Below are positions 1 to 52,640 of a stretch of 52,640 nt of DNA, one piece after another (the stretch's first letter is position 1; the number at the start of each line of letters is the position of its first letter). The notes under the pieces were generated by a model that searched no databases, was not told the DNA's origin, and was given only the letters and a program-made list of their open reading frames with translations. Source of the stretch: Bacillota bacterium. GTDB taxonomy: Bacteria > Bacillota > Clostridia > Oscillospirales > Feifaniaceae. The stretch is from NCBI GenBank assembly GCA_030705925.1, contig JAUZPM010000007.1, positions 1 to 52,640 of the forward strand. Reading direction: 5' to 3'. Position numbers and translations under genes: made by a program.

Positions 1-440
1 CGAGCCTTTTTGTCAGAGAAGGCGTCAATCTTCCCTCTGTTTCAAACGCAAAGTTTGACAAAGCCGAATTGTATATTGCAAAAAGCAAAAATGATATAAA
101 GAAATATTTCAACAGCGACCCTGCCGTGATCAGTGATTTTGTAAAGCTTAATCAAGAGGCTCACGCTAAAAAGGATGATTCCGGCACTTTATCTGCGAGC
201 TTCAGCAGGTCAGGGACAGACTATGTTGTTCATCTTTACAGCAGTGAATTCCCCGAAATATATGTTTACGCCGGAACCATGTTCTACGCTGAAAACGGAG
301 CAATGGGTATGCTCTGCCCCGACCTTTCAATCACCAAATTCGTTTTGATCCCTGTTCCGGACAATGTTACAAGTGATTTGACTTCTCTGCAAAACGGCAC
401 TCTTGTCGGGAAATGGACAAATTCAAGTTCTCAGCAATAA
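1..440 (+). CDS. C-terminal part of an uncharacterised protein, cut by the window edge
   Basis: The reading frame whose codons begin at base 3 is open from the window edge to TAA at 438-440, so this is the last ~145 residues of a longer gene. A TTG at 69 could start a 123-residue protein, but the frame continues upstream with no stop and I see no ribosome site there, so truncation by the window edge is preferred. The visible part mixes short beta-like stretches with polar loops and ends in GKWTNSSSQQ. No family is recognised. No signal peptide or membrane segment is visible in this portion. A promoter for the next unit begins about 6 bases downstream. Confidence 0.6.
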   Translation, partial: SLFVREGVNLPSVSNAKFDKAELYIAKSKNDIKKYFNSDPAVISDFVKLNQEAHAKKDDSGTLSASFSRSGTDYVVHLYSSEFPEIYVYAGTMFYAENGAMGMLCPDLSITKFVLIPVPDNVTSDLTSLQNGTLVGKWTNSSSQQ

Positions 441-445
441 AATGC

Positions 446-474
446 TTGCAATAATGAAAACATTTGTGTATAAT
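446..474 (+). promoter_or_regulatory. Probable promoter upstream of tRNA-Leu
   Basis: TTGCAA at 446-451 and TATAAT at 469-474 are separated by exactly 17 bases, with TG one base before the -10 hexamer. Transcription would start near 481 and run into the tRNA at 601. The 120-base leader contains complementary segments (TCTGACC near 505, GGTCAGA near 540). Confidence 0.6.
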
Positions 475-600
475 ATTAAAGCACGCTGCCGAGAAGACAG
501 AAGTTCTGACCGACATATTCTTAAAATATGGCAGCATTGGTCAGACTAAAGACAATTTACAATCCACGCAAACTGTAATAAAATGCGGTTTGCGACATAT

Positions 601-684
601 GCGGGTGTGGCGGAATTGGCAGACGCGCTAGACTTAGGATCTAGTGGGCTCCCCGTGCAGGTTCAAGTCCTGTCACCCGCACCA
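601..684 (+). tRNA. tRNA-Leu(UAG)
   Basis: This is an 84-base class II tRNA with CCA encoded at 682-684. The acceptor arms are GCGGGTG and CACCCGC. The anticodon stem CTAGA/TCTAG encloses the loop CTTAGGA, giving anticodon UAG (635-637), which reads CUN leucine codons. A long variable arm and a T-loop with GTTCAAGTC are present. A recombinase relic starts 70 bases downstream, so the locus may have served as an integration site, although the 3' end of the tRNA is not visibly duplicated elsewhere in the window. Confidence 0.97.
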
Positions 685-687
685 TGT

Positions 688-705
688 CGAGTGTTCATAA
701 CGACA
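688..705. repeat. Left arm of an 18-bp inverted repeat bounding the recombinase/R-M block
   Basis: CGAGTGTTCATAACGACA at 688-705 is the exact reverse complement of 6261-6278. It starts 4 bases after the tRNA CCA. The same tract resembles the recombinase-relic sequence near 800-820 (TGTCGAGTGT shared), so both arms may be copies of the end of a recombinase gene. Confidence 0.7.
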
Positions 706-719
706 CTGAACATTCCGTG

Positions 720-752
720 AATAGGAGTAACCGAAAGGTTGCTCCTATTTTC
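720..752 (+). terminator. Intrinsic terminator after tRNA-Leu
   Basis: A 13-bp stem (AATAGGAGTAACC / GGTTGCTCCTATT, one G-T pair) closes a GAAA tetraloop and is followed by TTTTCG. It is the natural end of the tRNA transcript and also faces the recombinase relic. Confidence 0.75.
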
Positions 753-754
753 GT

Positions 755-1259
755 CTATCCAGCTTTCCGTGTGATGTACTCAACCGCCACGCCCTGTCGA
801 GTGTCCATGGTCACACTCTGCGGCAGCGCCATAACTTGCGGCATATCCAGAACGCCCACGAAGTTGTAGTAGATTTCAAGCTGTTGCGTCTTGTTTCTGC
901 CGATGCCTTGCGCCTGATGAACGACAATCTTTTCAATCAACTCGTTCACAATGGTAGGGGTAAGTTCCTTAATTTCCGTGTATTTGCGCACTGTCCGCAA
1001 AAAGTTGGCCGCGCTACTCTTGTGCCGCTTTTCCGCGTCAATCTCCGCTTGCAGAGCGGAGATTTTCTTTTTGAGCGCAATCTGCTCGTCATCGTAGCGT
1101 TTGGTAATCATCATGAACCGCTCGTCCGAGAGCTTGCCGCTGGCGTTGTCCTCATATGTTTTGGTGAAAAGCGCGTCAAGCTCATGACAACGGCCATTTG
1201 CGTTTTCGCTTTTCATCCCCCTTCCCGCGCCTGTTTTCGTTGATTTTTTCAGTTGTCAT
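755..1259 (-). pseudogene. Large serine recombinase remnant (C-terminal DUF4368-like region)
   Basis: The open frame 755-1216 gives ~150 residues matching only the C-terminal part of Tn4451/TnpX-type large serine recombinases: a helical ELDALFTKTYEDN...SDERF segment, the EIKELTPTIVNELIEKIVVH block and the QLEIYYNFVG strand. The catalytic resolvase domain and the zinc-ribbon region are missing. Just upstream, a good ribosome site (AAAGGAGG, 1267-1274) serves an ATG at 1259 that encodes MTTEKI and then runs out of frame into the remnant, stopping at 1182. MTTEKI resembles the first residues of such recombinases, so the simplest reading is an internal deletion joining the extreme start to the C-terminus. 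It is nonfunctional as a recombinase. It lies next to tRNA-Leu and directly downstream (minus strand) of the structured element at 1285-1420. Confidence 0.8.
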
Positions 1260-1284
1260 GCGGTTTCCTCCTTTGTTCAGACAT

Positions 1285-1420
1285 GAAAAAAGGGCCTGAT
1301 TTTTCAATCAGACCCCCACAGGGAAATGTTTTCCCTCCCTTCGACTTCGGGCCAACTTGGCCCGAAGTGACCGTTACCATACAAAAACACCGCCTATAGT
1401 CTCACTAAGGCGGTGCTTTT
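1285..1420 (-). ncRNA. Structured RNA / attenuator-like leader, copy 1
   Basis: Read on the minus strand there are four hairpins: AGGCGGTG/CACCGCCT complementary arms (1388-1415); a 12-bp GC-rich stem (1344-1368); a short AGGGAA/TTCCCT stem (1320-1336); and GGGTCTGATT-GAAA-AATCAGGCCC followed by six T's (1285-1315), which is a textbook intrinsic terminator. It ends 11 bases before the ribosome site of the recombinase start at 1259, the layout of an attenuating leader. A related copy at 6051-6183 keeps the loops but changes the outer stem by paired substitutions. Its exact class is not recognised. Confidence 0.55.
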
Positions 1421-1453
1421 GTCGTGCATAATTTAATATTGAAAATGTTCGCT

Positions 1454-1491
1454 ATATCTAATGTAGTAGTCTACATGTTTACATTAGATAT
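1454..1491 (+). promoter_or_regulatory. Nested palindromic operator upstream of the controller gene
   Basis: ATATCTAATGTA (1454-1465) and its perfect complement TACATTAGATAT (1480-1491) flank a second inverted repeat, ATGTAG-TAGT-CTACAT (1461-1476). Several TACAT/ATGTA half-sites lie 45-80 bases before the GTG of the XRE gene, as expected for autoregulation by a controller protein. Confidence 0.6.
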
Positions 1492-1535
1492 TGATTATAC
1501 TTTAGCTATAGCATATCAAAGTGGAGGACAGTAGT

Positions 1536-1802
1536 GTGATTAAACTGAACGTACTAGAACTCTTAGCACAACAAGGAAACACAAAATATTGGCTTTATAA
1601 GCAGATGAATATGAGTTATCAAAATTTCGATCGAATGATCAATAATCAGACACGATCTATTCGTTATGAAAACATCGAGATTTTATGTCAACTATTGAAA
1701 TGTACACCGAATGAATTATTTACTATTCAAACAGAACAAGGCACTATTAAAAACAATAGAGGTGAAAATACACATGGACATCAGAATACTGAATCCTGCT
1801 AG
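1536..1802 (+). CDS. XRE-family DNA-binding protein, probable controller of the restriction nuclease
   Basis: This is an 88-residue Cro/CI-type helix-turn-helix protein. The GTG at 1536 is chosen because GGAGGA at 1523-1528 lies 7 bases before it; the earlier in-frame GTG at 1521 overlaps that ribosome site. The protein begins VIKLNVLELLAQQG, followed by a helix-turn-helix (KYWLYKQMNMSYQNFDRMIN) and a third helix block ending LLKCTPNELF, the common form of short XRE regulators. Its 3' end overlaps the nuclease start by 29 bases, so the two are co-transcribed and probably translationally coupled. Size and placement match the controller proteins of type II restriction systems, but the operator differs from known C-boxes; the control role is inferred. 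Confidence 0.8.
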   Translation: MIKLNVLELLAQQGNTKYWLYKQMNMSYQNFDRMINNQTRSIRYENIEILCQLLKCTPNELFTIQTEQGTIKNNRGENTHGHQNTESC

Positions 1803-3015
1803 CCAACCTTCAGGTGAATTCCGGATACTTCAGTGGCTTGAGGACTGTTTTGCAAGTCAAAAGTATTCCCATTGTAAATTTGCTGTTGCTTTTGCCCATG
1901 CAATACCATTTTACAAACTTGGAATACAGATTTCAAATTGGAAATTGGCAGGTAAAACAATAGAAGCAATTTTTGGAATAGACTTGCATGGTACAAGTCG
2001 TCAAGCACTGGATTATGCACTTAGTACTTTTGACAGAACGTTTGTCGTTAACACCAGGGCTTCAACATTTCACCCCAAATTATACATATTTTACGGGGAA
2101 TCCGAAGCCACGGTTTACTATGGTTCTAGTAATTTTACCGTTGGTGGATTAGAAACAAATTTTGAAGGCGGCATCATACTGCGCCTTGATTTGCCAGAAG
2201 ATAAGTCGGTACTTGAACAAGCAGAAAATACATTCGCTGCCTTGTTGCCAGAAAAATTGTCATGCTCTGTTAAGTTAACACCCGAAATTCTTATTAAGTT
2301 GCAAAACAGCAAGGTATTATTAGATGAATCCTTACCTAAACGAGGAAAAGCGAATGAAGAAACAGTATGCAGAGCTCTAAAAAACGCGGGAGATAATGTT
2401 TTAGCAGATGTATTTGGAAGTTATAAGGTAAAGCCTGCTAAAACCATTCCCAAGGCTATGATGAATGCAAAAGATGAAACAAAAAAGGGTACAAAGGCAC
2501 CCAACAAATCTCTAATTGCAAGAGCCCCAATTGTAAGTGGGCTTATCATGCAAATTGCACCACATAAAAACGGAGAAATACATTTAAGTAAAATTGCAGT
2601 TGACCAAAATCCGAACTTCTTTGGATTTCCTTTTTCCGGGAAAACCACGCCCAAAAAAGCATCAAATGCTGCATATCCTCAGAGAGTGCCTGATCCAGTT
2701 GTAAACATTGAAGTATATGATGATTCCGGAAAACTGGTTCATAGCGAATCGTTGTATAATCTTAATACTATTTACTACACGGCAAAATCAGAAATACGAA
2801 TTACCATCACTCCAAGTATCTTATCAGGCCTTTCAATAGAATCAAGCGATGAATACCCGATTCTCGTGATGTCAGAATCCTTGGAAACCTCTTGCGATTA
2901 TGATTTGACATTCTATGCACCTGGTAGCAAAGAATATATAACTTATGTAAGCATGTGTAATCAACAACTCCCATCTGGTGGTAAGTCTACACCAAGAAAG
3001 ATGGGCTGGTTTTAA
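1774..3015 (+). CDS. Phospholipase D-family restriction endonuclease (BfiI/NgoFVII-like)
   Basis: 413 residues from ATG 1774 (ribosome site AGAGGTG at 1758). The N-terminal ~170 residues form a PLD-superfamily nuclease domain with one catalytic motif: H100-P-K102 in TFHPKLYIF, then G-S-S-N120-F-T-V-G-G-L. A single motif per chain implies a homodimer sharing one active site, as in BfiI, which cuts without metal ions. After a Lys-rich linker (~200-250), residues ~255-413 contain FFGFPFSG and YPQRVPDPVVNIEV, fitting the B3-like DNA-binding domain of the NgoFVII/BfiI group. It converges on the double methyltransferase gene 37 bases downstream, the usual arrangement of a type II system. Recognition sequence unknown; an asymmetric site is inferred from the doubled partner methyltransferase. 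Confidence 0.82.
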   Translation: MDIRILNPASQPSGEFRILQWLEDCFASQKYSHCKFAVAFAHAIPFYKLGIQISNWKLAGKTIEAIFGIDLHGTSRQALDYALSTFDRTFVVNTRASTFHPKLYIFYGESEATVYYGSSNFTVGGLETNFEGGIILRLDLPEDKSVLEQAENTFAALLPEKLSCSVKLTPEILIKLQNSKVLLDESLPKRGKANEETVCRALKNAGDNVLADVFGSYKVKPAKTIPKAMMNAKDETKKGTKAPNKSLIARAPIVSGLIMQIAPHKNGEIHLSKIAVDQNPNFFGFPFSGKTTPKKASNAAYPQRVPDPVVNIEVYDDSGKLVHSESLYNLNTIYYTAKSEIRITITPSILSGLSIESSDEYPILVMSESLETSCDYDLTFYAPGSKEYITYVSMCNQQLPSGGKSTPRKMGWF

Positions 3016-3052
3016 TGGATGAAAGCCATTATTAATTACAGCAGTACTTCAA

Positions 3053-5875
3053 TTATACTATTTTTTTAAAAATCAAAATATTGTTTTCTATAATAGAATT
3101 TCCAATGTGCTTGTAGTTCTCTCGTGTCACTGTAATTGGTATATCATAGACTAACTCCCATCCTAACGCTCTACCTGTTTCCCTTAGAATTTTAGTTGTA
3201 GAGATTATTACCAATCCTTCTCCTGTTGTTGTCTTAGTATCACCGATTACTATACAGATATAACCGTTTCGTTTTACTACCATATTTAGATTTGTAAAAA
3301 CGCATGTCATGTCATTAAAGTACATGTATAGCAGTGCGGCCATATTTTTCCTTCTAAATCCAACTTCATTATTGCTATTTTCATTATGGACTTTTTGAAT
3401 CAAAAGCCACGCACTTTCAGAAATAATGAAATTAAAATTTTGCTCTTCAATGAGTCTCTCATAATAGTCACGCGTACCTTTTTTAATCTCTCGCGTACCA
3501 GTCATTTCGGCCTCGATCGGAGTACGAAGAGAAGCCGTTAAGCCATCTAAAACCAATAAATTGAGACGATTGGTATCAATATAAGGAAGAGCTGTAGCAT
3601 ATGGGGGACTAGTAATTACAAGATCTACACTATTCGGTTTAATGGAATTAAACAAATCTTGGTTTTTAGAATTACCTTGCCAAGCTCGTGCTTCATAAAG
3701 TGTGCAAGGAGCCAAGTTGCGTATCCTTGCAAATTGCAAAACCCGCTCTTTCTGTGTTGCAATCCCTTGTAGCAACATGTCAAATACAGGCGCATCTTGG
3801 AGTGGAGTGGAACGCCGCCTAATACGAAGGTCGCTTGGCTCTTGTTGGGAAATATCTCTAATAATTGAGCTTAATATCACTCTAACGAATCGTTTAATTC
3901 TATCATCAGGAATATTCTCAACTTGCCGAACTATATAGCCCATTTTACTTACAACCGGAGCGGGAAACCAACTTTGAATTTCCGGGAGAGCCACAGACGA
4001 AAAAGCATTACTATAATCAATTGTTGCATTATATGTAGATAAACTTCCAACAAATGAAGATATCTGTCGTTCAAACTCATATGGTTCGGTAAAAATAATC
4101 TCGTTTTTTGTACGAGCGATTTCTACTGCAATAGGATTTATATCACAACCGTATGCTCTGTAACCATTTAATGCAGCCTCAAGGAGTATCGTACCACTAC
4201 CGCAAAATGGATCAAACACCACACCTTCCAGGGGCGTACCTAATATACTCAATAGAGGTTTGACTAACTGTGGATAAAATTTTCCCTTGTATGGATGAAT
4301 ACCATGTGTTACATATTTGGGATCTTTATGTGTGACCTCGTCAATCTGATTACCGTTTTCTAAAATCGCCTGCCACGTTTTAAAATCACAAGTTTCAATT
4401 TGATAACCTCTATAGAAAGTTAGATTTCTTAAACAGCTAATTCTGTTTGAAGGCATTGATAATTTATTAGAATCAGGGGTACCACATACAGCATCTTTTT
4501 CCATGTCACTAATAACTTTTTCATAAGGCCACATTTTATAGGCAACTGGAATTAAAGTAACGTCTATATTAGTATCTGGTTTTTTCAATACTAATATCTG
4601 TTCATTTTTTGCCCTCCGTGCAGCACTTTGAACAGAGCGCTTCGTATCATGAATTGGTCTGTCGACGATAGTAATTGTTTTAAAGCCTATAGATTCCGCT
4701 AATTTACTAATGTGATCTGCTGTCTTGTATAGAATACCATTAAAAATAGCGTCACCTAATATAAAAACAGCATATTTTCCGGCTTTAAGCGCTTTATAAC
4801 AATTTTCTAGGACAGGAAGCATTTCATGCTCAAATTCTTCAAAACCTTTATGCTTCTTTTGATATTTTAGATGCGAACCTATTTCGGCCTTTTCCATGGT
4901 TCTAGGATCACCATCTAGCCAGAAAATGCGAAAGCGATGGTACAAATGATAATCAAAAGCATTCGGGTATGGTGGTGAAGTAATAACAAAATCTATTTCG
5001 GAATTTTTGATAGGTTTCTGTAGACCTACAATATTTTCTGTAACACTAGTTGTGATAAATTTAGATTGCTTAAATCCCAATAGTTTACTCAGAGCTTTTA
5101 TTTTTGATAAGTTTTCTTCCAAGTCCTTTATGAACAACTTAAGCGTAAATAGTGCAGGAACATTTTTTTCTTTTGCACTATATCGAGTTTCACTTTCTTG
5201 GTTAGATACTCTCGTAATTAGCTTGGACAAGGAAGCTTTAGCAATAGTTTGCGTAATATTCTGAGTCAAATGTGTGCAAATTTGATGCTTAATAAAGCTA
5301 AGTTCACATATTACAGTTTCTGAAAACCATTTGTTAATATTGGGGATATCGGGTATCTGAATACTGATTTCCTTTTGATGCGTTAAAACATAATTTTTCA
5401 AATACTGTTCATTAGAAGAATATTGTGATATTGAAGCAATAAATTTCTTAATTTCTATTTCATCTTGCTGTGTAAGTGTAGCAGTTTTAGCTTTTCCTAT
5501 AATCTCCCCTATAGGATTAATATCAGTGCTTATACACTGTCGATTAGAAAGTAATGCCTCTAAGGCCGTCGTTCCACTTCCACCAAAAGGATCCCATATC
5601 ATTTCTCCACATTGACTAAACAGCTTGATTAGAGTTTCTGGTAGCTGGGGAATGAACTTTGCCGGATATGGATGAATATCATGCGACAGATATGTAGTAT
5701 CATTATTAGTAAAGCTCCAGTCAATGGAATGAATTGTGTCGCATATTTGTTCATCCGTTGAATCACCAATATACTTAAAACTCGGATCGCTTCGACTACT
5801 TTTACTAGCGGGTTGGTTTATCTCTGACAAGTAGTTCTTTAATATATCATTAGCTTTGATATTCGCTTTTCTCAT
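3053..5875 (-). CDS. Tandem-fused DNA methyltransferase with two catalytic halves
   Basis: 940 residues, ATG 5875 with GGGGGT as the ribosome site. It carries two full sets of amino-methyltransferase motifs. Half 1: HPYPAKFIPQ (68-77), SAM-binding DPFGGSGTT (95-103), STDINP, catalytic TSPPY (299-303). Half 2: HPYKGKFYPQ (~527-536), DPFCGSGT (555-562), CDINP, TSPPY (755-759). Each half has ~200 residues between the SAM motif and TSPPY, enough for target recognition. Ser before Pro-Pro-Tyr is typical of N4-cytosine enzymes but also occurs in some N6-adenine ones. Two different halves suggest methylation of the two strands of an asymmetric site, a job usually done by two separate enzymes in type IIS systems such as BfiI. 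It would protect the host from the adjacent PLD nuclease. Confidence 0.88.
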   Translation of the reverse strand: MRKANIKANDILKNYLSEINQPASKSSRSDPSFKYIGDSTDEQICDTIHSIDWSFTNNDTTYLSHDIHPYPAKFIPQLPETLIKLFSQCGEMIWDPFGGSGTTALEALLSNRQCISTDINPIGEIIGKAKTATLTQQDEIEIKKFIASISQYSSNEQYLKNYVLTHQKEISIQIPDIPNINKWFSETVICELSFIKHQICTHLTQNITQTIAKASLSKLITRVSNQESETRYSAKEKNVPALFTLKLFIKDLEENLSKIKALSKLLGFKQSKFITTSVTENIVGLQKPIKNSEIDFVITSPPYPNAFDYHLYHRFRIFWLDGDPRTMEKAEIGSHLKYQKKHKGFEEFEHEMLPVLENCYKALKAGKYAVFILGDAIFNGILYKTADHISKLAESIGFKTITIVDRPIHDTKRSVQSAARRAKNEQILVLKKPDTNIDVTLIPVAYKMWPYEKVISDMEKDAVCGTPDSNKLSMPSNRISCLRNLTFYRGYQIETCDFKTWQAILENGNQIDEVTHKDPKYVTHGIHPYKGKFYPQLVKPLLSILGTPLEGVVFDPFCGSGTILLEAALNGYRAYGCDINPIAVEIARTKNEIIFTEPYEFERQISSFVGSLSTYNATIDYSNAFSSVALPEIQSWFPAPVVSKMGYIVRQVENIPDDRIKRFVRVILSSIIRDISQQEPSDLRIRRRSTPLQDAPVFDMLLQGIATQKERVLQFARIRNLAPCTLYEARAWQGNSKNQDLFNSIKPNSVDLVITSPPYATALPYIDTNRLNLLVLDGLTASLRTPIEAEMTGTREIKKGTRDYYERLIEEQNFNFIISESAWLLIQKVHNENSNNEVGFRRKNMAALLYMYFNDMTCVFTNLNMVVKRNGYICIVIGDTKTTTGEGLVIISTTKILRETGRALGWELVYDIPITVTRENYKHIGNSIIENNILIFKKIV

Positions 5876-5889
5876 ATCGTTACCCCCAA

Positions 5890-5922
5890 AATTCTGGGAT
5901 AATTATATCATGTCCCAGAATT
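5890..5922 (-). promoter_or_regulatory. Methyltransferase promoter enclosed in a 10-bp palindrome
   Basis: AATTCTGGGA (5890-5899) and TCCCAGAATT (5913-5922) are perfect complements separated by 13 bases. On the minus strand the spacer holds TGATATAAT (5910-5902), an extended -10. Transcription would start within the left arm, giving a ~20-base leader before ATG 5875. A protein or methylation mark at the palindrome would directly control methyltransferase expression. Confidence 0.65.
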
Positions 5923-6050
5923 ATTGGCAAGCGTTATTGCATACTAAAACAGATCGCGCCTATATTCTGCGTGATTTTATGCACAATACGCAGAGTCGGA
6001 TAATTGTTTATACTTCTGGCATTGCACAAAGCTATGGGTATAATGATATT

Positions 6051-6183
6051 AAAAAGGGCCTGATTTTTCAATCAGACCCGGCTGAAAATCGGCATCCTCC
6101 CTTCAACTTCGGGCCAACTTAACCCGAAGTGATTGCTGCCTACTCAAAAGCGTCGTCCATAGTCTTATTTGGACGGCGCTTTG
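6051..6183 (-). ncRNA. Structured RNA / attenuator-like element, copy 2
   Basis: This is a diverged direct repeat of 1285-1420. The terminator stem (6056-6079) is identical, the central hairpin (6106-6130) is partly eroded, and the outer stem is GCGTCGTCCA/TGGACGGCGC (6150-6179) around a conserved ATAGTCT loop. On the minus strand a TATAAT (6196-6191) lies just upstream, so an RNA could start at about 6184 and end at the terminator near 6051. It lies ~130 bases upstream of the methyltransferase promoter, so it does not read into that gene unless the terminator is bypassed. Confidence 0.5.
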
Positions 6184-6260
6184 TTTGCTAATTATAATGC
6201 TTATTGTAATATTCATTTGCCTGATGCCGAAAACCTTTATTTTATGCGGGTTCCCGAGTT

Positions 6261-6278
6261 TGTCGTTATGAACACTCG
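6261..6278. repeat. Right arm of the 18-bp inverted repeat
   Basis: TGTCGTTATGAACACTCG is the exact reverse complement of 688-705. Homology to the flanking pyridoxamine-oxidase-like gene resumes ~55 bases further right, so this is close to the right boundary of the inserted block. Confidence 0.7.
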
Positions 6279-6288
6279 TACCATAAGA

Positions 6289-6330
6289 AATTCATGTAAC
6301 AGGATTCAAACTGTTACATGAATTTTTTTT
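6289..6330 (+). terminator. Hairpin with T-run at the right border of the inserted block
   Basis: A 14-bp stem AATTCATGTAACAG/CTGTTACATGAATT with loop GATTCAAA is followed by T's to 6330. It is nearly identical to the hairpin at 9488-9527. Confidence 0.7.
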
Positions 6331-6332
6331 GA

Positions 6333-6695
6333 TATATTATTGATAACGAAACATTAACACTTTATTTGCACAGTGCAAAAGAAGGGCGTAAATATAACAT
6401 CTTACAAGAAAACAATACGGTTTGTTTTGAAATGGCTTGTGAAGGGAAACTGGGCCACATCTCCAATCCTTGCAATTCGGGTTATTACTTTGAAAGTGTG
6501 CTTGGATTTGATGAGGTTGAGTTTATTGAAGATGTTGATGAAAAATGCAAGGTACTTAATCTTTTTGTAAAGTATCAATCTGGTCAGAATTTTGTTTTTA
6601 CTGAAAAACAAGCAAACAGTGTGTGCGTCTATAAAATAATTTCGAGAGACTTTACAGGAAAGAGAAAGCTCGACCCAAATGAGCACATAATGTAG
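6333..6695 (+). pseudogene. 5'-truncated pyridoxamine 5'-phosphate oxidase-like protein
   Basis: The frame encodes LTLYLHSAKEGRK, LGHISNPCNSGYYFESV and VEFIEDVDEKCK, closely parallel to the intact 160-residue flavin-binding split-barrel protein at 43456-43938, but lacks its first ~45-50 residues. The matching sequence begins at about 6333-6339, just after a TGA at 6330 and the hairpin T-run. A TTG at 6366 could start a 109-residue product but has no ribosome site. The gene was probably cut by insertion or deletion at the R-M block border. The missing part includes the first barrel strands, so a normal flavin pocket is unlikely. Confidence 0.75.
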
Positions 6696-6949
6696 ATGGA
6701 CTTTGGATCTACCAATTGCTGCAAGGCTTTCTTTATCCATTGGTTTTCGGGGTTCAGTTTCAACCCTACTGCCGCTCCAAAATCTGTAAGGCTCTGCTAT
6801 TCATCCCGTTCATCGAGCCTCACTCCAAATACATGCTTTTATGCGCTATTTCGGCGTTTTCCATGCATTTATTATTTTTGAGGCTCATTGTCTTGCTATT
6901 ACTTTACTTATTGATTGTTCAGCAGAGATTAAATTCATTGTTTGTTAAA
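6696..6949. other. Unassigned 254-base stretch after the truncated gene
   Basis: I see short overlapping frames in several phases but none with a ribosome site or recognisable protein. It may be decayed coding sequence. Confidence 0.3.
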
Positions 6950-7017
6950 TAAGAGTTCGAATCTTCTGTCAAAATTCAAAGATATTGATTTGGTAAACAC
7001 ATGAATTTTTTCTTTTT
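6950..7017 (+). repeat. Dispersed intergenic repeat, copy B (T-arm-like core)
   Basis: It contains AAGAGTTCGAATC, CTGTCAAAATTCAAAG, GATATTGATTTGGTAA and ACATGAATTTTTT. Parts recur at 7828-7885 and 10616-10678. GAGTTCGAATC resembles the T-arm of a tRNA. Confidence 0.45.
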
Positions 7018-7045
7018 ATATGGTAGGTTTTCTAATGTAATGCTT

Positions 7046-7063
7046 CAGATTATTTATAATCTG
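7046..7063 (+). promoter_or_regulatory. Perfect palindrome over the -10 region of the CPBP gene
   Basis: CAGATTAT-TT-ATAATCTG contains TATAAT at 7055-7060 and sits 15 bases before the ATG at 7078. The same half-sites occur in the MBL gene promoter (9554-9571). Confidence 0.45.
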
Positions 7064-7077
7064 CCGAAAGGATACAT

Positions 7078-7743
7078 ATGACGGAAAAAAAGTACCCATT
7101 TAAGACAATTAGCGTTTACTGTTTGATTTTCTATATTTCCTGGACTCTATATGAGTTGTATGGAAGCTCGGCAATTGGAAATATGCTGGGGAATGAATGG
7201 ATATCGCAAATTGTAAAGAGCGGTTTAATCAAAAATTTAGTTTGGACGCTTCCGGCATGGCTGCTAGCAAGACATTATCAACCGGTAATGTACGTGAAGG
7301 CAAAAGAAATGTTTCGCTCGAAACTCCATTGGCAAAAGTACCTGCCGATTTACGCCGCTTTTGTTGTTTACCTTGGCGTGGGAGATTTTATTATAAATGG
7401 CTCCGTTGCTATAAGTCCGGAGTTTAATGCAACTCAGCTTATCACTGTCCTTTTTGTCGGAATTACAGAAGAAATGGTATTTCGAGGATGGCTGTTAAAC
7501 GCAACAATAACCGAAAAACGAAAATGGAGCGCTATACTAATAAATGCTGCCATGTTTTTGCTGATTCACTTTCCACGATGGTTTTACGATGGTATTTTCA
7601 TTACATCCTTTACAAGTTTGGGGTTCATATCAATCCTTGCATTGAGTGTTATATTCAGTTGGACATTTATTAAAAGCAAAAATTTGCTTTTGCCTATTAC
7701 TTTGCATATGTTATGGGATTTATTAATGTTTCTATTATATTAA
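7078..7743 (+). CDS. CPBP-family intramembrane metalloprotease
   Basis: A 221-residue membrane protein with about six hydrophobic segments. The CPBP (CAAX protease/bacteriocin-processing) signature is present: EE-M-V-F-R-G in GITEEMVFRGWLLN (~residues 130-143), a second motif FLLIHFPRW with the conserved His, and HMLWDLL near the C-terminus. These Glu and His residues form the catalytic site within the membrane. The ATG at 7078 follows GAAAGG. It stands alone, with a palindromic promoter upstream and repeat C downstream. Bacterial members are linked to bacteriocin self-immunity or peptide processing; the substrate is unknown. Two further CPBP proteins occur at 32776 and 44056. Confidence 0.85.
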   Translation: MTEKKYPFKTISVYCLIFYISWTLYELYGSSAIGNMLGNEWISQIVKSGLIKNLVWTLPAWLLARHYQPVMYVKAKEMFRSKLHWQKYLPIYAAFVVYLGVGDFIINGSVAISPEFNATQLITVLFVGITEEMVFRGWLLNATITEKRKWSAILINAAMFLLIHFPRWFYDGIFITSFTSLGFISILALSVIFSWTFIKSKNLLLPITLHMLWDLLMFLLY

Positions 7744-7827
7744 TACAGATTATGAGCATAATGTACCAACAAAAACATTGACTGGTCTTTTACAGGGTTC
7801 CATCTCGAAGTCTATTCTTATATTGTA

Positions 7828-7885
7828 GTGAGGGTTCAAATCCAACTTAAATACTCGAAGATATCGATTTTGGTAATAAAACACA
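7828..7885 (+). repeat. Dispersed intergenic repeat, copy C
   Basis: GAGGGTTCAAATCC, then GAAGATATCGATTTTGGTAA, match copy B (6950-7017) in order and spacing. It runs into the terminator that follows. Confidence 0.4.
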
Positions 7886-7931
7886 AAAATCGGGTACTTC
7901 GCATGAAAAATGCGGAGTGTCCGATTTTTTT
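7885..7931 (+). terminator. Strong hairpin terminator
   Basis: AAAAATCGG...CCGATTTTTTT arms with an inner CGCAT/ATGCG stem. It follows the CPBP gene and faces the minus-strand DUF2382 gene, so it can serve both directions. Confidence 0.7.
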
Positions 7932-8120
7932 GTAACACTCCGGATTTGAACCGGGAAAGTCACGGCCAGCGGCACCAACCGTTGCACTGGAGGCAATTTG
8001 CACCCTTCACATTTGTGGAGGGTGTTTTGCTTTGTGCCCGCGGCTTGCTCCCCGCAGGGGCCGAACAAAGTGAGGTGTACTCATTTTTGAAATGTGCCAG
8101 GTTTGAACCTGGGTTCAAGA
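7932..8120. other. GC-rich block with two tRNA T-arm-like hairpins
   Basis: On the minus strand CCAGG-TTCAAA-CCTGG (near 8103) and CCGG-TTCAAAT-CCGG (near 7946) both look like TΨC arms. Between them are a CACCCTTCACA/TGTGGAGGGTG hairpin and a C/G-rich segment. No complete cloverleaf could be drawn. It could be decayed tRNA genes or a dispersed repeat downstream of the gene at 8126. Confidence 0.35.
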
Positions 8121-8125
8121 GCCTT

Positions 8126-8470
8126 TTACGTAAAGGATATTTTGTCGGTATTGTACTCGACCCGCATCTCTTCCTTTTTCAAATCGATGGGGATATGCTG
8201 CGTTTCGGTCAGAATGCTCTTATAGACGTCGACGTCATAAAGGATTTTCTTTTTTTTCATATGGTCATAGACCTCGGTGCTGATAGGAAGCCGGAGCGTT
8301 TCCATTTTGCCATTCGTTTCCCGCTCAATCACAAGGTCTTCATACTGAACAGGCAGCGTAAACATCTCGTCTTTCAGATAAGTATCCCTGTGAATAACTA
8401 CTTTGCCGTGGCTGATAAAATTATTTATGATGTCGAGCTGCTCTTTTTTGAGTTCAAATCCGTTTTCCAT
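8126..8470 (-). CDS. YsnF/AvaK-domain (DUF2382) protein
   Basis: 114 residues, all explained by one DUF2382/YsnF-type domain: LKKEQLDIINNFISHGKVVIHRD, then LPVQYEDLVIERE, then RLPISTEVYD. The family is associated with general stress proteins; its biochemical role is not established. It has no signal peptide or membrane segment. It follows a sister gene (8522-8986) with the same domain, but a hairpin terminator lies between them, so it may be transcribed separately or at reduced level. An E-rich amphipathic beta pattern repeats through the protein. Confidence 0.8.
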   Translation of the reverse strand: MENGFELKKEQLDIINNFISHGKVVIHRDTYLKDEMFTLPVQYEDLVIERETNGKMETLRLPISTEVYDHMKKKKILYDVDVYKSILTETQHIPIDLKKEEMRVEYNTDKISFT

Positions 8471-8489
8471 ACATTATCTCCTGTTAATA

Positions 8490-8517
8490 AAAGCACCTCC
8501 AGGACCGGAGGTGCTTT
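8490..8517 (-). terminator. Terminator between the two DUF2382 genes
   Basis: AAAGCACCTCC / GGAGGTGCTTT, an 11-bp perfect stem with loop AGGACC; on the minus strand it is followed by TATTAAC. It closes the 8522-8986 transcript. Confidence 0.75.
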
Positions 8518-8521
8518 ACGT

Positions 8522-8986
8522 TTAAAAGAATCCTTTGTCCTTGTCCGGTTCATCCTTGTCAAGCTCATCCCGTACGATGTTAGGGTCGCCGTCCGTGTGA
8601 ACCCTGGCTTCTTCGCGCCTGATTGATTCATCTATATGGCGATCTTCCTCGACGGCTTGCTTGCGCGCATTTACCTCACCGACAATGACGGTGTGTTTAC
8701 CTACGTCGACGCGCTCTTCTGACACGGGAATATGAATCTTTTCCTCGTGTCCAATGGGTTCGTCGCTGAGCTTGTGATCAACTGCTTTCCTGTCTATTAC
8801 AACTTCTTCATGCGTAACGGGAACGTCGACAATCTGGCGCTCTGTCACAATATCCTTACTCAACTCCACATCTCCAACCTTGTCGAGATGCTTGGCAATG
8901 TCGAGTTCTTCCTTTTTGAGCTGAATTTTATTTTCGTCTGTGACCTTCTTTTTTGATTTTTTAACATCATCAAAAAATAAACCCAT
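8522..8986 (-). CDS. YsnF/AvaK-domain (DUF2382) stress-type protein
   Basis: 154 residues from ATG 8986 with ribosome site AAGGAGG. The DUF2382 domain covers ~20-130: IQLKKEELDIAKHLDKVGDVEL, RQIVDVPVTHEEVVIDRKAV, then EEKIHIPVSEERVDV, with paired VPV/IPV-x-x-EE strands typical of YsnF. The C-terminal tail is acidic and charged (DELDKDEPDKDKG). The protein is cytoplasmic and hydrophilic. In Bacillus, ysnF belongs to the general stress regulon; here a TTGACA lies ~75 bases upstream of the start, but I cannot define the -10. The duplicate at 8126 suggests a local duplication followed by divergence. Confidence 0.82.
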   Translation of the reverse strand: MGLFFDDVKKSKKKVTDENKIQLKKEELDIAKHLDKVGDVELSKDIVTERQIVDVPVTHEEVVIDRKAVDHKLSDEPIGHEEKIHIPVSEERVDVGKHTVIVGEVNARKQAVEEDRHIDESIRREEARVHTDGDPNIVRDELDKDEPDKDKGFF

Positions 8987-9260
8987 TTATAACCCCTCCT
9001 TAAAAAAGTGGTCATTTATAAATTTCCCTTTTGAGAATCGTTTATCCTTATAAATGACTGTCAAAACCATCATGATTTTCAAAAAATAAAAAAGAACGAA
9101 AAAGATTATTCCATAGGAAACGCTGAATAAAGCAGTTCTAAGAAAATATGATTCAATGGCAAAAGGACGTCTTGTGGTCACGAAACGCCCTCAGAATATC
9201 GCTTGTTTCTTCACTTTTTAACGTAAATACTGCTGTTCGGCTGCCCGGAATGCCTTGATT
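8987..9260. other. Upstream region of the DUF2382 genes, no gene seen
   Basis: It holds TTGACA on the minus strand (9064-9059) as a possible -35. A 64-codon minus-strand frame (8987-9181) abuts the gene start but has no ribosome site and overlaps the presumed promoter, so it was not annotated. Confidence 0.4.
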
Positions 9261-9289
9261 TTACTGGATTTGTGCTGTAAATCCAGTAA
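9261..9289. other. Perfect 11-bp hairpin of unknown role
   Basis: TTACTGGATTT / AAATCCAGTAA with loop GTGCTGT. No T-run follows, so it is not a standard terminator. Confidence 0.4.
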
Positions 9290-9401
9290 GAACACACGCA
9301 CCAACAGTAAAAAGCACTTATCTTAGCCATTTATGGCAAATATGCAAATAGATGAGCTTATTTTTTTGTATCCTGAAATGAAAAGTATGTTCAAGAAATC
9401 T

Positions 9402-9469
9402 TCAAAAAAGATATAAATTTTGGAGTTTACATGATAATTTCTACGTCAACATCGTAATATCTTTTTTGA
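9402..9469. repeat. 13-bp inverted repeat enclosing 42 bases
   Basis: TCAAAAAAGATAT (9402-9414) and ATATCTTTTTTGA (9457-9469) are exact complements. It could be the ends of a tiny nonautonomous element or a long-loop hairpin; no target duplication was recognised. Confidence 0.4.
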
Positions 9470-9487
9470 CCAGACTTGCCAATAAAA

Positions 9488-9527
9488 AATCCATGTAACA
9501 GGATTTGAACTGTCACATGGATTTTTT
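9488..9527 (+). terminator. Hairpin terminator, twin of 6289-6330
   Basis: AATCCATGTAACAG / CTGTCACATGGATT with loop GATTTGAA and six T's. The sequence is near-identical to the hairpin at the R-M border. Confidence 0.7.
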
Positions 9528-9531
9528 GTTA

Positions 9532-9571
9532 TTGATACGGTTAGATTTGTGCTATAATCTTGTCAGATTAT
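9532..9571 (+). promoter_or_regulatory. Promoter and overlapping inverted repeat for the MBL gene
   Basis: TTGATA (9532-9537), 15 bases, then TGC-TATAAT (9550-9558), an extended -10. ATAATCT-TGTC-AGATTAT (9554-9571) overlaps the -10 and extends into the start region; the half-sites match the CPBP palindrome at 7046. Confidence 0.55.
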
Positions 9572-9654
9572 TAAACTAAATTAGTATTTAAGAACACAAG
9601 TGATATCCGCCTGATGCTATAAGAATAAGGAACAGCATTTTTTAAAAGGAAGTG

Positions 9655-9738
9655 GTGAAATTGCCTGCAAAGAATCGTTTTGCCTCTGTACAAAGCAAAA
9701 ATATAAATTGTATAGAGGAGTGCATGGTAAATGAATAA
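9655..9738 (+). CDS. Possible 27-residue leader peptide overlapping the MBL gene start
   Basis: A GTG at 9655 with AAAAGGA at 9643 opens a 27-codon frame that ends at TAA 9736-9738, overlapping the MBL start (9731) by 8 bases. It encodes a basic, Asn/Lys-rich peptide of no known family. The overlap would allow translational coupling; whether it is translated cannot be seen from sequence. Confidence 0.3.
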   Translation: MKLPAKNRFASVQSKNINCIEECMVNE

Positions 9739-10546
9739 ATTAAATAAACCAGTCATAACAAATGAGACCATTAAAGCAATGGAGGACATGTCCTTTTTTA
9801 CCCATTCGCTAATTTTTGATGACATACTTATTGTTGCCCAAAAAGAAACAAACTGCTTTGTATTGAAAACGAATGATGGGTTGATTATCATTGATGCCAT
9901 TTGGCCTGCAAAAGAAGCATTTGATGCAATAGTAGCCGCCATAGAGGATGTAGGATGGAATCCCAATGCGATCAAAAAACTGGTTTTGACGCATGGTCAC
10001 GTTGATCATACAGGATGCGGAAAGTGGTTTGTTGAACAATACAATGCTGACACGTACCTCTCAAAAGTAGATGATATTTTCTGGCAGGAACGTCCAGCAA
10101 AACCAGAACGGTCAGAAACATGGAAAGACTACAATATTGACCATTATCTTCTGGATGGAGATACAATAACATTAGGTGAAAAGACGTTATACGTCTACAG
10201 CACACCCGGTCATACGCCGGGATGCATGAGTTATATATTCCCCGTAAAAGAAAACGGAGATAATCATATGGCAGCCTTGTGGGGAGGAACTACACCTCCG
10301 AGGACAAAGGCCGAAGTGAGACAATACATGAAATCATTGGATTACTTCGTTGACGCGGCAATGTTGAAAAATGTAGATGTGGCTTTAAGTAATCACACGG
10401 CAATAGACAATGGCCTGGAACGTATTGAATACTCCAGAAAACGCTATTCCTATATGCCTAATATCTATATAATCGGATCGGATGGATTTCAAAAATACTG
10501 TCAGGTCTTTCGGACATTGAGCAAAGAAATGTTGGAAAGATTATGA
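9731..10546 (+). CDS. MBL-fold metallo-hydrolase (class B beta-lactamase-like)
   Basis: 271 residues. The metallo-beta-lactamase motif THGHVDHTG (H-x-H-x-D-H, residues ~90-98) gives the two-zinc site. A later His lies in STPGHTPGC and another in LSNHTAIDN, in the positions of the third and last metal ligands. The arrangement resembles subclass B3-like proteins, but no export signal is seen at the N-terminus, unlike true periplasmic or secreted lactamases, so a cytoplasmic hydrolase of thioester, lactone or lactam substrates is equally possible. The ATG at 9731 follows GAGGAG. A short leader frame overlaps the start. Confidence 0.85.
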   Translation: MNKLNKPVITNETIKAMEDMSFFTHSLIFDDILIVAQKETNCFVLKTNDGLIIIDAIWPAKEAFDAIVAAIEDVGWNPNAIKKLVLTHGHVDHTGCGKWFVEQYNADTYLSKVDDIFWQERPAKPERSETWKDYNIDHYLLDGDTITLGEKTLYVYSTPGHTPGCMSYIFPVKENGDNHMAALWGGTTPPRTKAEVRQYMKSLDYFVDAAMLKNVDVALSNHTAIDNGLERIEYSRKRYSYMPNIYIIGSDGFQKYCQVFRTLSKEMLERL

Positions 10547-10615
10547 GCTTTATACCAATTCATCGAACTTTGATTTGTTCCTAAAGGTATGTATATTAAT
10601 GCATTAATTTGTATT

Positions 10616-10678
10616 ACAAGAGTTCGAATCCACTGTAAAATTCAATGAGGGAATGAACCAGCACATGGAGTTTTTATG
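10616..10678 (+). repeat. Dispersed intergenic repeat, copy D
   Basis: CAAGAGTTCGAATCCACTGT, AAAATTCAA and GCACATGGAGTTTTTATG. The first part matches copy B, the last part matches the terminator at 17893-17933. Confidence 0.4.
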
Positions 10679-10831
10679 ATGTCACGTATGACCCCAACCA
10701 TGTAGCTTTAAGGTATTCCGGTAGACCCCCATAGAGAGAAAAACCGTTGCGCATTTTCGCGGGCAAAGTGATCATGGGCATCAAAGAAGCGCTGCTCAGC
10801 TTTCTAAATATTGCATCATTGCATTACCGAT

Positions 10832-10875
10832 AAAAAAAGGACTTTTCGGATTTATTTCCGAAAAGTCCTTTTTTT
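10832..10875. terminator. Bidirectional terminator between MBL and MarR genes
   Basis: Seven A's, GGACTTTTCGGA / TCCGAAAAGTCC, then eight T's: a symmetric hairpin that can stop both convergent transcripts. The preceding 10679-10831 holds no recognisable gene. Confidence 0.85.
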
Positions 10876-10880
10876 ATTTT

Positions 10881-11339
10881 CTAAACTGAGTGGCTTTCAA
10901 AATATTCAAGGATTTTTTCGGTTTGATCAAGGTAGTTGTCTGGCACATCGCATGCACGCATAGCTTCAATTATATGAAGATAAGCTTCCCTTTCAGATTT
11001 CAAATGTTCCTCCTGCGCGAGCTTTCCTTCTTCCGTAACCTCAAGTGCATAGGATCGGCGGTCATTTTTGTTGATGACACGCTGTAAAAACCCCAGTTCT
11101 TCCAGCTTATCGACAACGCCAGTCATGGTGCTTTTTGATACCTGAAGTTGTTCACTGATATCGCGCATAATCATCTGCGGATTATTGCAAAGCAGGCTCA
11201 AAGCAGATATTTCAATTTTGGAAAGTCTCTTGATTCTATGAAAGAATTTTTCATCGTATTTCTCATTCAATCTTACTATCCGGTGTGAAATTTGGTATAC
11301 CCGCTCCAAAAGGGGCTCAGTGAGGATGTCTTTTCGCAT
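10881..11339 (-). CDS. MarR-family transcriptional regulator
   Basis: 152 residues, ATG 11339 with ribosome site AAAGGAGG. The winged helix spans ~50-110: LSKIEISALSLL, MIMRDISEQLQVSKSTMTGV (recognition helix), VDKLEELGFLQR, and the wing NKNDRRSYALEVTEEG. N- and C-terminal helices form the dimer interface. It is divergent from the ATC-hydrolase/flavoprotein/[2Fe-2S] operon, with a palindrome overlapping that operon's promoter (11466-11483), so it most likely represses the operon and perhaps itself, relieved by a small ligand. Confidence 0.9.
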   Translation of the reverse strand: MRKDILTEPLLERVYQISHRIVRLNEKYDEKFFHRIKRLSKIEISALSLLCNNPQMIMRDISEQLQVSKSTMTGVVDKLEELGFLQRVINKNDRRSYALEVTEEGKLAQEEHLKSEREAYLHIIEAMRACDVPDNYLDQTEKILEYFESHSV

Positions 11340-11456
11340 ATTATGATCCTCCTTTTCGCTTATTACAAAAAATTATAACACAAGACGGACTGTAATGGAA
11401 TGGCTTTGTTTTTATAAAAAATAATTTACAAATTAAACTATTTATTAATAAGACTA

Positions 11457-11485
11457 TTGACTATTCGTACTAAATAAAGTACGAT
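11457..11485 (+). promoter_or_regulatory. Operon promoter with MarR-type operator
   Basis: TTGACT (11457-11462), 17 bases, TACGAT (11480-11485). The palindrome CGTACT-AAATAA-AGTACG (11466-11483) fills the spacer and touches the -10, so a bound regulator would block RNA polymerase. Confidence 0.65.
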
Positions 11486-11566
11486 AAAGCCATGACGCGT
11501 ACCGTCATAAATATCGCCGAATATCTGCAAAACAGAATCACGCGAATGATGAAAGGAAACTTTGAC

Positions 11567-12055
11567 ATGACATCCATTAAAAGTTCAGAAGATCCGGCCT
11601 CTCGTTTCGCAAAGCTGACAGCGGAACTATATTATTTTCTTGCGGAGGTACTTATAGAAGATCTTGGTGAAGAAAAAGGAAAGGCGGCCATACGGCAGGC
11701 TCTGAAAAAATTCGGTGAAAAAAGAGTTTCCGACATGAAAAAAGAGGCAAAAGAGCGGGCACTGCCGCTCGAAAGCCCGCAGACCTATTTCGCGGTGCGG
11801 GATATGCCGTCAAACGGATGGGAAAACGCCCCTGGGAATCCAATGACGATCACAGAATGCCCGATGTTTGATATCTGGGAGAACTTTGGTGAAAAAGGTA
11901 TGGATCTTGGCGCACTGTACTGTGAGATCGACCATATCCTGTTTGGCGGCTTTGGTTTGGCGCTCAGCCGCCCACAATGCAAAACAAATGGCGACCGCGT
12001 TTGTGATTTTCAGCTGCAAATGAAAGAAGGGCAAAACAGCGATGGAGATAAATAA
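11567..12055 (+). CDS. L-2-amino-thiazoline-4-carboxylic acid hydrolase-like protein
   Basis: 162 residues from ATG 11567, chosen because AAAGGA lies 8 bases upstream; the earlier ATG at 11492 falls at the promoter. Family hallmarks are an N-terminal helical part with FGEKRVSDMKKEA, then MTITECPMFDIW, YCEIDHILFGGFGLAL and a terminal C-x(n)-G-D-x-x-C-D-F block (CKTNGDRVCDFQL). The named activity (opening ATC, an L-cysteine precursor) is known for few members; many act on unknown substrates or only bind ligands. It overlaps the flavoprotein gene by 14 bases. A second member is at 42796. Confidence 0.72.
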   Translation: MTSIKSSEDPASRFAKLTAELYYFLAEVLIEDLGEEKGKAAIRQALKKFGEKRVSDMKKEAKERALPLESPQTYFAVRDMPSNGWENAPGNPMTITECPMFDIWENFGEKGMDLGALYCEIDHILFGGFGLALSRPQCKTNGDRVCDFQLQMKEGQNSDGDK

Positions 12056-13868
12056 TTCTAATAGTATACATACCGATGTGCTTTGCATCGGCGGAGGCGG
12101 CGCAGGAATCACGGCGGCAATCTCAGCCAGAAAGCAGGGCGCCCACGTAACGCTTGTTTCAAAAGGAAAGATCGGTAACAGCGGCAACACCATCATGATT
12201 GGCGGTTCCTATTCGATGGACGGTGAAAGCGCCAAAAATTACGGCTTTCAAAAAGCGAATGCTTCCTTTAATAAAGACTATTTGTTTGAGCAGATTGTAA
12301 AGCAAAGCTTTTTCCTCTCAGAACAAAACCTTGTTCAGCAATATGTGGACGAAAGCCCGGACGTTGTTTATCAGTGCTATCAGTGGGGAGAGCAGGCAAA
12401 AATAAAGCAGAATTTTTTTGCACCGGGCGGCTGGATGCTTTCCGGTCATGCTCTGGGCAAAGCCCTTTTACAAGGTTTGCATGAAACCTCCGGCATCGAA
12501 ACGGTGGAAGATACGGTTATCGTTGATTTGTTAAAAAGTGACGATAAAATTTCGGGCGCGGTCGGATTCGATGTTTATACAGGTGAACCGGTGCACATTC
12601 ATGCTAAATCCGTCGTAATGGGAACCGGCGGGTTTCAGCCGTTTTCTGTGACAAGCACCAACAGCGACATGATCGCCGGGGATGGTATCGCCATGGCTTA
12701 CCGTGCGGGCGCGCAGCTTGCCGATATGGAATTCATGATCTTTATCCCCACGGCGCTGGAACCGCAAAGCAGCAAAGGCTCCATTCTGCCGTTTCTTCTT
12801 TATTCCTCCGGTATTCCGATTGGCACGCTTGACGGTGAAGGGAACGCAATTAAAATTCCAAAACCTATGCGTAAAATGGCAAAAGGAAGCGAACTGGACA
12901 AAGTTATTTTCAACTATTATTGGTCGGCCCGCCTTGCACAAGGGAAAGGGACTGAAAACAGCGGGCTTTACATGGATTTCTCAAAGCTTGCGAAACTTCC
13001 CGGATTCATTTTCAATTTTGGTTTTAAAGAGCTGCTCAAGTATTTTAAGGATTTTTATAAATATGGCTACTATCACAGCGATGATTTATTTTATTTCAAG
13101 AAGCTGATGCTTGAAAAGAAGAAGATGGAGTTTGCGTTATGCTCGGAATATTCGATGGGCGGCATTGTCATTGACGAGAAAATGGCAACGAGAGTGCGCG
13201 GCCTTTTCGCGGCAGGGGAAGCCGGAAGCGGTGTTTTCGGCGCGTGCCGTGTGGCGGACGCAACAACAGAGATGATGGTGCAGGGCACAAGAGCAGGTAT
13301 TTCAGCGGCAGAATATGCACAAAAGGCTGAACAGCCGAAAACTGACGAGCAGCAGGTAAATGCAATTTTGAATAAAATACAAGCGCCGATTTTCCGCGCC
13401 GAGGGTGTGAACCCTGTCGCGACTATTCAAAAAATCCACCGGGCGGCCGATCAGGGCTTCGGTTCCATCCGCAATGAGGAAGAGCTGACCGCAGCCTTAG
13501 CAGAGATTGAACACATCAAGGAAGTAGATTTGCCCCACCTCTGTGCACAATGCAAATCACCCAGTTATAACTATGAGCGCCTTTGCGCCTTGCAGGCTGA
13601 AAATATGCTGACTTGCACGGAGGCAGGTATCCGTGCCGCACTGATGCGGCGTGAAAGCCGGGGCTTCCATCTTCGTTCAGATTATCCGCAGGTAGATAAC
13701 GACCGGTTTGCAGTGCGTATTTTGGAGGAACAAGGCCCGGATCATATGCTGATGAGTGAGCGCAAACCAAGCGTTACAAGAATTCCGACCCCTAGCGGAA
13801 ATGAAGAAAATGTTCCGGAATTCATGCTTCGTCAGAAATTGAAATTTAAAAATGCCAGTATTAGATAA
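12042..13868 (+). CDS. FAD-dependent fumarate-reductase-type flavoprotein
   Basis: 608 residues. The dinucleotide fold starts at once (DVLCIGGGGAGITAAISARKQG), with the FAD-proximal GNTIMIGGSY loop and the second FAD motif GLFAAGEAGSGVFGACRVADAT near residue 400. Length and layout match the fumarate reductase/succinate dehydrogenase/L-aspartate oxidase family. The usual HxMGG catalytic region reads EYSMGGI, without the His, and the normal GANR is GACR, so fumarate is probably not the substrate. There is no Tat or lipoprotein signal, so it is cytoplasmic. The next gene is a separate [2Fe-2S] protein, giving a two-subunit redox enzyme resembling SdhA plus the N-terminal half of SdhB. Controlled with its neighbours by the divergent MarR. 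Confidence 0.85.
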   Translation: MEINNSNSIHTDVLCIGGGGAGITAAISARKQGAHVTLVSKGKIGNSGNTIMIGGSYSMDGESAKNYGFQKANASFNKDYLFEQIVKQSFFLSEQNLVQQYVDESPDVVYQCYQWGEQAKIKQNFFAPGGWMLSGHALGKALLQGLHETSGIETVEDTVIVDLLKSDDKISGAVGFDVYTGEPVHIHAKSVVMGTGGFQPFSVTSTNSDMIAGDGIAMAYRAGAQLADMEFMIFIPTALEPQSSKGSILPFLLYSSGIPIGTLDGEGNAIKIPKPMRKMAKGSELDKVIFNYYWSARLAQGKGTENSGLYMDFSKLAKLPGFIFNFGFKELLKYFKDFYKYGYYHSDDLFYFKKLMLEKKKMEFALCSEYSMGGIVIDEKMATRVRGLFAAGEAGSGVFGACRVADATTEMMVQGTRAGISAAEYAQKAEQPKTDEQQVNAILNKIQAPIFRAEGVNPVATIQKIHRAADQGFGSIRNEEELTAALAEIEHIKEVDLPHLCAQCKSPSYNYERLCALQAENMLTCTEAGIRAALMRRESRGFHLRSDYPQVDNDRFAVRILEEQGPDHMLMSERKPSVTRIPTPSGNEENVPEFMLRQKLKFKNASIR

Positions 13869-13888
13869 TCATGGATTGGAGAGAAAAA

Positions 13889-14203
13889 ATGCAGGTAAAA
13901 ATATATCGTTATGATCCGTCTGCGGATACCGCCGGCCATTTTGATACGTTTGATGTGCCGGCAATGCCGCATTGGACAGTCATGGATGTTTTGGACTATA
14001 TCAGTGAAAATGTGGACAGCACAATTGCGTATTTTAAGCATGGTGCTTGTGACCATGGTATCTGCGGCAGATGCGCTTTGCATGTTAACGGCAAAGTGAA
14101 GCTCGCCTGTTCCACAGAAATTTCAGAGGAACAGGTCCTTGAAATCAGACCAGTCAATGACAATGTTTTAAGAGATTTGGTCGTGATTCCGAAAATTCAG
14201 TAA
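13889..14203 (+). CDS. Small [2Fe-2S] ferredoxin-domain protein, partner of the flavoprotein
   Basis: 104 residues from ATG 13889, chosen because TTGGAGAG ends 4 bases upstream; an in-frame ATG at 13871 lacks a ribosome site. It has the plant-type ferredoxin fold of the N-terminal domain of SdhB/FrdB: YFKHGACDHGICGRC gives three Cys ligands and KLACSTE the fourth. The C-terminal domain of FrdB, which holds the 4Fe and 3Fe clusters, is absent, so electrons would come from or go to a soluble carrier. Lies 20 bases after the flavoprotein and ends the operon before a strong terminator. Confidence 0.85.
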   Translation: MQVKIYRYDPSADTAGHFDTFDVPAMPHWTVMDVLDYISENVDSTIAYFKHGACDHGICGRCALHVNGKVKLACSTEISEEQVLEIRPVNDNVLRDLVVIPKIQ

Positions 14204-14294
14204 TAACAAGTATACTATACTTTTTTGTAAGCAGCAGCACATAATCCACTTTTACGGAGAATCAACTCAGATAAATTGCTTGATCGTAAAAATA

Positions 14295-14346
14295 AAACAG
14301 TGCACTGACTCTGTTGAATTAATCATAATCAGTGCACTGTTTTTTA
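14295..14346. terminator. Operon terminator (bidirectional)
   Basis: AAACAGTGCACTGA and TCAGTGCACTGTTT, a 14-bp perfect stem with a 20-base loop, T's on the right and A's on the left. It separates the flavoprotein operon from the convergent MFS gene. Confidence 0.8.
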
Positions 14347-14378
14347 GTGTCTAGCTATCATCGTCCATGCAAAACTCC

Positions 14379-15953
14379 TTAAGTCCCCTGCTCGTCAATA
14401 TCATTATGGTTCTTTACGCGAAGTGGGGCATTTTTAAAGAAGATTGTGAGAACAATTCCTGCGGCAGCCGCAAACATACAAAATAAGAAAATATCATGCA
14501 TGGAATCTGAAAGTACTCTTTTCGCCTGTTCCAGTACTGTACTGAAATAGTTTGAATATTCCTCTGGGACATGCTGCATGATCTGCTTGACAGAACTTAC
14601 ATTTGTGATAATTTGAGGATTTTTAAGCGAATTCTGAATACCAACCGGAATATTCCTTAAATCCAGCTTTGAAAACCCGTCATTCATTGATGTTGTCATG
14701 ATTGTGCCATATATTGCCGAGCCAATGGTGCTGCCGATATTCCGGAAAAACTGAACCGTTGATGTGGCAGCGCCTATCTGCTGCGGAGGTACGGAATTCT
14801 GCGTATTTGTGTTGGCAATAGGCATATTGATTCCAACGCCCAGACCCAGAATGATCATATAGAGAATAACTTGGGAATACGGTGTACGAACGCTCATCGT
14901 CGAAAGCAGCCACGTTCCGATAGCCATCAGAATAAACGCGGTGAAAACAAAAGCTTTGTTCTTGCCGCTCTTTGATGTTAAAAACCCAGTTACGAAACTT
15001 GCGAATAAAAGACCAAGCATCATTGGCGCTGTGATTGTGCCAGAAGTCGTTGCGGTCGTACCAATTATTCCCTGTGCAAAATACGGAATGTACATAATGG
15101 CCGCATACATGATTCCATTTGTAAGAAATGCCACAAACAGGGTCACTGTGATACTTCTATTCATAAAAAAAGAAAGCGGAATAATGGGATTTTTTGATTT
15201 GGATTCGAAAAAAACAAAAAGAACCAACATCGCAAGTGAGAAAATAAGCATACCGAAGATCTGTACCGACAGCCAGGGGTAAACATTTCCGGCCAGGCTG
15301 AAGGCGAGTAGTATTGGAACGAGAGCCAGTATAATTGCAGATGTTCCAGAATAATCAACCGATTTTTTTTGTCCCTCTGTTTTAAAATTCGGCATTATAA
15401 AGACTATAATCGCTAAAGCAAAGATTCCAACGGGTACGTTTATGTAAAAAATCCAACGCCAGCTAAGATGATCGATGATTAATCCGCCAAGGAAAGGGCC
15501 AATTATACTCGCCAGCCCGTATATGGATGTAACAATTCCCGTATACTTTCCTCTCTTTTCAGGTGAAAACAAATCTGCTATGACTATAAATACGCTGGTG
15601 ACAATAATACCTCCGCCTATTCCCTGTATGCCACGGAAAATGATGAGCTGCATCATGCTCTGCGACATTCCACACAATGCTGACCCAATCAGGAATGTCA
15701 GAATACCGATTATGAATACCGGCTTCCGCCCGAAAGTGTCAGCAATTCCGCCCGATATTGGGGTAATAACGGTTGAACAAAGCATATAGATCGTAAACGG
15801 CCACGCATAGTATTCCATCCCTTGCAAGTCGTTTACTATTTTTTTCATTGCGGTGCCGACAATGGTTGAGTCCAAAGCTGAAAGTAGAAGGCTTGCCATT
15901 AGTCCCGCAAGAATCAGTATAATTCCAGTTTTGCTTAAACTTTTTGTTTTCAT
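14379..15953 (-). CDS. DHA2-family MFS drug exporter (14 membrane segments)
   Basis: 524 residues, ATG 15953 after AGAGGAG. Proton-driven exporter of the EmrB/QacA type in the cytoplasmic membrane. Visible motifs: LDSTIVGTAMKKI in segment 1 (motif D1), GGIADTFGRKPV between segments 2 and 3 (motif A), and GLASIIGPFLGG in segment 5 (motif C of drug:H+ antiporters). About 14 hydrophobic segments are evident, with an external loop near ~430-480. A PadR regulator is encoded just upstream on the same strand, with a TACTA-containing palindrome before each gene, so the exporter is probably induced by a PadR ligand. The substrate is not predictable. Confidence 0.92.
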   Translation of the reverse strand: MKTKSLSKTGIILILAGLMASLLLSALDSTIVGTAMKKIVNDLQGMEYYAWPFTIYMLCSTVITPISGGIADTFGRKPVFIIGILTFLIGSALCGMSQSMMQLIIFRGIQGIGGGIIVTSVFIVIADLFSPEKRGKYTGIVTSIYGLASIIGPFLGGLIIDHLSWRWIFYINVPVGIFALAIIVFIMPNFKTEGQKKSVDYSGTSAIILALVPILLAFSLAGNVYPWLSVQIFGMLIFSLAMLVLFVFFESKSKNPIIPLSFFMNRSITVTLFVAFLTNGIMYAAIMYIPYFAQGIIGTTATTSGTITAPMMLGLLFASFVTGFLTSKSGKNKAFVFTAFILMAIGTWLLSTMSVRTPYSQVILYMIILGLGVGINMPIANTNTQNSVPPQQIGAATSTVQFFRNIGSTIGSAIYGTIMTTSMNDGFSKLDLRNIPVGIQNSLKNPQIITNVSSVKQIMQHVPEEYSNYFSTVLEQAKRVLSDSMHDIFLFCMFAAAAGIVLTIFFKNAPLRVKNHNDIDEQGT

Positions 15954-15986
15954 GAAAACATCTCCTCTTAAAAGTAGTTTATATTG

Positions 15987-15996
15987 TACTAGTATA
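15987..15996 (-). promoter_or_regulatory. Promoter/operator of the MFS gene
   Basis: The palindrome TACTAGTA (15987-15994) overlaps TATACT (minus strand 15996-15991), a likely -10 ~35 bases before the ATG. The TACTA core recurs in the PadR gene operator (16635-16653). Confidence 0.45.
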
Positions 15997-16016
15997 ATTT
16001 ATACCATTTGGCTGAT

Positions 16017-16049
16017 AAAAAATCATGCTCATTTTCGAACATGATTTTT
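16017..16049 (-). terminator. Terminator of the PadR gene
   Basis: AAAAATCATG / CATGATTTTT with a 12-base loop; on the minus strand it ends in T's, 26 bases after the PadR stop. Confidence 0.65.
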
Positions 16050-16074
16050 AGAACATGATTCTTATAACATACTA

Positions 16075-16611
16075 TCAGAGGCCGCCTTTTTCAGCAAATT
16101 CCTTGTAGATTTTTTCAGAAAAGTCGAAAAACAGTGAATACATATTGTCGTAAAGCTCAATAATAGAAATTGCGCGAAAGGGGGCAAATTCTTTTTTTGC
16201 CTCAATATTGGACTGAATGCATTTTTTTTCTTCCGACAACCTGCTCTGGAGGTTTTTTATCATCACCAAACCCCTATCCGGCTCGACATTGTGCAGGTTT
16301 GCAATAAATGCTATAAAATCGATATAGACCATTCCCGGCTCTTCCGAATACTTTTCCATCAAATGCATGAAATAGCTCTGGCCTTTTTCATTGATCGAAT
16401 AGATCGTCTTCTCCGGCATTTCCCCTTCCTTTACAATTTCGCCGTCAAGATACCCTTTTTTATTCAGTGCAATGAGATTTTTATAAATCGAAGGGGAACT
16501 GATTTTCACCCACGACTTTATGTTGCGACTCTCCATATTCTTTTTCATTTCATATGCATTCATCGGTTTTGCCATTAAAGCCCCAAGTAACATCAAATCG
16601 ACAGTTGACAT
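16075..16611 (-). CDS. PadR-family transcriptional regulator
   Basis: 178 residues from ATG 16611; an in-frame TTG at 16623 overlaps the ribosome site TTGGAGG and is rejected. The N-terminal winged helix covers ~1-80 (STVDLMLLGALMAKPMNAYE, the recognition region SPSIYKNLIALNKKGYL, and the wing KTIYSINEKGQSYF), followed by a long C-terminal helical dimerisation region (subfamily-2 type). A TATACTA/TAGTATA palindrome lies directly upstream, so autorepression is likely. The next gene downstream is a drug exporter, the usual PadR target. Confidence 0.88.
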   Translation of the reverse strand: MSTVDLMLLGALMAKPMNAYEMKKNMESRNIKSWVKISSPSIYKNLIALNKKGYLDGEIVKEGEMPEKTIYSINEKGQSYFMHLMEKYSEEPGMVYIDFIAFIANLHNVEPDRGLVMIKNLQSRLSEEKKCIQSNIEAKKEFAPFRAISIIELYDNMYSLFFDFSEKIYKEFAEKGGL

Positions 16612-16634
16612 GTACGCCTCCAAGTGGTATATAT

Positions 16635-16653
16635 TATACTACTTTATAGTATA
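16635..16653 (-). promoter_or_regulatory. PadR-gene operator palindrome
   Basis: TATACTA-CTTTA-TAGTATA, 7-bp perfect arms, 24 bases upstream of the PadR ATG. It shares its TACTA core with the MFS operator. Confidence 0.55.
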
Positions 16654-16826
16654 TTTATTTTTTGAATTTGTCAATAGTTTTTGTTACAGGAAATCAACAC
16701 TTTGAAAAAATCAAAATTGAGACACCCGTTTTACGGGAGGAAAATCGAGCCCGTTACTTTTGTAGGGAGCCGTTTTGTTTTGTACCCGCTGTTTTATTCT
16801 GCATCTAAATTGTACTAATGAGACAC

Positions 16827-16864
16827 AAATCGGGTAGTCAAATCTGACTACCCGATTTTTTTAT
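16827..16864. terminator. Hairpin terminator
   Basis: AAATCGGGTAGTCA / TGACTACCCGATTT with loop AATC and a T-run, a perfect 14-bp stem. No gene on the plus strand directly precedes it; 16654-16826 holds only a GC-rich spacer with no recognisable gene, possibly the tail of a lost gene. Confidence 0.7.
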
Positions 16865-16932
16865 ATACCTTGACATCCGATTTCTAATATGACAAAATAT
16901 TCATAAATAACATTGATTTGAGGGCTAAAACA

Positions 16933-17798
16933 GTGGAGAAATATGACGGACCAGCGTATAACGAAATGATGCCTCAACTTTTTCAAGCTATAAAGGAATT
17001 GGGCGGTTCTGGAACCGTCGATGAAATAGACCAAAAAACGATTAAATTACTTAATCTTCCTGAAGAAACGGCAAGTTTTCCACATAATGATAGTAATAAA
17101 ACTGAAGTGGAATATCGTTTAGCTTGGACACGTACATATATGAAAAAAGTTGGGATATTAGAAAACTCATCCCGTGGAGTATGGGCGCTTACAACTAAAG
17201 GTCGTGAATTACAGACTATTAATCCTAATGAAATTGTCTTACAGGTTCGTACAATGTCATTTCTTAAGTTAAATAAAACCGAAATGATAAAAGCTAATGA
17301 TGACAGTCCTGAAAATGATGGTGTAGATACGCCTGATGAAATACAAAGTTGGAGAGATAAACTCAGAAATGTACTTCAAAACTATCTCCTGATGCTTTTG
17401 AACGTTTAACTCAGCGCATGTTGCGTGAATCAGGATTTGTTCAGGTTCAAGTAACCGGTAGAACTGGTGACGGTGGAATCGATGGAACCGGCATAATAAA
17501 ATTAAACGGTATTATTAGCTTTCATATGCTCTTTCAGTGCAAACGATATCAGGGATCTGTTTCCGCAGGTGAAATGCGGGATTTTAGAGGAGCTATGCAA
17601 GGTAGAGCTGATAAGGGTCTTTTTATTACTACAGGGAAATTTACTTCCGCTTCAATACAAGAAGCTAATAGAGCTGGAACTGCCCCTATTGACTTAATTG
17701 ATGGTGATGAATTAATTGACAAATTAAGAGAACTTCAATTAGGTGTAATGCCTGTTACAGATTATTCGATAGATGAGACTTGGTTTTCATCGCTATAA
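16933..17798 (+). pseudogene. Mrr-type restriction endonuclease with a frameshift
   Basis: Two adjacent frames together make one Mrr protein. The first (GTG 16933, GAGGG upstream) encodes the Mrr N-terminal winged helix: YNEMMPQLFQAIKELGG, YRLAWTRTYMKKVGIL, RGVWALTTKGRELQ. The second encodes the catalytic Mrr_cat domain of the PD-(D/E)XK type: LSPDAFERLTQRML, GDGGIDGTG with the catalytic Asp, and FQCKRYQG with the Gln-x-Lys pair, ending VMPVTDYSIDETWF. The frame must change by one base at about 17380-17383 (CAAAACTATC), consistent with loss of a single base. The intact enzyme would cut modified foreign DNA (type IV restriction). It is inactive unless frameshifting occurs or the base is a sequencing error. 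Confidence 0.85.
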
Positions 17799-17892
17799 TT
17801 AGGAGTAACAATAAAATACTGCTTTTCAACTGCCTGCAAATCAATTGGTATCACTGGATTTCTCCAAGTTTTTAAACTTCACTCCGACAATA

Positions 17893-17933
17893 AAGCTCCA
17901 TGCGTCGAAATGAATCGGCACATGGATTTTTTA
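17893..17933 (+). terminator. Hairpin terminator after the Mrr gene
   Basis: CCATG (17898) pairs with CATGG (17921) with a partly paired interior and six T's. The right arm GCACATGGA plus T's matches repeat D and the 9488 hairpin. Confidence 0.5.
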
Positions 17934-17952
17934 TGTCGCCTAATAATTTTTA

Positions 17953-17979
17953 TGCTATACTTGATTTTGACAATATAAT
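17953..17979 (+). promoter_or_regulatory. Promoter of the VOC gene
   Basis: TG-C-TATACT (17953-17961) is an extended -10; a second TATAAT occurs at 17974-17979. Either would give a 20-40 base leader to ATG 18001 (ribosome site AGAAGGA). Confidence 0.4.
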
Positions 17980-18000
17980 GACGAATAGAAGGAATAAAAA

Positions 18001-18354
18001 ATGATAATTAAACAGGTATTAACCAGAATTTATGTTCATGATATAAACCGCGCAATAGAATTCTATGAAGGGCTTTTTCATAAAAAGTGCAATTCGAGGT
18101 TTAACTATCAAGAAGTAAATCTGGAATTAGCCCAAGTCGAAAATATCTTAATTTTATGTGGTTGCGAAAAATCCTTAGAGCCTTTTCGTAATACTAAGGC
18201 AACATTCTTAGTTGATTCAGTTGCCGAGTTCAGAGATTATTTATTAAAGCATGACGCTATTATAATAAGGGATTTAAAAAGGGTGCCTACCGGAGCCAAT
18301 ATGACAGTGAAACACGCAGATGGAACGATTGTTGAGTATGTTGAACATGATTGA
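18001..18354 (+). CDS. VOC-superfamily protein (glyoxalase/bleomycin-resistance fold)
   Basis: 117 residues. The vicinal-oxygen-chelate fold is seen from RIYVHDINRAIEFYEGLF at the start, the central strand ILILCG, and the C-terminal MTVKHADGTIVEYVEHD with the family's Glu near the end. A single-domain protein of this size normally dimerises. Members range from glyoxalase and dioxygenases to antibiotic-binding proteins; no metal-ligand set is complete enough to choose. Its own promoter precedes it, and the GNAT gene follows 67 bases later with a promoter of its own. Confidence 0.8.
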   Translation: MIIKQVLTRIYVHDINRAIEFYEGLFHKKCNSRFNYQEVNLELAQVENILILCGCEKSLEPFRNTKATFLVDSVAEFRDYLLKHDAIIIRDLKRVPTGANMTVKHADGTIVEYVEHD

Positions 18355-18376
18355 ATTATAAGTTTTAGATAATTTA

Positions 18377-18385
18377 TGATATACT
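18377..18385 (+). promoter_or_regulatory. Extended -10 promoter of the GNAT gene
   Basis: TG-A-TATACT, 37 bases before ATG 18422; AAAAGGA is the ribosome site. It matches the type seen at 17953 and 32724. Confidence 0.4.
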
Positions 18386-18421
18386 TAATTTTAAATAAGA
18401 TTTTGAAAAGGATCATCGTGA

Positions 18422-19153
18422 ATGGCAGATCTTCTTAAGATAGCTCCCCTATTCTCGGGATGGGAAGAAACAATGATATGGTCTTGTTTACAGGGCTGCA
18501 TGGGGTATGCGACTGCGGACGATGAAGAAAATCCATCTGCGGCTTTGATTACGGTGGGCGATTTTTGCTTTTTGGCGGGTGCGCCAAATTTTGCGCTTGT
18601 GGCGGGGACAACAGCGCCCATAATTGTTCCTCAAAATGACCAATGGGGCAACGTTATTGAATGTGTTTGGGGAAATCGAGTCGAAAAAGCAATGCGCTAT
18701 GCTATAAAAAAAGAACCTGATATTTTCGATGTTAACAAACTCACTGAATATTCAAACTACTTGCCAAAGACATGCGCACTTAAACTGTTTGATAGAGAAA
18801 TTTATGAATATTCGCTTACAGAACAATGGTCAAAAGATTTTTGCTCACAATTTTTAAATTATGACGATTTTAGCAGAAGAGGTCTGGGCGTCGCCGTAAT
18901 CTACGGGGGCAAACCAGTTTCAGGCGCCTCTTCTTATACCGTATATAACGGTGGAATAGAGATCGAAGTGGATACTTCCCCCGAATTTCGGCAAAAGGGG
19001 TTTGCTTCCGCCTGCTGCGCGGGGTTGATTTTAGAATGTTTAAAGCGTGGACTATATCCAAGCTGGGATGCACATGATTTGCGTTCTGCCTCGTTGGCGC
19101 AAAAACTGGGGTATCACTTGGATCATCCATATACAGTTTACATTCAAAAGTAG
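18422..19153 (+). CDS. GNAT-family acetyltransferase (ZmaR-like, two-part)
   Basis: 243 residues. The N-terminal half (to ~130) contains AALITVGDFCFLAGAPNF, found in the GNAT_acetyltran family that includes the zwittermicin A resistance protein. The C-terminal half is the GNAT catalytic core: SGASSYTVYNGGIEIEVDT (beta 4), then EFRQKGFASACCAGLI (acetyl-CoA pyrophosphate loop R/Q-x-x-G-x-A), then WDAHDLRSASLAQKLGY. It transfers an acetyl group from acetyl-CoA to an unknown small amine. Predicted cytoplasmic. It lies in a run of single detoxification-like genes. Confidence 0.82.
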   Translation: MADLLKIAPLFSGWEETMIWSCLQGCMGYATADDEENPSAALITVGDFCFLAGAPNFALVAGTTAPIIVPQNDQWGNVIECVWGNRVEKAMRYAIKKEPDIFDVNKLTEYSNYLPKTCALKLFDREIYEYSLTEQWSKDFCSQFLNYDDFSRRGLGVAVIYGGKPVSGASSYTVYNGGIEIEVDTSPEFRQKGFASACCAGLILECLKRGLYPSWDAHDLRSASLAQKLGYHLDHPYTVYIQK

Positions 19154-19253
19154 TTATTTTGTTTTTGTTTTGTCGAGTATGGAAATATTCGGTCGTTTTG
19201 TACTATAATATCCTTTACAAAAAATAAGGTAATCAAAAAAGGAACTTTAGATT

Positions 19254-20060
19254 ATGATTATTGACATTCACGCCCATGCCGCTGGCAACTACGGTTCAGC
19301 TGAATCCATAAAAAATACGGCTGCAAATTATAATTTGGAGAAAGTCGTATTATGTACAAGTCCCAAAAACATTCATGATCTGCCGAAGCCGCCGAGTCTT
19401 CCTATTAAACAGACGCCCGACAGCATCTATATTATGAACCGCATGAACCGGATGGCTTACAACCATTTTTTCAAAGATAACGGCGACGGGAATAAATTTG
19501 TCTATGAATTAAAAAATCAGCTTCCCGAACTTATCACCCAGTTTCTATGGGTAAACCCGCTTGACGTCGGGCATATCAATAACCTGGAAAATAATATTCG
19601 TGCATATCAGCCGAAGGGCATCAAACTTCAACAATCATGGAATAAATTTAAAATCGACGGCGTTGAATTTAAAAAACTTGTCGATATTGCGTCGTCGCAC
19701 AAACTGCCTGTCTTTATTCATATTTATTCAAAAAAGGAAGTTCTGAAGCTGACGAGATTTATCAAGGAAAACCCGGATGCAACATTCATAATAGGTCATT
19801 TGATCGGAACCAATCTTTTTAAAGAAAGCCGCGTAAATTTAAAAAACGTCTACTTTGATACTTCAAGCTCAGATAGGATTCAGGGCAGTGACATTATGCA
19901 GGCGATCGACGATTTCGGCTATGACCATATAGTTTTCGGCACAGACACCCCCTATGCAAGCATTGACGACCAGATTGAAAAAATAGTGCGTCTGAATCTA
20001 TCGGACAACATTAAGGAGCATATTTTCAGCCTGAACGCGAAAAAAATCCTATCTATATGA
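19254..20060 (+). CDS. Amidohydrolase-2-family metal-dependent hydrolase
   Basis: 268 residues. A TIM-barrel amidohydrolase: the first metal motif DIHAHAAG (H6, H8), the conserved KGIKLQ strand, HIYS (His on strand 5), FIIGHLIG (His on strand 6), and FGTDTPY with the catalytic Asp on strand 8. This is the pattern of the PF04909 family (decarboxylases and hydrolases of small ring compounds). A TATAAT at 19204-19209 and AAGGAAC precede the ATG. The Nudix gene follows after 22 bases on the same strand, so the two are probably co-transcribed; no clear common pathway. Confidence 0.82.
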   Translation: MIIDIHAHAAGNYGSAESIKNTAANYNLEKVVLCTSPKNIHDLPKPPSLPIKQTPDSIYIMNRMNRMAYNHFFKDNGDGNKFVYELKNQLPELITQFLWVNPLDVGHINNLENNIRAYQPKGIKLQQSWNKFKIDGVEFKKLVDIASSHKLPVFIHIYSKKEVLKLTRFIKENPDATFIIGHLIGTNLFKESRVNLKNVYFDTSSSDRIQGSDIMQAIDDFGYDHIVFGTDTPYASIDDQIEKIVRLNLSDNIKEHIFSLNAKKILSI

Positions 20061-20082
20061 TTTACCTGCAAGGGAGAATTTA

Positions 20083-20535
20083 ATGGACAGATATATACCT
20101 GCGACTTTTACGAACATGTGCATGATATATGACGAAGGAAAGATTTTAGTGCAGGACAGAGTTGACGAAAAGTGGCCTGGGATCACATTCCCCGGCGGTC
20201 ATGTGGAAAATGGCGAGTCATTCACTGAATCGGTTATTCGTGAAGTATGCGAAGAAACGGGATTAACTATTGAAAACCCCGTTTTATGCGGCATAAAGGA
20301 ATGGCAAAACGAAAATTTGAGCAGATATGTGGTTTTGCTTTATAAAGCTAATAAATTTTCCGGAAAACTGACTTCTTCAGACGAAGGAAAGGTTTTCTGG
20401 GTTGACAGAGCTGATTTAAAGAATTATAGACTTGCTAAAGATTTTGAAGATATGCTTAAAGTTTTCGAAGAAGATAATTTAAGTGAATTCTATTACTGTA
20501 AAAAACAAAGCGGATGGGGAAAAAGGATATACTGA
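20083..20535 (+). CDS. Nudix hydrolase
   Basis: 150 residues. The full Nudix box GHVENGESFTESVIREVCEE-TGL (residues ~43-66) gives the Mg2+-binding Glu residues. N-terminal strands FTNMCMIYDEGKILVQDRV and the WPGITFPGG lead-in resemble 8-oxo-dGTP/nucleotide-pyrophosphatase MutT-type proteins. It hydrolyses a nucleoside-diphosphate-linked compound; the exact substrate cannot be read. Ribosome site AAGGGAG. It is 22 bases after the amidohydrolase gene. A second Nudix protein is at 34840. Confidence 0.88.
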   Translation: MDRYIPATFTNMCMIYDEGKILVQDRVDEKWPGITFPGGHVENGESFTESVIREVCEETGLTIENPVLCGIKEWQNENLSRYVVLLYKANKFSGKLTSSDEGKVFWVDRADLKNYRLAKDFEDMLKVFEEDNLSEFYYCKKQSGWGKRIY

Positions 20536-20732
20536 GATAAAGCTAGTGGGCGAATTTACAAGATATTTTAAGAATTATTATGATTTTCCGCTTTACAACA
20601 CGATTTATTTCCAAAATCGATATTTGTTTTAAAAAAAGTCTTGCAAAAAATTTTATATCATAATATGCTCTTCTCAGACATCGATGTACTAAGAATTATA
20701 AGGAGAAAAACCTGCGCAGAAAATGCAAAATT

Positions 20733-21734
20733 ATGATATTTGGCGAAAAGAGTCATAGCATGTTTGAAATCAGTGATTCAGACAAATCAAAACTTTACGA
20801 TGTTATTGTTAAGGAATACGATAATATATGCGGGATTGTAATCGTGAAGGATGGAAACGTTGTATATCGTCAATCCTTTAACGGTTATGATATGTGCACT
20901 CCCATCCATGTGGCGTCTCTCACCAAAAGCATCCTGTCGGCACTGACCGGGATAGCTGTTGAGCAGGGATATATGAAGTCAGTAAATCAAAAAGTAATTT
21001 CATTTTTCCCCGATTATAAGTTCAAAGATCAATGCGATAATCGTGACTCGGCAACTATTGAAAACCTTTTGAATATGACCGTCCCCTATTCCTTTGCGGA
21101 TTTTGAAGAGCCACTCGAGGCTTTTTCAATGTCACAAGACTGGGTTCGATTTGCTTTAGAAATGATTGATAAAAACGGAACGATCGGCAATTTCAAATAT
21201 TCTACAGAGGGCGCTCATTTACTGTCAGCCATTCTTACACGTGCAACCGGAAAAAGCACACGTGAATTTGCAAATGAAGTCCTGTTCAAGCCGGTTGGAA
21301 TGGCAGAAATAGAACTGCACCTGCTGACTGCCGCTGATATGAGTTTTGACACACTTTTCGGAAAGGATCTGAAAGGATGGGCAAATGACCCACAGGGAAT
21401 TACAACAGGCGGCTGGGGAATTACACTGACGCCGGACGATATGGCACGGTTCGGCTCGCTTTATCTTAATCATGGTTTCTGGAACGGGAAGCAAGTTATT
21501 CCTAAAGCATGGGTGTCCGCATGCAGCACCGCAAACCAAAATCACTATGCCTACATGTGGTGGCAGCTTGCTTTCGGAAACCTCCCTGCCTTCGCCGCGA
21601 TGGGTGACGGCGGCAATATCATCTGCTGCATTCCTGAAAAACAACTGGTGATTGCAGTTGCATCTGCATTTATGATGAATCCTAAGGACAGATGTATCCT
21701 AATAGGCGAGCATATTCTTCCGCTTCTTGATTAG
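20733..21734 (+). CDS. Serine hydrolase of the class C beta-lactamase/PBP4* family
   Basis: 333 residues. The S-x-x-K nucleophile motif is in HVASLTKSIL, the Y-S-T motif (Tyr-x-Asn position) in FKYSTEGAHLLS, and the third motif is replaced by GDGGN near the C-terminus. There is no signal peptide, so it is unlikely to be a secreted lactamase; such cytoplasmic members are esterases or D-amino-acid peptidases of unknown substrate. The ribosome site AAGGAGA is 27 bases before ATG 20733; an in-frame CTG at 20712 with better spacing is an alternative start. A second, shorter paralogous type is at 36031. Confidence 0.82.
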   Translation: MIFGEKSHSMFEISDSDKSKLYDVIVKEYDNICGIVIVKDGNVVYRQSFNGYDMCTPIHVASLTKSILSALTGIAVEQGYMKSVNQKVISFFPDYKFKDQCDNRDSATIENLLNMTVPYSFADFEEPLEAFSMSQDWVRFALEMIDKNGTIGNFKYSTEGAHLLSAILTRATGKSTREFANEVLFKPVGMAEIELHLLTAADMSFDTLFGKDLKGWANDPQGITTGGWGITLTPDDMARFGSLYLNHGFWNGKQVIPKAWVSACSTANQNHYAYMWWQLAFGNLPAFAAMGDGGNIICCIPEKQLVIAVASAFMMNPKDRCILIGEHILPLLD

Positions 21735-21773
21735 CTATTTTCAAGCAGCAGTAATCAGAATCGAGGTAAAGCT

Positions 21774-22151
21774 ATGGGCGAATATACAAGAGAAGAATTA
21801 GAAGAAGCTCTGAAAATTGTTTCTTCAACCATCAGCAACTGTGAAAAAGCACAGCCAAAATTTGCGGAAGGCACCTCGCAGTATACACTCCTTAAAAACA
21901 GGATAAAGGCACTGTATATTTCAAAATCATTATTAACAGATGAAAATGCGGACAAATATACGAATGAAGAATTGACAGATGCCCTGCGCCCCGTGTCTTC
22001 TATTATTAGTAAATGCGAAAAAGCGCAGCTGAAATTTGCGAAAGGCACCTCTTTTCACACCCGCTTTGGGAACATGATAATGGCAATGCATACTGCAAAA
22101 TCTCTGATAACAGATGAAATCAGTAATCGAAATAATTTACACCATGAGTAA
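21774..22151 (+). CDS. Uncharacterised protein made of two tandem ~54-residue repeats
   Basis: 125 residues. Residues 4-57 and 61-114 are clear duplicates: Y-T-x-E-E-L-x-x-A-L near each start, then V-S-S-x-I-S-x-C-E-K-A-Q, K-F-A-x-G-T-S, and a helix ending K-S-L-x-T-D-E. Each unit looks like a helical hairpin. There is no signal or membrane segment; charged Glu/Lys surface. The single Cys in each repeat (CEKAQ) is conserved. ATG at 21774 follows GAGGTAAAGCT, so the ribosome site is fair. I do not recognise a named family. Confidence 0.65.
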   Translation: MGEYTREELEEALKIVSSTISNCEKAQPKFAEGTSQYTLLKNRIKALYISKSLLTDENADKYTNEELTDALRPVSSIISKCEKAQLKFAKGTSFHTRFGNMIMAMHTAKSLITDEISNRNNLHHE

Positions 22152-22263
22152 ACAGCATGTGAATCTTTTTTACAGTTTATTATTATTTCACAATTCTTGT
22201 TTTGGACATCTAGCTTTTACTTCAATCCGAACAAAATATGAATTGCAAAATTTGTCATTAAAT

Positions 22264-22308
22264 AAGCTATGTACAGGAGTTTGACCTGCACATAGCTTTT
22301 GATTTTTT
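22264..22308. terminator. Hairpin terminator
   Basis: AAGCTATGTACAGG / CCTGCACATAGCTT with loop AGTTTGA and T's. It sits between the repeat-protein gene and the convergent membrane-protein operon and is of the same style as 6289 and 9488. Confidence 0.7.
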
Positions 22309-22358
22309 ATCCGGAAACAGCCTCTCTCGTAAATGGTTATTCATAAAGTTTAGAGGCT

Positions 22359-22568
22359 TTAATTATGTTTTTTGATTTTCAATCTGATTAAATCAAAAAT
22401 CAATCCGGTAATAGCACACAGTAAAAGACCTGCAATACTAATTCTAAAGGAAGACTCAGTAAATGTCATAATCTTTAGAATATCAATATTAAATATTAAC
22501 CCTATGCCCTCATATATTGCAACTATTATCAACGCAATTATGCCATTAACGAGTATTCTTTTTTTCAA
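22359..22568 (-). CDS. Small membrane protein (two segments)
   Basis: 69 residues from a TTG at 22568 (AGGA 8 bases upstream). Two hydrophobic helices, ILVNGIIALIIVAIYEGIGL and ISIAGLLLCAITGLIFDLI, with a basic C-terminal tail RLKIKKHN. It is the last gene of the XRE/membrane-protein operon, 57 bases after the preceding stop. No family recognised; probably cytoplasmic membrane. Confidence 0.6.
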   Translation of the reverse strand: MKKRILVNGIIALIIVAIYEGIGLIFNIDILKIMTFTESSFRISIAGLLLCAITGLIFDLIRLKIKKHN

Positions 22569-22625
22569 GCTTAATTCCTGCTTTCCCTATTCGATTATTC
22601 TTGCCTTAGATAGTGCCGCTTTTGC

Positions 22626-23186
22626 TTAATCATCACTTTCTTTTTCGGATTCTTCCTCAAGTTTGCTGCAAATTTTATTATATCGTTTAACGAAGTGTTC
22701 ACCCAATAAAAAGTTTCCTGTCATAATAATTACAAAAAAGAAAATGCAATTCACAATGATTCCAAGCGAATGATTTATATAGTAATCGAATTTTAATCCA
22801 TAATTAAGAGATGCTTCGAGCAGCGAAAAAAGCGCCGCCCAAACGCCGGATTTAATTGCATACTGTTTGTATCTTACATGCTTTTCTTTTGCAGATGTTC
22901 CCGTCGGAAGGCGCTTGTGGGTTATTGTCCAGGGCAGCATAGCCTCCGCTCTGTCCTTTCTCGCAAATATCAACACGGCAGTGATAAGCATTATCAGTCC
23001 AAAATCCCACCCCATGTTTTGAAGTTTTCCTATACTAGCCTTGACAATTATCTCAATCAAAATGTATGCATACGTCGCCAACACGGCCCATGCGCATGCC
23101 ATGCGGGCGTTATTGGCCGAGCGCTCGTCTTGTTTTAATTGATTTACTGAATGTTGCTTTAATAAACTATTATCGATTTTTTTCAT
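22626..23186 (-). CDS. Four-segment membrane protein of an XRE operon
   Basis: 186 residues from ATG 23186, chosen because GGGAGG precedes it and because ATG overlaps the upstream stop as ATGA; a longer TTG start at 23201 contains the ribosome site. A soluble N-terminus (KKIDNSLLKQHSVNQL) is followed by four hydrophobic segments (ACAWAVLATYAYILIEII, FGLIMLITAVLIFA, WAALFSLLEASLNYGL, IIVNCIFFFVIIMTGNFLLG) and an acidic tail. It resembles the poorly characterised membrane proteins often found beside small XRE regulators in Clostridia. Function unknown. Confidence 0.75.
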   Translation of the reverse strand: MKKIDNSLLKQHSVNQLKQDERSANNARMACAWAVLATYAYILIEIIVKASIGKLQNMGWDFGLIMLITAVLIFARKDRAEAMLPWTITHKRLPTGTSAKEKHVRYKQYAIKSGVWAALFSLLEASLNYGLKFDYYINHSLGIIVNCIFFFVIIMTGNFLLGEHFVKRYNKICSKLEEESEKESDD

Positions 23187-23383
23187 TTTTCGTCCTCCCA
23201 AAACAGATCATTTAATGTTTTCCCGGTTGCACGGCAAATAGCAATGCACAGATTAAGTGTAGGATTGTAACGGCCGCTCTCAATCAGACCAATCGTCTGC
23301 CTGGTAACGCCAACCGCATCAGCCAAATCTTCCTGTGACATGTCACATTCCACCCTCGCTATCCTTATTTTTTTATTTTTCAA
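23183..23383 (-). CDS. Short XRE-family regulator
   Basis: 66 residues from TTG 23383 (GGGAAG upstream). An almost bare helix-turn-helix: IRIARVECDMSQEDLADAVG, VTRQTIGLIESGRYNPTLN, LCIAICRATGKTLNDLFW. This compact YozG/Cro-like type usually represses its own operon. It overlaps the membrane gene by four bases (ATGA), and an ATGCAAT palindrome lies over its promoter. Confidence 0.88.
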   Translation of the reverse strand: MKNKKIRIARVECDMSQEDLADAVGVTRQTIGLIESGRYNPTLNLCIAICRATGKTLNDLFWEDEK

Positions 23384-23400
23384 TCCATATCACTTCCCTT

Positions 23401-23452
23401 ATTGCATATTATATGCTATATATTTCAAAATGCAATATATAAATTGCATTTT
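23401..23452 (-). promoter_or_regulatory. Promoter with three ATGCAAT operator half-sites
   Basis: AAAATGCAAT (23427-23436) and ATTGCATTTT (23443-23452) form a 10-bp inverted repeat; a third ATTGCAT is at 23401. On the minus strand TTGCAT (23435-23430), 16 bases, TATAAT (23413-23408) make the promoter of the XRE operon, so the operator covers the -35. Confidence 0.65.
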
Positions 23453-23508
23453 GTTGTAATTTAATTCGATTTGCTTGACAATCTAACAAGTGTTAGGTGG
23501 AGGCATAC

Positions 23509-23733
23509 ATGGAAGAAAGCAGCACAAAAGAACTTATTACACAGTCGGCACTTGCGATGTTTGAAAAATCCGGTTATAAGTCTGTATCTATACGGGATAT
23601 TGCAAAGGATGTCGGCATCAAGACGGTGTCGGTCACGGAATCAATCATGAAATTGCGGATGTTATCAACGACGAGATCACTAAATGGCTGCTGCCTAGTC
23701 AACCTTTATGTGAATCAAAGATATCTTAAATAA
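23509..23733 (+). pseudogene. TetR-family regulator with internal deletion
   Basis: The ATG at 23509 follows GGTGGAGG. The first ~42 residues are a good TetR DNA-binding domain start (KELITQSALAMFEKSGYKSV, SIRDIAKDVGIKT), but the sequence then leaves the family at the point where YYHFKNK would be expected. In the next frame, the DNA continues INHEIADVINDEITKWLLPS and stops, which looks like a TetR C-terminal end. An internal deletion of most of the ligand domain with loss of frame is the simplest explanation. It was probably the regulator of the neighbouring ABC exporter or of a lost gene. Confidence 0.75.
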
Positions 23734-23775
23734 CAACAGGAATTGAAACCCTCATAGGTTCAATTCCTGTTGTTT
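23732..23775. terminator. Bidirectional terminator between TetR relic and ABC permease
   Basis: CAGGAATTGAAACC / GGTTCAATTCCTG with extended AACAA/TTGTT ends and a CTCATA loop: an ~18-bp stem with one bulge. It abuts the permease stop codon. Confidence 0.8.
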
Positions 23776-26700
23776 TATTCCACCGATTTCAATGATTCTA
23801 TCATATCAACCTTCTGCAGTTTAAAATAGGTTACGACCTGCATAATTATCGAGACAGCCATTGTTATCAGTATAGTCCAGACAAAACTCAGACCTTTTAT
23901 TTTTATAAAAAACAGAATAGGCGCATTTTCATTGATAATTTCCATCACAAAGCGATGCAGGCCGAGACCCAAAAGCAAACCGAGTCCAATGCTGATAAAT
24001 GTAAGTATCAAAGCTTCACGGTAGATATATTCATTAGTTTCACTGTCACTGAATCCAAGCACCTTCAGTGAGGCGATTTCACGTTTTCGTTCGCTGATAT
24101 TGATAGATGTCAGATTGTAAAGCACGATTACCATCAGGATTGAAGCAATGCAGACGATCAAAATAACCGCACTGCTCAAGCTTTTATTCGCTTCCTCAGC
24201 CTGAAGCAGCATATTGTCTTTGAAATTTACATTGATGACCGTATCGCTGCTTATCATATGCTCAGCCAAAGTTTTTTTGTTTCCGGAATAATCTGATACG
24301 ATTATATTATAAGATACTGATTTACCGAATATTTTGCTGTACAGACTTTTATTCATATATATATAATCAAGAAAGTGGTTTTCGGTGACGTCGGATACAG
24401 GTAACGTATATTCTTTATTATCGGCATCCTTTACAGTTATCTTATCACCTTTCCCTATCTTAAAAGTCTTGGAAAGCTTATTCGAGATGACAACACCATT
24501 GTCGTCGGGCGCCGTGCCGGTTCCGGTTACTGTGCTTGTAAGGTTGAAGTATTTAGAAAACGTTTCCTCATTCTCCGGGACGATCAGATATGCATCCAGC
24601 GATTTGCCTTCCGACTCACATGTAAAGGCAGTTTGTCTGATTAAAACCGGATTTTGGATCTGTTCTTTCGCTAGGAGCTTTGCAAACTCCCCGCTTATAT
24701 CCTGTCTCTCATTTTTAAGCACCATTAAATCACCGTATCTAAAGATCCCGCCATATTGCCTTTGTGCTATGCCGTTAATGCTGTCTTTCAGACCGAACCC
24801 TGTGAGCAGCATGGCGGTGCAGCCCGCTATCCCAATAATCGTCATAGCGACCCTTTGCTTATAACGGAACAGATTGCGCATGGTGACTTTCCACGTAAAA
24901 GATAATCGTTTCCATATAAAACCGAACCTTTCAAGCAGGATGGTCTGCCCGTTTTTTGGCGGAACCGGCCGCATTAAAGAAGCCGGGCTCCCCTTTAGCT
25001 CCTGATTGCAGAAAACAACCGTCACCAGCGTCATGACCCCAGCGGCAACCACCAAAATCAGCAGAAGAGTTATGATGTTATACCTGATGATAAGCGGCGG
25101 CAGGATGTATGGAAAACAGGCATAGATAATTTTCGGGATGCCAGTGCATCCGGCGAAGTAACCGATCACAGTCGCCGAAACAGTAGCCGACAGAACATAA
25201 AACAAATAGGTTGAAATAATGCTAATATCTTTATAGCCAAGCGACGTTAGAGTGCCAAGCTCTCCGCGTTCTTCCGCTATCATCCGGGTCATGGTGTTGG
25301 AGGTCATAAGCAGCACGATCAAGATGAAAAATATGGGGAAAAACTTAGCGACCAAAGAGATCACATTAGCTCCTGAATTCAGATTATCGTAGCCTGCGAC
25401 GGCCATATCCCTGTCAAGGATTGTCCACTGGGGTTTTTCGGCACCGGCAAGCTTATCTCTGGCATCTTGAACCTTTATCTTTGCATCAGCCATTTTGGAG
25501 TTGAAGGAAGCTAAATTTTCATTGTATTGCTTATACCCGTCATCGAGCTTCTTTTGGTTTGCAGCAAGCTGGGTCTTCCCGCTTGCTATCTGCTGCTGTA
25601 CACTCCTGATTTGCGAGTTGAAAAGCTTGATCCCCTGATTTAGCTGATCTTCTTTCGCATTCAGCGTATCGATTGATGCACGAAGCTCGACTAATTGCCG
25701 GGACAGTGCAGTATACTGACTGATCTGTGCGTTAAGCTGAACGTATTGCGGATTATCAGCAGGAATCTTTCCCTGCTGTTCTTTCATGGATTGGATAGCT
25801 AAGCTGAGCTCATTGATCTTGCGTCCCAATTCATCCTGAGTTATACCGCTCTGCTGCAATGAAATGGTGATTTGATCGCGACCGCTTGCGATCTGAGCTT
25901 TTGCTGACCGAAAAGACTCATTCTGTTTTTTAATTTTTTCTTGCAGGTCGGCCTCATTTTTAGCAAGCTCTTTCTTGGCATCGTCGAGTTTCACTGAATT
26001 TGCATCCAGCTGTGCTTTTGCGTCGTTCAACTGCTTTTCGCCTTTTGCCATTTCATCATTCAGAGTTGCCTCATTGCTGTTGATTTCACCTGCAGCCTTG
26101 TTGTAAACCTCTTTATACCGTGCATCCTCCCTTATCGGTTTCAGATTCACGAGTTCGTTATCAAGCTGTGACGCAAGGGCGTCATATTCTTTAGAATATG
26201 TGGCAACGTTGCTGGTTCCAGCGGCATTCAGATAGATTTCAGTATAGGCTTCAAGCGTAAAATTTTCTCTGTTTACAAAAATGAAGGAGGACAGTTTTCC
26301 GTCGCCGATTGTGGTATTTCCATAATCGTACGACAGATACAGCGGCGACTGCACAGTACCCACGACAGAAAATTCCGTGTTTTTAAGTCCGCTCACGTCA
26401 CTGGTAATGACGATCTTATCGCCTACCTTATAGCTTTGATTATCCGCGACACATTCCGTGTCAGTATTCGGCATCCGGCCTTTTATTAGTTCAACGGTAT
26501 CTACCGATTTTTCAATCGCATGAACCCGGATCGCTTTACTCTGATCCAAAACATCCAGAGAATAGCTTGGAGTCACGCCGCTTACATTTTTCAAAGCCTT
26601 CAGCGCGTTTACATCGTCATTAGTAAGCCCCATTGTACTGACGATCTTGAAATCCATAAGCTTGTGGCTGTTGTTATACTGACTGATCGACGTGATCATA

Positions 26701-26831
26701 TCTGGAAAGCTTGCCTGTATGCCTGCGAAAAATCCAGCGCCCACCAGCACGATACCAAAAAGTGATAGAAACCTTCCTAAAGATTTTTTGATTTTGACTA
26801 GAGTATTTTTATAGAGCACTAGAATCACCAC
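23775..26831 (-). CDS. FtsX-like ABC transporter permease with extracellular coiled coil
   Basis: 1018 residues. There is one N-terminal membrane helix (FLSLFGIVLVGAGFFAGIQA), a large external part with a MacB-like periplasmic-type core and a coiled coil rich in Gln/Lys/Ala (~240-470), then two FtsX modules: helices at ~490-620 around FFPIFFILIVLLMTSNTMTR and EERGELGTLTSLGYKDISI, and at ~890-1010 around REIASLKVLGFSD. This layout is that of Clostridial lipid/peptide exporters related to BceB/MacB permeases. It starts by overlapping the ATPase stop; GTG at 26831, 26828 and 26819 are all possible. The partner ATPase carries a nonsense codon, so the pump may be inactive. Confidence 0.85.
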   Translation of the reverse strand: MVILVLYKNTLVKIKKSLGRFLSLFGIVLVGAGFFAGIQASFPDMITSISQYNNSHKLMDFKIVSTMGLTNDDVNALKALKNVSGVTPSYSLDVLDQSKAIRVHAIEKSVDTVELIKGRMPNTDTECVADNQSYKVGDKIVITSDVSGLKNTEFSVVGTVQSPLYLSYDYGNTTIGDGKLSSFIFVNRENFTLEAYTEIYLNAAGTSNVATYSKEYDALASQLDNELVNLKPIREDARYKEVYNKAAGEINSNEATLNDEMAKGEKQLNDAKAQLDANSVKLDDAKKELAKNEADLQEKIKKQNESFRSAKAQIASGRDQITISLQQSGITQDELGRKINELSLAIQSMKEQQGKIPADNPQYVQLNAQISQYTALSRQLVELRASIDTLNAKEDQLNQGIKLFNSQIRSVQQQIASGKTQLAANQKKLDDGYKQYNENLASFNSKMADAKIKVQDARDKLAGAEKPQWTILDRDMAVAGYDNLNSGANVISLVAKFFPIFFILIVLLMTSNTMTRMIAEERGELGTLTSLGYKDISIISTYLFYVLSATVSATVIGYFAGCTGIPKIIYACFPYILPPLIIRYNIITLLLILVVAAGVMTLVTVVFCNQELKGSPASLMRPVPPKNGQTILLERFGFIWKRLSFTWKVTMRNLFRYKQRVAMTIIGIAGCTAMLLTGFGLKDSINGIAQRQYGGIFRYGDLMVLKNERQDISGEFAKLLAKEQIQNPVLIRQTAFTCESEGKSLDAYLIVPENEETFSKYFNLTSTVTGTGTAPDDNGVVISNKLSKTFKIGKGDKITVKDADNKEYTLPVSDVTENHFLDYIYMNKSLYSKIFGKSVSYNIIVSDYSGNKKTLAEHMISSDTVINVNFKDNMLLQAEEANKSLSSAVILIVCIASILMVIVLYNLTSINISERKREIASLKVLGFSDSETNEYIYREALILTFISIGLGLLLGLGLHRFVMEIINENAPILFFIKIKGLSFVWTILITMAVSIIMQVVTYFKLQKVDMIESLKSVE

Positions 26832-27526
26832 GCGATTTCTTCGGCTTTTTTAGGATTTTCATTAATGATAATGTCATTAACTGTTCCGTTTTTTATACGG
26901 ATAACTTTGTCCGCAATATCTGCCAGGGCGGCATTATGGGTGATCAAAACCGTTGTTGTGCCCATTTCTCTGCATGTCTTTTGCAGCAGCTCGATGATCC
27001 GCTGACCTGTCACGCTGTCAAGAGCGCCGGTAGGCTCGTCGCATAAAAGCAGCTTTGGATTTTTGGCGATCGCCCTGGCTATGGCGACGCGCTGCTGCTC
27101 TCCCCCGGACAGCTGGGCAGGAAAATTCGTAAGTCTTTCAGATAATCCGACCTGATCCAAAATCGTTTTAGGTTCGAGTGAATCGGAGCAAATCTGGCAG
27201 GCAAGCTCTACATTTTCTAGGGCTGTCAAATTTCCCACAAGATTCTAAAACTGAAAGACGAAACCAATATCATTACGCCTATAACTCACCAGCTTATTTT
27301 TCCCATAATCATGAAGCCCTTGATTGTCAACGATGATCTGGCCGCCGCTGGGTGTATCCATCCCGCCAAGCAGATTTAATACCGTGGTTTTTCCGGCGCC
27401 GGACGGGCCGAGTATTACGACCATCTCGCCTTTATCGATTGAAAAAGAACAATCATTGACGGCTGTGATCGTCACATCCCCGGTAATATATTCTTTCTTA
27501 ACATTTTCAAACTCGATAAACGCCAT
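26825..27526 (-). pseudogene. ABC transporter ATPase (LolD/MacB type) interrupted by an amber codon
   Basis: The ATG at 27526 follows GGAGGG. Walker A GPSGAGKTT, Q-loop region GFVFQF, signature [14 protein letters not shown], Walker [13 protein letters not shown] and the switch His ITHN are all present in one continuous frame of ~233 codons, except for a TAG at 27245-27247 directly after GFVFQF, where the family normally has Tyr (FQFYNL). A TAC/TAT-to-TAG change explains it. Downstream coding sequence is otherwise intact. The gene overlaps the permease by a few bases. TAG is used as a normal stop elsewhere in the window, so recoding is unlikely. Confidence 0.88.
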
Positions 27527-27554
27527 AAACACCCTCCAGTTTACTAAACATTAT

Positions 27555-27582
27555 GTTGTTTATTCAACTAAGATATATTATA
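27555..27582 (-). promoter_or_regulatory. Promoter and GTTG-CAAC palindrome of the ABC operon
   Basis: GTTGTTTATTCAAC (27555-27568) is a near-palindrome just downstream of TATAAT on the minus strand (27582-27577). It lies between the ABC operon and the divergent TetR gene, so it is a plausible TetR target. Confidence 0.45.
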
Positions 27583-27695
27583 ATAACTTTATGGCATAAT
27601 CACAACGAACAGATAGTTAGCAAATGATATTTAGACAACGGATTTACAGAAAATGTATAATAATCAGCAAAAATATTTTTAGTTGGGTGACTTAT

Positions 27696-28256
27696 ATGAA
27701 AGATCAAAAAATAGACAGACGGGTCAAATACTCTTTAATGGTCATCAAGGAGAGTTTTATTAAACTATTGAAGCAAAGGCCAATTGCGAAAATCACGATA
27801 AAAGAAATCTGCGATGACGCTGACGTCAACCGCGCAACTTTTTATGCCCATTATTCAGACCAATACGATCTGCTTCATCGGATCGAGCAAGAGCTTATCG
27901 ACGGCATCAATCAGTATCTGACTGGGCATGACTTTAATGTTATCTCGGAAGAGCCTGTCGAAATGCTCAAAAAGATTATGGAATATGTAAAAGAAAATTC
28001 AGAGCTGTTTGGTTTGCTGCTTAATTCGAATGGGGATATTCAGTTTCAGCAGGAAGTTATAAAAATCATCGGAAAGCAGCATTTTTCATCGATGACAGCA
28101 GATCAAGAGGTTTCGGAATATATGTTTCTGTTTTTTGCAAGCGGCACTATCGGAATTATTCAGAAGTGGCTCAAAGACGGTATGAAAAAGCCTGAACGGG
28201 AGATGGCAGAGCTTATATTGAAATTATCGATAAACGGAAGAATGTCGTTTGAATAA
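27696..28256 (+). CDS. TetR-family regulator (DhaS-like C-terminal domain)
   Basis: 186 residues from ATG 27696 (GGGTGA upstream); an extension to 27624 looks noncoding. The N-terminal HTH reads RRVKYSLMVIKESFIKLLKQ, ITIKEICDDADVNRATFYAH with YSDQYDLLHRIEQEL, of the TetR_C_8/DhaS type in which the HTH begins with VKYSLMVIKESF. The C-terminal domain is all-helical for ligand binding. Divergent from the ABC exporter genes, with the GTTG-CAAC palindrome between them, so it is the likely local repressor or activator. Confidence 0.85.
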   Translation: MKDQKIDRRVKYSLMVIKESFIKLLKQRPIAKITIKEICDDADVNRATFYAHYSDQYDLLHRIEQELIDGINQYLTGHDFNVISEEPVEMLKKIMEYVKENSELFGLLLNSNGDIQFQQEVIKIIGKQHFSSMTADQEVSEYMFLFFASGTIGIIQKWLKDGMKKPEREMAELILKLSINGRMSFE

Positions 28257-28290
28257 AATCAAGCTATTACGAGTTAGGAAAAAGCCACAA

Positions 28291-28328
28291 AAAAGCAAGA
28301 AAGAAGTTTAAATTCTTTCTTGCTTTTA
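28291..28328. terminator. Terminator after the TetR gene
   Basis: AAAAGCAAGAAAGAA / TTCTTTCTTGCTTTT, a perfect 15-bp stem with loop GTTTAAA. Confidence 0.8.
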
Positions 28329-28407
28329 CTAAGGAGATTTTACTGCTTTTGAAAGCAAAATCCCAATTTGAAATTTTTTCATGGTACAATCAAAACAAGC
28401 ATGGTTT

Positions 28408-28992
28408 TTATACTGGGTATTGAGCATCAATCTTTTTTACGGATTTTTTATAAATCAGGATAGCAGTAAGTGCGAGTGTCACAGCGAGTGCAATACCATA
28501 GATCGACCATTTCACCGAGGTAAATATTGTTGAAATAATCGAAATTGCCGTCAACTTTCTGGGGTATAGAAAAATCATTATAAATAGAAAACAGTTTTCG
28601 AAAATATCAAATATACTTCTAAGCACAGGCAATATATTAAGTAAAAGAAATCGGCTGTCTGCTTTGATGTGTCTTAAAAGCAAAGTGATAAGTGTAGAGT
28701 TTGCAAACATGAAGAACACTGAAAAGACAAAATCTAGGCATAAAAGTTTAGCATAAAAAGCCCTTCCCGGAGCCCCCATGTTGGTTAACATTGTATATGC
28801 CGTTTTCGGACTATAACAAAACCGCATATCTATCATGCCTGTTCCGCCGCTGAGTTCTCTTAATTTCGCCGAACCCATAAAACTGCTTTCCATTAAACTG
28901 CCGACAGCAAAAAACAGCAGTACAAAAACTATAACATATTTTCCCGAAGAGATTTTTTTAAAACAGTTTGATATTTTTTTCAGAACACGCAT
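28408..28992 (-). CDS. Uncharacterised four-helix membrane protein
   Basis: 194 residues. Helices near YVIVFVLLFFAVGSLMESSF, LDFVFSVFFMFANSTLITLL, ILPVLRSIFDIFENCFLFIMI and IYGIALAVTLALTAILIY, with a basic N-terminus. The loop between helices 1 and 2 has LRELSGGTGMIDMRFCYSP, as in small membrane proteins of Clostridia of unknown function. It starts on the last base of the flavoprotein stop (TAATG), so it is translationally coupled and third in the TetR-flavoprotein-membrane operon. Confidence 0.7.
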   Translation of the reverse strand: MRVLKKISNCFKKISSGKYVIVFVLLFFAVGSLMESSFMGSAKLRELSGGTGMIDMRFCYSPKTAYTMLTNMGAPGRAFYAKLLCLDFVFSVFFMFANSTLITLLLRHIKADSRFLLLNILPVLRSIFDIFENCFLFIMIFLYPRKLTAISIISTIFTSVKWSIYGIALAVTLALTAILIYKKSVKKIDAQYPV

Positions 28993-29699
28993 TATGCCAG
29001 TCCTCTATCGCAAAGGTTCTCATAAACCGCCTTCGTGGTATTTTCTCTGTTGTCAACAATATAGGAATACATAATAGGCCGCACTATTTTATGCATGATC
29101 ACCCTGCCCGCTATATTTTGAGTGTGATATTTTTTACCCGTAATGATGTCATCAACAAGTTTTTCACCCATTTTAAATGCATCCGCCAGACAAACGCTGT
29201 TTTTTGCAATTCCGTCAGGCAGAATGCTTGCTCCGATTATTCCTGATGTCATGCTTCGCTTAAATGTGCCGAGGCTGATGCCTTTTGCTAATTCTTTTGC
29301 GGTTTTCTTTGCTGCGCTTTCATTACTTGCAGTGGAAAGACCAATCACATACTTGCCTCCGAGCATCGATGTGCACCGTTCAAACATTCCAAGTCGGTCA
29401 AACAGGTTTTTCATGGCGGCATTGATCGTGCCCCCGAACGTGGGCGAGCATAAAACAATGCCGTCTGCGGCATAAAGCAATTTTCTGATTTCCTCAAAAT
29501 CGTCCTGTATTGGACAATGTCCGCCTGAAATACACTTAAGGCATCCTGTACAATATTTTAGTTCTCTCCTCTGAAGAAATATTTCTTCCGTATCCGCTCC
29601 CCTCGACTTAGCCCCTTTAAGAACCTCTCTCGCAAGTTCTGCTCCGTTTCCACTAAAATGCGCACTGCTTATAACCGCAGCGACCTTGATTTCTTTCAT
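28992..29699 (-). CDS. Flavodoxin-fold iron-sulfur flavoprotein/NAD(P)H oxidoreductase
   Basis: 235 residues. The flavodoxin-like FMN domain starts VAAVISSAHFSGNGAELARE (phosphate loop), followed by the Cys cluster YCTGCLKCISGGHC (residues ~49-62) seen in iron-sulfur flavoproteins and related multimeric reductases, then VLCSPTFGGTINAAMKN. A C-terminal extension (~170-235) is helical. It probably reduces quinones, nitro compounds or disulfides using FMN. ATGA overlap with the upstream TetR gene shows one operon; TetR would control it in response to a toxic substrate. Confidence 0.82.
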   Translation of the reverse strand: MKEIKVAAVISSAHFSGNGAELAREVLKGAKSRGADTEEIFLQRRELKYCTGCLKCISGGHCPIQDDFEEIRKLLYAADGIVLCSPTFGGTINAAMKNLFDRLGMFERCTSMLGGKYVIGLSTASNESAAKKTAKELAKGISLGTFKRSMTSGIIGASILPDGIAKNSVCLADAFKMGEKLVDDIITGKKYHTQNIAGRVIMHKIVRPIMYSYIVDNRENTTKAVYENLCDRGLA

Positions 29700-30349
29700 A
29701 GCTGTGCCTCCCGCTCGTTTCTTATTGAGTTGAGTAATAAATTTAAGGAATAAGGGACAAATTTATCAAATTCGATATTAAAATGACCTGTAAAAGTTTT
29801 TCCTGAAATCGAGAGCTGGTTAAAAAAGCCTGTAACCGTGTAAACAAGACTGTATGCTGCCATATTTGCGTCCAGATCAGGCTTAATACTGCCGTCGCCC
29901 TTGCCTTCTTCGATAACTTTGGCGATCGCCTTAAATACTTCATTGTCGAGATTACTTAGCTTCTCGCGTCTCGGACTGTCGCCGCTGGCATCCTTTTTGG
30001 CATAGCCCGCATAATTCATCAACCGGATTACTTCCGGATGAGAAGTATAAAAATCGTAATAAGCTATGCATGAGTGATATATTTTCATAAAACCGTTATC
30101 GTCTTTTTTCAACGCTTCACTAATTTTTGTGTAGAGCTGTTCATATCCTTTAATAACAACGCTGAAATACAATTCTTCCTTATTCGCAAAATATTGATAC
30201 AGCGTTCGTTTGGTAAACTGAGCGTTTCGGGCTATCTCATCCATAGATGCGTCATTATATCCATGATCGCAAAACACTTTTTGCGCGGCTTTTATTATTT
30301 CATTCTCTCTTGTCAGCCTTTCACGTTCTTTTCTTGATAAAGTATCCAT
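29696..30349 (-). CDS. TetR-family regulator of the flavoprotein/membrane operon
   Basis: 217 residues. HTH: ENEIIKAAQKVFCDHGYNDA, SMDEIARNAQFTKRTLYQYF, ANKEELYFSVV, a typical AcrR-like start. The ligand domain is all alpha. The gene is first in its operon (ATGA overlap with the flavoprotein). A palindrome with TATACTG/CAGTATA arms lies 32 bases upstream, a likely autoregulatory site. Confidence 0.9.
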   Translation of the reverse strand: MDTLSRKERERLTRENEIIKAAQKVFCDHGYNDASMDEIARNAQFTKRTLYQYFANKEELYFSVVIKGYEQLYTKISEALKKDDNGFMKIYHSCIAYYDFYTSHPEVIRLMNYAGYAKKDASGDSPRREKLSNLDNEVFKAIAKVIEEGKGDGSIKPDLDANMAAYSLVYTVTGFFNQLSISGKTFTGHFNIEFDKFVPYSLNLLLNSIRNEREAQL

Positions 30350-30369
30350 ATAGCCTCCTGTATATCGAT

Positions 30370-30396
30370 GGTATATCTAATATACTGTCAGTATAC
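30370..30396 (-). promoter_or_regulatory. TetR operator palindrome
   Basis: TATACTG-T-CAGTATA (30381-30395), with an outer GGTATA/TATACC pair. It is in the promoter region of the minus-strand TetR operon. Confidence 0.6.
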
Positions 30397-30436
30397 CACG
30401 TAAACTCAAGATGTCAACAGTTACTGCAAATTTAAT

Positions 30437-30481
30437 CTTGACACCGTAAAGATCGTGTGCGATAATCTTTACAATGTCAAG
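30437..30481 (+). promoter_or_regulatory. Consensus promoter embedded in a 17-bp inverted repeat
   Basis: Left arm CTTGACACCGTAAAGAT (30437-30453) and right arm ATCTTTACAATGTCAAG (30465-30481) match at 15 of 17 positions. TTGACA (30438-30443), 17 bases, GATAAT (30461-30466) is a near-ideal promoter lying wholly inside it. It precedes the plus-strand TetR gene. Confidence 0.75.
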
Positions 30482-30505
30482 ATCGTTAGTGGAGGTATCT
30501 ATTTA

Positions 30506-31087
30506 ATGGCAGACAAGCCTTATCATCATGGCAATTTAAGAAACCAACTGATAGAATCCGGTATCGAGCTGATCAACGAGGAAGGTCTGAAAGGCTTTTC
30601 ACTGCGCAAAGTCGCCGCCAAATGCGGCGTCAGCAACGCTGCCCCTTACAGCCATTTTACTAGCATAGATGACTTGATCGGCGCAATGGGCGAACATGTG
30701 ACAGAGCATTTTATGGAAAAATTGCATACGGCTATTGACGGCTGTGAAAACAACCCTGCCGCAATCGTGCTTCTTGGCAACGCTTATATCGACTTTTTCA
30801 TCGAAAATCCGCAATATTTTCAGTTTCTCTTTCACCATTCCGGTTTGACTATCGATTTAGATCGTGAAAGCCCAAATGACTACCCGCCCTTTTCCCTGTT
30901 CCGCACTACTGCCTATAGGCTTTTCAGCAGTAAAAAACTGCCGGAAAAGGAATATCCGGAAAGGCTTGCGGCACTTTGGTCTATAGTTCACGGAATCGCC
31001 TCGCTGCTTTCCGTCCCCGGAATCAAATATTCCGGCGACTGGCATGAAGTATTTACACGAATCGCCTTTAAGGAGGAAAACCAATGA
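30506..31087 (+). CDS. TetR-family regulator (WHG-type) of the flavodoxin pair
   Basis: 193 residues from ATG 30506 (GGAGG 10 bases upstream). It begins KPYHHGNLRNQLIESG, the typical start of a TetR subgroup, then LKGFSLRKVAAKCGVSNAAPYSHF (HTH) and a C-terminal ligand domain with IENPQYFQFLFHHSG and LWSIVHGIASL. The transcript starts inside the large palindrome 30437-30481, which it very probably binds. ATGA overlap with the next gene; the operon continues through two flavodoxin-like proteins. Confidence 0.9.
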   Translation: MADKPYHHGNLRNQLIESGIELINEEGLKGFSLRKVAAKCGVSNAAPYSHFTSIDDLIGAMGEHVTEHFMEKLHTAIDGCENNPAAIVLLGNAYIDFFIENPQYFQFLFHHSGLTIDLDRESPNDYPPFSLFRTTAYRLFSSKKLPEKEYPERLAALWSIVHGIASLLSVPGIKYSGDWHEVFTRIAFKEENQ

Positions 31088-31587
31088 AAATGATAGTGCA
31101 TGACTTAAGTGAAGAAGAATTCCTGTCTCTCGGACACAATCCGAGTAAAGAGATTATGATTATTTCCGACAACGGTAAAATACACAATTGCATCGGATGC
31201 TACGGATGCTGGATAAAGACGCCTGGAATATGCGTTATGAAGGACGGCTATCAGAACATGGGAGCACTGCTGTCAAAATGCGACGAGCTTACCATCATAA
31301 GCAAGTGCATTTACGGCAGTTATAGCCCTTTTATCCGAAACATTTGGGACAGAAGCATGTCATACCTGCTTCCCTATTTTGTCACCAAAAAAGGAGAAAC
31401 ACATCATCGCAACCGTTATGCGCATCAGTTTTCACTATCGGTGCACTTCTACGGCGACGATATAACAGAAGCGGAAATGGCAACCGCAAGAAAACTTGTG
31501 GTGGCAAACAGTAAAAATTTCTATTCTATTGGAAACATGGTATATTTTCATAAAGATCTGCAAGCAGTCGGGGAGGCATTAAATTGA
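31084..31587 (+). CDS. Flavodoxin-like protein with Cys motif, lacking the usual FMN phosphate loop
   Basis: 167 residues. It carries the Cys cluster CIGCYGCWIKTPGICVMKD and the following ELTIISKCIYGSYSPFIRNIWDRS strand/helix of NAD(P)H-dependent FMN reductases. The N-terminus MKMIVHDLSEEEFLSLG has no G-S-x-R/K...S-N/T phosphate loop. The next gene has such a loop but no Cys cluster, suggesting a heteromeric enzyme or a functional split. Overlaps the TetR gene by four bases and the next gene by four bases (TTGA), so all three are tightly coupled. Confidence 0.75.
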   Translation: MKMIVHDLSEEEFLSLGHNPSKEIMIISDNGKIHNCIGCYGCWIKTPGICVMKDGYQNMGALLSKCDELTIISKCIYGSYSPFIRNIWDRSMSYLLPYFVTKKGETHHRNRYAHQFSLSVHFYGDDITEAEMATARKLVVANSKNFYSIGNMVYFHKDLQAVGEALN

Positions 31588-32222
31588 AAATTGCATTGAT
31601 TAACGGAAGCCCTAAGCCCAGCAAAAGCAATTCGGAGTTTATGCTTCAAAAACTTGAGCCGCTTATCCTAACCGGAAACGAGATATTCCACTATCAATTA
31701 AACAGAAAACCGCTTTCCGAAGTGCAATACTGCGAGCTTTGCCGTATGGATGCGCTCGTTTTCGCCTTTCCGTTATATATTGACGCTATCCCCTCTCATT
31801 TGTTCAGGATGCTCGTTGAGCTGGAGAAACGCATGAAAGCTGAACGGAAGAAGGACATTTTTGTCTATGCGTTGATAAATAACGGCTTTTTTGAAGGAAA
31901 GCAGAACTGCGTCGCCCTTGAAATACTTCAAAACTGGTGTCTGCGTTCTGATCTTCGTTTCGGGCAGGGGGTTTGCCACGGTGCCGGCGAAATGATAGGC
32001 TCTTTACAGCAGGTTCCCCTCGGTCACGGCCCGCTCAAAAATCTTGGCGCCGCAATGAACAGTCTGGCTGATAATATTCAGTCTAGAAGCTGTGGCGAAT
32101 CGTTGTTTATAAGTCCGAATTTTCCGCGTTTTGTGTGGAGGTTTACAGCCACTCACACATTTTGGAATGCAACAGCTAAAAAGAACGGACTTAAAACATA
32201 TGAAATTTTAAGACGACTTTAG
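31584..32222 (+). CDS. NAD(P)H-dependent FMN-reductase-like protein
   Basis: 212 residues from TTG 31584, which overlaps the upstream stop (TTGA). It starts KIALINGSPKPSKSNSEFML, a clear FMN phosphate loop, followed by MDALVFAFPLYIDAIPSHLFRMLVEL (strand 3 and helix). The segment that would carry the Cys cluster in relatives is absent. The C-terminal half has QQVPLGHGP and a helical tail. It presumably pairs with the preceding protein. Cytoplasmic oxidoreductase for quinones or nitro compounds is the best guess. Confidence 0.78.
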   Translation: MKIALINGSPKPSKSNSEFMLQKLEPLILTGNEIFHYQLNRKPLSEVQYCELCRMDALVFAFPLYIDAIPSHLFRMLVELEKRMKAERKKDIFVYALINNGFFEGKQNCVALEILQNWCLRSDLRFGQGVCHGAGEMIGSLQQVPLGHGPLKNLGAAMNSLADNIQSRSCGESLFISPNFPRFVWRFTATHTFWNATAKKNGLKTYEILRRL

Positions 32223-32240
32223 ATCAAATGAGGTGCTTTA

Positions 32241-32690
32241 ATGCTTATTCGAGAACTCAGCGGCAATGAAATAGAAAATGCGGCAGAACTCGCATGGACA
32301 GTATTTAAAACATTTGAAGCCCCCGATTACGGCGAGCAGGGCATAACGGAATTCTTCAAATGCATTCACGACTCACAATTCTTGAGCCAATTAAAATTTT
32401 ATGGAGCTTTCGATGGGGATGATATTGTCGGAACTATTGCAACTCGCAGCAGTGGAAATCATATCTCCTTATTTTTTGTAAATGAGCAATATCAGCGGCA
32501 GGGCATTGGAAAAGCTCTTTTTTCACGCATATGTAAAGATAATTTCAGCGGGAAAATAACGGTTCACTCGTCACCGTTTGCCATACCTGTCTACCATCAG
32601 CTTGGATTCACAGATATTGATACTGAGCAAGTCACAAATGGCCTTCGTTATACACCTATGGAGTGTGTTATCCATAATGGGAAGGGGTAG
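32241..32690 (+). CDS. GNAT-family N-acetyltransferase
   Basis: 149 residues. GNAT core: YGAFDGDDIVGTIATR (beta 2-3), SLFFVNEQYQRQGIGKALF (beta 4 and the Q/R-x-x-G-x-G acetyl-CoA loop), then ITVHSSPFAIPVYHQLGF (beta 5 and helix 4). Small-molecule acetyltransferase of unknown substrate. It follows the FMN-reductase gene by 18 bases on the same strand, so it is likely the last gene of the TetR operon. Confidence 0.85.
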   Translation: MLIRELSGNEIENAAELAWTVFKTFEAPDYGEQGITEFFKCIHDSQFLSQLKFYGAFDGDDIVGTIATRSSGNHISLFFVNEQYQRQGIGKALFSRICKDNFSGKITVHSSPFAIPVYHQLGFTDIDTEQVTNGLRYTPMECVIHNGKG

Positions 32691-32723
32691 CTTTACCGCA
32701 CCCTTTTTTTCATTTATTTTTTA

Positions 32724-32732
32724 TGATATACT
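32724..32732 (+). promoter_or_regulatory. Extended -10 promoter of the CPBP gene
   Basis: TG-A-TATACT, ~44 bases before ATG 32776. A T-rich stretch just before it (from 32704) may end the preceding transcript. Confidence 0.4.
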
Positions 32733-32775
32733 TGACTTTAGTAATTTATAATATCTGAAAGTTGAGAAGACGTAA

Positions 32776-33630
32776 ATGTGGAAAGATAATGAAAAGGCTC
32801 CCGTGTGGGAATATCTCGGCTGGGTACTTCTAATCTCGGCGGTCAGTGAGATAATAATCCTTCTCCTTGAGCCTTATTCCATAGCATTTGCTAAAAACGG
32901 CACGCTAACGGCAGGCTACGTGTTTTACGCGATAACAGGCATATTATTCACCACACCCAATCCTATGATCGCAATTTATATAGTCTTGAAGCGGCACAAA
33001 AAAATCAGGTCTGTGAAAGACTTTTTCAAGTTGATTTTACATACTGCTGATATAATAAAAACGTTTCTTATAACTGCGGCTTTTTGCGCCGCGGTTTTAT
33101 GCGCCGCAATCATTTACGGCACAAGAACTAGTTCTCCCTGGTATGTTATGATTATTGCCTTTCCTGTGATGATAATCGGCGGAGGCGTTGAAGAAATCGG
33201 TTGGCGTGGTTTTCTTCAGCCTGCGCTTGAAAAAAAGTTTCCTTTTCCAATAGCGACATTTATGGTCAGCGCAATTTGGTTTTCATGGCATCTTCCGCTA
33301 TGGATAGAGCCCTCTTCAAATCACTACGGTGACAGTCTTGCTGGATTTGCAATAACTATAACCGTTTGGGCTTTTGTAGGGGCGTCGATCTACAAGGCAA
33401 CAAAAAGCGTGATCGCTTGCGTGACGTATCACACTTTTATGAATTCAATAGGCGCCATTTATAACTGGAACGCTTTATTTGACACGTTTCCAAACAAAAG
33501 TGGAATGATCGTATACTATTGCATCGCGCTCATTGCCGCAGTAATTATATGGCTGCTCGCCGACAGAAAAGAAAAGCGAGCTCTAAGAAAAGAATATATA
33601 AATGAAGAAATCCATGTGTCAGAGGTCTAA
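32776..33630 (+). CDS. CPBP-family intramembrane metalloprotease
   Basis: 284 residues with ~8 hydrophobic segments. The catalytic EE-x-x-W-R-G motif is in GGGVEEIGWRGFLQPALE, the second motif is SAIWFSWHLPLW and the third YHTFMNSIG. It is the PF02517 family (CAAX prenyl protease/bacteriocin immunity). The C-terminal tail is charged and basic (KEKRALRKEY). The stop codon lies within a hairpin terminator. Likely an isolated gene. Confidence 0.87.
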   Translation: MWKDNEKAPVWEYLGWVLLISAVSEIIILLLEPYSIAFAKNGTLTAGYVFYAITGILFTTPNPMIAIYIVLKRHKKIRSVKDFFKLILHTADIIKTFLITAAFCAAVLCAAIIYGTRTSSPWYVMIIAFPVMIIGGGVEEIGWRGFLQPALEKKFPFPIATFMVSAIWFSWHLPLWIEPSSNHYGDSLAGFAITITVWAFVGASIYKATKSVIACVTYHTFMNSIGAIYNWNALFDTFPNKSGMIVYYCIALIAAVIIWLLADRKEKRALRKEYINEEIHVSEV

Positions 33631-33650
33631 TCTGCCATGGATTTTCTTTT
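33608..33650 (+). terminator. Terminator overlapping the 3' end of the CPBP gene
   Basis: AAATCCATG...CAGA / TCTG..CATGGATTT, loop GGTCTAA containing the TAA stop, then TTTTCTTTTTT. Confidence 0.65.
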
Positions 33651-33685
33651 TTATTTAATGAATGAATAATATTCATTGACTTTGA

Positions 33686-33890
33686 TTCATTACCACCCAT
33701 GGCGCTGAATATGGCGCCGTTCGTATGCCGCTTGCGAAACTGCTCTCTCTGACGTCGCTTGGACTAAACGGCATTTGGACGGCTGTTTTGATCAGCCATG
33801 TCTTAGCCGCCGCCGCTTCCCTGCTGTATTACGAGCTCATTTTAAAGCGAAAGCCTGTAAAGGCTGCGCGTGAGCTGAATTTCGAATAAA
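33686..33890 (+). pseudogene. C-terminal relic of a MATE-family efflux protein
   Basis: The stretch reads GAEYGAVRMPLAKLLSL then GLNGIWTAVLISHVLAAAAS and YYELI, the last two membrane helices of a MATE multidrug exporter. Upstream, the frame stops at TGA 33683 with no start or ribosome site. A run of five T's at 33840-33844 shifts the frame: one frame stops at 33874, the other gives KRKPVKAARELNFE and TAA at 33888. Most of the gene (~380 residues) is gone. Confidence 0.6.
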
Positions 33891-33912
33891 AATAAATGTT
33901 TATAAGTTGAAC

Positions 33913-33940
33913 TTGCTCATCGTTTTTTGTATGGTATAAT
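33913..33940 (+). promoter_or_regulatory. Promoter of the nitroreductase gene
   Basis: TTGCTC (33913-33918), 16 bases, TG-G-TATAAT (33932-33940). The leader of ~25 bases contains GGGTGA. Confidence 0.55.
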
Positions 33941-33971
33941 GATAGCAAAATTAATATTGTGGGTGATTATT

Positions 33972-34766
33972 ATGGATTTGTATGAAGCGATCCTAAAAAG
34001 AAAATCCGTGCGAAAATATGAGGATAAAGAGATTGATTCAAATATATTGGATGAAATTAATGGATTCATTAGTTCTCTACAGCCAATATACAGCGATATA
34101 AATGTAAAATTCACTCTAGTAGAGAGTAAAAATATGCCGAAATATTTTGAAAACTCTCCTGCAATCCTATCTCCTTACTATGTAGTTATCACTTCTCAGA
34201 GTAAGCCATGGTTTGGGGAAAACGCAGGATATATGGGCGAAAAACTGATTGCCTTTTTAACTGCCAAAGAAATCGGAACGTGCTGGATAGGCACTCTTAA
34301 ACCGAAAAAGTCAGCGTTTGAACTGCCATATGTAATTTCTATTGCTTTCGGCTATGCGAAAGATCAGTTATTTCGTGAAAACTTAGAAGAAATAAATCGA
34401 AAGCCGATTAATGAGATATGCCTGAAAAACCCTGAGAGTGATTTTTTAAAACAAGCAGTACAGGCGATAAGAATCGCTCCTTCCGGCATCAACAGACAAC
34501 CTTGGCGTATTGAGCCAGATACCGGCGCTATACACTTTTACTGTGAACAGCCATCCTTTCTCACCCCTGTAAATAGTGACAATTTAAAAGGTTTGATGCC
34601 AGGCGCTATTTTGAAAAGGATGCAGGGAGTTTCTTGCGGTATTGCAATATCTCATGCCGAAATCTGCGCTTCTCATTACGGAAATAAAGTGATTTTATCC
34701 AGGTTGTCAAACCATAATAACACATATAAAAAATTGACATATTTAATTTCTGCGGTTATTAAATGA
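33972..34766 (+). CDS. Nitroreductase-family protein (TM1586-like)
   Basis: 264 residues from ATG 33972 (GGGTGA upstream). FMN-dependent nitroreductase fold in the two-half TM1586 form: AILKRKSVRKYEDKEID at the start (FMN phosphate and ring contacts), LIAFLTAKEIGTCWIG, and in the second half IRIAPSGINRQPWRIE, the conserved flavin-binding element. Reduces nitro compounds or quinones with NAD(P)H, or acts on an unknown substrate. It has its own promoter and no close partner. Confidence 0.85.
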   Translation: MDLYEAILKRKSVRKYEDKEIDSNILDEINGFISSLQPIYSDINVKFTLVESKNMPKYFENSPAILSPYYVVITSQSKPWFGENAGYMGEKLIAFLTAKEIGTCWIGTLKPKKSAFELPYVISIAFGYAKDQLFRENLEEINRKPINEICLKNPESDFLKQAVQAIRIAPSGINRQPWRIEPDTGAIHFYCEQPSFLTPVNSDNLKGLMPGAILKRMQGVSCGIAISHAEICASHYGNKVILSRLSNHNNTYKKLTYLISAVIK

Positions 34767-34801
34767 TTTGCAAGATGAAAATATTTTTCCGCCAGATATT
34801 A

Positions 34802-34810
34802 TGATATAAT
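34802..34810 (+). promoter_or_regulatory. Extended -10 promoter of the Nudix gene
   Basis: TG-A-TATAAT, 30 bases before ATG 34840; ribosome site GAGGAGA. Confidence 0.45.
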
Positions 34811-34839
34811 TATAGTTCAAATAAATTTTTGAGGAGAAA

Positions 34840-35322
34840 ATGATGAGTATCAGAAGCACTGCAAAAGCGATCATCGTTAATGACGGAAAAGTTCTTATAA
34901 ACAAATGCTTTGATAAATATAACGGCGAATATTTTTCGCTGCCCGGCGGTGGTCAAAATACATATGAAACGCTTTATGACGCTGTCATCAGGGAATGTCT
35001 TGAGGAAACCGGATACACCGTCTCGCCTGCCAGATTTGCCGCTTTATGCGAAGAAATTTGTGATTCTGAAGAATTTCGGGAAAAACGTCCTGATTATGCG
35101 CACAAGATGTATCATATTTTTGTATGCAGTCTAACTGATGAAGAAAGAACAGAACCCACGGAAAAGGATGAACTGCAGATAGGAAGCGAGTGGGTCGACA
35201 TAGACCGACTAAATGGAATCCGGCTGCTGCCGAAAGCCGTCGGGGATAATATTCTCAAAATAATTAACAGTGACAGTCCGCTGTTTTTGGACTCGACGCA
35301 TATCCCGTATAATCACGGTTAA
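34840..35322 (+). CDS. Nudix hydrolase
   Basis: 160 residues (ATG 34840; a second ATG follows at 34843). The Nudix box GGQNTYETLYDAVIRECLEE-TGY is complete. The start SIRSTAKAIIVNDGKVLINK and the C-terminal SEWVDIDRLNGIRLLP are typical of MutT-like proteins; the insertion EEICDSEEFREKRPDYAHKM carries acidic residues near the active site. Probably a nucleotide or nucleotide-sugar pyrophosphatase. The methyltransferase gene follows 26 bases later, likely co-transcribed. Confidence 0.87.
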   Translation: MMSIRSTAKAIIVNDGKVLINKCFDKYNGEYFSLPGGGQNTYETLYDAVIRECLEETGYTVSPARFAALCEEICDSEEFREKRPDYAHKMYHIFVCSLTDEERTEPTEKDELQIGSEWVDIDRLNGIRLLPKAVGDNILKIINSDSPLFLDSTHIPYNHG

Positions 35323-35348
35323 TGGATTTTTGACCTTATGGAGGAAAC

Positions 35349-35999
35349 ATGGTTTTAGAAAAAATGAGTGATTTTTTCGCAGATCGTGCCGATACATATG
35401 ATGAACACATGCTTAAAAATGTGGAAGGCTGTAAAAACGGATATTTGGAAATGGCTAAGCTTCTCCCAAGTGCTACTTCAAAACTTTTAGATCTTGGCTG
35501 TGGAACAGGGCTTGAACTTGGCAAGATATTTGAGCTGTACCCTTCGATTTCCGTAACAGGTATCGATCTGTCCGAGACGATGACTCGAAAATTGAAAGAA
35601 AAATATTCCGGAAGAGATATAACTATCATCAACGGCAGTTATCTCGGCTATGATTTTGGTTTTGATCTATATGATGCGGCAATCTCGTTTCAGACGATGC
35701 ACCATCTTTCGCATTCTGAAAAAATTTCTGTTTACTCTGAGGTCTGCAAGTCACTTAAAAGCGGCGGAACATACATAGAATGCGATTATATGGTTACAGA
35801 TAAGGCGGAAGAGGATTTCTTATATGCCGAAAACAGCAGGGTACGCAAAGAGCAAAACATTCCTGACGGTGAGTTCTATCATTTTGATACGCCCTGTACT
35901 ATAGAAAATCAGGTGAGTATGCTTTTGCAGGCTGGGTTTGCATCAGCAGAGTTTGTCTGGCGTGAGGGAAACACGACTATCATCATTTCAAAAAAATAA
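35349..35999 (+). CDS. Class I SAM-dependent methyltransferase
   Basis: 216 residues. The Rossmann-type SAM site is LLDLGCGTGLELGKIF (motif I, ~46-61), with acidic VTGIDLSETM (motif II) and AISFQTMHHLSHSEK (motif IV). An N-terminal helical lead-in (MSDFFADRADTYDEHML) is typical of small-molecule methyltransferases that act on tRNA, quinones, antibiotics or metals; the acceptor is not evident. Ribosome site GGAGG. Confidence 0.87.
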   Translation: MVLEKMSDFFADRADTYDEHMLKNVEGCKNGYLEMAKLLPSATSKLLDLGCGTGLELGKIFELYPSISVTGIDLSETMTRKLKEKYSGRDITIINGSYLGYDFGFDLYDAAISFQTMHHLSHSEKISVYSEVCKSLKSGGTYIECDYMVTDKAEEDFLYAENSRVRKEQNIPDGEFYHFDTPCTIENQVSMLLQAGFASAEFVWREGNTTIIISKK

Positions 36000-36008
36000 G
36001 TTTTATAT

Positions 36009-36043
36009 AAAAAAAGATTGACTGCAAACGTCAATCTTTTTTT
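36009..36043. terminator. Bidirectional terminator
   Basis: Seven A's, GATTGAC / GTCAATC, seven T's, loop TGCAAAC. It overlaps the last codons of the minus-strand serine hydrolase. Confidence 0.8.
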
Positions 36044-36885
36044 AACAGTTCAAGCATTGAATCCACCCCATCCCTGTTATACCCGTGCCATGCGACCGCT
36101 GTTTTTGAATCGAATGAAATATACAGCATCTGCCCGTTCATTCCCCGTTTGCCATACGAGTTGCCGTTTCCGAAATGTCTTAATTCATACCCGCATCTGA
36201 GCACCTGATCGACCCACGCTTCAGATACGATCCGTTTCCCGCGGTACATCCCGCCGCTGAGATATACAAAGCCCAGTTTTACCATATCCTCTGTCCGTAT
36301 ATATAATCCGGTCGCACCCATCGGATAACCTTTTGGGCATTTGCTCCAGGCTATTTCCTGAAATTCAAGCGGGTTAAATAGTCTCTCCAGCAAAAAGTCG
36401 TCAAGCTTTCTTCCGGTTTTTGCGGTTACTATGCGGGAAAGCAGATAATATGCCGCATCGCTGTATACCCGTTGGGTTCCCGGCTCAAAACTGAGGCTGT
36501 GCGAAAGGACAATTTGCAAAAAATCATCGGCGCCGTATTCATAAATATTTTCTGCATCAATATCAAGAAACCCTTTATCAAAACCCACCCGATGCTTTAT
36601 CGCATCTTCAATTGTTACCTTTTCCCATTTTTTATCGTAAACGGGCGGAAATGCATCTTTGAATATAGGGAACAAATGGTCTTTAACGTTTAAAATGCCG
36701 TCATCCTGAAGCATTCCTATTGCGGTCACTGTAAACACCTTAGCCACGGAATAGCTGTTGTTGCAGGAGTTGGCAGGCTGTAAATGTATAGCCCTTGTCA
36801 CCTCTTTAGTCATTTCCGCAATATTATATATATTAAGTTTGTCCTTCTTTGCCTGCTCAGTAAGCCTTTCAAGCAACATTAACAT
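36031..36885 (-). CDS. Serine hydrolase (class C beta-lactamase-like)
   Basis: 284 residues from ATG 36885 or, 6 bases later, 36879; GAAAGGGG precedes both. The S-x-x-K motif is SYSVAKVF (nucleophile Ser), the second motif VYSDAAYYLLS, and the third AWHGYN in place of K-T-G. There is no signal peptide, so it is probably a cytoplasmic esterase/peptidase. Related in type to the 333-residue protein at 20733 but clearly diverged. Confidence 0.82.
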   Translation of the reverse strand: MLMLLERLTEQAKKDKLNIYNIAEMTKEVTRAIHLQPANSCNNSYSVAKVFTVTAIGMLQDDGILNVKDHLFPIFKDAFPPVYDKKWEKVTIEDAIKHRVGFDKGFLDIDAENIYEYGADDFLQIVLSHSLSFEPGTQRVYSDAAYYLLSRIVTAKTGRKLDDFLLERLFNPLEFQEIAWSKCPKGYPMGATGLYIRTEDMVKLGFVYLSGGMYRGKRIVSEAWVDQVLRCGYELRHFGNGNSYGKRGMNGQMLYISFDSKTAVAWHGYNRDGVDSMLELLKKD

Positions 36886-37005
36886 CCCCTTTCGAAAAAA
36901 CACTCTACCATAACAGTCACAGTCTGTCAACAAAGTTGACTTTTTATGTGGTGTTAATATATGATAGTATAGCGTGTAAAAAGCTGCAGTGAAGGGATCT
37001 TAGTT

Positions 37006-37893
37006 ATGAAATTAAAAGGTATGGTCTATACGATAGTTTCCGCGGTGCTGTTTGGCATAACCCCTGTGTTTGCCTCATTCACCTACAATATGGGCAGCAC
37101 GCCCGAAACAGTAACGTTTTATCGTAATCTGCTTGCCATTCCGATTTTACTTATTGTGATTCTGATGAAAAGAATGACTCTTAAAATACCGCTTAAAGCA
37201 GTCGGAAATATCGCTGTTATCGGGATCATCGGCTGTGGCTTAACAACTCTTTTGCTTTATAAATCCTATCAATATGTCGGCATCGGCACAGCGACGACAC
37301 TGCACTTTCTATATCCGGTATTTGTTGCGCTTATCTGCCGCTTTTTTTATAAAGACCGCTTAAGTCTGCGCAAGATCATTGCTTTAGTGATAGCTGGCGC
37401 CGGCATTATATGTTTTATCGATCCAAGTCAGATTTCTGGTTTTTCGGGCATTTTGCTGGCGGTATCGTCCGGACTTACATATTCTTTTTACATGGTCGGG
37501 TCAGAAAAGCGCGGACTTAACGATATTGACCCCTATAAAGTTTCATTTTACATAGCGGTCTTCGTTATGATTGCAATGATAATTTACAACGTCCCAACGC
37601 GGAAAATTGTATTCATACTGCCTCCTAAAGCATTCTTATATTTATTTGTGATTTCCATCTGCACCTCATTTTTGGCGGTTGCCCTGCTTCAATCAGGGAT
37701 AAAACATCTCGGCGCCTCAACTGCCGCAATTTTTTGCCTGTTCGAGCCGGTGACAAGCCTTATTTCAGGGCGATTGTTCCTAGGCGAACACATCTCGGTT
37801 CAAAAAGCGGCAGGCTGTATACTTATTATCGCCGCAGTCTCCATTTTAGTAATCAAAAAATCAAATAGCGAAATATCTGAGGCAAAATCATAG
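37006..37893 (+). CDS. EamA-family (DMT superfamily) transporter
   Basis: 295 residues with ten hydrophobic helices arranged as two EamA repeats: helix 1 GMVYTIVSAVLFGITPVF with TFYRNLLAIPIL, and the second repeat from SGILLAVSSGLTYSFYMVGS to LGASTAAIFCLFEPVTSLIS and FLGEHISVQKAAGCILIIAA. It exports metabolites or amino acids across the cytoplasmic membrane. A TGATAGTAT element at 36962-36970 is the probable -10; ribosome site AAGGGA. Confidence 0.9.
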   Translation: MKLKGMVYTIVSAVLFGITPVFASFTYNMGSTPETVTFYRNLLAIPILLIVILMKRMTLKIPLKAVGNIAVIGIIGCGLTTLLLYKSYQYVGIGTATTLHFLYPVFVALICRFFYKDRLSLRKIIALVIAGAGIICFIDPSQISGFSGILLAVSSGLTYSFYMVGSEKRGLNDIDPYKVSFYIAVFVMIAMIIYNVPTRKIVFILPPKAFLYLFVISICTSFLAVALLQSGIKHLGASTAAIFCLFEPVTSLISGRLFLGEHISVQKAAGCILIIAAVSILVIKKSNSEISEAKS

Positions 37894-38079
37894 TTTTTTT
37901 ATACTTTGTTCCTTGTGTGTGAAGCTTACTTTTGGTAAAATATATATTTATAAAGAACTTTTTCTGTTTTTTTACGTCAAAACAATGTGGACTGGCAATA
38001 ATGCTCTGAGCTCTGAGCGGCATTATATCATAGACAATAAAAAAAAGGCAGTTTTAATAATCAGGAGGTTTGAAACCAG

Positions 38080-40101
38080 TTGAAAAAAAGGATTCTCAGC
38101 ATGTTTTTCGCATTTTGTTTCGTGATTTCGGCGGTCATCCCCGCAGGCGCAGCCGAAACGGGAAGCAGCATGACCGTCAGCGACGCAGGTATCAATCTTA
38201 TCGAAGGGTTCGAGGGATATTCACAGTACGCACAGTCCGGCGGATCGAAATGGTATATAGGCTATGGCACGGCCTGCGGCGAAAATGATTACCCAAACGG
38301 CATTTCAAAAGAGGACGCCGAAAAGCTGCTTAAAGATGCGCTTTCCGCAAATGAAACTTCTATAAACAGCTTTCTGACAAAATATAATATCGAGCTTACG
38401 CAGAATCAATATGATGCATTAGTCAGTTTTACATATAATCTCGGCAGCAGCTGGATGGACCCTTCCAACCGTATCAGCGGCTATCTGATTGGCGGCATCA
38501 AGAATTATAAGGACATCGAAGTCGTTAATGCGATCGGTGCATGGTGTCACACTGGGACTACCGTGAACGATAATTTGGTCGTGCGTCGTTTGGCTGAGGC
38601 AAAGCTCTATCTCTACGGCGACTATGGAAACAGCGACTCTCATGACTTCACCTACATAATTTATGATGCCGGCGGCGGCAATGTCGACCATGACATCGTC
38701 TTTTATGAAAAAGGAAAGCCTTACGGAACGCTTCAAGCGCCACAGCGTTCAGGATACATATTCAAGGGATGGCGCACAGACACCGGAAAGCAGATAAGCG
38801 CCGATGATATAGCCTCGGATAACCTGAAGGTGTCTGCAAACTGGGCGGCTGAAACAGCGGTGAGCAATCCTTATTCCGACGTTTCAAGTGGCGACTGGTT
38901 TTACAGCTATGTAAGCGACTTAAGCTGCAGCGGGGTAATCGGCGGTTATCCTGACGGCACCTTTAAGGCAAATAATACGGTGACCTGCGGAGAAGCCCTG
39001 AAGCTCATCCTCAGAGCCGCCGGATATGGTGCGCAGGCTGCCACCGGCAGCCACTGGGCAAGCGGTTATCTCAAACTTGCCGTTTCTGACGGATTGGCTG
39101 ATGAAAAAGCTGTTTCTGATCTGGATTCACCAATAAGCCGGCTGCTGATCGCGCAGATCGCGGCAAAAGCCCTTAACCTGCCCGTTTCCCAAATCCAATC
39201 ACCGTTTTCCGATACCTCGGACGGGTATGTCCTTGCCCTTTATAATGCGGGTATAATCGAAGGCAGCAGCGATAACGGAGTTCGCTTATTCAAGCCTGAC
39301 AGCAGTCTTACCCGTGCGGAGATCAGCGCAATAGTATGGCGGATAAACAATACCGAAAAAGCGCCTAAGCAGCAGCAGACGATACAGTACGGCTCTTATA
39401 CCGTTGACGTTCTGCCGGACGTGCCCGTTGCAAGCTATGACCCGGACAGCTTTCGGCTTGACAACAGTATCATGCACTATGATAAGTCAGGAGTTGAAAC
39501 GAAAATCGGCATAGACGTTTCCGAATATCAGGGAACGATCGACTGGCAAAAGGTCAAGGCGTCAGGCGTTGACTATGCAATAATTCGTTTGGGATACCGC
39601 GGCTATACCTCCGGAGGCATTTATCTGGACAAAAATTTTGATTCCAACATTAAAGGGGCGCTGGATGCCGGCGTCGAGGTGGGCGTCTATTTCTTCTCAC
39701 AGGCGATCACGCCGGACGAAGCCAAAGATGAAGCAAATTTCGTCCTTTCCCATATCAAGGGATATAACGTTACATATCCGGTCACTTTTGACTGGGAAGT
39801 TATCGGAAAAAACACTGCCCGGACATACGGGCTTGATACAGACACCCTGTGCAAATCTGCCGCTTCATACTGCGACACTATCGCCAATGCGGGTTATAAG
39901 CCTATGATTTACTTCAATTCATATGAAGGATATGTCAAATACGACTTAAGCCGCGTACTAAAATATGATTTCTGGTTTGCCCAGTATTCGCAAAAACCGT
40001 CCTTTTATTACAACTATCAAATGTGGCAGTATGCGTCAAGCGGCAAGGTCGACGGTATATCAGGTCTTGTCGATATGAATATTTGTTTTAAAAATTATTG
40101 A
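38080..40101 (+). CDS. Secreted SLH protein with a GH24-like and a GH25 lysozyme domain
   Basis: 673 residues from TTG 38080 (AGGAGG upstream). The signal peptide 1-25 cleaves near AGAAE. Residues 34-180 are a GH24 (T4-lysozyme-like) domain: LIEGFEG with the catalytic Glu (E42), WYIGYGT, LTQNQYDALVSFTYNLG. The usual Asp and Thr of the GH24 triad are not evident. Residues ~190-256 are an InlB/Flg_new-type repeat ending GYIFKGWRTDTG. SLH repeats cover 265-425 (GVIGGYPDGTFKANNTVT, AGIIEGSS, RAEISAI) and anchor the protein to the wall polymer. Residues 475-673 are a GH25 muramidase: GIDVSEYQGTIDW, FDWEVIG (catalytic Asp-x-Glu) and MWQYASSG. It cuts peptidoglycan; a role in wall turnover or spore/cell separation is inferred. 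Confidence 0.88.
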   Translation: MKKRILSMFFAFCFVISAVIPAGAAETGSSMTVSDAGINLIEGFEGYSQYAQSGGSKWYIGYGTACGENDYPNGISKEDAEKLLKDALSANETSINSFLTKYNIELTQNQYDALVSFTYNLGSSWMDPSNRISGYLIGGIKNYKDIEVVNAIGAWCHTGTTVNDNLVVRRLAEAKLYLYGDYGNSDSHDFTYIIYDAGGGNVDHDIVFYEKGKPYGTLQAPQRSGYIFKGWRTDTGKQISADDIASDNLKVSANWAAETAVSNPYSDVSSGDWFYSYVSDLSCSGVIGGYPDGTFKANNTVTCGEALKLILRAAGYGAQAATGSHWASGYLKLAVSDGLADEKAVSDLDSPISRLLIAQIAAKALNLPVSQIQSPFSDTSDGYVLALYNAGIIEGSSDNGVRLFKPDSSLTRAEISAIVWRINNTEKAPKQQQTIQYGSYTVDVLPDVPVASYDPDSFRLDNSIMHYDKSGVETKIGIDVSEYQGTIDWQKVKASGVDYAIIRLGYRGYTSGGIYLDKNFDSNIKGALDAGVEVGVYFFSQAITPDEAKDEANFVLSHIKGYNVTYPVTFDWEVIGKNTARTYGLDTDTLCKSAASYCDTIANAGYKPMIYFNSYEGYVKYDLSRVLKYDFWFAQYSQKPSFYYNYQMWQYASSGKVDGISGLVDMNICFKNY

Positions 40102-40111
40102 TCTAAATTAT

Positions 40112-40139
40112 AAAAGGGGCTGTTTTACAGTCTCTTTTT
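40112..40139 (+). terminator. Terminator after the double-lysozyme gene
   Basis: AAAAGGGGCTG / CAGTCTCTTTTT with loop TTTTA and G-T pairs; it lies 11 bases after the stop and just before the convergent gene. Confidence 0.6.
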
Positions 40140-40147
40140 GCTTTATA

Positions 40148-40726
40148 TTAACCAAGGTGCTTAATCGCTTTTGGATTATACTTTATGGGGCAATTTTCAT
40201 ATTCTATGATCAAACCGCTTTTAATATGACGCACGCCGTCTTTATCGACCGCATGCCAGCGTCTGAGCAGCTCTGAAAAGCTAAGATAAGTGTAATTTCC
40301 AAGCGTATACGGGTCCATGGCAAATATGCCATTGTCATAATACCCGCACGCTAAGATATAATGTGCGTCTTTCCAGTCATAATGATATTCGATTTCATCT
40401 TCCGGCCAAGCCTGTATTGTAAGCATGGGGGTTATGCCTCTGCTGATATATTTTTTAAGATCGTCGATCTCCATATTTTCAGCCATAGCTGCCTTAAGCC
40501 CGAGCAGCTGCATAAAGTAAAGTATGGTTTGATAGTCTGTGCCCAAAATCGGCTGTGAGCGCAAAATGCCTGCAAGCGCGCTCTGACGGTAATAAATGCC
40601 GTAGCGAGCTAGAATAGACTGGGTGCACGCAACTCCGCAGGTATATTCGGTTTCCTGATAGCATAGCGGGACATGGATGAAATTTCTGCAGTTTTGTATA
40701 TCTTCATTATAATAATTATCTGTCAT
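40148..40726 (-). CDS. C39-like papain-fold peptidase
   Basis: 192 residues from ATG 40726 (AAGGGTGA upstream); an in-frame GTG at 40735 is less likely. Peptidase_C39_2 features: catalytic Cys in TEYTCGVACTQSILARYG (C30 or C34), His in DAHYILACGYY, then the Asp in FAMDPYTLG. There is no transmembrane ABC part, so it is a free protease/deamidase-like protein, probably cytoplasmic as no signal peptide is seen. It is convergent with the lysozyme gene. Confidence 0.8.
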   Translation of the reverse strand: MTDNYYNEDIQNCRNFIHVPLCYQETEYTCGVACTQSILARYGIYYRQSALAGILRSQPILGTDYQTILYFMQLLGLKAAMAENMEIDDLKKYISRGITPMLTIQAWPEDEIEYHYDWKDAHYILACGYYDNGIFAMDPYTLGNYTYLSFSELLRRWHAVDKDGVRHIKSGLIIEYENCPIKYNPKAIKHLG

Positions 40727-40816
40727 AACGACCACTTCACCCTTGAAAGTTGATAGGGAGCGATCCCCTCAGTCTACTTATATGTTATTATGTCGAATTA
40801 TGTGTATAAGTAAATA

Positions 40817-42673
40817 TCAGGTAATCAGAAATGACTCCGATCGGCCACCTGCGTTTATTGATTTGTTCCTTCCGGAATTTTTGGCAGCATACAGATTTTT
40901 ATCCGCAAGTCCTATTATCTTTTCAAGCGTTGTGCTGGGAGAATGCGATGTATAGGTTCCCAAGCTCACAGTAAAATGAATTTCCGCATCTTCATAAATG
41001 ACGGGCGTCTTCTCGCACCTGCATCTTATCTTTTCCATGACCCTTTCTGCAACTGTTTCATTCGCATTGACAAGTGCTATCAAAAATTCGTCACCGCCAT
41101 AACGAGCGATCCAGTCATTGTCTTTTCTGATGCACTGTTTTGTTATACTTACGAACTCCTTAAGAACATCATCTCCCGCCAGATGCCCAAACCTATCATT
41201 TACCTCTTTAAAAAGATCTATGTCGCCCAGTATGATGGAGAGCGGCTGACCGGTTTTTAAATCTTCGGCAAGTTTGTCTTTCATATAGCGTCTGTTGTAA
41301 GCGCCTGTTAAGCAGTCGGTGAACATTTCATCATTGATTTTGAAGATAATCCCCGCAATATCGGATTTTACTCTGACGGGCGCATGCACGTTGGGACTTC
41401 TTACTTCGATATTATAAGCATCTTCGTCTGTTATAAAATCCGCACAAAAGATGCAGGGCTTATTATCATTGCTTTCAAAAACTGCTGAAATCGTAACACA
41501 CAGATTGCCGGTAGCCAGGGAGATGTATGGCTCAGTCGTATATCTTTTCCGTTTTGTACTGGTGAGCGGATAATAATACTTCTCAATGGAATGATCGGTT
41601 CCTTTTTTGGCTGAATAAAAAAACCGATTATCGCGCTTGGATTTTTCATCATTTGAACAGATGGTCTGGCTTATTTGGATACCACTACCATCAAGTATAT
41701 AAGCGCATTCCATTTTTTCGCAGTCCGATACGATTTCTTTAAGTGAGCTGTCAAATTCTTCGCAGTTTTTTTCGGTCAGCGTTCCTATCGATTCTTTAAC
41801 GATTTTATTGAGTTCTTTATACTTGTTCCTTTTTTGCGCATATTGCAAATTAATATATTTTTTAAATTTGTTGCTCAGTAAATCTATTTTATCATTTGAA
41901 TAAAAAGAGCTTTCTTCTTCGATTTCTGCCGGTATTGACAGATAGAAGCCCTGTATCATATGTCCCCCGAGCCGCAAGACCTGTATTGCTTCGTCCTCGC
42001 TCTCTACTCCTTCTGCAATGACAAGCGCACCTATCTTATTTGCGAGAATGACCAATGACTTGAATATGCCCTGTTTATAAAAGTCGGTATGTATGTTTCT
42101 TATGAGTGAATAATCGATTTTTATTATATCGGGCTTTACGAGCAAGATCCTGTCCATATTAGAAAAGCCGGTTCCAACGTCATCAAGCGCGACCATAAAG
42201 CCGTATTGCTTGTAGGCATCGACAAATCTTTTTAGCGTAACGTCGTTTTGAACATTTTTTTCACTTATTTCAATTACAATATTAGACGGGTCGATTTTGT
42301 TTTTTTTGACTTGATTAAGAAGATACCCTGATCCTACTGAATGTTCGAGTATAGTTGAATCGAGATTTATAAAAAGCAGTTTTTCCCGGTCATAATCATA
42401 GACTCTGTTAAACTCGCCAAGGATCTTTTCCCTGCAAGCCCTGTCCAGTTCAAGTGATACTTTTTCTTCCTTTGCTAAACGGAAAAGCGTGTCGGCATTT
42501 ATCGATTCGCCGGAATCTGGAAAGGTGCCCCTTATCAGCCCTTCTACCCCGATGACCATTTTTCTACTTACCGAAATGATCTGCTGAAATTTGACTGTAA
42601 GTTTTCCGCTTTCGATGATATGTTTGACAGAACAGGTATCCTGCTCTGCTGTTTTTATGTTGATACATTCCAT
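40817..42673 (-). CDS. Cytoplasmic EAL-sensor-GGDEF c-di-GMP enzyme
   Basis: 618 residues. The EAL phosphodiesterase domain is first (~15-260): EGL (44-46, in place of EAL), INLDS, EISE, ALDDVGTGFSN, KIDYSLIR, AEGVES and GHMIQGFYLS, all catalytic positions kept. A middle region (~290-440) resembles a Cache/YkuI_C-type ligand-binding domain with ECAYILDGSGIQISQT and ISLATGNLCVTISAVF. The GGDEF domain is C-terminal with intact RYGGDEF (526-530). No membrane helix is seen, so it senses a cytoplasmic signal. Both activities appear possible. Such proteins make and degrade c-di-GMP, controlling motility, adhesion or sporulation. Confidence 0.9.
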   Translation of the reverse strand: MECINIKTAEQDTCSVKHIIESGKLTVKFQQIISVSRKMVIGVEGLIRGTFPDSGESINADTLFRLAKEEKVSLELDRACREKILGEFNRVYDYDREKLLFINLDSTILEHSVGSGYLLNQVKKNKIDPSNIVIEISEKNVQNDVTLKRFVDAYKQYGFMVALDDVGTGFSNMDRILLVKPDIIKIDYSLIRNIHTDFYKQGIFKSLVILANKIGALVIAEGVESEDEAIQVLRLGGHMIQGFYLSIPAEIEEESSFYSNDKIDLLSNKFKKYINLQYAQKRNKYKELNKIVKESIGTLTEKNCEEFDSSLKEIVSDCEKMECAYILDGSGIQISQTICSNDEKSKRDNRFFYSAKKGTDHSIEKYYYPLTSTKRKRYTTEPYISLATGNLCVTISAVFESNDNKPCIFCADFITDEDAYNIEVRSPNVHAPVRVKSDIAGIIFKINDEMFTDCLTGAYNRRYMKDKLAEDLKTGQPLSIILGDIDLFKEVNDRFGHLAGDDVLKEFVSITKQCIRKDNDWIARYGGDEFLIALVNANETVAERVMEKIRCRCEKTPVIYEDAEIHFTVSLGTYTSHSPSTTLEKIIGLADKNLYAAKNSGRNKSINAGGRSESFLIT

Positions 42674-42695
42674 AAAATCACCTCAGAAATAAAGA

Positions 42696-42732
42696 AAAGC
42701 CTTTGAAAAACGCAAGTTTTTCAAAGGCCTCA
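42696..42732 (-). terminator. Terminator of the ATC-hydrolase operon
   Basis: GCCTTTGAAAAAC / GTTTTTCAAAGGC with a GCAA loop, T's on the minus strand; it lies between the operon and the EAL-GGDEF gene. Confidence 0.75.
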
Positions 42733-42795
42733 TTGCCTGTTAAATTTTCAGATATATTATACTATTTTTATATATCGAATAAAACAGTTATTTAT

Positions 42796-43428
42796 TTAGC
42801 TTTTTTCTAAAGTTTTTTTGCTGTATCGCAAATCGCAGAAGTCTCCCCCGGTTGCCAGCGACTTTGTGCGTTTAAAATCAGCATTCATATATTTTGCCAT
42901 GACATAATCGAATTTACACATCTGCGGGGCAAGCTCTGGACAGCCTTCACGTTTTAAAAGCTTAAAGAGAGCGCACTCATAATAATTGATTCCGTACTCA
43001 TCAAAAGTTTCGCCGTAAATAAATTCACAGACAAAATCGTCGGGATATTCTCTTTTTTGCGTCTGTAATGTCTGCCTATGCCGCTTATCCTGCCAGCTTT
43101 TACTGAAATAATCGTTGATGCCAATGAATTTTTTGAACAATGATACCTGCTCCACACCGTCAGACATTATCACACCCATCTTTGCGGGGGATATTTTTCC
43201 ATTCCCAGCCTTATAGACCGACGCCACAAAAGCGGCGAAAAGAATGTTGATCAACATGGGATTATGCTTTCCGATTACGGGAGGATTGCTTATTATTTTA
43301 AAATAATTCTTTTTTGCGAGCCTCATGACTTCTTTTGAAAAGTTTTTATCATAGCTGTTTTCGATTTGGCTTCCGAAGCTTTTATGAAATAGCAGCCATA
43401 ATGCCCTTGATAATATTGCAAAGTCCAT
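42796..43428 (-). CDS. L-2-amino-thiazoline-4-carboxylic acid hydrolase family protein
   Basis: 210 residues. Family blocks: PDDFVCEFIYGETFDEYGIN, YECALFKLLKREGCPELAPQ, MCKFDYVMAKYM and the terminal SLATGGDFCDLRYSKK. Compared with the 162-residue paralogue at 11567 it has a longer N-terminal helical domain (MDFAILSRALWLLFHKSF). It probably binds or hydrolyses a thiazoline-like or other small ligand. It lies 27 bases after the pyridoxamine-oxidase-like gene on the same strand, so they form an operon. Confidence 0.8.
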   Translation of the reverse strand: MDFAILSRALWLLFHKSFGSQIENSYDKNFSKEVMRLAKKNYFKIISNPPVIGKHNPMLINILFAAFVASVYKAGNGKISPAKMGVIMSDGVEQVSLFKKFIGINDYFSKSWQDKRHRQTLQTQKREYPDDFVCEFIYGETFDEYGINYYECALFKLLKREGCPELAPQMCKFDYVMAKYMNADFKRTKSLATGGDFCDLRYSKKTLEKS

Positions 43429-43455
43429 ATTTTTATCCCTTTTAATATGTAATAT

Positions 43456-43938
43456 TTACATTTGTTTTGGATTTGGCTTTATTTTACCGACGAAATCGTT
43501 CGTTGTAACTTTATATATAGCTATGCTGTCCGTATGTTTTTGAGTAAAAGAAAAATCCTGATTTGACTGATGCTTTACTATATTCGAAAGAATTTTGCAT
43601 TTTTCATCAACGTCCGTTATAAATTCAACTTTGCCGAAGCCGATCACGCTTTCGAAATAATATCCCGAATTGCATGGATTTTCGATATGCCCCAGCATTC
43701 CTTCGACCATCATCGAAAAGCAAACAGAATTATTTTCCTTCAATATATCGATTTTGCGTCCTTCTTTAGCGCTGTGGAAATAAAGCGTCAGCATGTCCCC
43801 TTCAATGGTATAGCCAAAATTGAGCGGTATCACATACGGGGTGCCCTTATCTACCATTGCAAGATTACATACCTTACATTTGTCGATGATTTTTCTGATT
43901 TCTTCAATATTGGTTACTTCTCTGTCTCTTCTTCTCAT
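43456..43938 (-). CDS. Pyridoxamine 5'-phosphate oxidase-like flavin-binding protein
   Basis: 160 residues from ATG 43938 (AAGGTGA). A split beta-barrel of the pyridoxamine 5'-phosphate oxidase/NimA class: IRKIIDKCKVCNLAMVDKG, GTPYVIPLNFGY, LTLYFHSAKEGRKIDIL, then VEGMLGHIENPCNSGYYFES and a C-terminal helix. Similar to NimA-like nitroimidazole-resistance and heme/FMN-binding proteins; no PLP pathway neighbours are seen. A 5'-truncated near relative lies at 6333-6695, and the ATC hydrolase gene follows here. Confidence 0.85.
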   Translation of the reverse strand: MRRRDREVTNIEEIRKIIDKCKVCNLAMVDKGTPYVIPLNFGYTIEGDMLTLYFHSAKEGRKIDILKENNSVCFSMMVEGMLGHIENPCNSGYYFESVIGFGKVEFITDVDEKCKILSNIVKHQSNQDFSFTQKHTDSIAIYKVTTNDFVGKIKPNPKQM

Positions 43939-44055
43939 AATTCACCTTTTTAGTAAAATATTATAAACTATTTTAAGTATATCATGCTAAATAACAAAAG
44001 TAAAGACTCCTAGGCTTTTAACCAGCGCAGGAGCCTTTCAAATAGTTGTTATTAA

Positions 44056-44994
44056 TTAGCGATTTGCGTCCAAACTTAATTCTTGGGCAATCCCCTGCAC
44101 GTCAATTTTGCTCGTTTTATTTCCGGCTTTAATGAACAGGATTACAGCCAACATAATAAGGGGCAGTCCACCAACTAATCCTGTAATAGCAGGACCCAGC
44201 AGTGTATTATATCCGCCTTTTATCATATATATAGGAAAGCCTGCGCCGGCATTTACAGCCGAATGTATCATGGCGGCAGGGATAGCGCTGCCAACTTTGA
44301 TAGTTATGTAGCCTTCAACGATTCCAAGCGCAACGCAGAACACGATCATCGCAAAGATGCCAAGCCAAGGATAGCCCAGATACTTAGTTCCGTAATTGTG
44401 CCCCATTGCGATTATCGGCGCATGCCAAACGCCCCATATTGCTCCCGTTATTACGAGTGCCGCCCGGTCAGAGAAAAACATACGAAGTTTCGGAAGCAGG
44501 TATCCTCTCCAACCAAGCTCTTCTCCCAATGTCGGAATTATATTAACGATAGGCCCGATGATTAAGATCTCAAGTGACTGAGCGAAAATCACAAGCTCTG
44601 CGTTAGCAGCCGTTTTCCCACTTGCCTCTGCCGCCTGTTTTATAGTTGAAAACTGTGGATCGAATAACCCGGGAAATATCAAAAAGTATACTGCCGCGCT
44701 TAAAATGATTAGAAGCGTAGGCGCAAAATATGAAAACAGATAATATTTTGCATGTCCCTTAAAGCGGGGGCGCAGATACATGTTATGAAAGCCTTCCTTA
44801 GTTATGAGCCTTGTAAGTATACTGGAAAGCGCCGGGACAAACATTGCCCCCGCAAGGATCAAAATAGGCACTGTCCCCTTTCCGTAGGTCAGACCGCAGA
44901 TAGGTATCAGCATAAAAACAAACCATGCAATCACAATCGTGAGCGAAGTGAATATAATAAGACGCTTTTTTGCCGCTGATTTCTCTTTTTCCAT
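44056..44994 (-). CDS. CPBP-family intramembrane metalloprotease
   Basis: 312 residues, ATG 44994 after GGAGGG. Eight or more hydrophobic segments. Motif 1 is GEELGWRGYLLPKL (Glu-Glu-x-x-x-Arg), motif 2 IWGVWHAPII and motif 3 HSAVNAGAGF, all expected active-site positions. It probably processes or confers immunity against a peptide. It lies alone between the flavin protein and the SLH surface protein. Confidence 0.88.
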   Translation of the reverse strand: MEKEKSAAKKRLIIFTSLTIVIAWFVFMLIPICGLTYGKGTVPILILAGAMFVPALSSILTRLITKEGFHNMYLRPRFKGHAKYYLFSYFAPTLLIILSAAVYFLIFPGLFDPQFSTIKQAAEASGKTAANAELVIFAQSLEILIIGPIVNIIPTLGEELGWRGYLLPKLRMFFSDRAALVITGAIWGVWHAPIIAMGHNYGTKYLGYPWLGIFAMIVFCVALGIVEGYITIKVGSAIPAAMIHSAVNAGAGFPIYMIKGGYNTLLGPAITGLVGGLPLIMLAVILFIKAGNKTSKIDVQGIAQELSLDANR

Positions 44995-45157
44995 AATAGT
45001 CCCTCCAAGATTATTAAATCAATTATATTATCAAATTTATAAAAGTCAATTAATAAATAATATCAATTACGATTAATAAAAATTCCCAATATGCAGGGGG
45101 CATCGACTGCCTTTTTTGTGAAATTAGTAACATTATTTTTAAAACAAAAATGAACTG

Positions 45158-45185
45158 TTGACATATGGAGTTTTAGGAGTATATT
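45158..45185 (+). promoter_or_regulatory. Promoter of the large SLH surface protein
   Basis: TTGACA (45158-45163), 16 bases, TATATT (45180-45185). The leader of ~70 bases holds AAAAGGAG at ~45248, the ribosome site of ATG 45263. Confidence 0.65.
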
Positions 45186-45262
45186 GTTATAAAAGGATTA
45201 AAATTGTCGACTAAATGCGTGAGGATTTTCATTTAAATATACATTAAAAAGGAGACCTGCAA

Positions 45263-48200
45263 ATGAAGTTAAAAAAAGCAATCAGCATTATACTGACAAT
45301 AGCAATGGTCATATCCCTAGTGCCAGGCATGGCGCCAAGCGCAAATGCCGTAGTAGCGACTATTTTGCTTTCTAACGCGACCGCTGTAAGGGATGGAAAC
45401 ACCGGCAAAATCAATTTCACTTCTAATTCAGATGCCACTATATATTACACCGTTGTTGACAGCGGCTCACCCAGACCGAATATCGACACAATAGGAAACG
45501 GAACTGAAATAATAAGCGGGCAAAACGAAATAGATATTCCAAACCTGACCGGCAGTAAGGATGTCTATCTTATCGCCATAAACGACGGGCCGTCAAATAC
45601 CCTCAAGGTCTCTTTTAACGATGGCTGGAACTATCTCGGTGCAAAGGGTTTCTCTTCCTTTTATTACGATGCTCACATGGCGACCGACAGCAAAGGCAAC
45701 ACTTATGCAGCTGTCAGCGATACATCAAAAAACGATAAAACAACCGTTTATAAGTTTGACGGTAAAACCTGGAACACGTTAGGCACGCCCGGATTCACTG
45801 ACGGTGCTCCTACCTCCATTATGATAACATGCGATAAAAACGATGTTCCGTATATCGCATTCTCTGACTATGACGAAAGCCCTGTAAATTCGGGTAAAGT
45901 CAGCGTTATGAAATATTCAGACGGAAGCTGGTCATATGTTGGCAGCAGGCAGTTTTCATCGACCGCTGCAGAAGGCGTTTTTCTAAAATTCGACTCTAAT
46001 AACAATCCCTATGTAATGTATCAGAACTTAGAGTATAACAGCTCGATCTCTGATTTTCAATATAAGCTGTCTGTGGCTGAATACACAAACGGAGCATGGA
46101 ATGTTCTGGGCGGCACATATGCCGCAGGCGAGGCAGGCTGGGCAGATTCAATAAGCTTCAATTTTTCACTGGCACTTGACAGTTCCGATGTGCCGTATAT
46201 CGCCTATCCCGATCAGACCAGTGGCAGCAAGCTCACGGTCAAGAAATTCGCAGACGGAAGCTGGAGCGTTGTCGGAACAGCAGGTTTTTCAGCGAGCGAG
46301 GCAGGATTTGCGCAGATTTTCGCCAACGGGTCTGACTTATATGTCGGCTATAACAACATAAATGCAACCGCTTCAACCCCCGTTGTGCAGAAATGGGACG
46401 GATCAGCCTGGAGCGTTCTGGGAGACACATCCTCTTACACCGGCAGTGATTACATGATTATGGCTATGAACGGTTCAGATATCTACATCGCTTACTGTGA
46501 CACTGCAAACGGCAATAAAATCAAAGTGATTACATATAACGGCACATCATGGTCGACGCTTGGGCCGGACTTTGCGACCAGTGAAAAGGGTTATGCGATG
46601 AGCATGGCAGTCGGTTCTGACGGGAAACCGCATATCCTTTACTGCGATGGAACCGAAGATTTTAATATATCGGTGATAAGTTACAACAAAAACATATCTG
46701 TAAAATCCCTTCCGACGATAATAGCTTTAGTAACATACCGCAGTGAAACCGACTCACGTTTATATATTTACTCAGGAGAAAGCGGTTCATATTATTATAA
46801 AGCCGTTGAGCACGGAGCGCCTGCCCCCGAAATCGACACAAGCGGAACGGGAACCGCCTGCACTTCAGACATTGACATGTTAAACATTTCAAACCTTACG
46901 GCAAACGAACAGGATCTGTATGTAGTCGTAAAAAACGCAACCGGTGAGATTAGTGAACCCGTCAAGATAGATATTCCGAAATACAGTGATCTTTTCGTAA
47001 ACCCAAGTTATACATCTTCAACGCCTGGATGGGGCGTAACGGATTTTGCCACCATTCAAAGCGCTGTTGACGCGGCTTTCCCGGGAGCTACCATAAACGT
47101 TTATGCCGGAACGTATAACGAGACTCCCGAGATTAATAAGGAACTGACACTTAAAGGCGATAACCGCAATTCTATCATATGCTCTGAAGGCAGCAACGAT
47201 TCAATAGTGACCATTTCCTACGCCAATGTCACTTTTACCGGTTTTACTATTAAAGCTCCTGATGATACTTCGTATTTCTCATCCGGCATAACGCTAGGCG
47301 CCGTAACGGGATGCAACATTACAAACAACAAGATCTCATCAGGCGACATGGGAATAGGCGTATTGCTTTCCAGCAGCAACAACATAAGCGGGAATGACAT
47401 AGAGCATTGCCAGGCATACGGCATCCTGCTGATCGATCCTTACGAAATGGGATCTTCACTTGAAAACGGTCAAAGCGAAATCGCTGACGACTCTGTATTA
47501 AGCAATTTTGAAAACTCGGCCGAAAACATCATTCAAAGCAGGGACACGAGTAAATCTGTTTTCGGAAAATCCGAATATTCTGATAATGATATTTCACACA
47601 GCATGGTTGTAGACGATCCTGAGATTCCAGGCTTGCCTGTTATCCCGGAAAGCACAAATAACAACATAGTTCGCGGCAACACTGTTTCTGACACATTGGG
47701 TGGGATATTGTTAGGGCCGAATTGCAACAGCAATGTGATCGATCATAACGTTATAGCCGGGATCACTGAAGATTCAGCGCCTGTGGATAAAGACTCCGAC
47801 AGCGCTTTAGGTGACCCGTCATATTTAGCGAGCGGCATCCTTTTCCTTATATCAAACAGCAATAAGGTTTACGGCAACACCGTCACAAATTCCATATTCG
47901 GAATAAGCTGCCTTGGCTCCGGCATGAACAAGGTCTGCGGAAACAATTTATCGGGCAATGCATCAGGACTGTTCCTTGCGTATGACGCTGATTATACTGA
48001 TGCCGCTTACTCGTCTATTTCAACGGATACGATAAGCAAGAACAACATATACGGCAACCTTGAATATAACGTATACGCAGATGTGGGAACAGATCCGGCA
48101 GACAAGACGGTCACACTCAACAACAACTACTGGGGAGAGACATACGGCGAGGATTTGTTCAACAAAGCCGATGGCAGCAAACTTGTGATCGATAATCACA

Positions 48201-49714
48201 GCAGCACAAAGTTTTACGAGGTGTCATTCGACACAAACAGCGACGCTGCAGCCCCCGACAGTGACTGGTTCGCCTCCGGCTCGAAGCTCGGAACGCTTCC
48301 GACAGCAACGCGTGACGGTTATCCGTTTAATGGATGGTATACCGGCAAAAACGGTTCCGGTACGCATTACACCTCCGATTCAATAATGCCTGAAAATGCC
48401 TTATACCTGTATGCAAACTGGAATTCAACCAGTCCGGTTTACGGCGGCGGATCGTCAGCATCTTCTTCAGCTTCAAACTATAACGCATCGGTGAAAGTTG
48501 ACGGCAAGACATTTCCTGCCGGAACGCTGAAAAATGACATTCAGAACGGCAAATCAGAAGAAATAGTAACAATAGACAGCCAAAAGCTTTCCGAGGCATT
48601 ATCCGGATTTGACAGCGGTGTAACTGTTACGGTGCCGTTTACAGGTGATTCATCAGCCTCTAAAGGAAAGCTCAGCGGGCAGGCAATTAAAGAGCTTAAC
48701 GATAAAAACGCCGCTGTGACATTCGACAAAGGCTCGGCATCATGCACCCTTCCCCCCAGCCTTATCGATATTGACGCCGCCGCAAAGGATCTAGGCGCAA
48801 ATATCAGTGATATTACTTTCGAAGTTTCTATCTCAGCTCCGTCTGACAACGTGACGAAAACAATCAGTGATGCGTCATCATCGCAAGGCGTCACTACGGC
48901 AGCATCACCTGTCGAGTTTTCTGTCACATATGAAGGCGGCGGCAAGACAAAACAAATCACAGCATTTGATTCATATGTCGAAAAAACTATCGCTATCCCG
49001 GACGGGACAGACGCAAGCAAGATCACAACAGCAGCCGCAGTCGACGCTGACGGAAGTCTTCGCCATGTTCCGACAGAGATTGAACAGAAAGGCGGCAAAT
49101 ATTACGCAAAGATAAAGAGTATGACAAATGATACATATACCCTTATCTGTAACCATGTGGCTTATGCCGATGTCGAAAATCACTGGTCAAAGGATATTGT
49201 CGACAACATGGGCTCAAGAATGGTAATTACCGGCGTTGGAGATAATAAATTCGAGCCTGACAGAGACATCACCCGCGGTGAATTTACGGCAATAATCGTG
49301 AGAGCTCTCGGACTTGTGCCCGTGACCGGCTCAAACGATTTCAGCGATGTTTCCTCTTCAGACTGGGACAGCAAGTTTATCGGCACTGCGTTTGAGAGCG
49401 GAATCATAAACGGTTATGGTGACGGCACGTTCCATGCTGGCGATAAGATCACGCGCGAACAGGCGATGGCAATGATCTCAAGAGCCATGAAAATAACAGG
49501 ACTTAACGTCAAAGATGATGCCAGCGTGCTTTCAGGCTTTGCCGACAGTGCAAGTATTGCTGACTTTGCCAAAGCGGGCGCCGAGGCCTGTGTCGAAACA
49601 GGCGTCGTCTCAGGCAGAGCCGCCGATACCCTCGCTCCAAAAGACAATATAACAAGAGCCGAAGTCGCAGTTATCACACACAATCTGCTTGAAAAATCAA
49701 ACCTTATCGATTAG
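45263..49714 (+). CDS. Large SLH-anchored surface protein with propeller-like repeats and a beta-helix
   Basis: 1483 residues. Signal peptide ~1-29 (cleaved near SANA-VVA). Residues ~30-110 and ~475-580 are related beta domains (IYYTVVDSGSPRPNIDT and YYYKAVEHGAPAPEIDT). Between them ~115-470 are repeats of a W-x-x-L-G type (WNTLGTPGFT, WSYVGSRQF, WNVLGG), suggestive of a beta-propeller. Residues ~590-960 are a right-handed parallel beta-helix (NosD/pectate-lyase-like: DFATIQSAVDAAFPGATINV, repeated N-N/G-N-T turns). Then an InlB-like repeat (~985-1055), a Ser-rich linker, a conserved ~200-residue domain and three SLH repeats (~1290-1483). It is exported and wall-anchored; adhesion or glycan binding is inferred, no catalytic residues were identified. 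Confidence 0.85.
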   Translation: MKLKKAISIILTIAMVISLVPGMAPSANAVVATILLSNATAVRDGNTGKINFTSNSDATIYYTVVDSGSPRPNIDTIGNGTEIISGQNEIDIPNLTGSKDVYLIAINDGPSNTLKVSFNDGWNYLGAKGFSSFYYDAHMATDSKGNTYAAVSDTSKNDKTTVYKFDGKTWNTLGTPGFTDGAPTSIMITCDKNDVPYIAFSDYDESPVNSGKVSVMKYSDGSWSYVGSRQFSSTAAEGVFLKFDSNNNPYVMYQNLEYNSSISDFQYKLSVAEYTNGAWNVLGGTYAAGEAGWADSISFNFSLALDSSDVPYIAYPDQTSGSKLTVKKFADGSWSVVGTAGFSASEAGFAQIFANGSDLYVGYNNINATASTPVVQKWDGSAWSVLGDTSSYTGSDYMIMAMNGSDIYIAYCDTANGNKIKVITYNGTSWSTLGPDFATSEKGYAMSMAVGSDGKPHILYCDGTEDFNISVISYNKNISVKSLPTIIALVTYRSETDSRLYIYSGESGSYYYKAVEHGAPAPEIDTSGTGTACTSDIDMLNISNLTANEQDLYVVVKNATGEISEPVKIDIPKYSDLFVNPSYTSSTPGWGVTDFATIQSAVDAAFPGATINVYAGTYNETPEINKELTLKGDNRNSIICSEGSNDSIVTISYANVTFTGFTIKAPDDTSYFSSGITLGAVTGCNITNNKISSGDMGIGVLLSSSNNISGNDIEHCQAYGILLIDPYEMGSSLENGQSEIADDSVLSNFENSAENIIQSRDTSKSVFGKSEYSDNDISHSMVVDDPEIPGLPVIPESTNNNIVRGNTVSDTLGGILLGPNCNSNVIDHNVIAGITEDSAPVDKDSDSALGDPSYLASGILFLISNSNKVYGNTVTNSIFGISCLGSGMNKVCGNNLSGNASGLFLAYDADYTDAAYSSISTDTISKNNIYGNLEYNVYADVGTDPADKTVTLNNNYWGETYGEDLFNKADGSKLVIDNHSSTKFYEVSFDTNSDAAAPDSDWFASGSKLGTLPTATRDGYPFNGWYTGKNGSGTHYTSDSIMPENALYLYANWNSTSPVYGGGSSASSSASNYNASVKVDGKTFPAGTLKNDIQNGKSEEIVTIDSQKLSEALSGFDSGVTVTVPFTGDSSASKGKLSGQAIKELNDKNAAVTFDKGSASCTLPPSLIDIDAAAKDLGANISDITFEVSISAPSDNVTKTISDASSSQGVTTAASPVEFSVTYEGGGKTKQITAFDSYVEKTIAIPDGTDASKITTAAAVDADGSLRHVPTEIEQKGGKYYAKIKSMTNDTYTLICNHVAYADVENHWSKDIVDNMGSRMVITGVGDNKFEPDRDITRGEFTAIIVRALGLVPVTGSNDFSDVSSSDWDSKFIGTAFESGIINGYGDGTFHAGDKITREQAMAMISRAMKITGLNVKDDASVLSGFADSASIADFAKAGAEACVETGVVSGRAADTLAPKDNITRAEVAVITHNLLEKSNLID

Positions 49715-49726
49715 ACGTAACATATT

Positions 49727-49754
49727 TTAAGCGGAGCATAAATGCTCCGCTTAA
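49727..49754. terminator. Perfect hairpin after the SLH gene
   Basis: TTAAGCGGAGCAT / ATGCTCCGCTTAA, 13 bp with an AA loop, 12 bases after the stop codon. A near copy is at 50019-50046. Confidence 0.65.
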
Positions 49755-50018
49755 GCCTGTTAAAAAAGTACACGCACCGCAAAAGCGATTACATATAGTT
49801 GATAAGACAAAATGGAAGTATGTAGCCTTAAACGCGCTCTTCAGGTTACGGTTTGAAAACGCAAAATGCGCAAGCGTCCTCTTACAGGGGCACTTTTGCA
49901 AACTTTACGAACAGGCGCTCTGTTGTATCCGCATACAGCGACGAGCTCCTGTTCTTCGTCTGCCTGTCCTTTTTATACGTCTGCCAGCATATCGAAAACA
50001 TAGTTTTTCGATATGCTG
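49755..50018. other. 264-base segment between two copies of the same hairpin
   Basis: There is no good gene: a plus-strand 81-codon frame (49853-50098) has no ribosome site. The segment ends with a 14-bp perfect hairpin, CAGCATATCGAAAA / TTTTCGATATGCTG (49985-50018). Both edges carry related GCTCCGCTT hairpins, so this may be an inserted repeat. Confidence 0.4.
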
Positions 50019-50046
50019 AGTGGAGCGTAAATGCTCCGCTTTTTTC
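50019..50046 (+). terminator. Second copy of the GGAGC/GCTCC hairpin, with T-run
   Basis: AGTGGAGCGT / ATGCTCCGCT with an AA loop and TTTTTT after it. The T-run makes this the working terminator. 50047-50294 holds an AT-rich promoter region for the next gene. Confidence 0.65.
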
Positions 50047-50294
50047 GCTATTACCTGACATAAGCTGTGCAAAAATCCTACACAGAAACAGTAAATAATT
50101 TAGCAGAATAGTACAATACTATAAAATTTTTCTTTTTCTTTTATATTTAGATTAGATTTATAAATTTTTACTGGTAAATTACAGTAATAAATGTTATAAT
50201 TATCTAAACAGCATAAATATACAAATTTAAGGTATTTTTAATAAAAATATATAAAATATAAAAGATGTGATTCATGGTGACTGGAGAGGCAACT

Positions 50295-51743
50295 ATGGAA
50301 CTTTTCTTTCTCAAAATGCCTATATTTAAAGATCTTTCGCTCTATATTTGTGTTATTACGCTCATAATTCTTTTGTGGCACTTTAATCGATCAAAAGATT
50401 ATGATATGAAATACTTTATTTTTGCCGACATTTCTTTCATTATAGGCGAGATCACTTATGATGTGATAAGCATACCGTTCAACGTGCCGGCAGATACAGT
50501 GTTTTTTATCCTCTTTTATCTCTGCCTGTTTCTGTTTCTTAAAAACCGGAATAAGAGCCTGTTCAAGAACCCTGCGTTTAAGTCTTCACCCGTCAATAAG
50601 ATGACCCTCTTACTTGTTATTGATTTCCTTATAACCGGAATTATCGCATATATAATATATTATTACTTTGACCGGATGTCTTTCTCAACGCAGATAAATT
50701 TGTCTGATCTAAACTATCCCATGCTTATTAACCTTATCTACCCTGTTTTGGATTTCCTGCTTCTGGCGTATTATCTTTATATAAATAAAATATATGTCGT
50801 AGACGACAATAAATTATATATACCGATTACCCTAGGCGTTTTGATTTGGACGATCGGCGACTTTATTTATTCGTTCGAAGTTATTTTTAATATAAATACA
50901 TATAAACTAACAGATTATATGCAGGCGTTTGAACTTGTGGTGCTGGCGATCGTGATATTGCTTATCAAACGATATTCAGCGTCAAATTATTCCACGCTCG
51001 ACCTGCCATTTGAAAATACCGGCTTTGGCAATTTTACGACTATTGTAAACTGGCTGGATATTGTCTATATGGCGATCTGCATTTATTATTTTATCCGCTA
51101 TGCTAATTCCGCTAGGTATGCGGCGACGATCATAGATTTTGGCTTTTTACTGCTTGCTCTGACCATCATAAGGCTTACAGCACTTAACCATTTTATCCAG
51201 ACAAGCCTGAGCAAGCTTGAAAAGGATGTGAGCGCTGACCCTCTTACAGGGCTGTATTCAAGAAAATATGCTTTTTCACTCATGCAAAGCCTGTTTAAAT
51301 CCTCACTTTATTTTAATATCAGTATCTCTGCGCTCATGCTCGATATTGACCATTTCAAAAAATTCAACGATACATGGGGGCATGTTATCGGGGACAGAGT
51401 TTTAAGGGAAATCGCACAGCTCATATGTAACAGTATTGAAACTTCAAAAATTGTTTGTCGATATGGCGGCGAAGAATTTTTAATAATCCTTCCAGGTATC
51501 GATGAAAAAATGGGCTCTGTTATTGCAGAGAATATCCGACAAAATATTGAAAATTATAAGTTCTATGATGGCAAAAAACGGATAAAAACCAACGTGACTG
51601 TATCTATCGGTGGTTCGACTGCCGATAGAAAAACCCGCAATGAGATCGATCTGATCGAACAGGCTGACATGGCGCTTTATTTGGCAAAGGAAGAACGGAA
51701 CAAGAGCGCATGGTTTTCTAAACTTTCCAAGGTGCGCAAATAA
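50295..51743 (+). CDS. Membrane-bound GGDEF diguanylate cyclase
   Basis: 482 residues from ATG 50295, chosen because GGAGAG ends 6 bases upstream; ATG 50274 is an in-frame alternative. An N-terminal sensory part has about eight helices (e.g. LSLYICVITLIILLWHF, FFILFYLCLFLFL, VIDFLITGIIAYIIYYYF, LVVLAIVILLI). The C-terminal GGDEF domain covers ~320-475 with SADPLTGLYSRKYA, LDIDHFKKFNDTWGH and an intact RYGGEEFLIILPG. It should synthesise c-di-GMP in response to a membrane signal. It lies alone before the coat-like gene. Confidence 0.9.
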   Translation: MELFFLKMPIFKDLSLYICVITLIILLWHFNRSKDYDMKYFIFADISFIIGEITYDVISIPFNVPADTVFFILFYLCLFLFLKNRNKSLFKNPAFKSSPVNKMTLLLVIDFLITGIIAYIIYYYFDRMSFSTQINLSDLNYPMLINLIYPVLDFLLLAYYLYINKIYVVDDNKLYIPITLGVLIWTIGDFIYSFEVIFNINTYKLTDYMQAFELVVLAIVILLIKRYSASNYSTLDLPFENTGFGNFTTIVNWLDIVYMAICIYYFIRYANSARYAATIIDFGFLLLALTIIRLTALNHFIQTSLSKLEKDVSADPLTGLYSRKYAFSLMQSLFKSSLYFNISISALMLDIDHFKKFNDTWGHVIGDRVLREIAQLICNSIETSKIVCRYGGEEFLIILPGIDEKMGSVIAENIRQNIENYKFYDGKKRIKTNVTVSIGGSTADRKTRNEIDLIEQADMALYLAKEERNKSAWFSKLSKVRK

Positions 51744-51756
51744 ACTTTATAATTTT

Positions 51757-51790
51757 AAAAAGCTGCTGCATGTTCGGCGGCTTTTTATTT
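51757..51790 (+). terminator. Terminator after the GGDEF gene
   Basis: AAAAAGCTGC / GCGGCTTTTT, one T-G pair, 10-base loop, followed by TATTTTT. Confidence 0.7.
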
Positions 51791-51918
51791 TTAAAGCAGA
51801 ATTTTTCTAGCGACATAATGCGACTGATTTTAAATTTTAGGCATTTAACAAATTTTCCGTAAGCTCATAAAATATAACGATAATCCGATCTTAATAAATA
51901 CTTACGGAGGAATTCTCA

Positions 51919-52413
51919 ATGAACAAACAGGAAAACCCAATGAACATACAAGGAGCGCCTCAGAATCAGCCGCCTATGCAGATGAATCAGCCACCCATGC
52001 AGATGAATCAGCCGCCCATGCAGATGAATCAGCCGCCCATGCAGATGAATCAGCCGCAAAACGTCATGCCTTTAGATATGGCGCAATATCCGGATACATA
52101 TTACAGGATACAGCCATTTGTTCTTTCAGGATGCGATGAAATGGATATGTACCCTGGAATGCCCTCTCCAGATATGATGGATAATATGACAGACCGCATC
52201 TATGACGACGTGCGCCGCATGTACCCTGATATGGACCAAGGCATGGAAAACGAAGCTCAGGAAACAATCGTTTATCCTGATTACGACAATCGCTATGACC
52301 GCTATGACCGTTATGACCGCTATGGTCGCCGTGGAAACAGAAATCCTCTGCGCGATCTTATTTACATCCTGCTCCTCTCCGAAATGCGCCGCAGAAGAAG
52401 AAGATATTATTGA
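51919..52413 (+). CDS. Spore-coat-like protein with Gln-Pro-Met repeats
   Basis: 164 residues, ATG 51919 (ACGGAGG). The N-terminus carries repeats of a 7-residue Q-P-P-M-Q-M-N unit (residues ~17-46). The core MAQYPDTYYRIQPFVLSGCDEMD and the MTDRIYDDVRRMYPDM segment, the D-R-Y-D-R-Y tract and the basic C-terminus RDLIYILLLSEMRRRRRRYY closely resemble the small coat-associated proteins of Clostridial spores, in which a YY-x-I-x-P-F/Y-V start and a terminal IL-L-L-S-E-R-rich tail are common. Probably made late in the mother cell; no sigma-K promoter was identified with certainty. Confidence 0.65.
   Translation: MNKQENPMNIQGAPQNQPPMQMNQPPMQMNQPPMQMNQPPMQMNQPQNVMPLDMAQYPDTYYRIQPFVLSGCDEMDMYPGMPSPDMMDNMTDRIYDDVRRMYPDMDQGMENEAQETIVYPDYDNRYDRYDRYDRYGRRGNRNPLRDLIYILLLSEMRRRRRRYY
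51967..52056 (+). repeat. 21-bp coding tandem repeat, four copies plus part
   Basis: Units of CAGCCGCCCATGCAGATGAAT repeat at 51967, 51988, 52009 and 52030 with single-base differences, then a partial fifth. It can expand or contract by slippage in multiples of 7 codons. Confidence 0.9.
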
Positions 52414-52439
52414 TAAGCTAAAGCGATTTAATAAAAAAA

Positions 52440-52472
52440 GCTTCTATCATGAATTTAAGATAGAAGCCTTTT
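52440..52472 (+). terminator. Terminator after the coat-like gene
   Basis: GCTTCTATC / GATAGAAGC with loop ATGAATTTAA, then CTTTTATT. Confidence 0.75.
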
Positions 52473-52485
52473 ATTGTAATACGAA

Positions 52486-52602
52486 AACTCCCGGCTATTC
52501 CGGGAGTTCAGAAAAAGCTTTAGCGATGAGTATAGTAAAAAAACTCCTTTTGATATAATAAAGCTGCGGTCTGCCAACTGCAACAAGACATATCAAAAGG
52601 AG
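52486..52602 (+). mobile_element. Probable left end and leader of an IS200/IS605-family element
   Basis: Two structures lie before the ATG at 52613: AACTCCCGG-CTATT-CCGGGAGTT (52486-52508), a compact 9-bp stem like an IS200/IS605 end hairpin or the internal terminator of the tnpA leader, and CTCCTTTTGATAT (52544-52556) with its perfect complement ATATCAAAAGGAG (52590-52602). The latter pairs the ribosome site AAAGGAGG of the next gene into a stem, the repression scheme known for IS200 tnpA. The element runs off the window. Confidence 0.55.
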
Positions 52603-52612
52603 GACATTCGAC

Positions 52613-52640
52613 ATGAAGACAAATGACATAGATAGTTTAA
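52613..52640 (+). CDS. Start of a probable IS200-type transposase (partial)
   Basis: ATG at 52613 with AAAGGAGG as ribosome site. The nine codons seen give MKTNDIDSL, then the window ends. IS200 TnpA (HUH Y1-transposase) proteins typically begin in this way before a H-x-x-W-x-C...YHIVF-P-K block, but that block is outside the window, so the assignment depends on context and the upstream hairpins. Confidence 0.45.

What the first reader, a model, noticed from the sequence alone, without database searches (positions are those of the whole stretch)
1454..5922. Compact R-M cassette: PLD nuclease, controller-like XRE protein and double-headed methyltransferase
The sequence shows a single-motif PLD nuclease (H100/K102/N120) overlapping an 88-residue XRE gene and converging on a 940-residue protein with two complete SAM/TSPPY catalytic sets. 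BfiI-type PLD nucleases are known with two separate N4-cytosine methyltransferases; here they appear fused in one chain, with a controller-like gene and strong palindromes at both promoters. I infer a type IIS-like system recognising an asymmetric site, with the two halves modifying opposite strands. The fusion plus controller plus PLD combination is unusual.
Basis: partly seen in the sequence, partly recalled or inferred. Interest (0 to 1): 0.72.

Follow-up and report, generated by a model that had tools for sequence, protein, structure and literature searches.

The report
BfiI-like restriction system, built-in target operator
This is a compact bacterial DNA-defence cassette in which a cutting enzyme of a metal-independent type is paired with a double-headed protecting enzyme, and the six-letter DNA word it probably recognises (TCTGGG) can be read from the paired copies that bracket the switch of its own protecting gene.

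Summary
Observation confirmed. The window carries an XRE gene (1536-1802), an overlapping PLD nuclease gene (1774-3015) and, convergent, a 940-residue protein with two complete methyltransferase halves (5875-3053), with palindromes at both ends. The nuclease is BfiI-like: H100/K102/N120/E131 match BfiI's H105/K107/N125/E136, and its C-terminal domain matches BfiI's B3 recognition domain (Z 12.3). The methyltransferase fuses two genes that lie side by side in related systems; 24 of 45 systems examined have a fusion. An XRE gene ahead of the nuclease was found in only one of 24 relatives. New: the palindrome at the methyltransferase promoter is TCTGGG-N(13-15)-CCCAGA around the -10 box, exact in 16 of 21 members of the main fused clade, from seven phyla, including four whose nuclease belongs to another branch. 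TCTGGG is one base from BfiI's ACTGGG. It ranks lowest of 2,006 non-palindromic hexamers in the coding DNA of 18 cassettes (9 seen, 30.7 expected). Split relatives tested have a MerR-type domain; a hexamer of their own start-site repeats is not avoided. Best reading: the system recognises TCTGGG and controls its methyltransferase through paired copies of its own target. Recognition, cutting and control are inferred, not shown.

The parts
1454..1491 (.). palindrome ATATCTAATGTA-N14-TACATTAGATAT upstream of the XRE gene; probable operator of the XRE/nuclease operon
   Evidence: 1 of 300 shuffles as good; function inferred
1536..1802 (+). XRE (Cro/C1-type, HTH_26) regulator, 88 aa
1774..3015 (+). 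BfiI-like PLD nuclease, 413 aa (H100, K102, N120, E131)
2521..3012 (+). C-terminal B3-like domain of the nuclease (residues 250-413)
   Evidence: BfiI recognition domain 3zi5, Z 12.3, rmsd 2.8, 136 aligned
3053..5875 (-). double-headed DNA methyltransferase, 940 aa
4511..5875 (-). N-half methyltransferase (SPPYPNA type)
   Evidence: matches the separate 381-aa gene in L014
3056..4510 (-). C-half methyltransferase (SPPYATALPYIDT type)
   Evidence: matches the separate 506-aa gene in L014
5893..5919 (.). operator TCTGGG-N15-CCCAGA: inverted pair of the inferred recognition sequence around the -10 box
   Evidence: function inferred
5902..5930 (-). probable methyltransferase promoter TTGCCA-N17-TATAAT
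   Evidence: consensus match only

Best explanation
A BfiI-like (type IIS-like) restriction-modification system. The nuclease dimerises through its PLD domain, finds an asymmetric site with its B3-like domain and cuts a few bases away without metal or ATP (inferred from BfiI). The fused methyltransferase protects the same site, one half per strand, probably as N4-methylcytosine (inferred from the SPPY motifs and the BfiI precedent). The site is most likely TCTGGG. Two inverted copies of it bracket the -10 box of the methyltransferase promoter, so that binding or methylation by the accumulating methyltransferase turns its own gene down. The XRE protein is a local regulator of the nuclease operon. 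Shown: gene anatomy, fold matches of predicted models, conserved convergent layout, the conserved operator, low counts of TCTGGG in the cassettes. Inferred: recognition sequence, base modified, cutting and feedback.
For: The nuclease profile finds BfiI (2c1l, E 9.5e-10, residues 34-144) and SauUSI (5.3e-12); BfiI is Foldseek's first hit (E 1.3e-13); the C-terminal domain matches 3zi5 at Z 12.3. H, K, N and E are invariant in the 28 proteins aligned, window included, at BfiI's spacing (PMC4081073, passage). No further long gene lies in the cassette. In all 20 main-clade relatives the nuclease and fused methyltransferase genes are adjacent and convergent. TCTGGG-N13-15-CCCAGA sits at the methyltransferase start in 16 of 21 main-clade systems, with 11/12 and 10/12 matches in two more; in 81 sequences, 1.15 Mb, the looser CTGGG..CCCAG occurs 18 times, 16 of them there, against 2 to 10 for ten letter-shuffled controls. 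Codon shuffling: 9 TCTGGG seen, 30.7 expected, lowest of 2,006 hexamers, 0 of 300 shuffles; jackknife z -4.0 to -4.7. Split systems: 35 seen, 39.3 expected, rank 589 of 1,914.
Against: No experiment. Five of 21 main-clade systems lack the exact operator (L023, L024 degenerate; L027, L028, L030 none), and none was seen in L251; the four without one still have few TCTGGG (2 seen, 9.3 expected), so operator and avoidance are not tightly linked. The codon-shuffle z-scores are over-dispersed: other hexamers reach similar values (ATCTTA -4.27 here, TCTTGG +3.85; ACCTGG -4.61 in split cassettes), so the weight lies in the hexamer having been chosen beforehand from the operator. With a Markov estimate the deficit is smaller (9 seen, 20.7 expected, 7th of 1,864). 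CCTGGG (9 seen, 20.6 expected) and CTGGGG (11 seen, 27.0 expected) are also low, so the site could be YCTGGG or otherwise different. The full operator occurs at one place in the host genome, but so does the backward control pattern. The cassettes are related to each other, and 11 of the 15 named records with the exact operator are metagenome bins (titles). BfiI's base-reading residues could not be compared (paper not held).
Confidence: 0.65

Rival explanations
1. The methyltransferase represses its own gene by binding the palindrome through a separate operator-binding surface, as methyltransferases with an N-terminal helix-turn-helix do; the half-site is not the restriction target, and its rarity in the cassette only prevents decoy binding.
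For: Autorepression of this kind is known (PMC3874152, passage). Split relatives tested have a MerR-type N-terminal domain (3 of 3) and repeats at the gene start (by eye).
Against: Fused proteins tested show no such domain (window, L022, L050: 0 Pfam families). In 11 split cassettes a hexamer of the repeats is not avoided (GCCTAT 23 seen, 13.0 expected), unlike TCTGGG. The half-site differs from BfiI's target by one base.
Confidence: 0.2
2. One reading: the XRE protein is a C-protein-like controller that governs both promoters.
For: The XRE gene overlaps the nuclease gene and has a palindrome upstream; L017 has an XRE gene in the same place, and L023 a homolog of it about 0.5 kb from the methyltransferase start.
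Against: The two palindromes in the window have different sequences; the methyltransferase palindrome is exact in systems where no XRE gene was found nearby, such as L016, L019, L022, L029 and L050 (the search profile was narrow); the window's protein is HTH_26 and L017's is HTH_3.
Confidence: 0.1
3. The nuclease itself, through its B3 domain, binds the operator and represses the methyltransferase gene. (Not exclusive of the best explanation: it shares the same target.)
For: It should recognise the same target; BfiI binds two sites at once (PMC4081073, passage).
Against: L036, L043, L050 and L058 carry a nuclease from another branch with an exact operator, so the operator follows the methyltransferase.
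Confidence: 0.1
4. Conserved promoter decoration bound by a host regulator, unrelated to restriction.
For: It overlaps a probable core promoter.
Against: Found at this gene in systems from seven phyla; the half-site is rare inside the cassette.
Confidence: 0.03

Closest known systems
BfiI / BmrI (ACTGGG 5/4), PLD type IIS restriction-modification
   Same: PLD catalytic residues at the same spacing, B3-like C-terminal domain, two methyltransferase activities, inferred target differs by one base
   Different: one fused methyltransferase here; target and cutting unproven; a target-pair operator is not mentioned in the passages read
NgoAVII / CglI (PLD + B3, ATP-dependent, GCCGC)
   Same: PLD + B3 nuclease architecture (4rct matched)
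   Different: those need a helicase-like partner and use one C5 methyltransferase (PMC4267653, passages); neither is present here
MhoVII (fused M1-M2, GATG/CATC)
   Same: two methyltransferases in one chain that methylate complementary strands of a non-palindromic motif
   Different: m6A, other methyltransferase classes and a different nuclease (PMC12898733: abstract and first part of Discussion)
CfrBI, AhdI, LlaDII promoter-methylation control
   Same: methyltransferase gene controlled through methylation of its promoter; in CfrBI the site lies within inverted repeats
   Different: other enzyme families; no cross-phylum pair of asymmetric sites in the passage read (PMC12707154)

Membership tests
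BfiI-type PLD restriction endonuclease | single HxK...N...E PLD site at BfiI spacing | tested here: met
   against the residues in PMC4081073
BfiI-type PLD restriction endonuclease | C-terminal B3-like DNA-recognition domain | tested here: met
   3zi5 Z 12.3 on a predicted model; by sequence alone not found
BfiI-type PLD restriction endonuclease | two methyltransferases acting on opposite strands | tested here: inconclusive
   two complete catalytic halves; strand choice not testable here
BfiI-type PLD restriction endonuclease | recognition of ACTGGG | tested here: inconclusive
   operator and avoidance point to TCTGGG; ACTGGG is not avoided (27 seen, 26.9 expected)
BfiI-type PLD restriction endonuclease | metal-independent cutting 5/4 bases downstream | not testable with these tools
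   needs purified enzyme
NgoAVII/CglI type | helicase-like ATPase partner gene | tested here: not met
   no such gene in the cassette
C-protein (controller) regulated R-M | small HTH regulator gene ahead of and overlapping the nuclease gene | tested here: met
C-protein (controller) regulated R-M | controller binds operators of its own operon and of the methyltransferase gene | tested here: inconclusive
   palindrome at its own promoter; a different one at the methyltransferase gene, also in systems where no XRE gene was found; binding not testable

The most novel reading that the evidence does not exclude
A restriction-modification clade found in seven phyla wires its specificity into its own control: an inverted pair of its asymmetric target, TCTGGG, brackets the -10 box of the fused methyltransferase gene and acts as a self-reading protection sensor, in place of the MerR-type operator domain of the split relatives. 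The switch survives exchange of the nuclease, and the specificity of uncharacterised members can be read from their promoters.
Probability: 0.5. Interest if true: 0.72.

Novelty: new variant of a known kind. Interest (0 to 1): 0.6.

Why it matters
The specificity of a restriction system usually cannot be read from its sequence. Here it can be predicted from the promoter and tested at once, also in 18 of 5,426 complete E. coli genomes that carry a copy about 92% identical to the Kosakonia system, annotated there as 'phospholipase D family protein' and 'DNA methyltransferase'. If right, it adds a type IIS nuclease family near BfiI, shows a methyltransferase fusion kept across several phyla, and gives a case in which a dedicated operator domain was replaced by the enzyme's own target.

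Tried and rejected
Rejected: the XRE protein as controller of both promoters (see rivals); the fusion as a rarity. A ribbon-helix-helix N-terminus was suspected by eye in some methyltransferases; Pfam gave 0 families for L023, L027, L031 and L251, so nothing rests on it.

Rivals are not all exclusive, so the figures need not add to one.

Led nowhere: phage records gave no match to the nuclease at 1e-5 or to the L029 methyltransferase at 1e-40. Plasmid records gave 7 distant nuclease matches, 4 matches to the L029 methyltransferase and none to the L019 nuclease at 1e-20. The B3 profile by sequence did not find BfiI. Among 391 class genomes 5 matched the nuclease at 1e-5: the window's own and four distant ones. 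Among 398 phylum genomes 3 matched the methyltransferase at 1e-60: the window's own and two over the N-half only. One literature search for TCTGGG with 'restriction endonuclease' and 'methyltransferase' found 0 papers; a wider one held 222 papers, and none of the 20 listed held TCTGGG or CCCAGA. REBASE is not available here. Other half-sites were noted: ACTTGA-N14-TCAAGT in L027 and L030 and ATCTGCA..TGCAGAT in L251 (by eye); ACTTGA is not avoided (52 seen, 50.2 expected in 22 fused cassettes).

Dropped or set apart: the 18 cassettes are the 16 with the exact operator plus L023 and L024 with degenerate ones; L027, L028, L030 (and L251) were analysed apart. L021 shows no methyltransferase because its record ends there. 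Palindromic hexamers and those with fewer than 15 expected were left out of the rank. The nuclease list is the best 80 of 325. One search also enumerated half-sites in L032, a split system (22 regions in all). The XRE check used narrow profiles (seeds from L017 and the window); L036, L023 and L043 have only 148, 364 and 462 bases before the nuclease frame.
Full report
Observation. An 88-residue XRE gene (1536-1802) overlaps a 413-residue PLD nuclease gene (1774-3015), which converges on a 940-residue methyltransferase (5875-3053). Palindromes lie at 1454-1491 and 5890-5922 and are stronger than most dinucleotide shuffles give. The second covers a near-consensus promoter match, TTGCCA-N17-TATAAT, with the -10 box between the arms; promoter-like matches as such are no commoner than in shuffles.

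The nuclease. Pfam gives only sub-threshold PLDc_2 and RE_NgoFVII matches. A profile of 26 aligned proteins finds SauUSI (5.3e-12), BfiI (9.5e-10) and NgoAVII (1.9e-4) among solved structures. The predicted model (mean pLDDT 87.5) has BfiI as Foldseek's first hit, with the two domains placed differently (rmsd 19). In the second alignment the PLD part matches SauUSI (Z 19.2) and residues 250-413 match the BfiI recognition domain bound to DNA, 3zi5 (Z 12.3, rmsd 2.8, 136 aligned). BfiI's catalytic residues H105, K107, N125, E136 (PMC4081073, passage) correspond to H100, K102, N120, E131, invariant in the 28 aligned proteins. No ATPase gene is present, which separates it from NgoAVII/CglI (PMC4267653, passages).

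The methyltransferase. In a genome of the same class (L014) the nuclease converges on two separate genes, of 381 and 506 residues, that match the N- and C-halves in that order; the Rhizobium anhuiense plasmid L009 has the same arrangement. Both halves run from a SAM motif (DPF.GSGT) to SPPY; SPPY is invariant in the 24 fused proteins aligned. SPPY is usual for N4-cytosine methylation (recalled). The model of the fused protein has mean pLDDT 86.0.

The family. A scan of named genomes kept the best 80 of 325 nuclease loci. Seventeen are full-length orthologs of the window's nuclease (35-49% identity); 16 of these have the fused methyltransferase, convergent, and in the seventeenth, L021, the contig ends. 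Of all systems examined, 45 have both halves, 24 fused and 21 split; 42 come from the 80 loci, the rest are the window, L014 and L009. Both half-trees group the 21 main fused systems and place three cyanobacterial fusions among split ones: two changes of state on each tree, forced by starred branches in the C-half tree but not in the N-half tree (quick trees, L014 on a long branch). By eye, Salipiger L007 carries a different kind of fused methyltransferase, whose look-alike pair is unfused in L015. In L036, L043, L050 and L058 the methyltransferase lies inside the main fused clade while the nuclease lies outside the window's nuclease clade; I infer that the nuclease was exchanged.

The operator. 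Comparing the window with L016 and L017 showed the methyltransferase palindrome in all three. The other 18 main-clade loci then served as a test: 13 have it exactly. In all, 16 of 21 have exact TCTGGG-N(13-15)-CCCAGA near the start, L023 matches 11 of 12 and L024 10 of 12, and L027, L028 and L030 have none. Enumerating hexamer half-sites over 22 regions (the 21 and L032), TCTGGG is first (16 loci); the next, TTCTGG (10) and CTGGGA (6), are shifted readings of it. By record title the 15 named ones belong to seven phyla: Bacillota, Planctomycetota, Pseudomonadota, Fermentibacterota, Nitrospirota, Latescibacterota and Thermodesulfobacteriota; 11 of the 15 are metagenome bins (titles). Over 81 sequences, 1.15 Mb, the looser CTGGG form occurs 18 times, 16 at methyltransferase starts; ten letter-shuffled controls occur 2 to 10 times. 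In the host genome the full pattern occurs only at 5893-5919, but the backward control also occurs once. Between Kosakonia and two E. coli copies the operator, its spacer and most of the leader after it are identical while the DNA before it varies more. An XRE gene ahead of the nuclease was found in L017 only, of 24 relatives; L023 has a homolog of it beyond the methyltransferase gene and L031 a weaker match. So a protein common to the cassettes probably reads this site, and the swapped nucleases point to the methyltransferase.

The target. If the system recognises TCTGGG, the cassette may avoid it. Shuffling synonymous codons within genes, TCTGGG/CCCAGA occurs 9 times against 30.7 expected in 73.5 kb of coding DNA from 18 cassettes, the lowest z (-4.57) of 2,006 non-palindromic hexamers, 0 of 300 shuffles. 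The hexamer was fixed beforehand from the operator; the scores are over-dispersed, since ATCTTA reaches -4.27 and TCTTGG +3.85. The signal holds in both genes, in a thinned set of 12 (8 against 22.6), in the four swapped-nuclease systems (2 against 8.4) and in four without the operator (2 against 9.3); TCTGG alone is not avoided (148 against 154.8). ACTGGG (27 against 26.9) and TCTGGA, TCTGGC and TCTGGT are not low; CCTGGG (9 against 20.6) and CTGGGG (11 against 27.0) are. A Markov estimate gives 9 against 20.7, 7th of 1,864 hexamers with palindromes kept; flanking DNA of the same loci gives 53 against 73.6, 28th of 2,063. Nineteen split cassettes show no clear deficit, 35 against 39.3.

An internal contrast. 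N-type methyltransferases tested from split systems begin with a MerR-like domain (3 of 3: L009, L060, L035), and by eye many carry CTATAGGCA-like direct repeats at their start. In 11 split cassettes GCCTAT is not avoided (23 against 13.0); other repeat hexamers are too rare to judge. Fused proteins tested show no such domain (0 of 3). So the split branch seems to have a dedicated operator reader, while the fused branch appears to use its own target.

Interpretation. Anatomy, fold and family place this near BfiI. TCTGGG differs from BfiI's ACTGGG in the first base only. Promoter methylation is a known way of controlling methyltransferase genes (CfrBI, where the site lies in inverted repeats, AhdI, LlaDII; PMC12707154, passage; PMC3874152, passage), and a fused enzyme that modifies both strands of a non-palindromic site has been shown for MhoVII (PMC12898733, abstract and first part of the Discussion). 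What I did not find in the papers searched (listings, and passages of a few) is an inverted pair of the probable target around the -10 box kept across phyla. Recognition, the base modified, cutting and feedback remain predictions.

Noticed in passing
window 601-1440 and 6051-6285: The cassette sits beside tRNA-Leu, next to an ORF with a DUF4368 domain (755-1216; read as the tail of a serine recombinase, recalled). It is flanked by imperfect direct repeats (1287-1370 / 6051-6132) and by an 18-bp perfect inverted repeat (688-705 / 6261-6278); parts resemble DNA in G405 and G424 of the same order.
   Followed up: partly
L036, L043, L050, L058: Main-clade methyltransferase and exact TCTGGG operator with a nuclease from another branch.
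   Followed up: yes
L009, L035, L060 and other split systems: N-type methyltransferases with a MerR-like N-terminal domain (3 of 3 tested) and, by eye, CTATAGGCA-like direct repeats at the gene start; split cassettes are low in ACCTGG, CCTGGA and CCTGGC, perhaps a hint at their target.
   Followed up: partly
L007 (Salipiger plasmid) and L015 (G132): Another kind of methyltransferase pair beside PLD nucleases, fused in L007 and separate in L015 (by eye); L015 also has two PLD genes in tandem.
   Followed up: no
L337, L338 and 16 further E. coli genomes: 18 of 5,426 complete E. coli genomes carry the system; in L338 it lies beside an integrase gene and tRNA-Leu. In two records (H18, H21) the methyltransferase is annotated as two features.
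   Followed up: partly
L023 5005-5220, L031 13038-13367: XRE-like genes beyond the methyltransferase gene, the first a close homolog of the XRE ahead of the nuclease in L017 (E 6.8e-39 to a profile that includes it).
   Followed up: partly
L251 (viral contig): A fused methyltransferase and PLD pair follows an integrase-like ORF (by eye) on a contig classed as viral; no TCTGGG operator was seen.
   Followed up: partly
window 3059-4573 (residues 435-939): The best structural match of the C-half, including the stretch joining the halves, is the tRNA methyltransferase Trm11 (6zxv, Z 18.7, 242 aligned).
   Followed up: no
window 6357-6610 and 43535-43788: A 254-base stretch is repeated, inverted and 72% identical, elsewhere in the window.
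   Followed up: no
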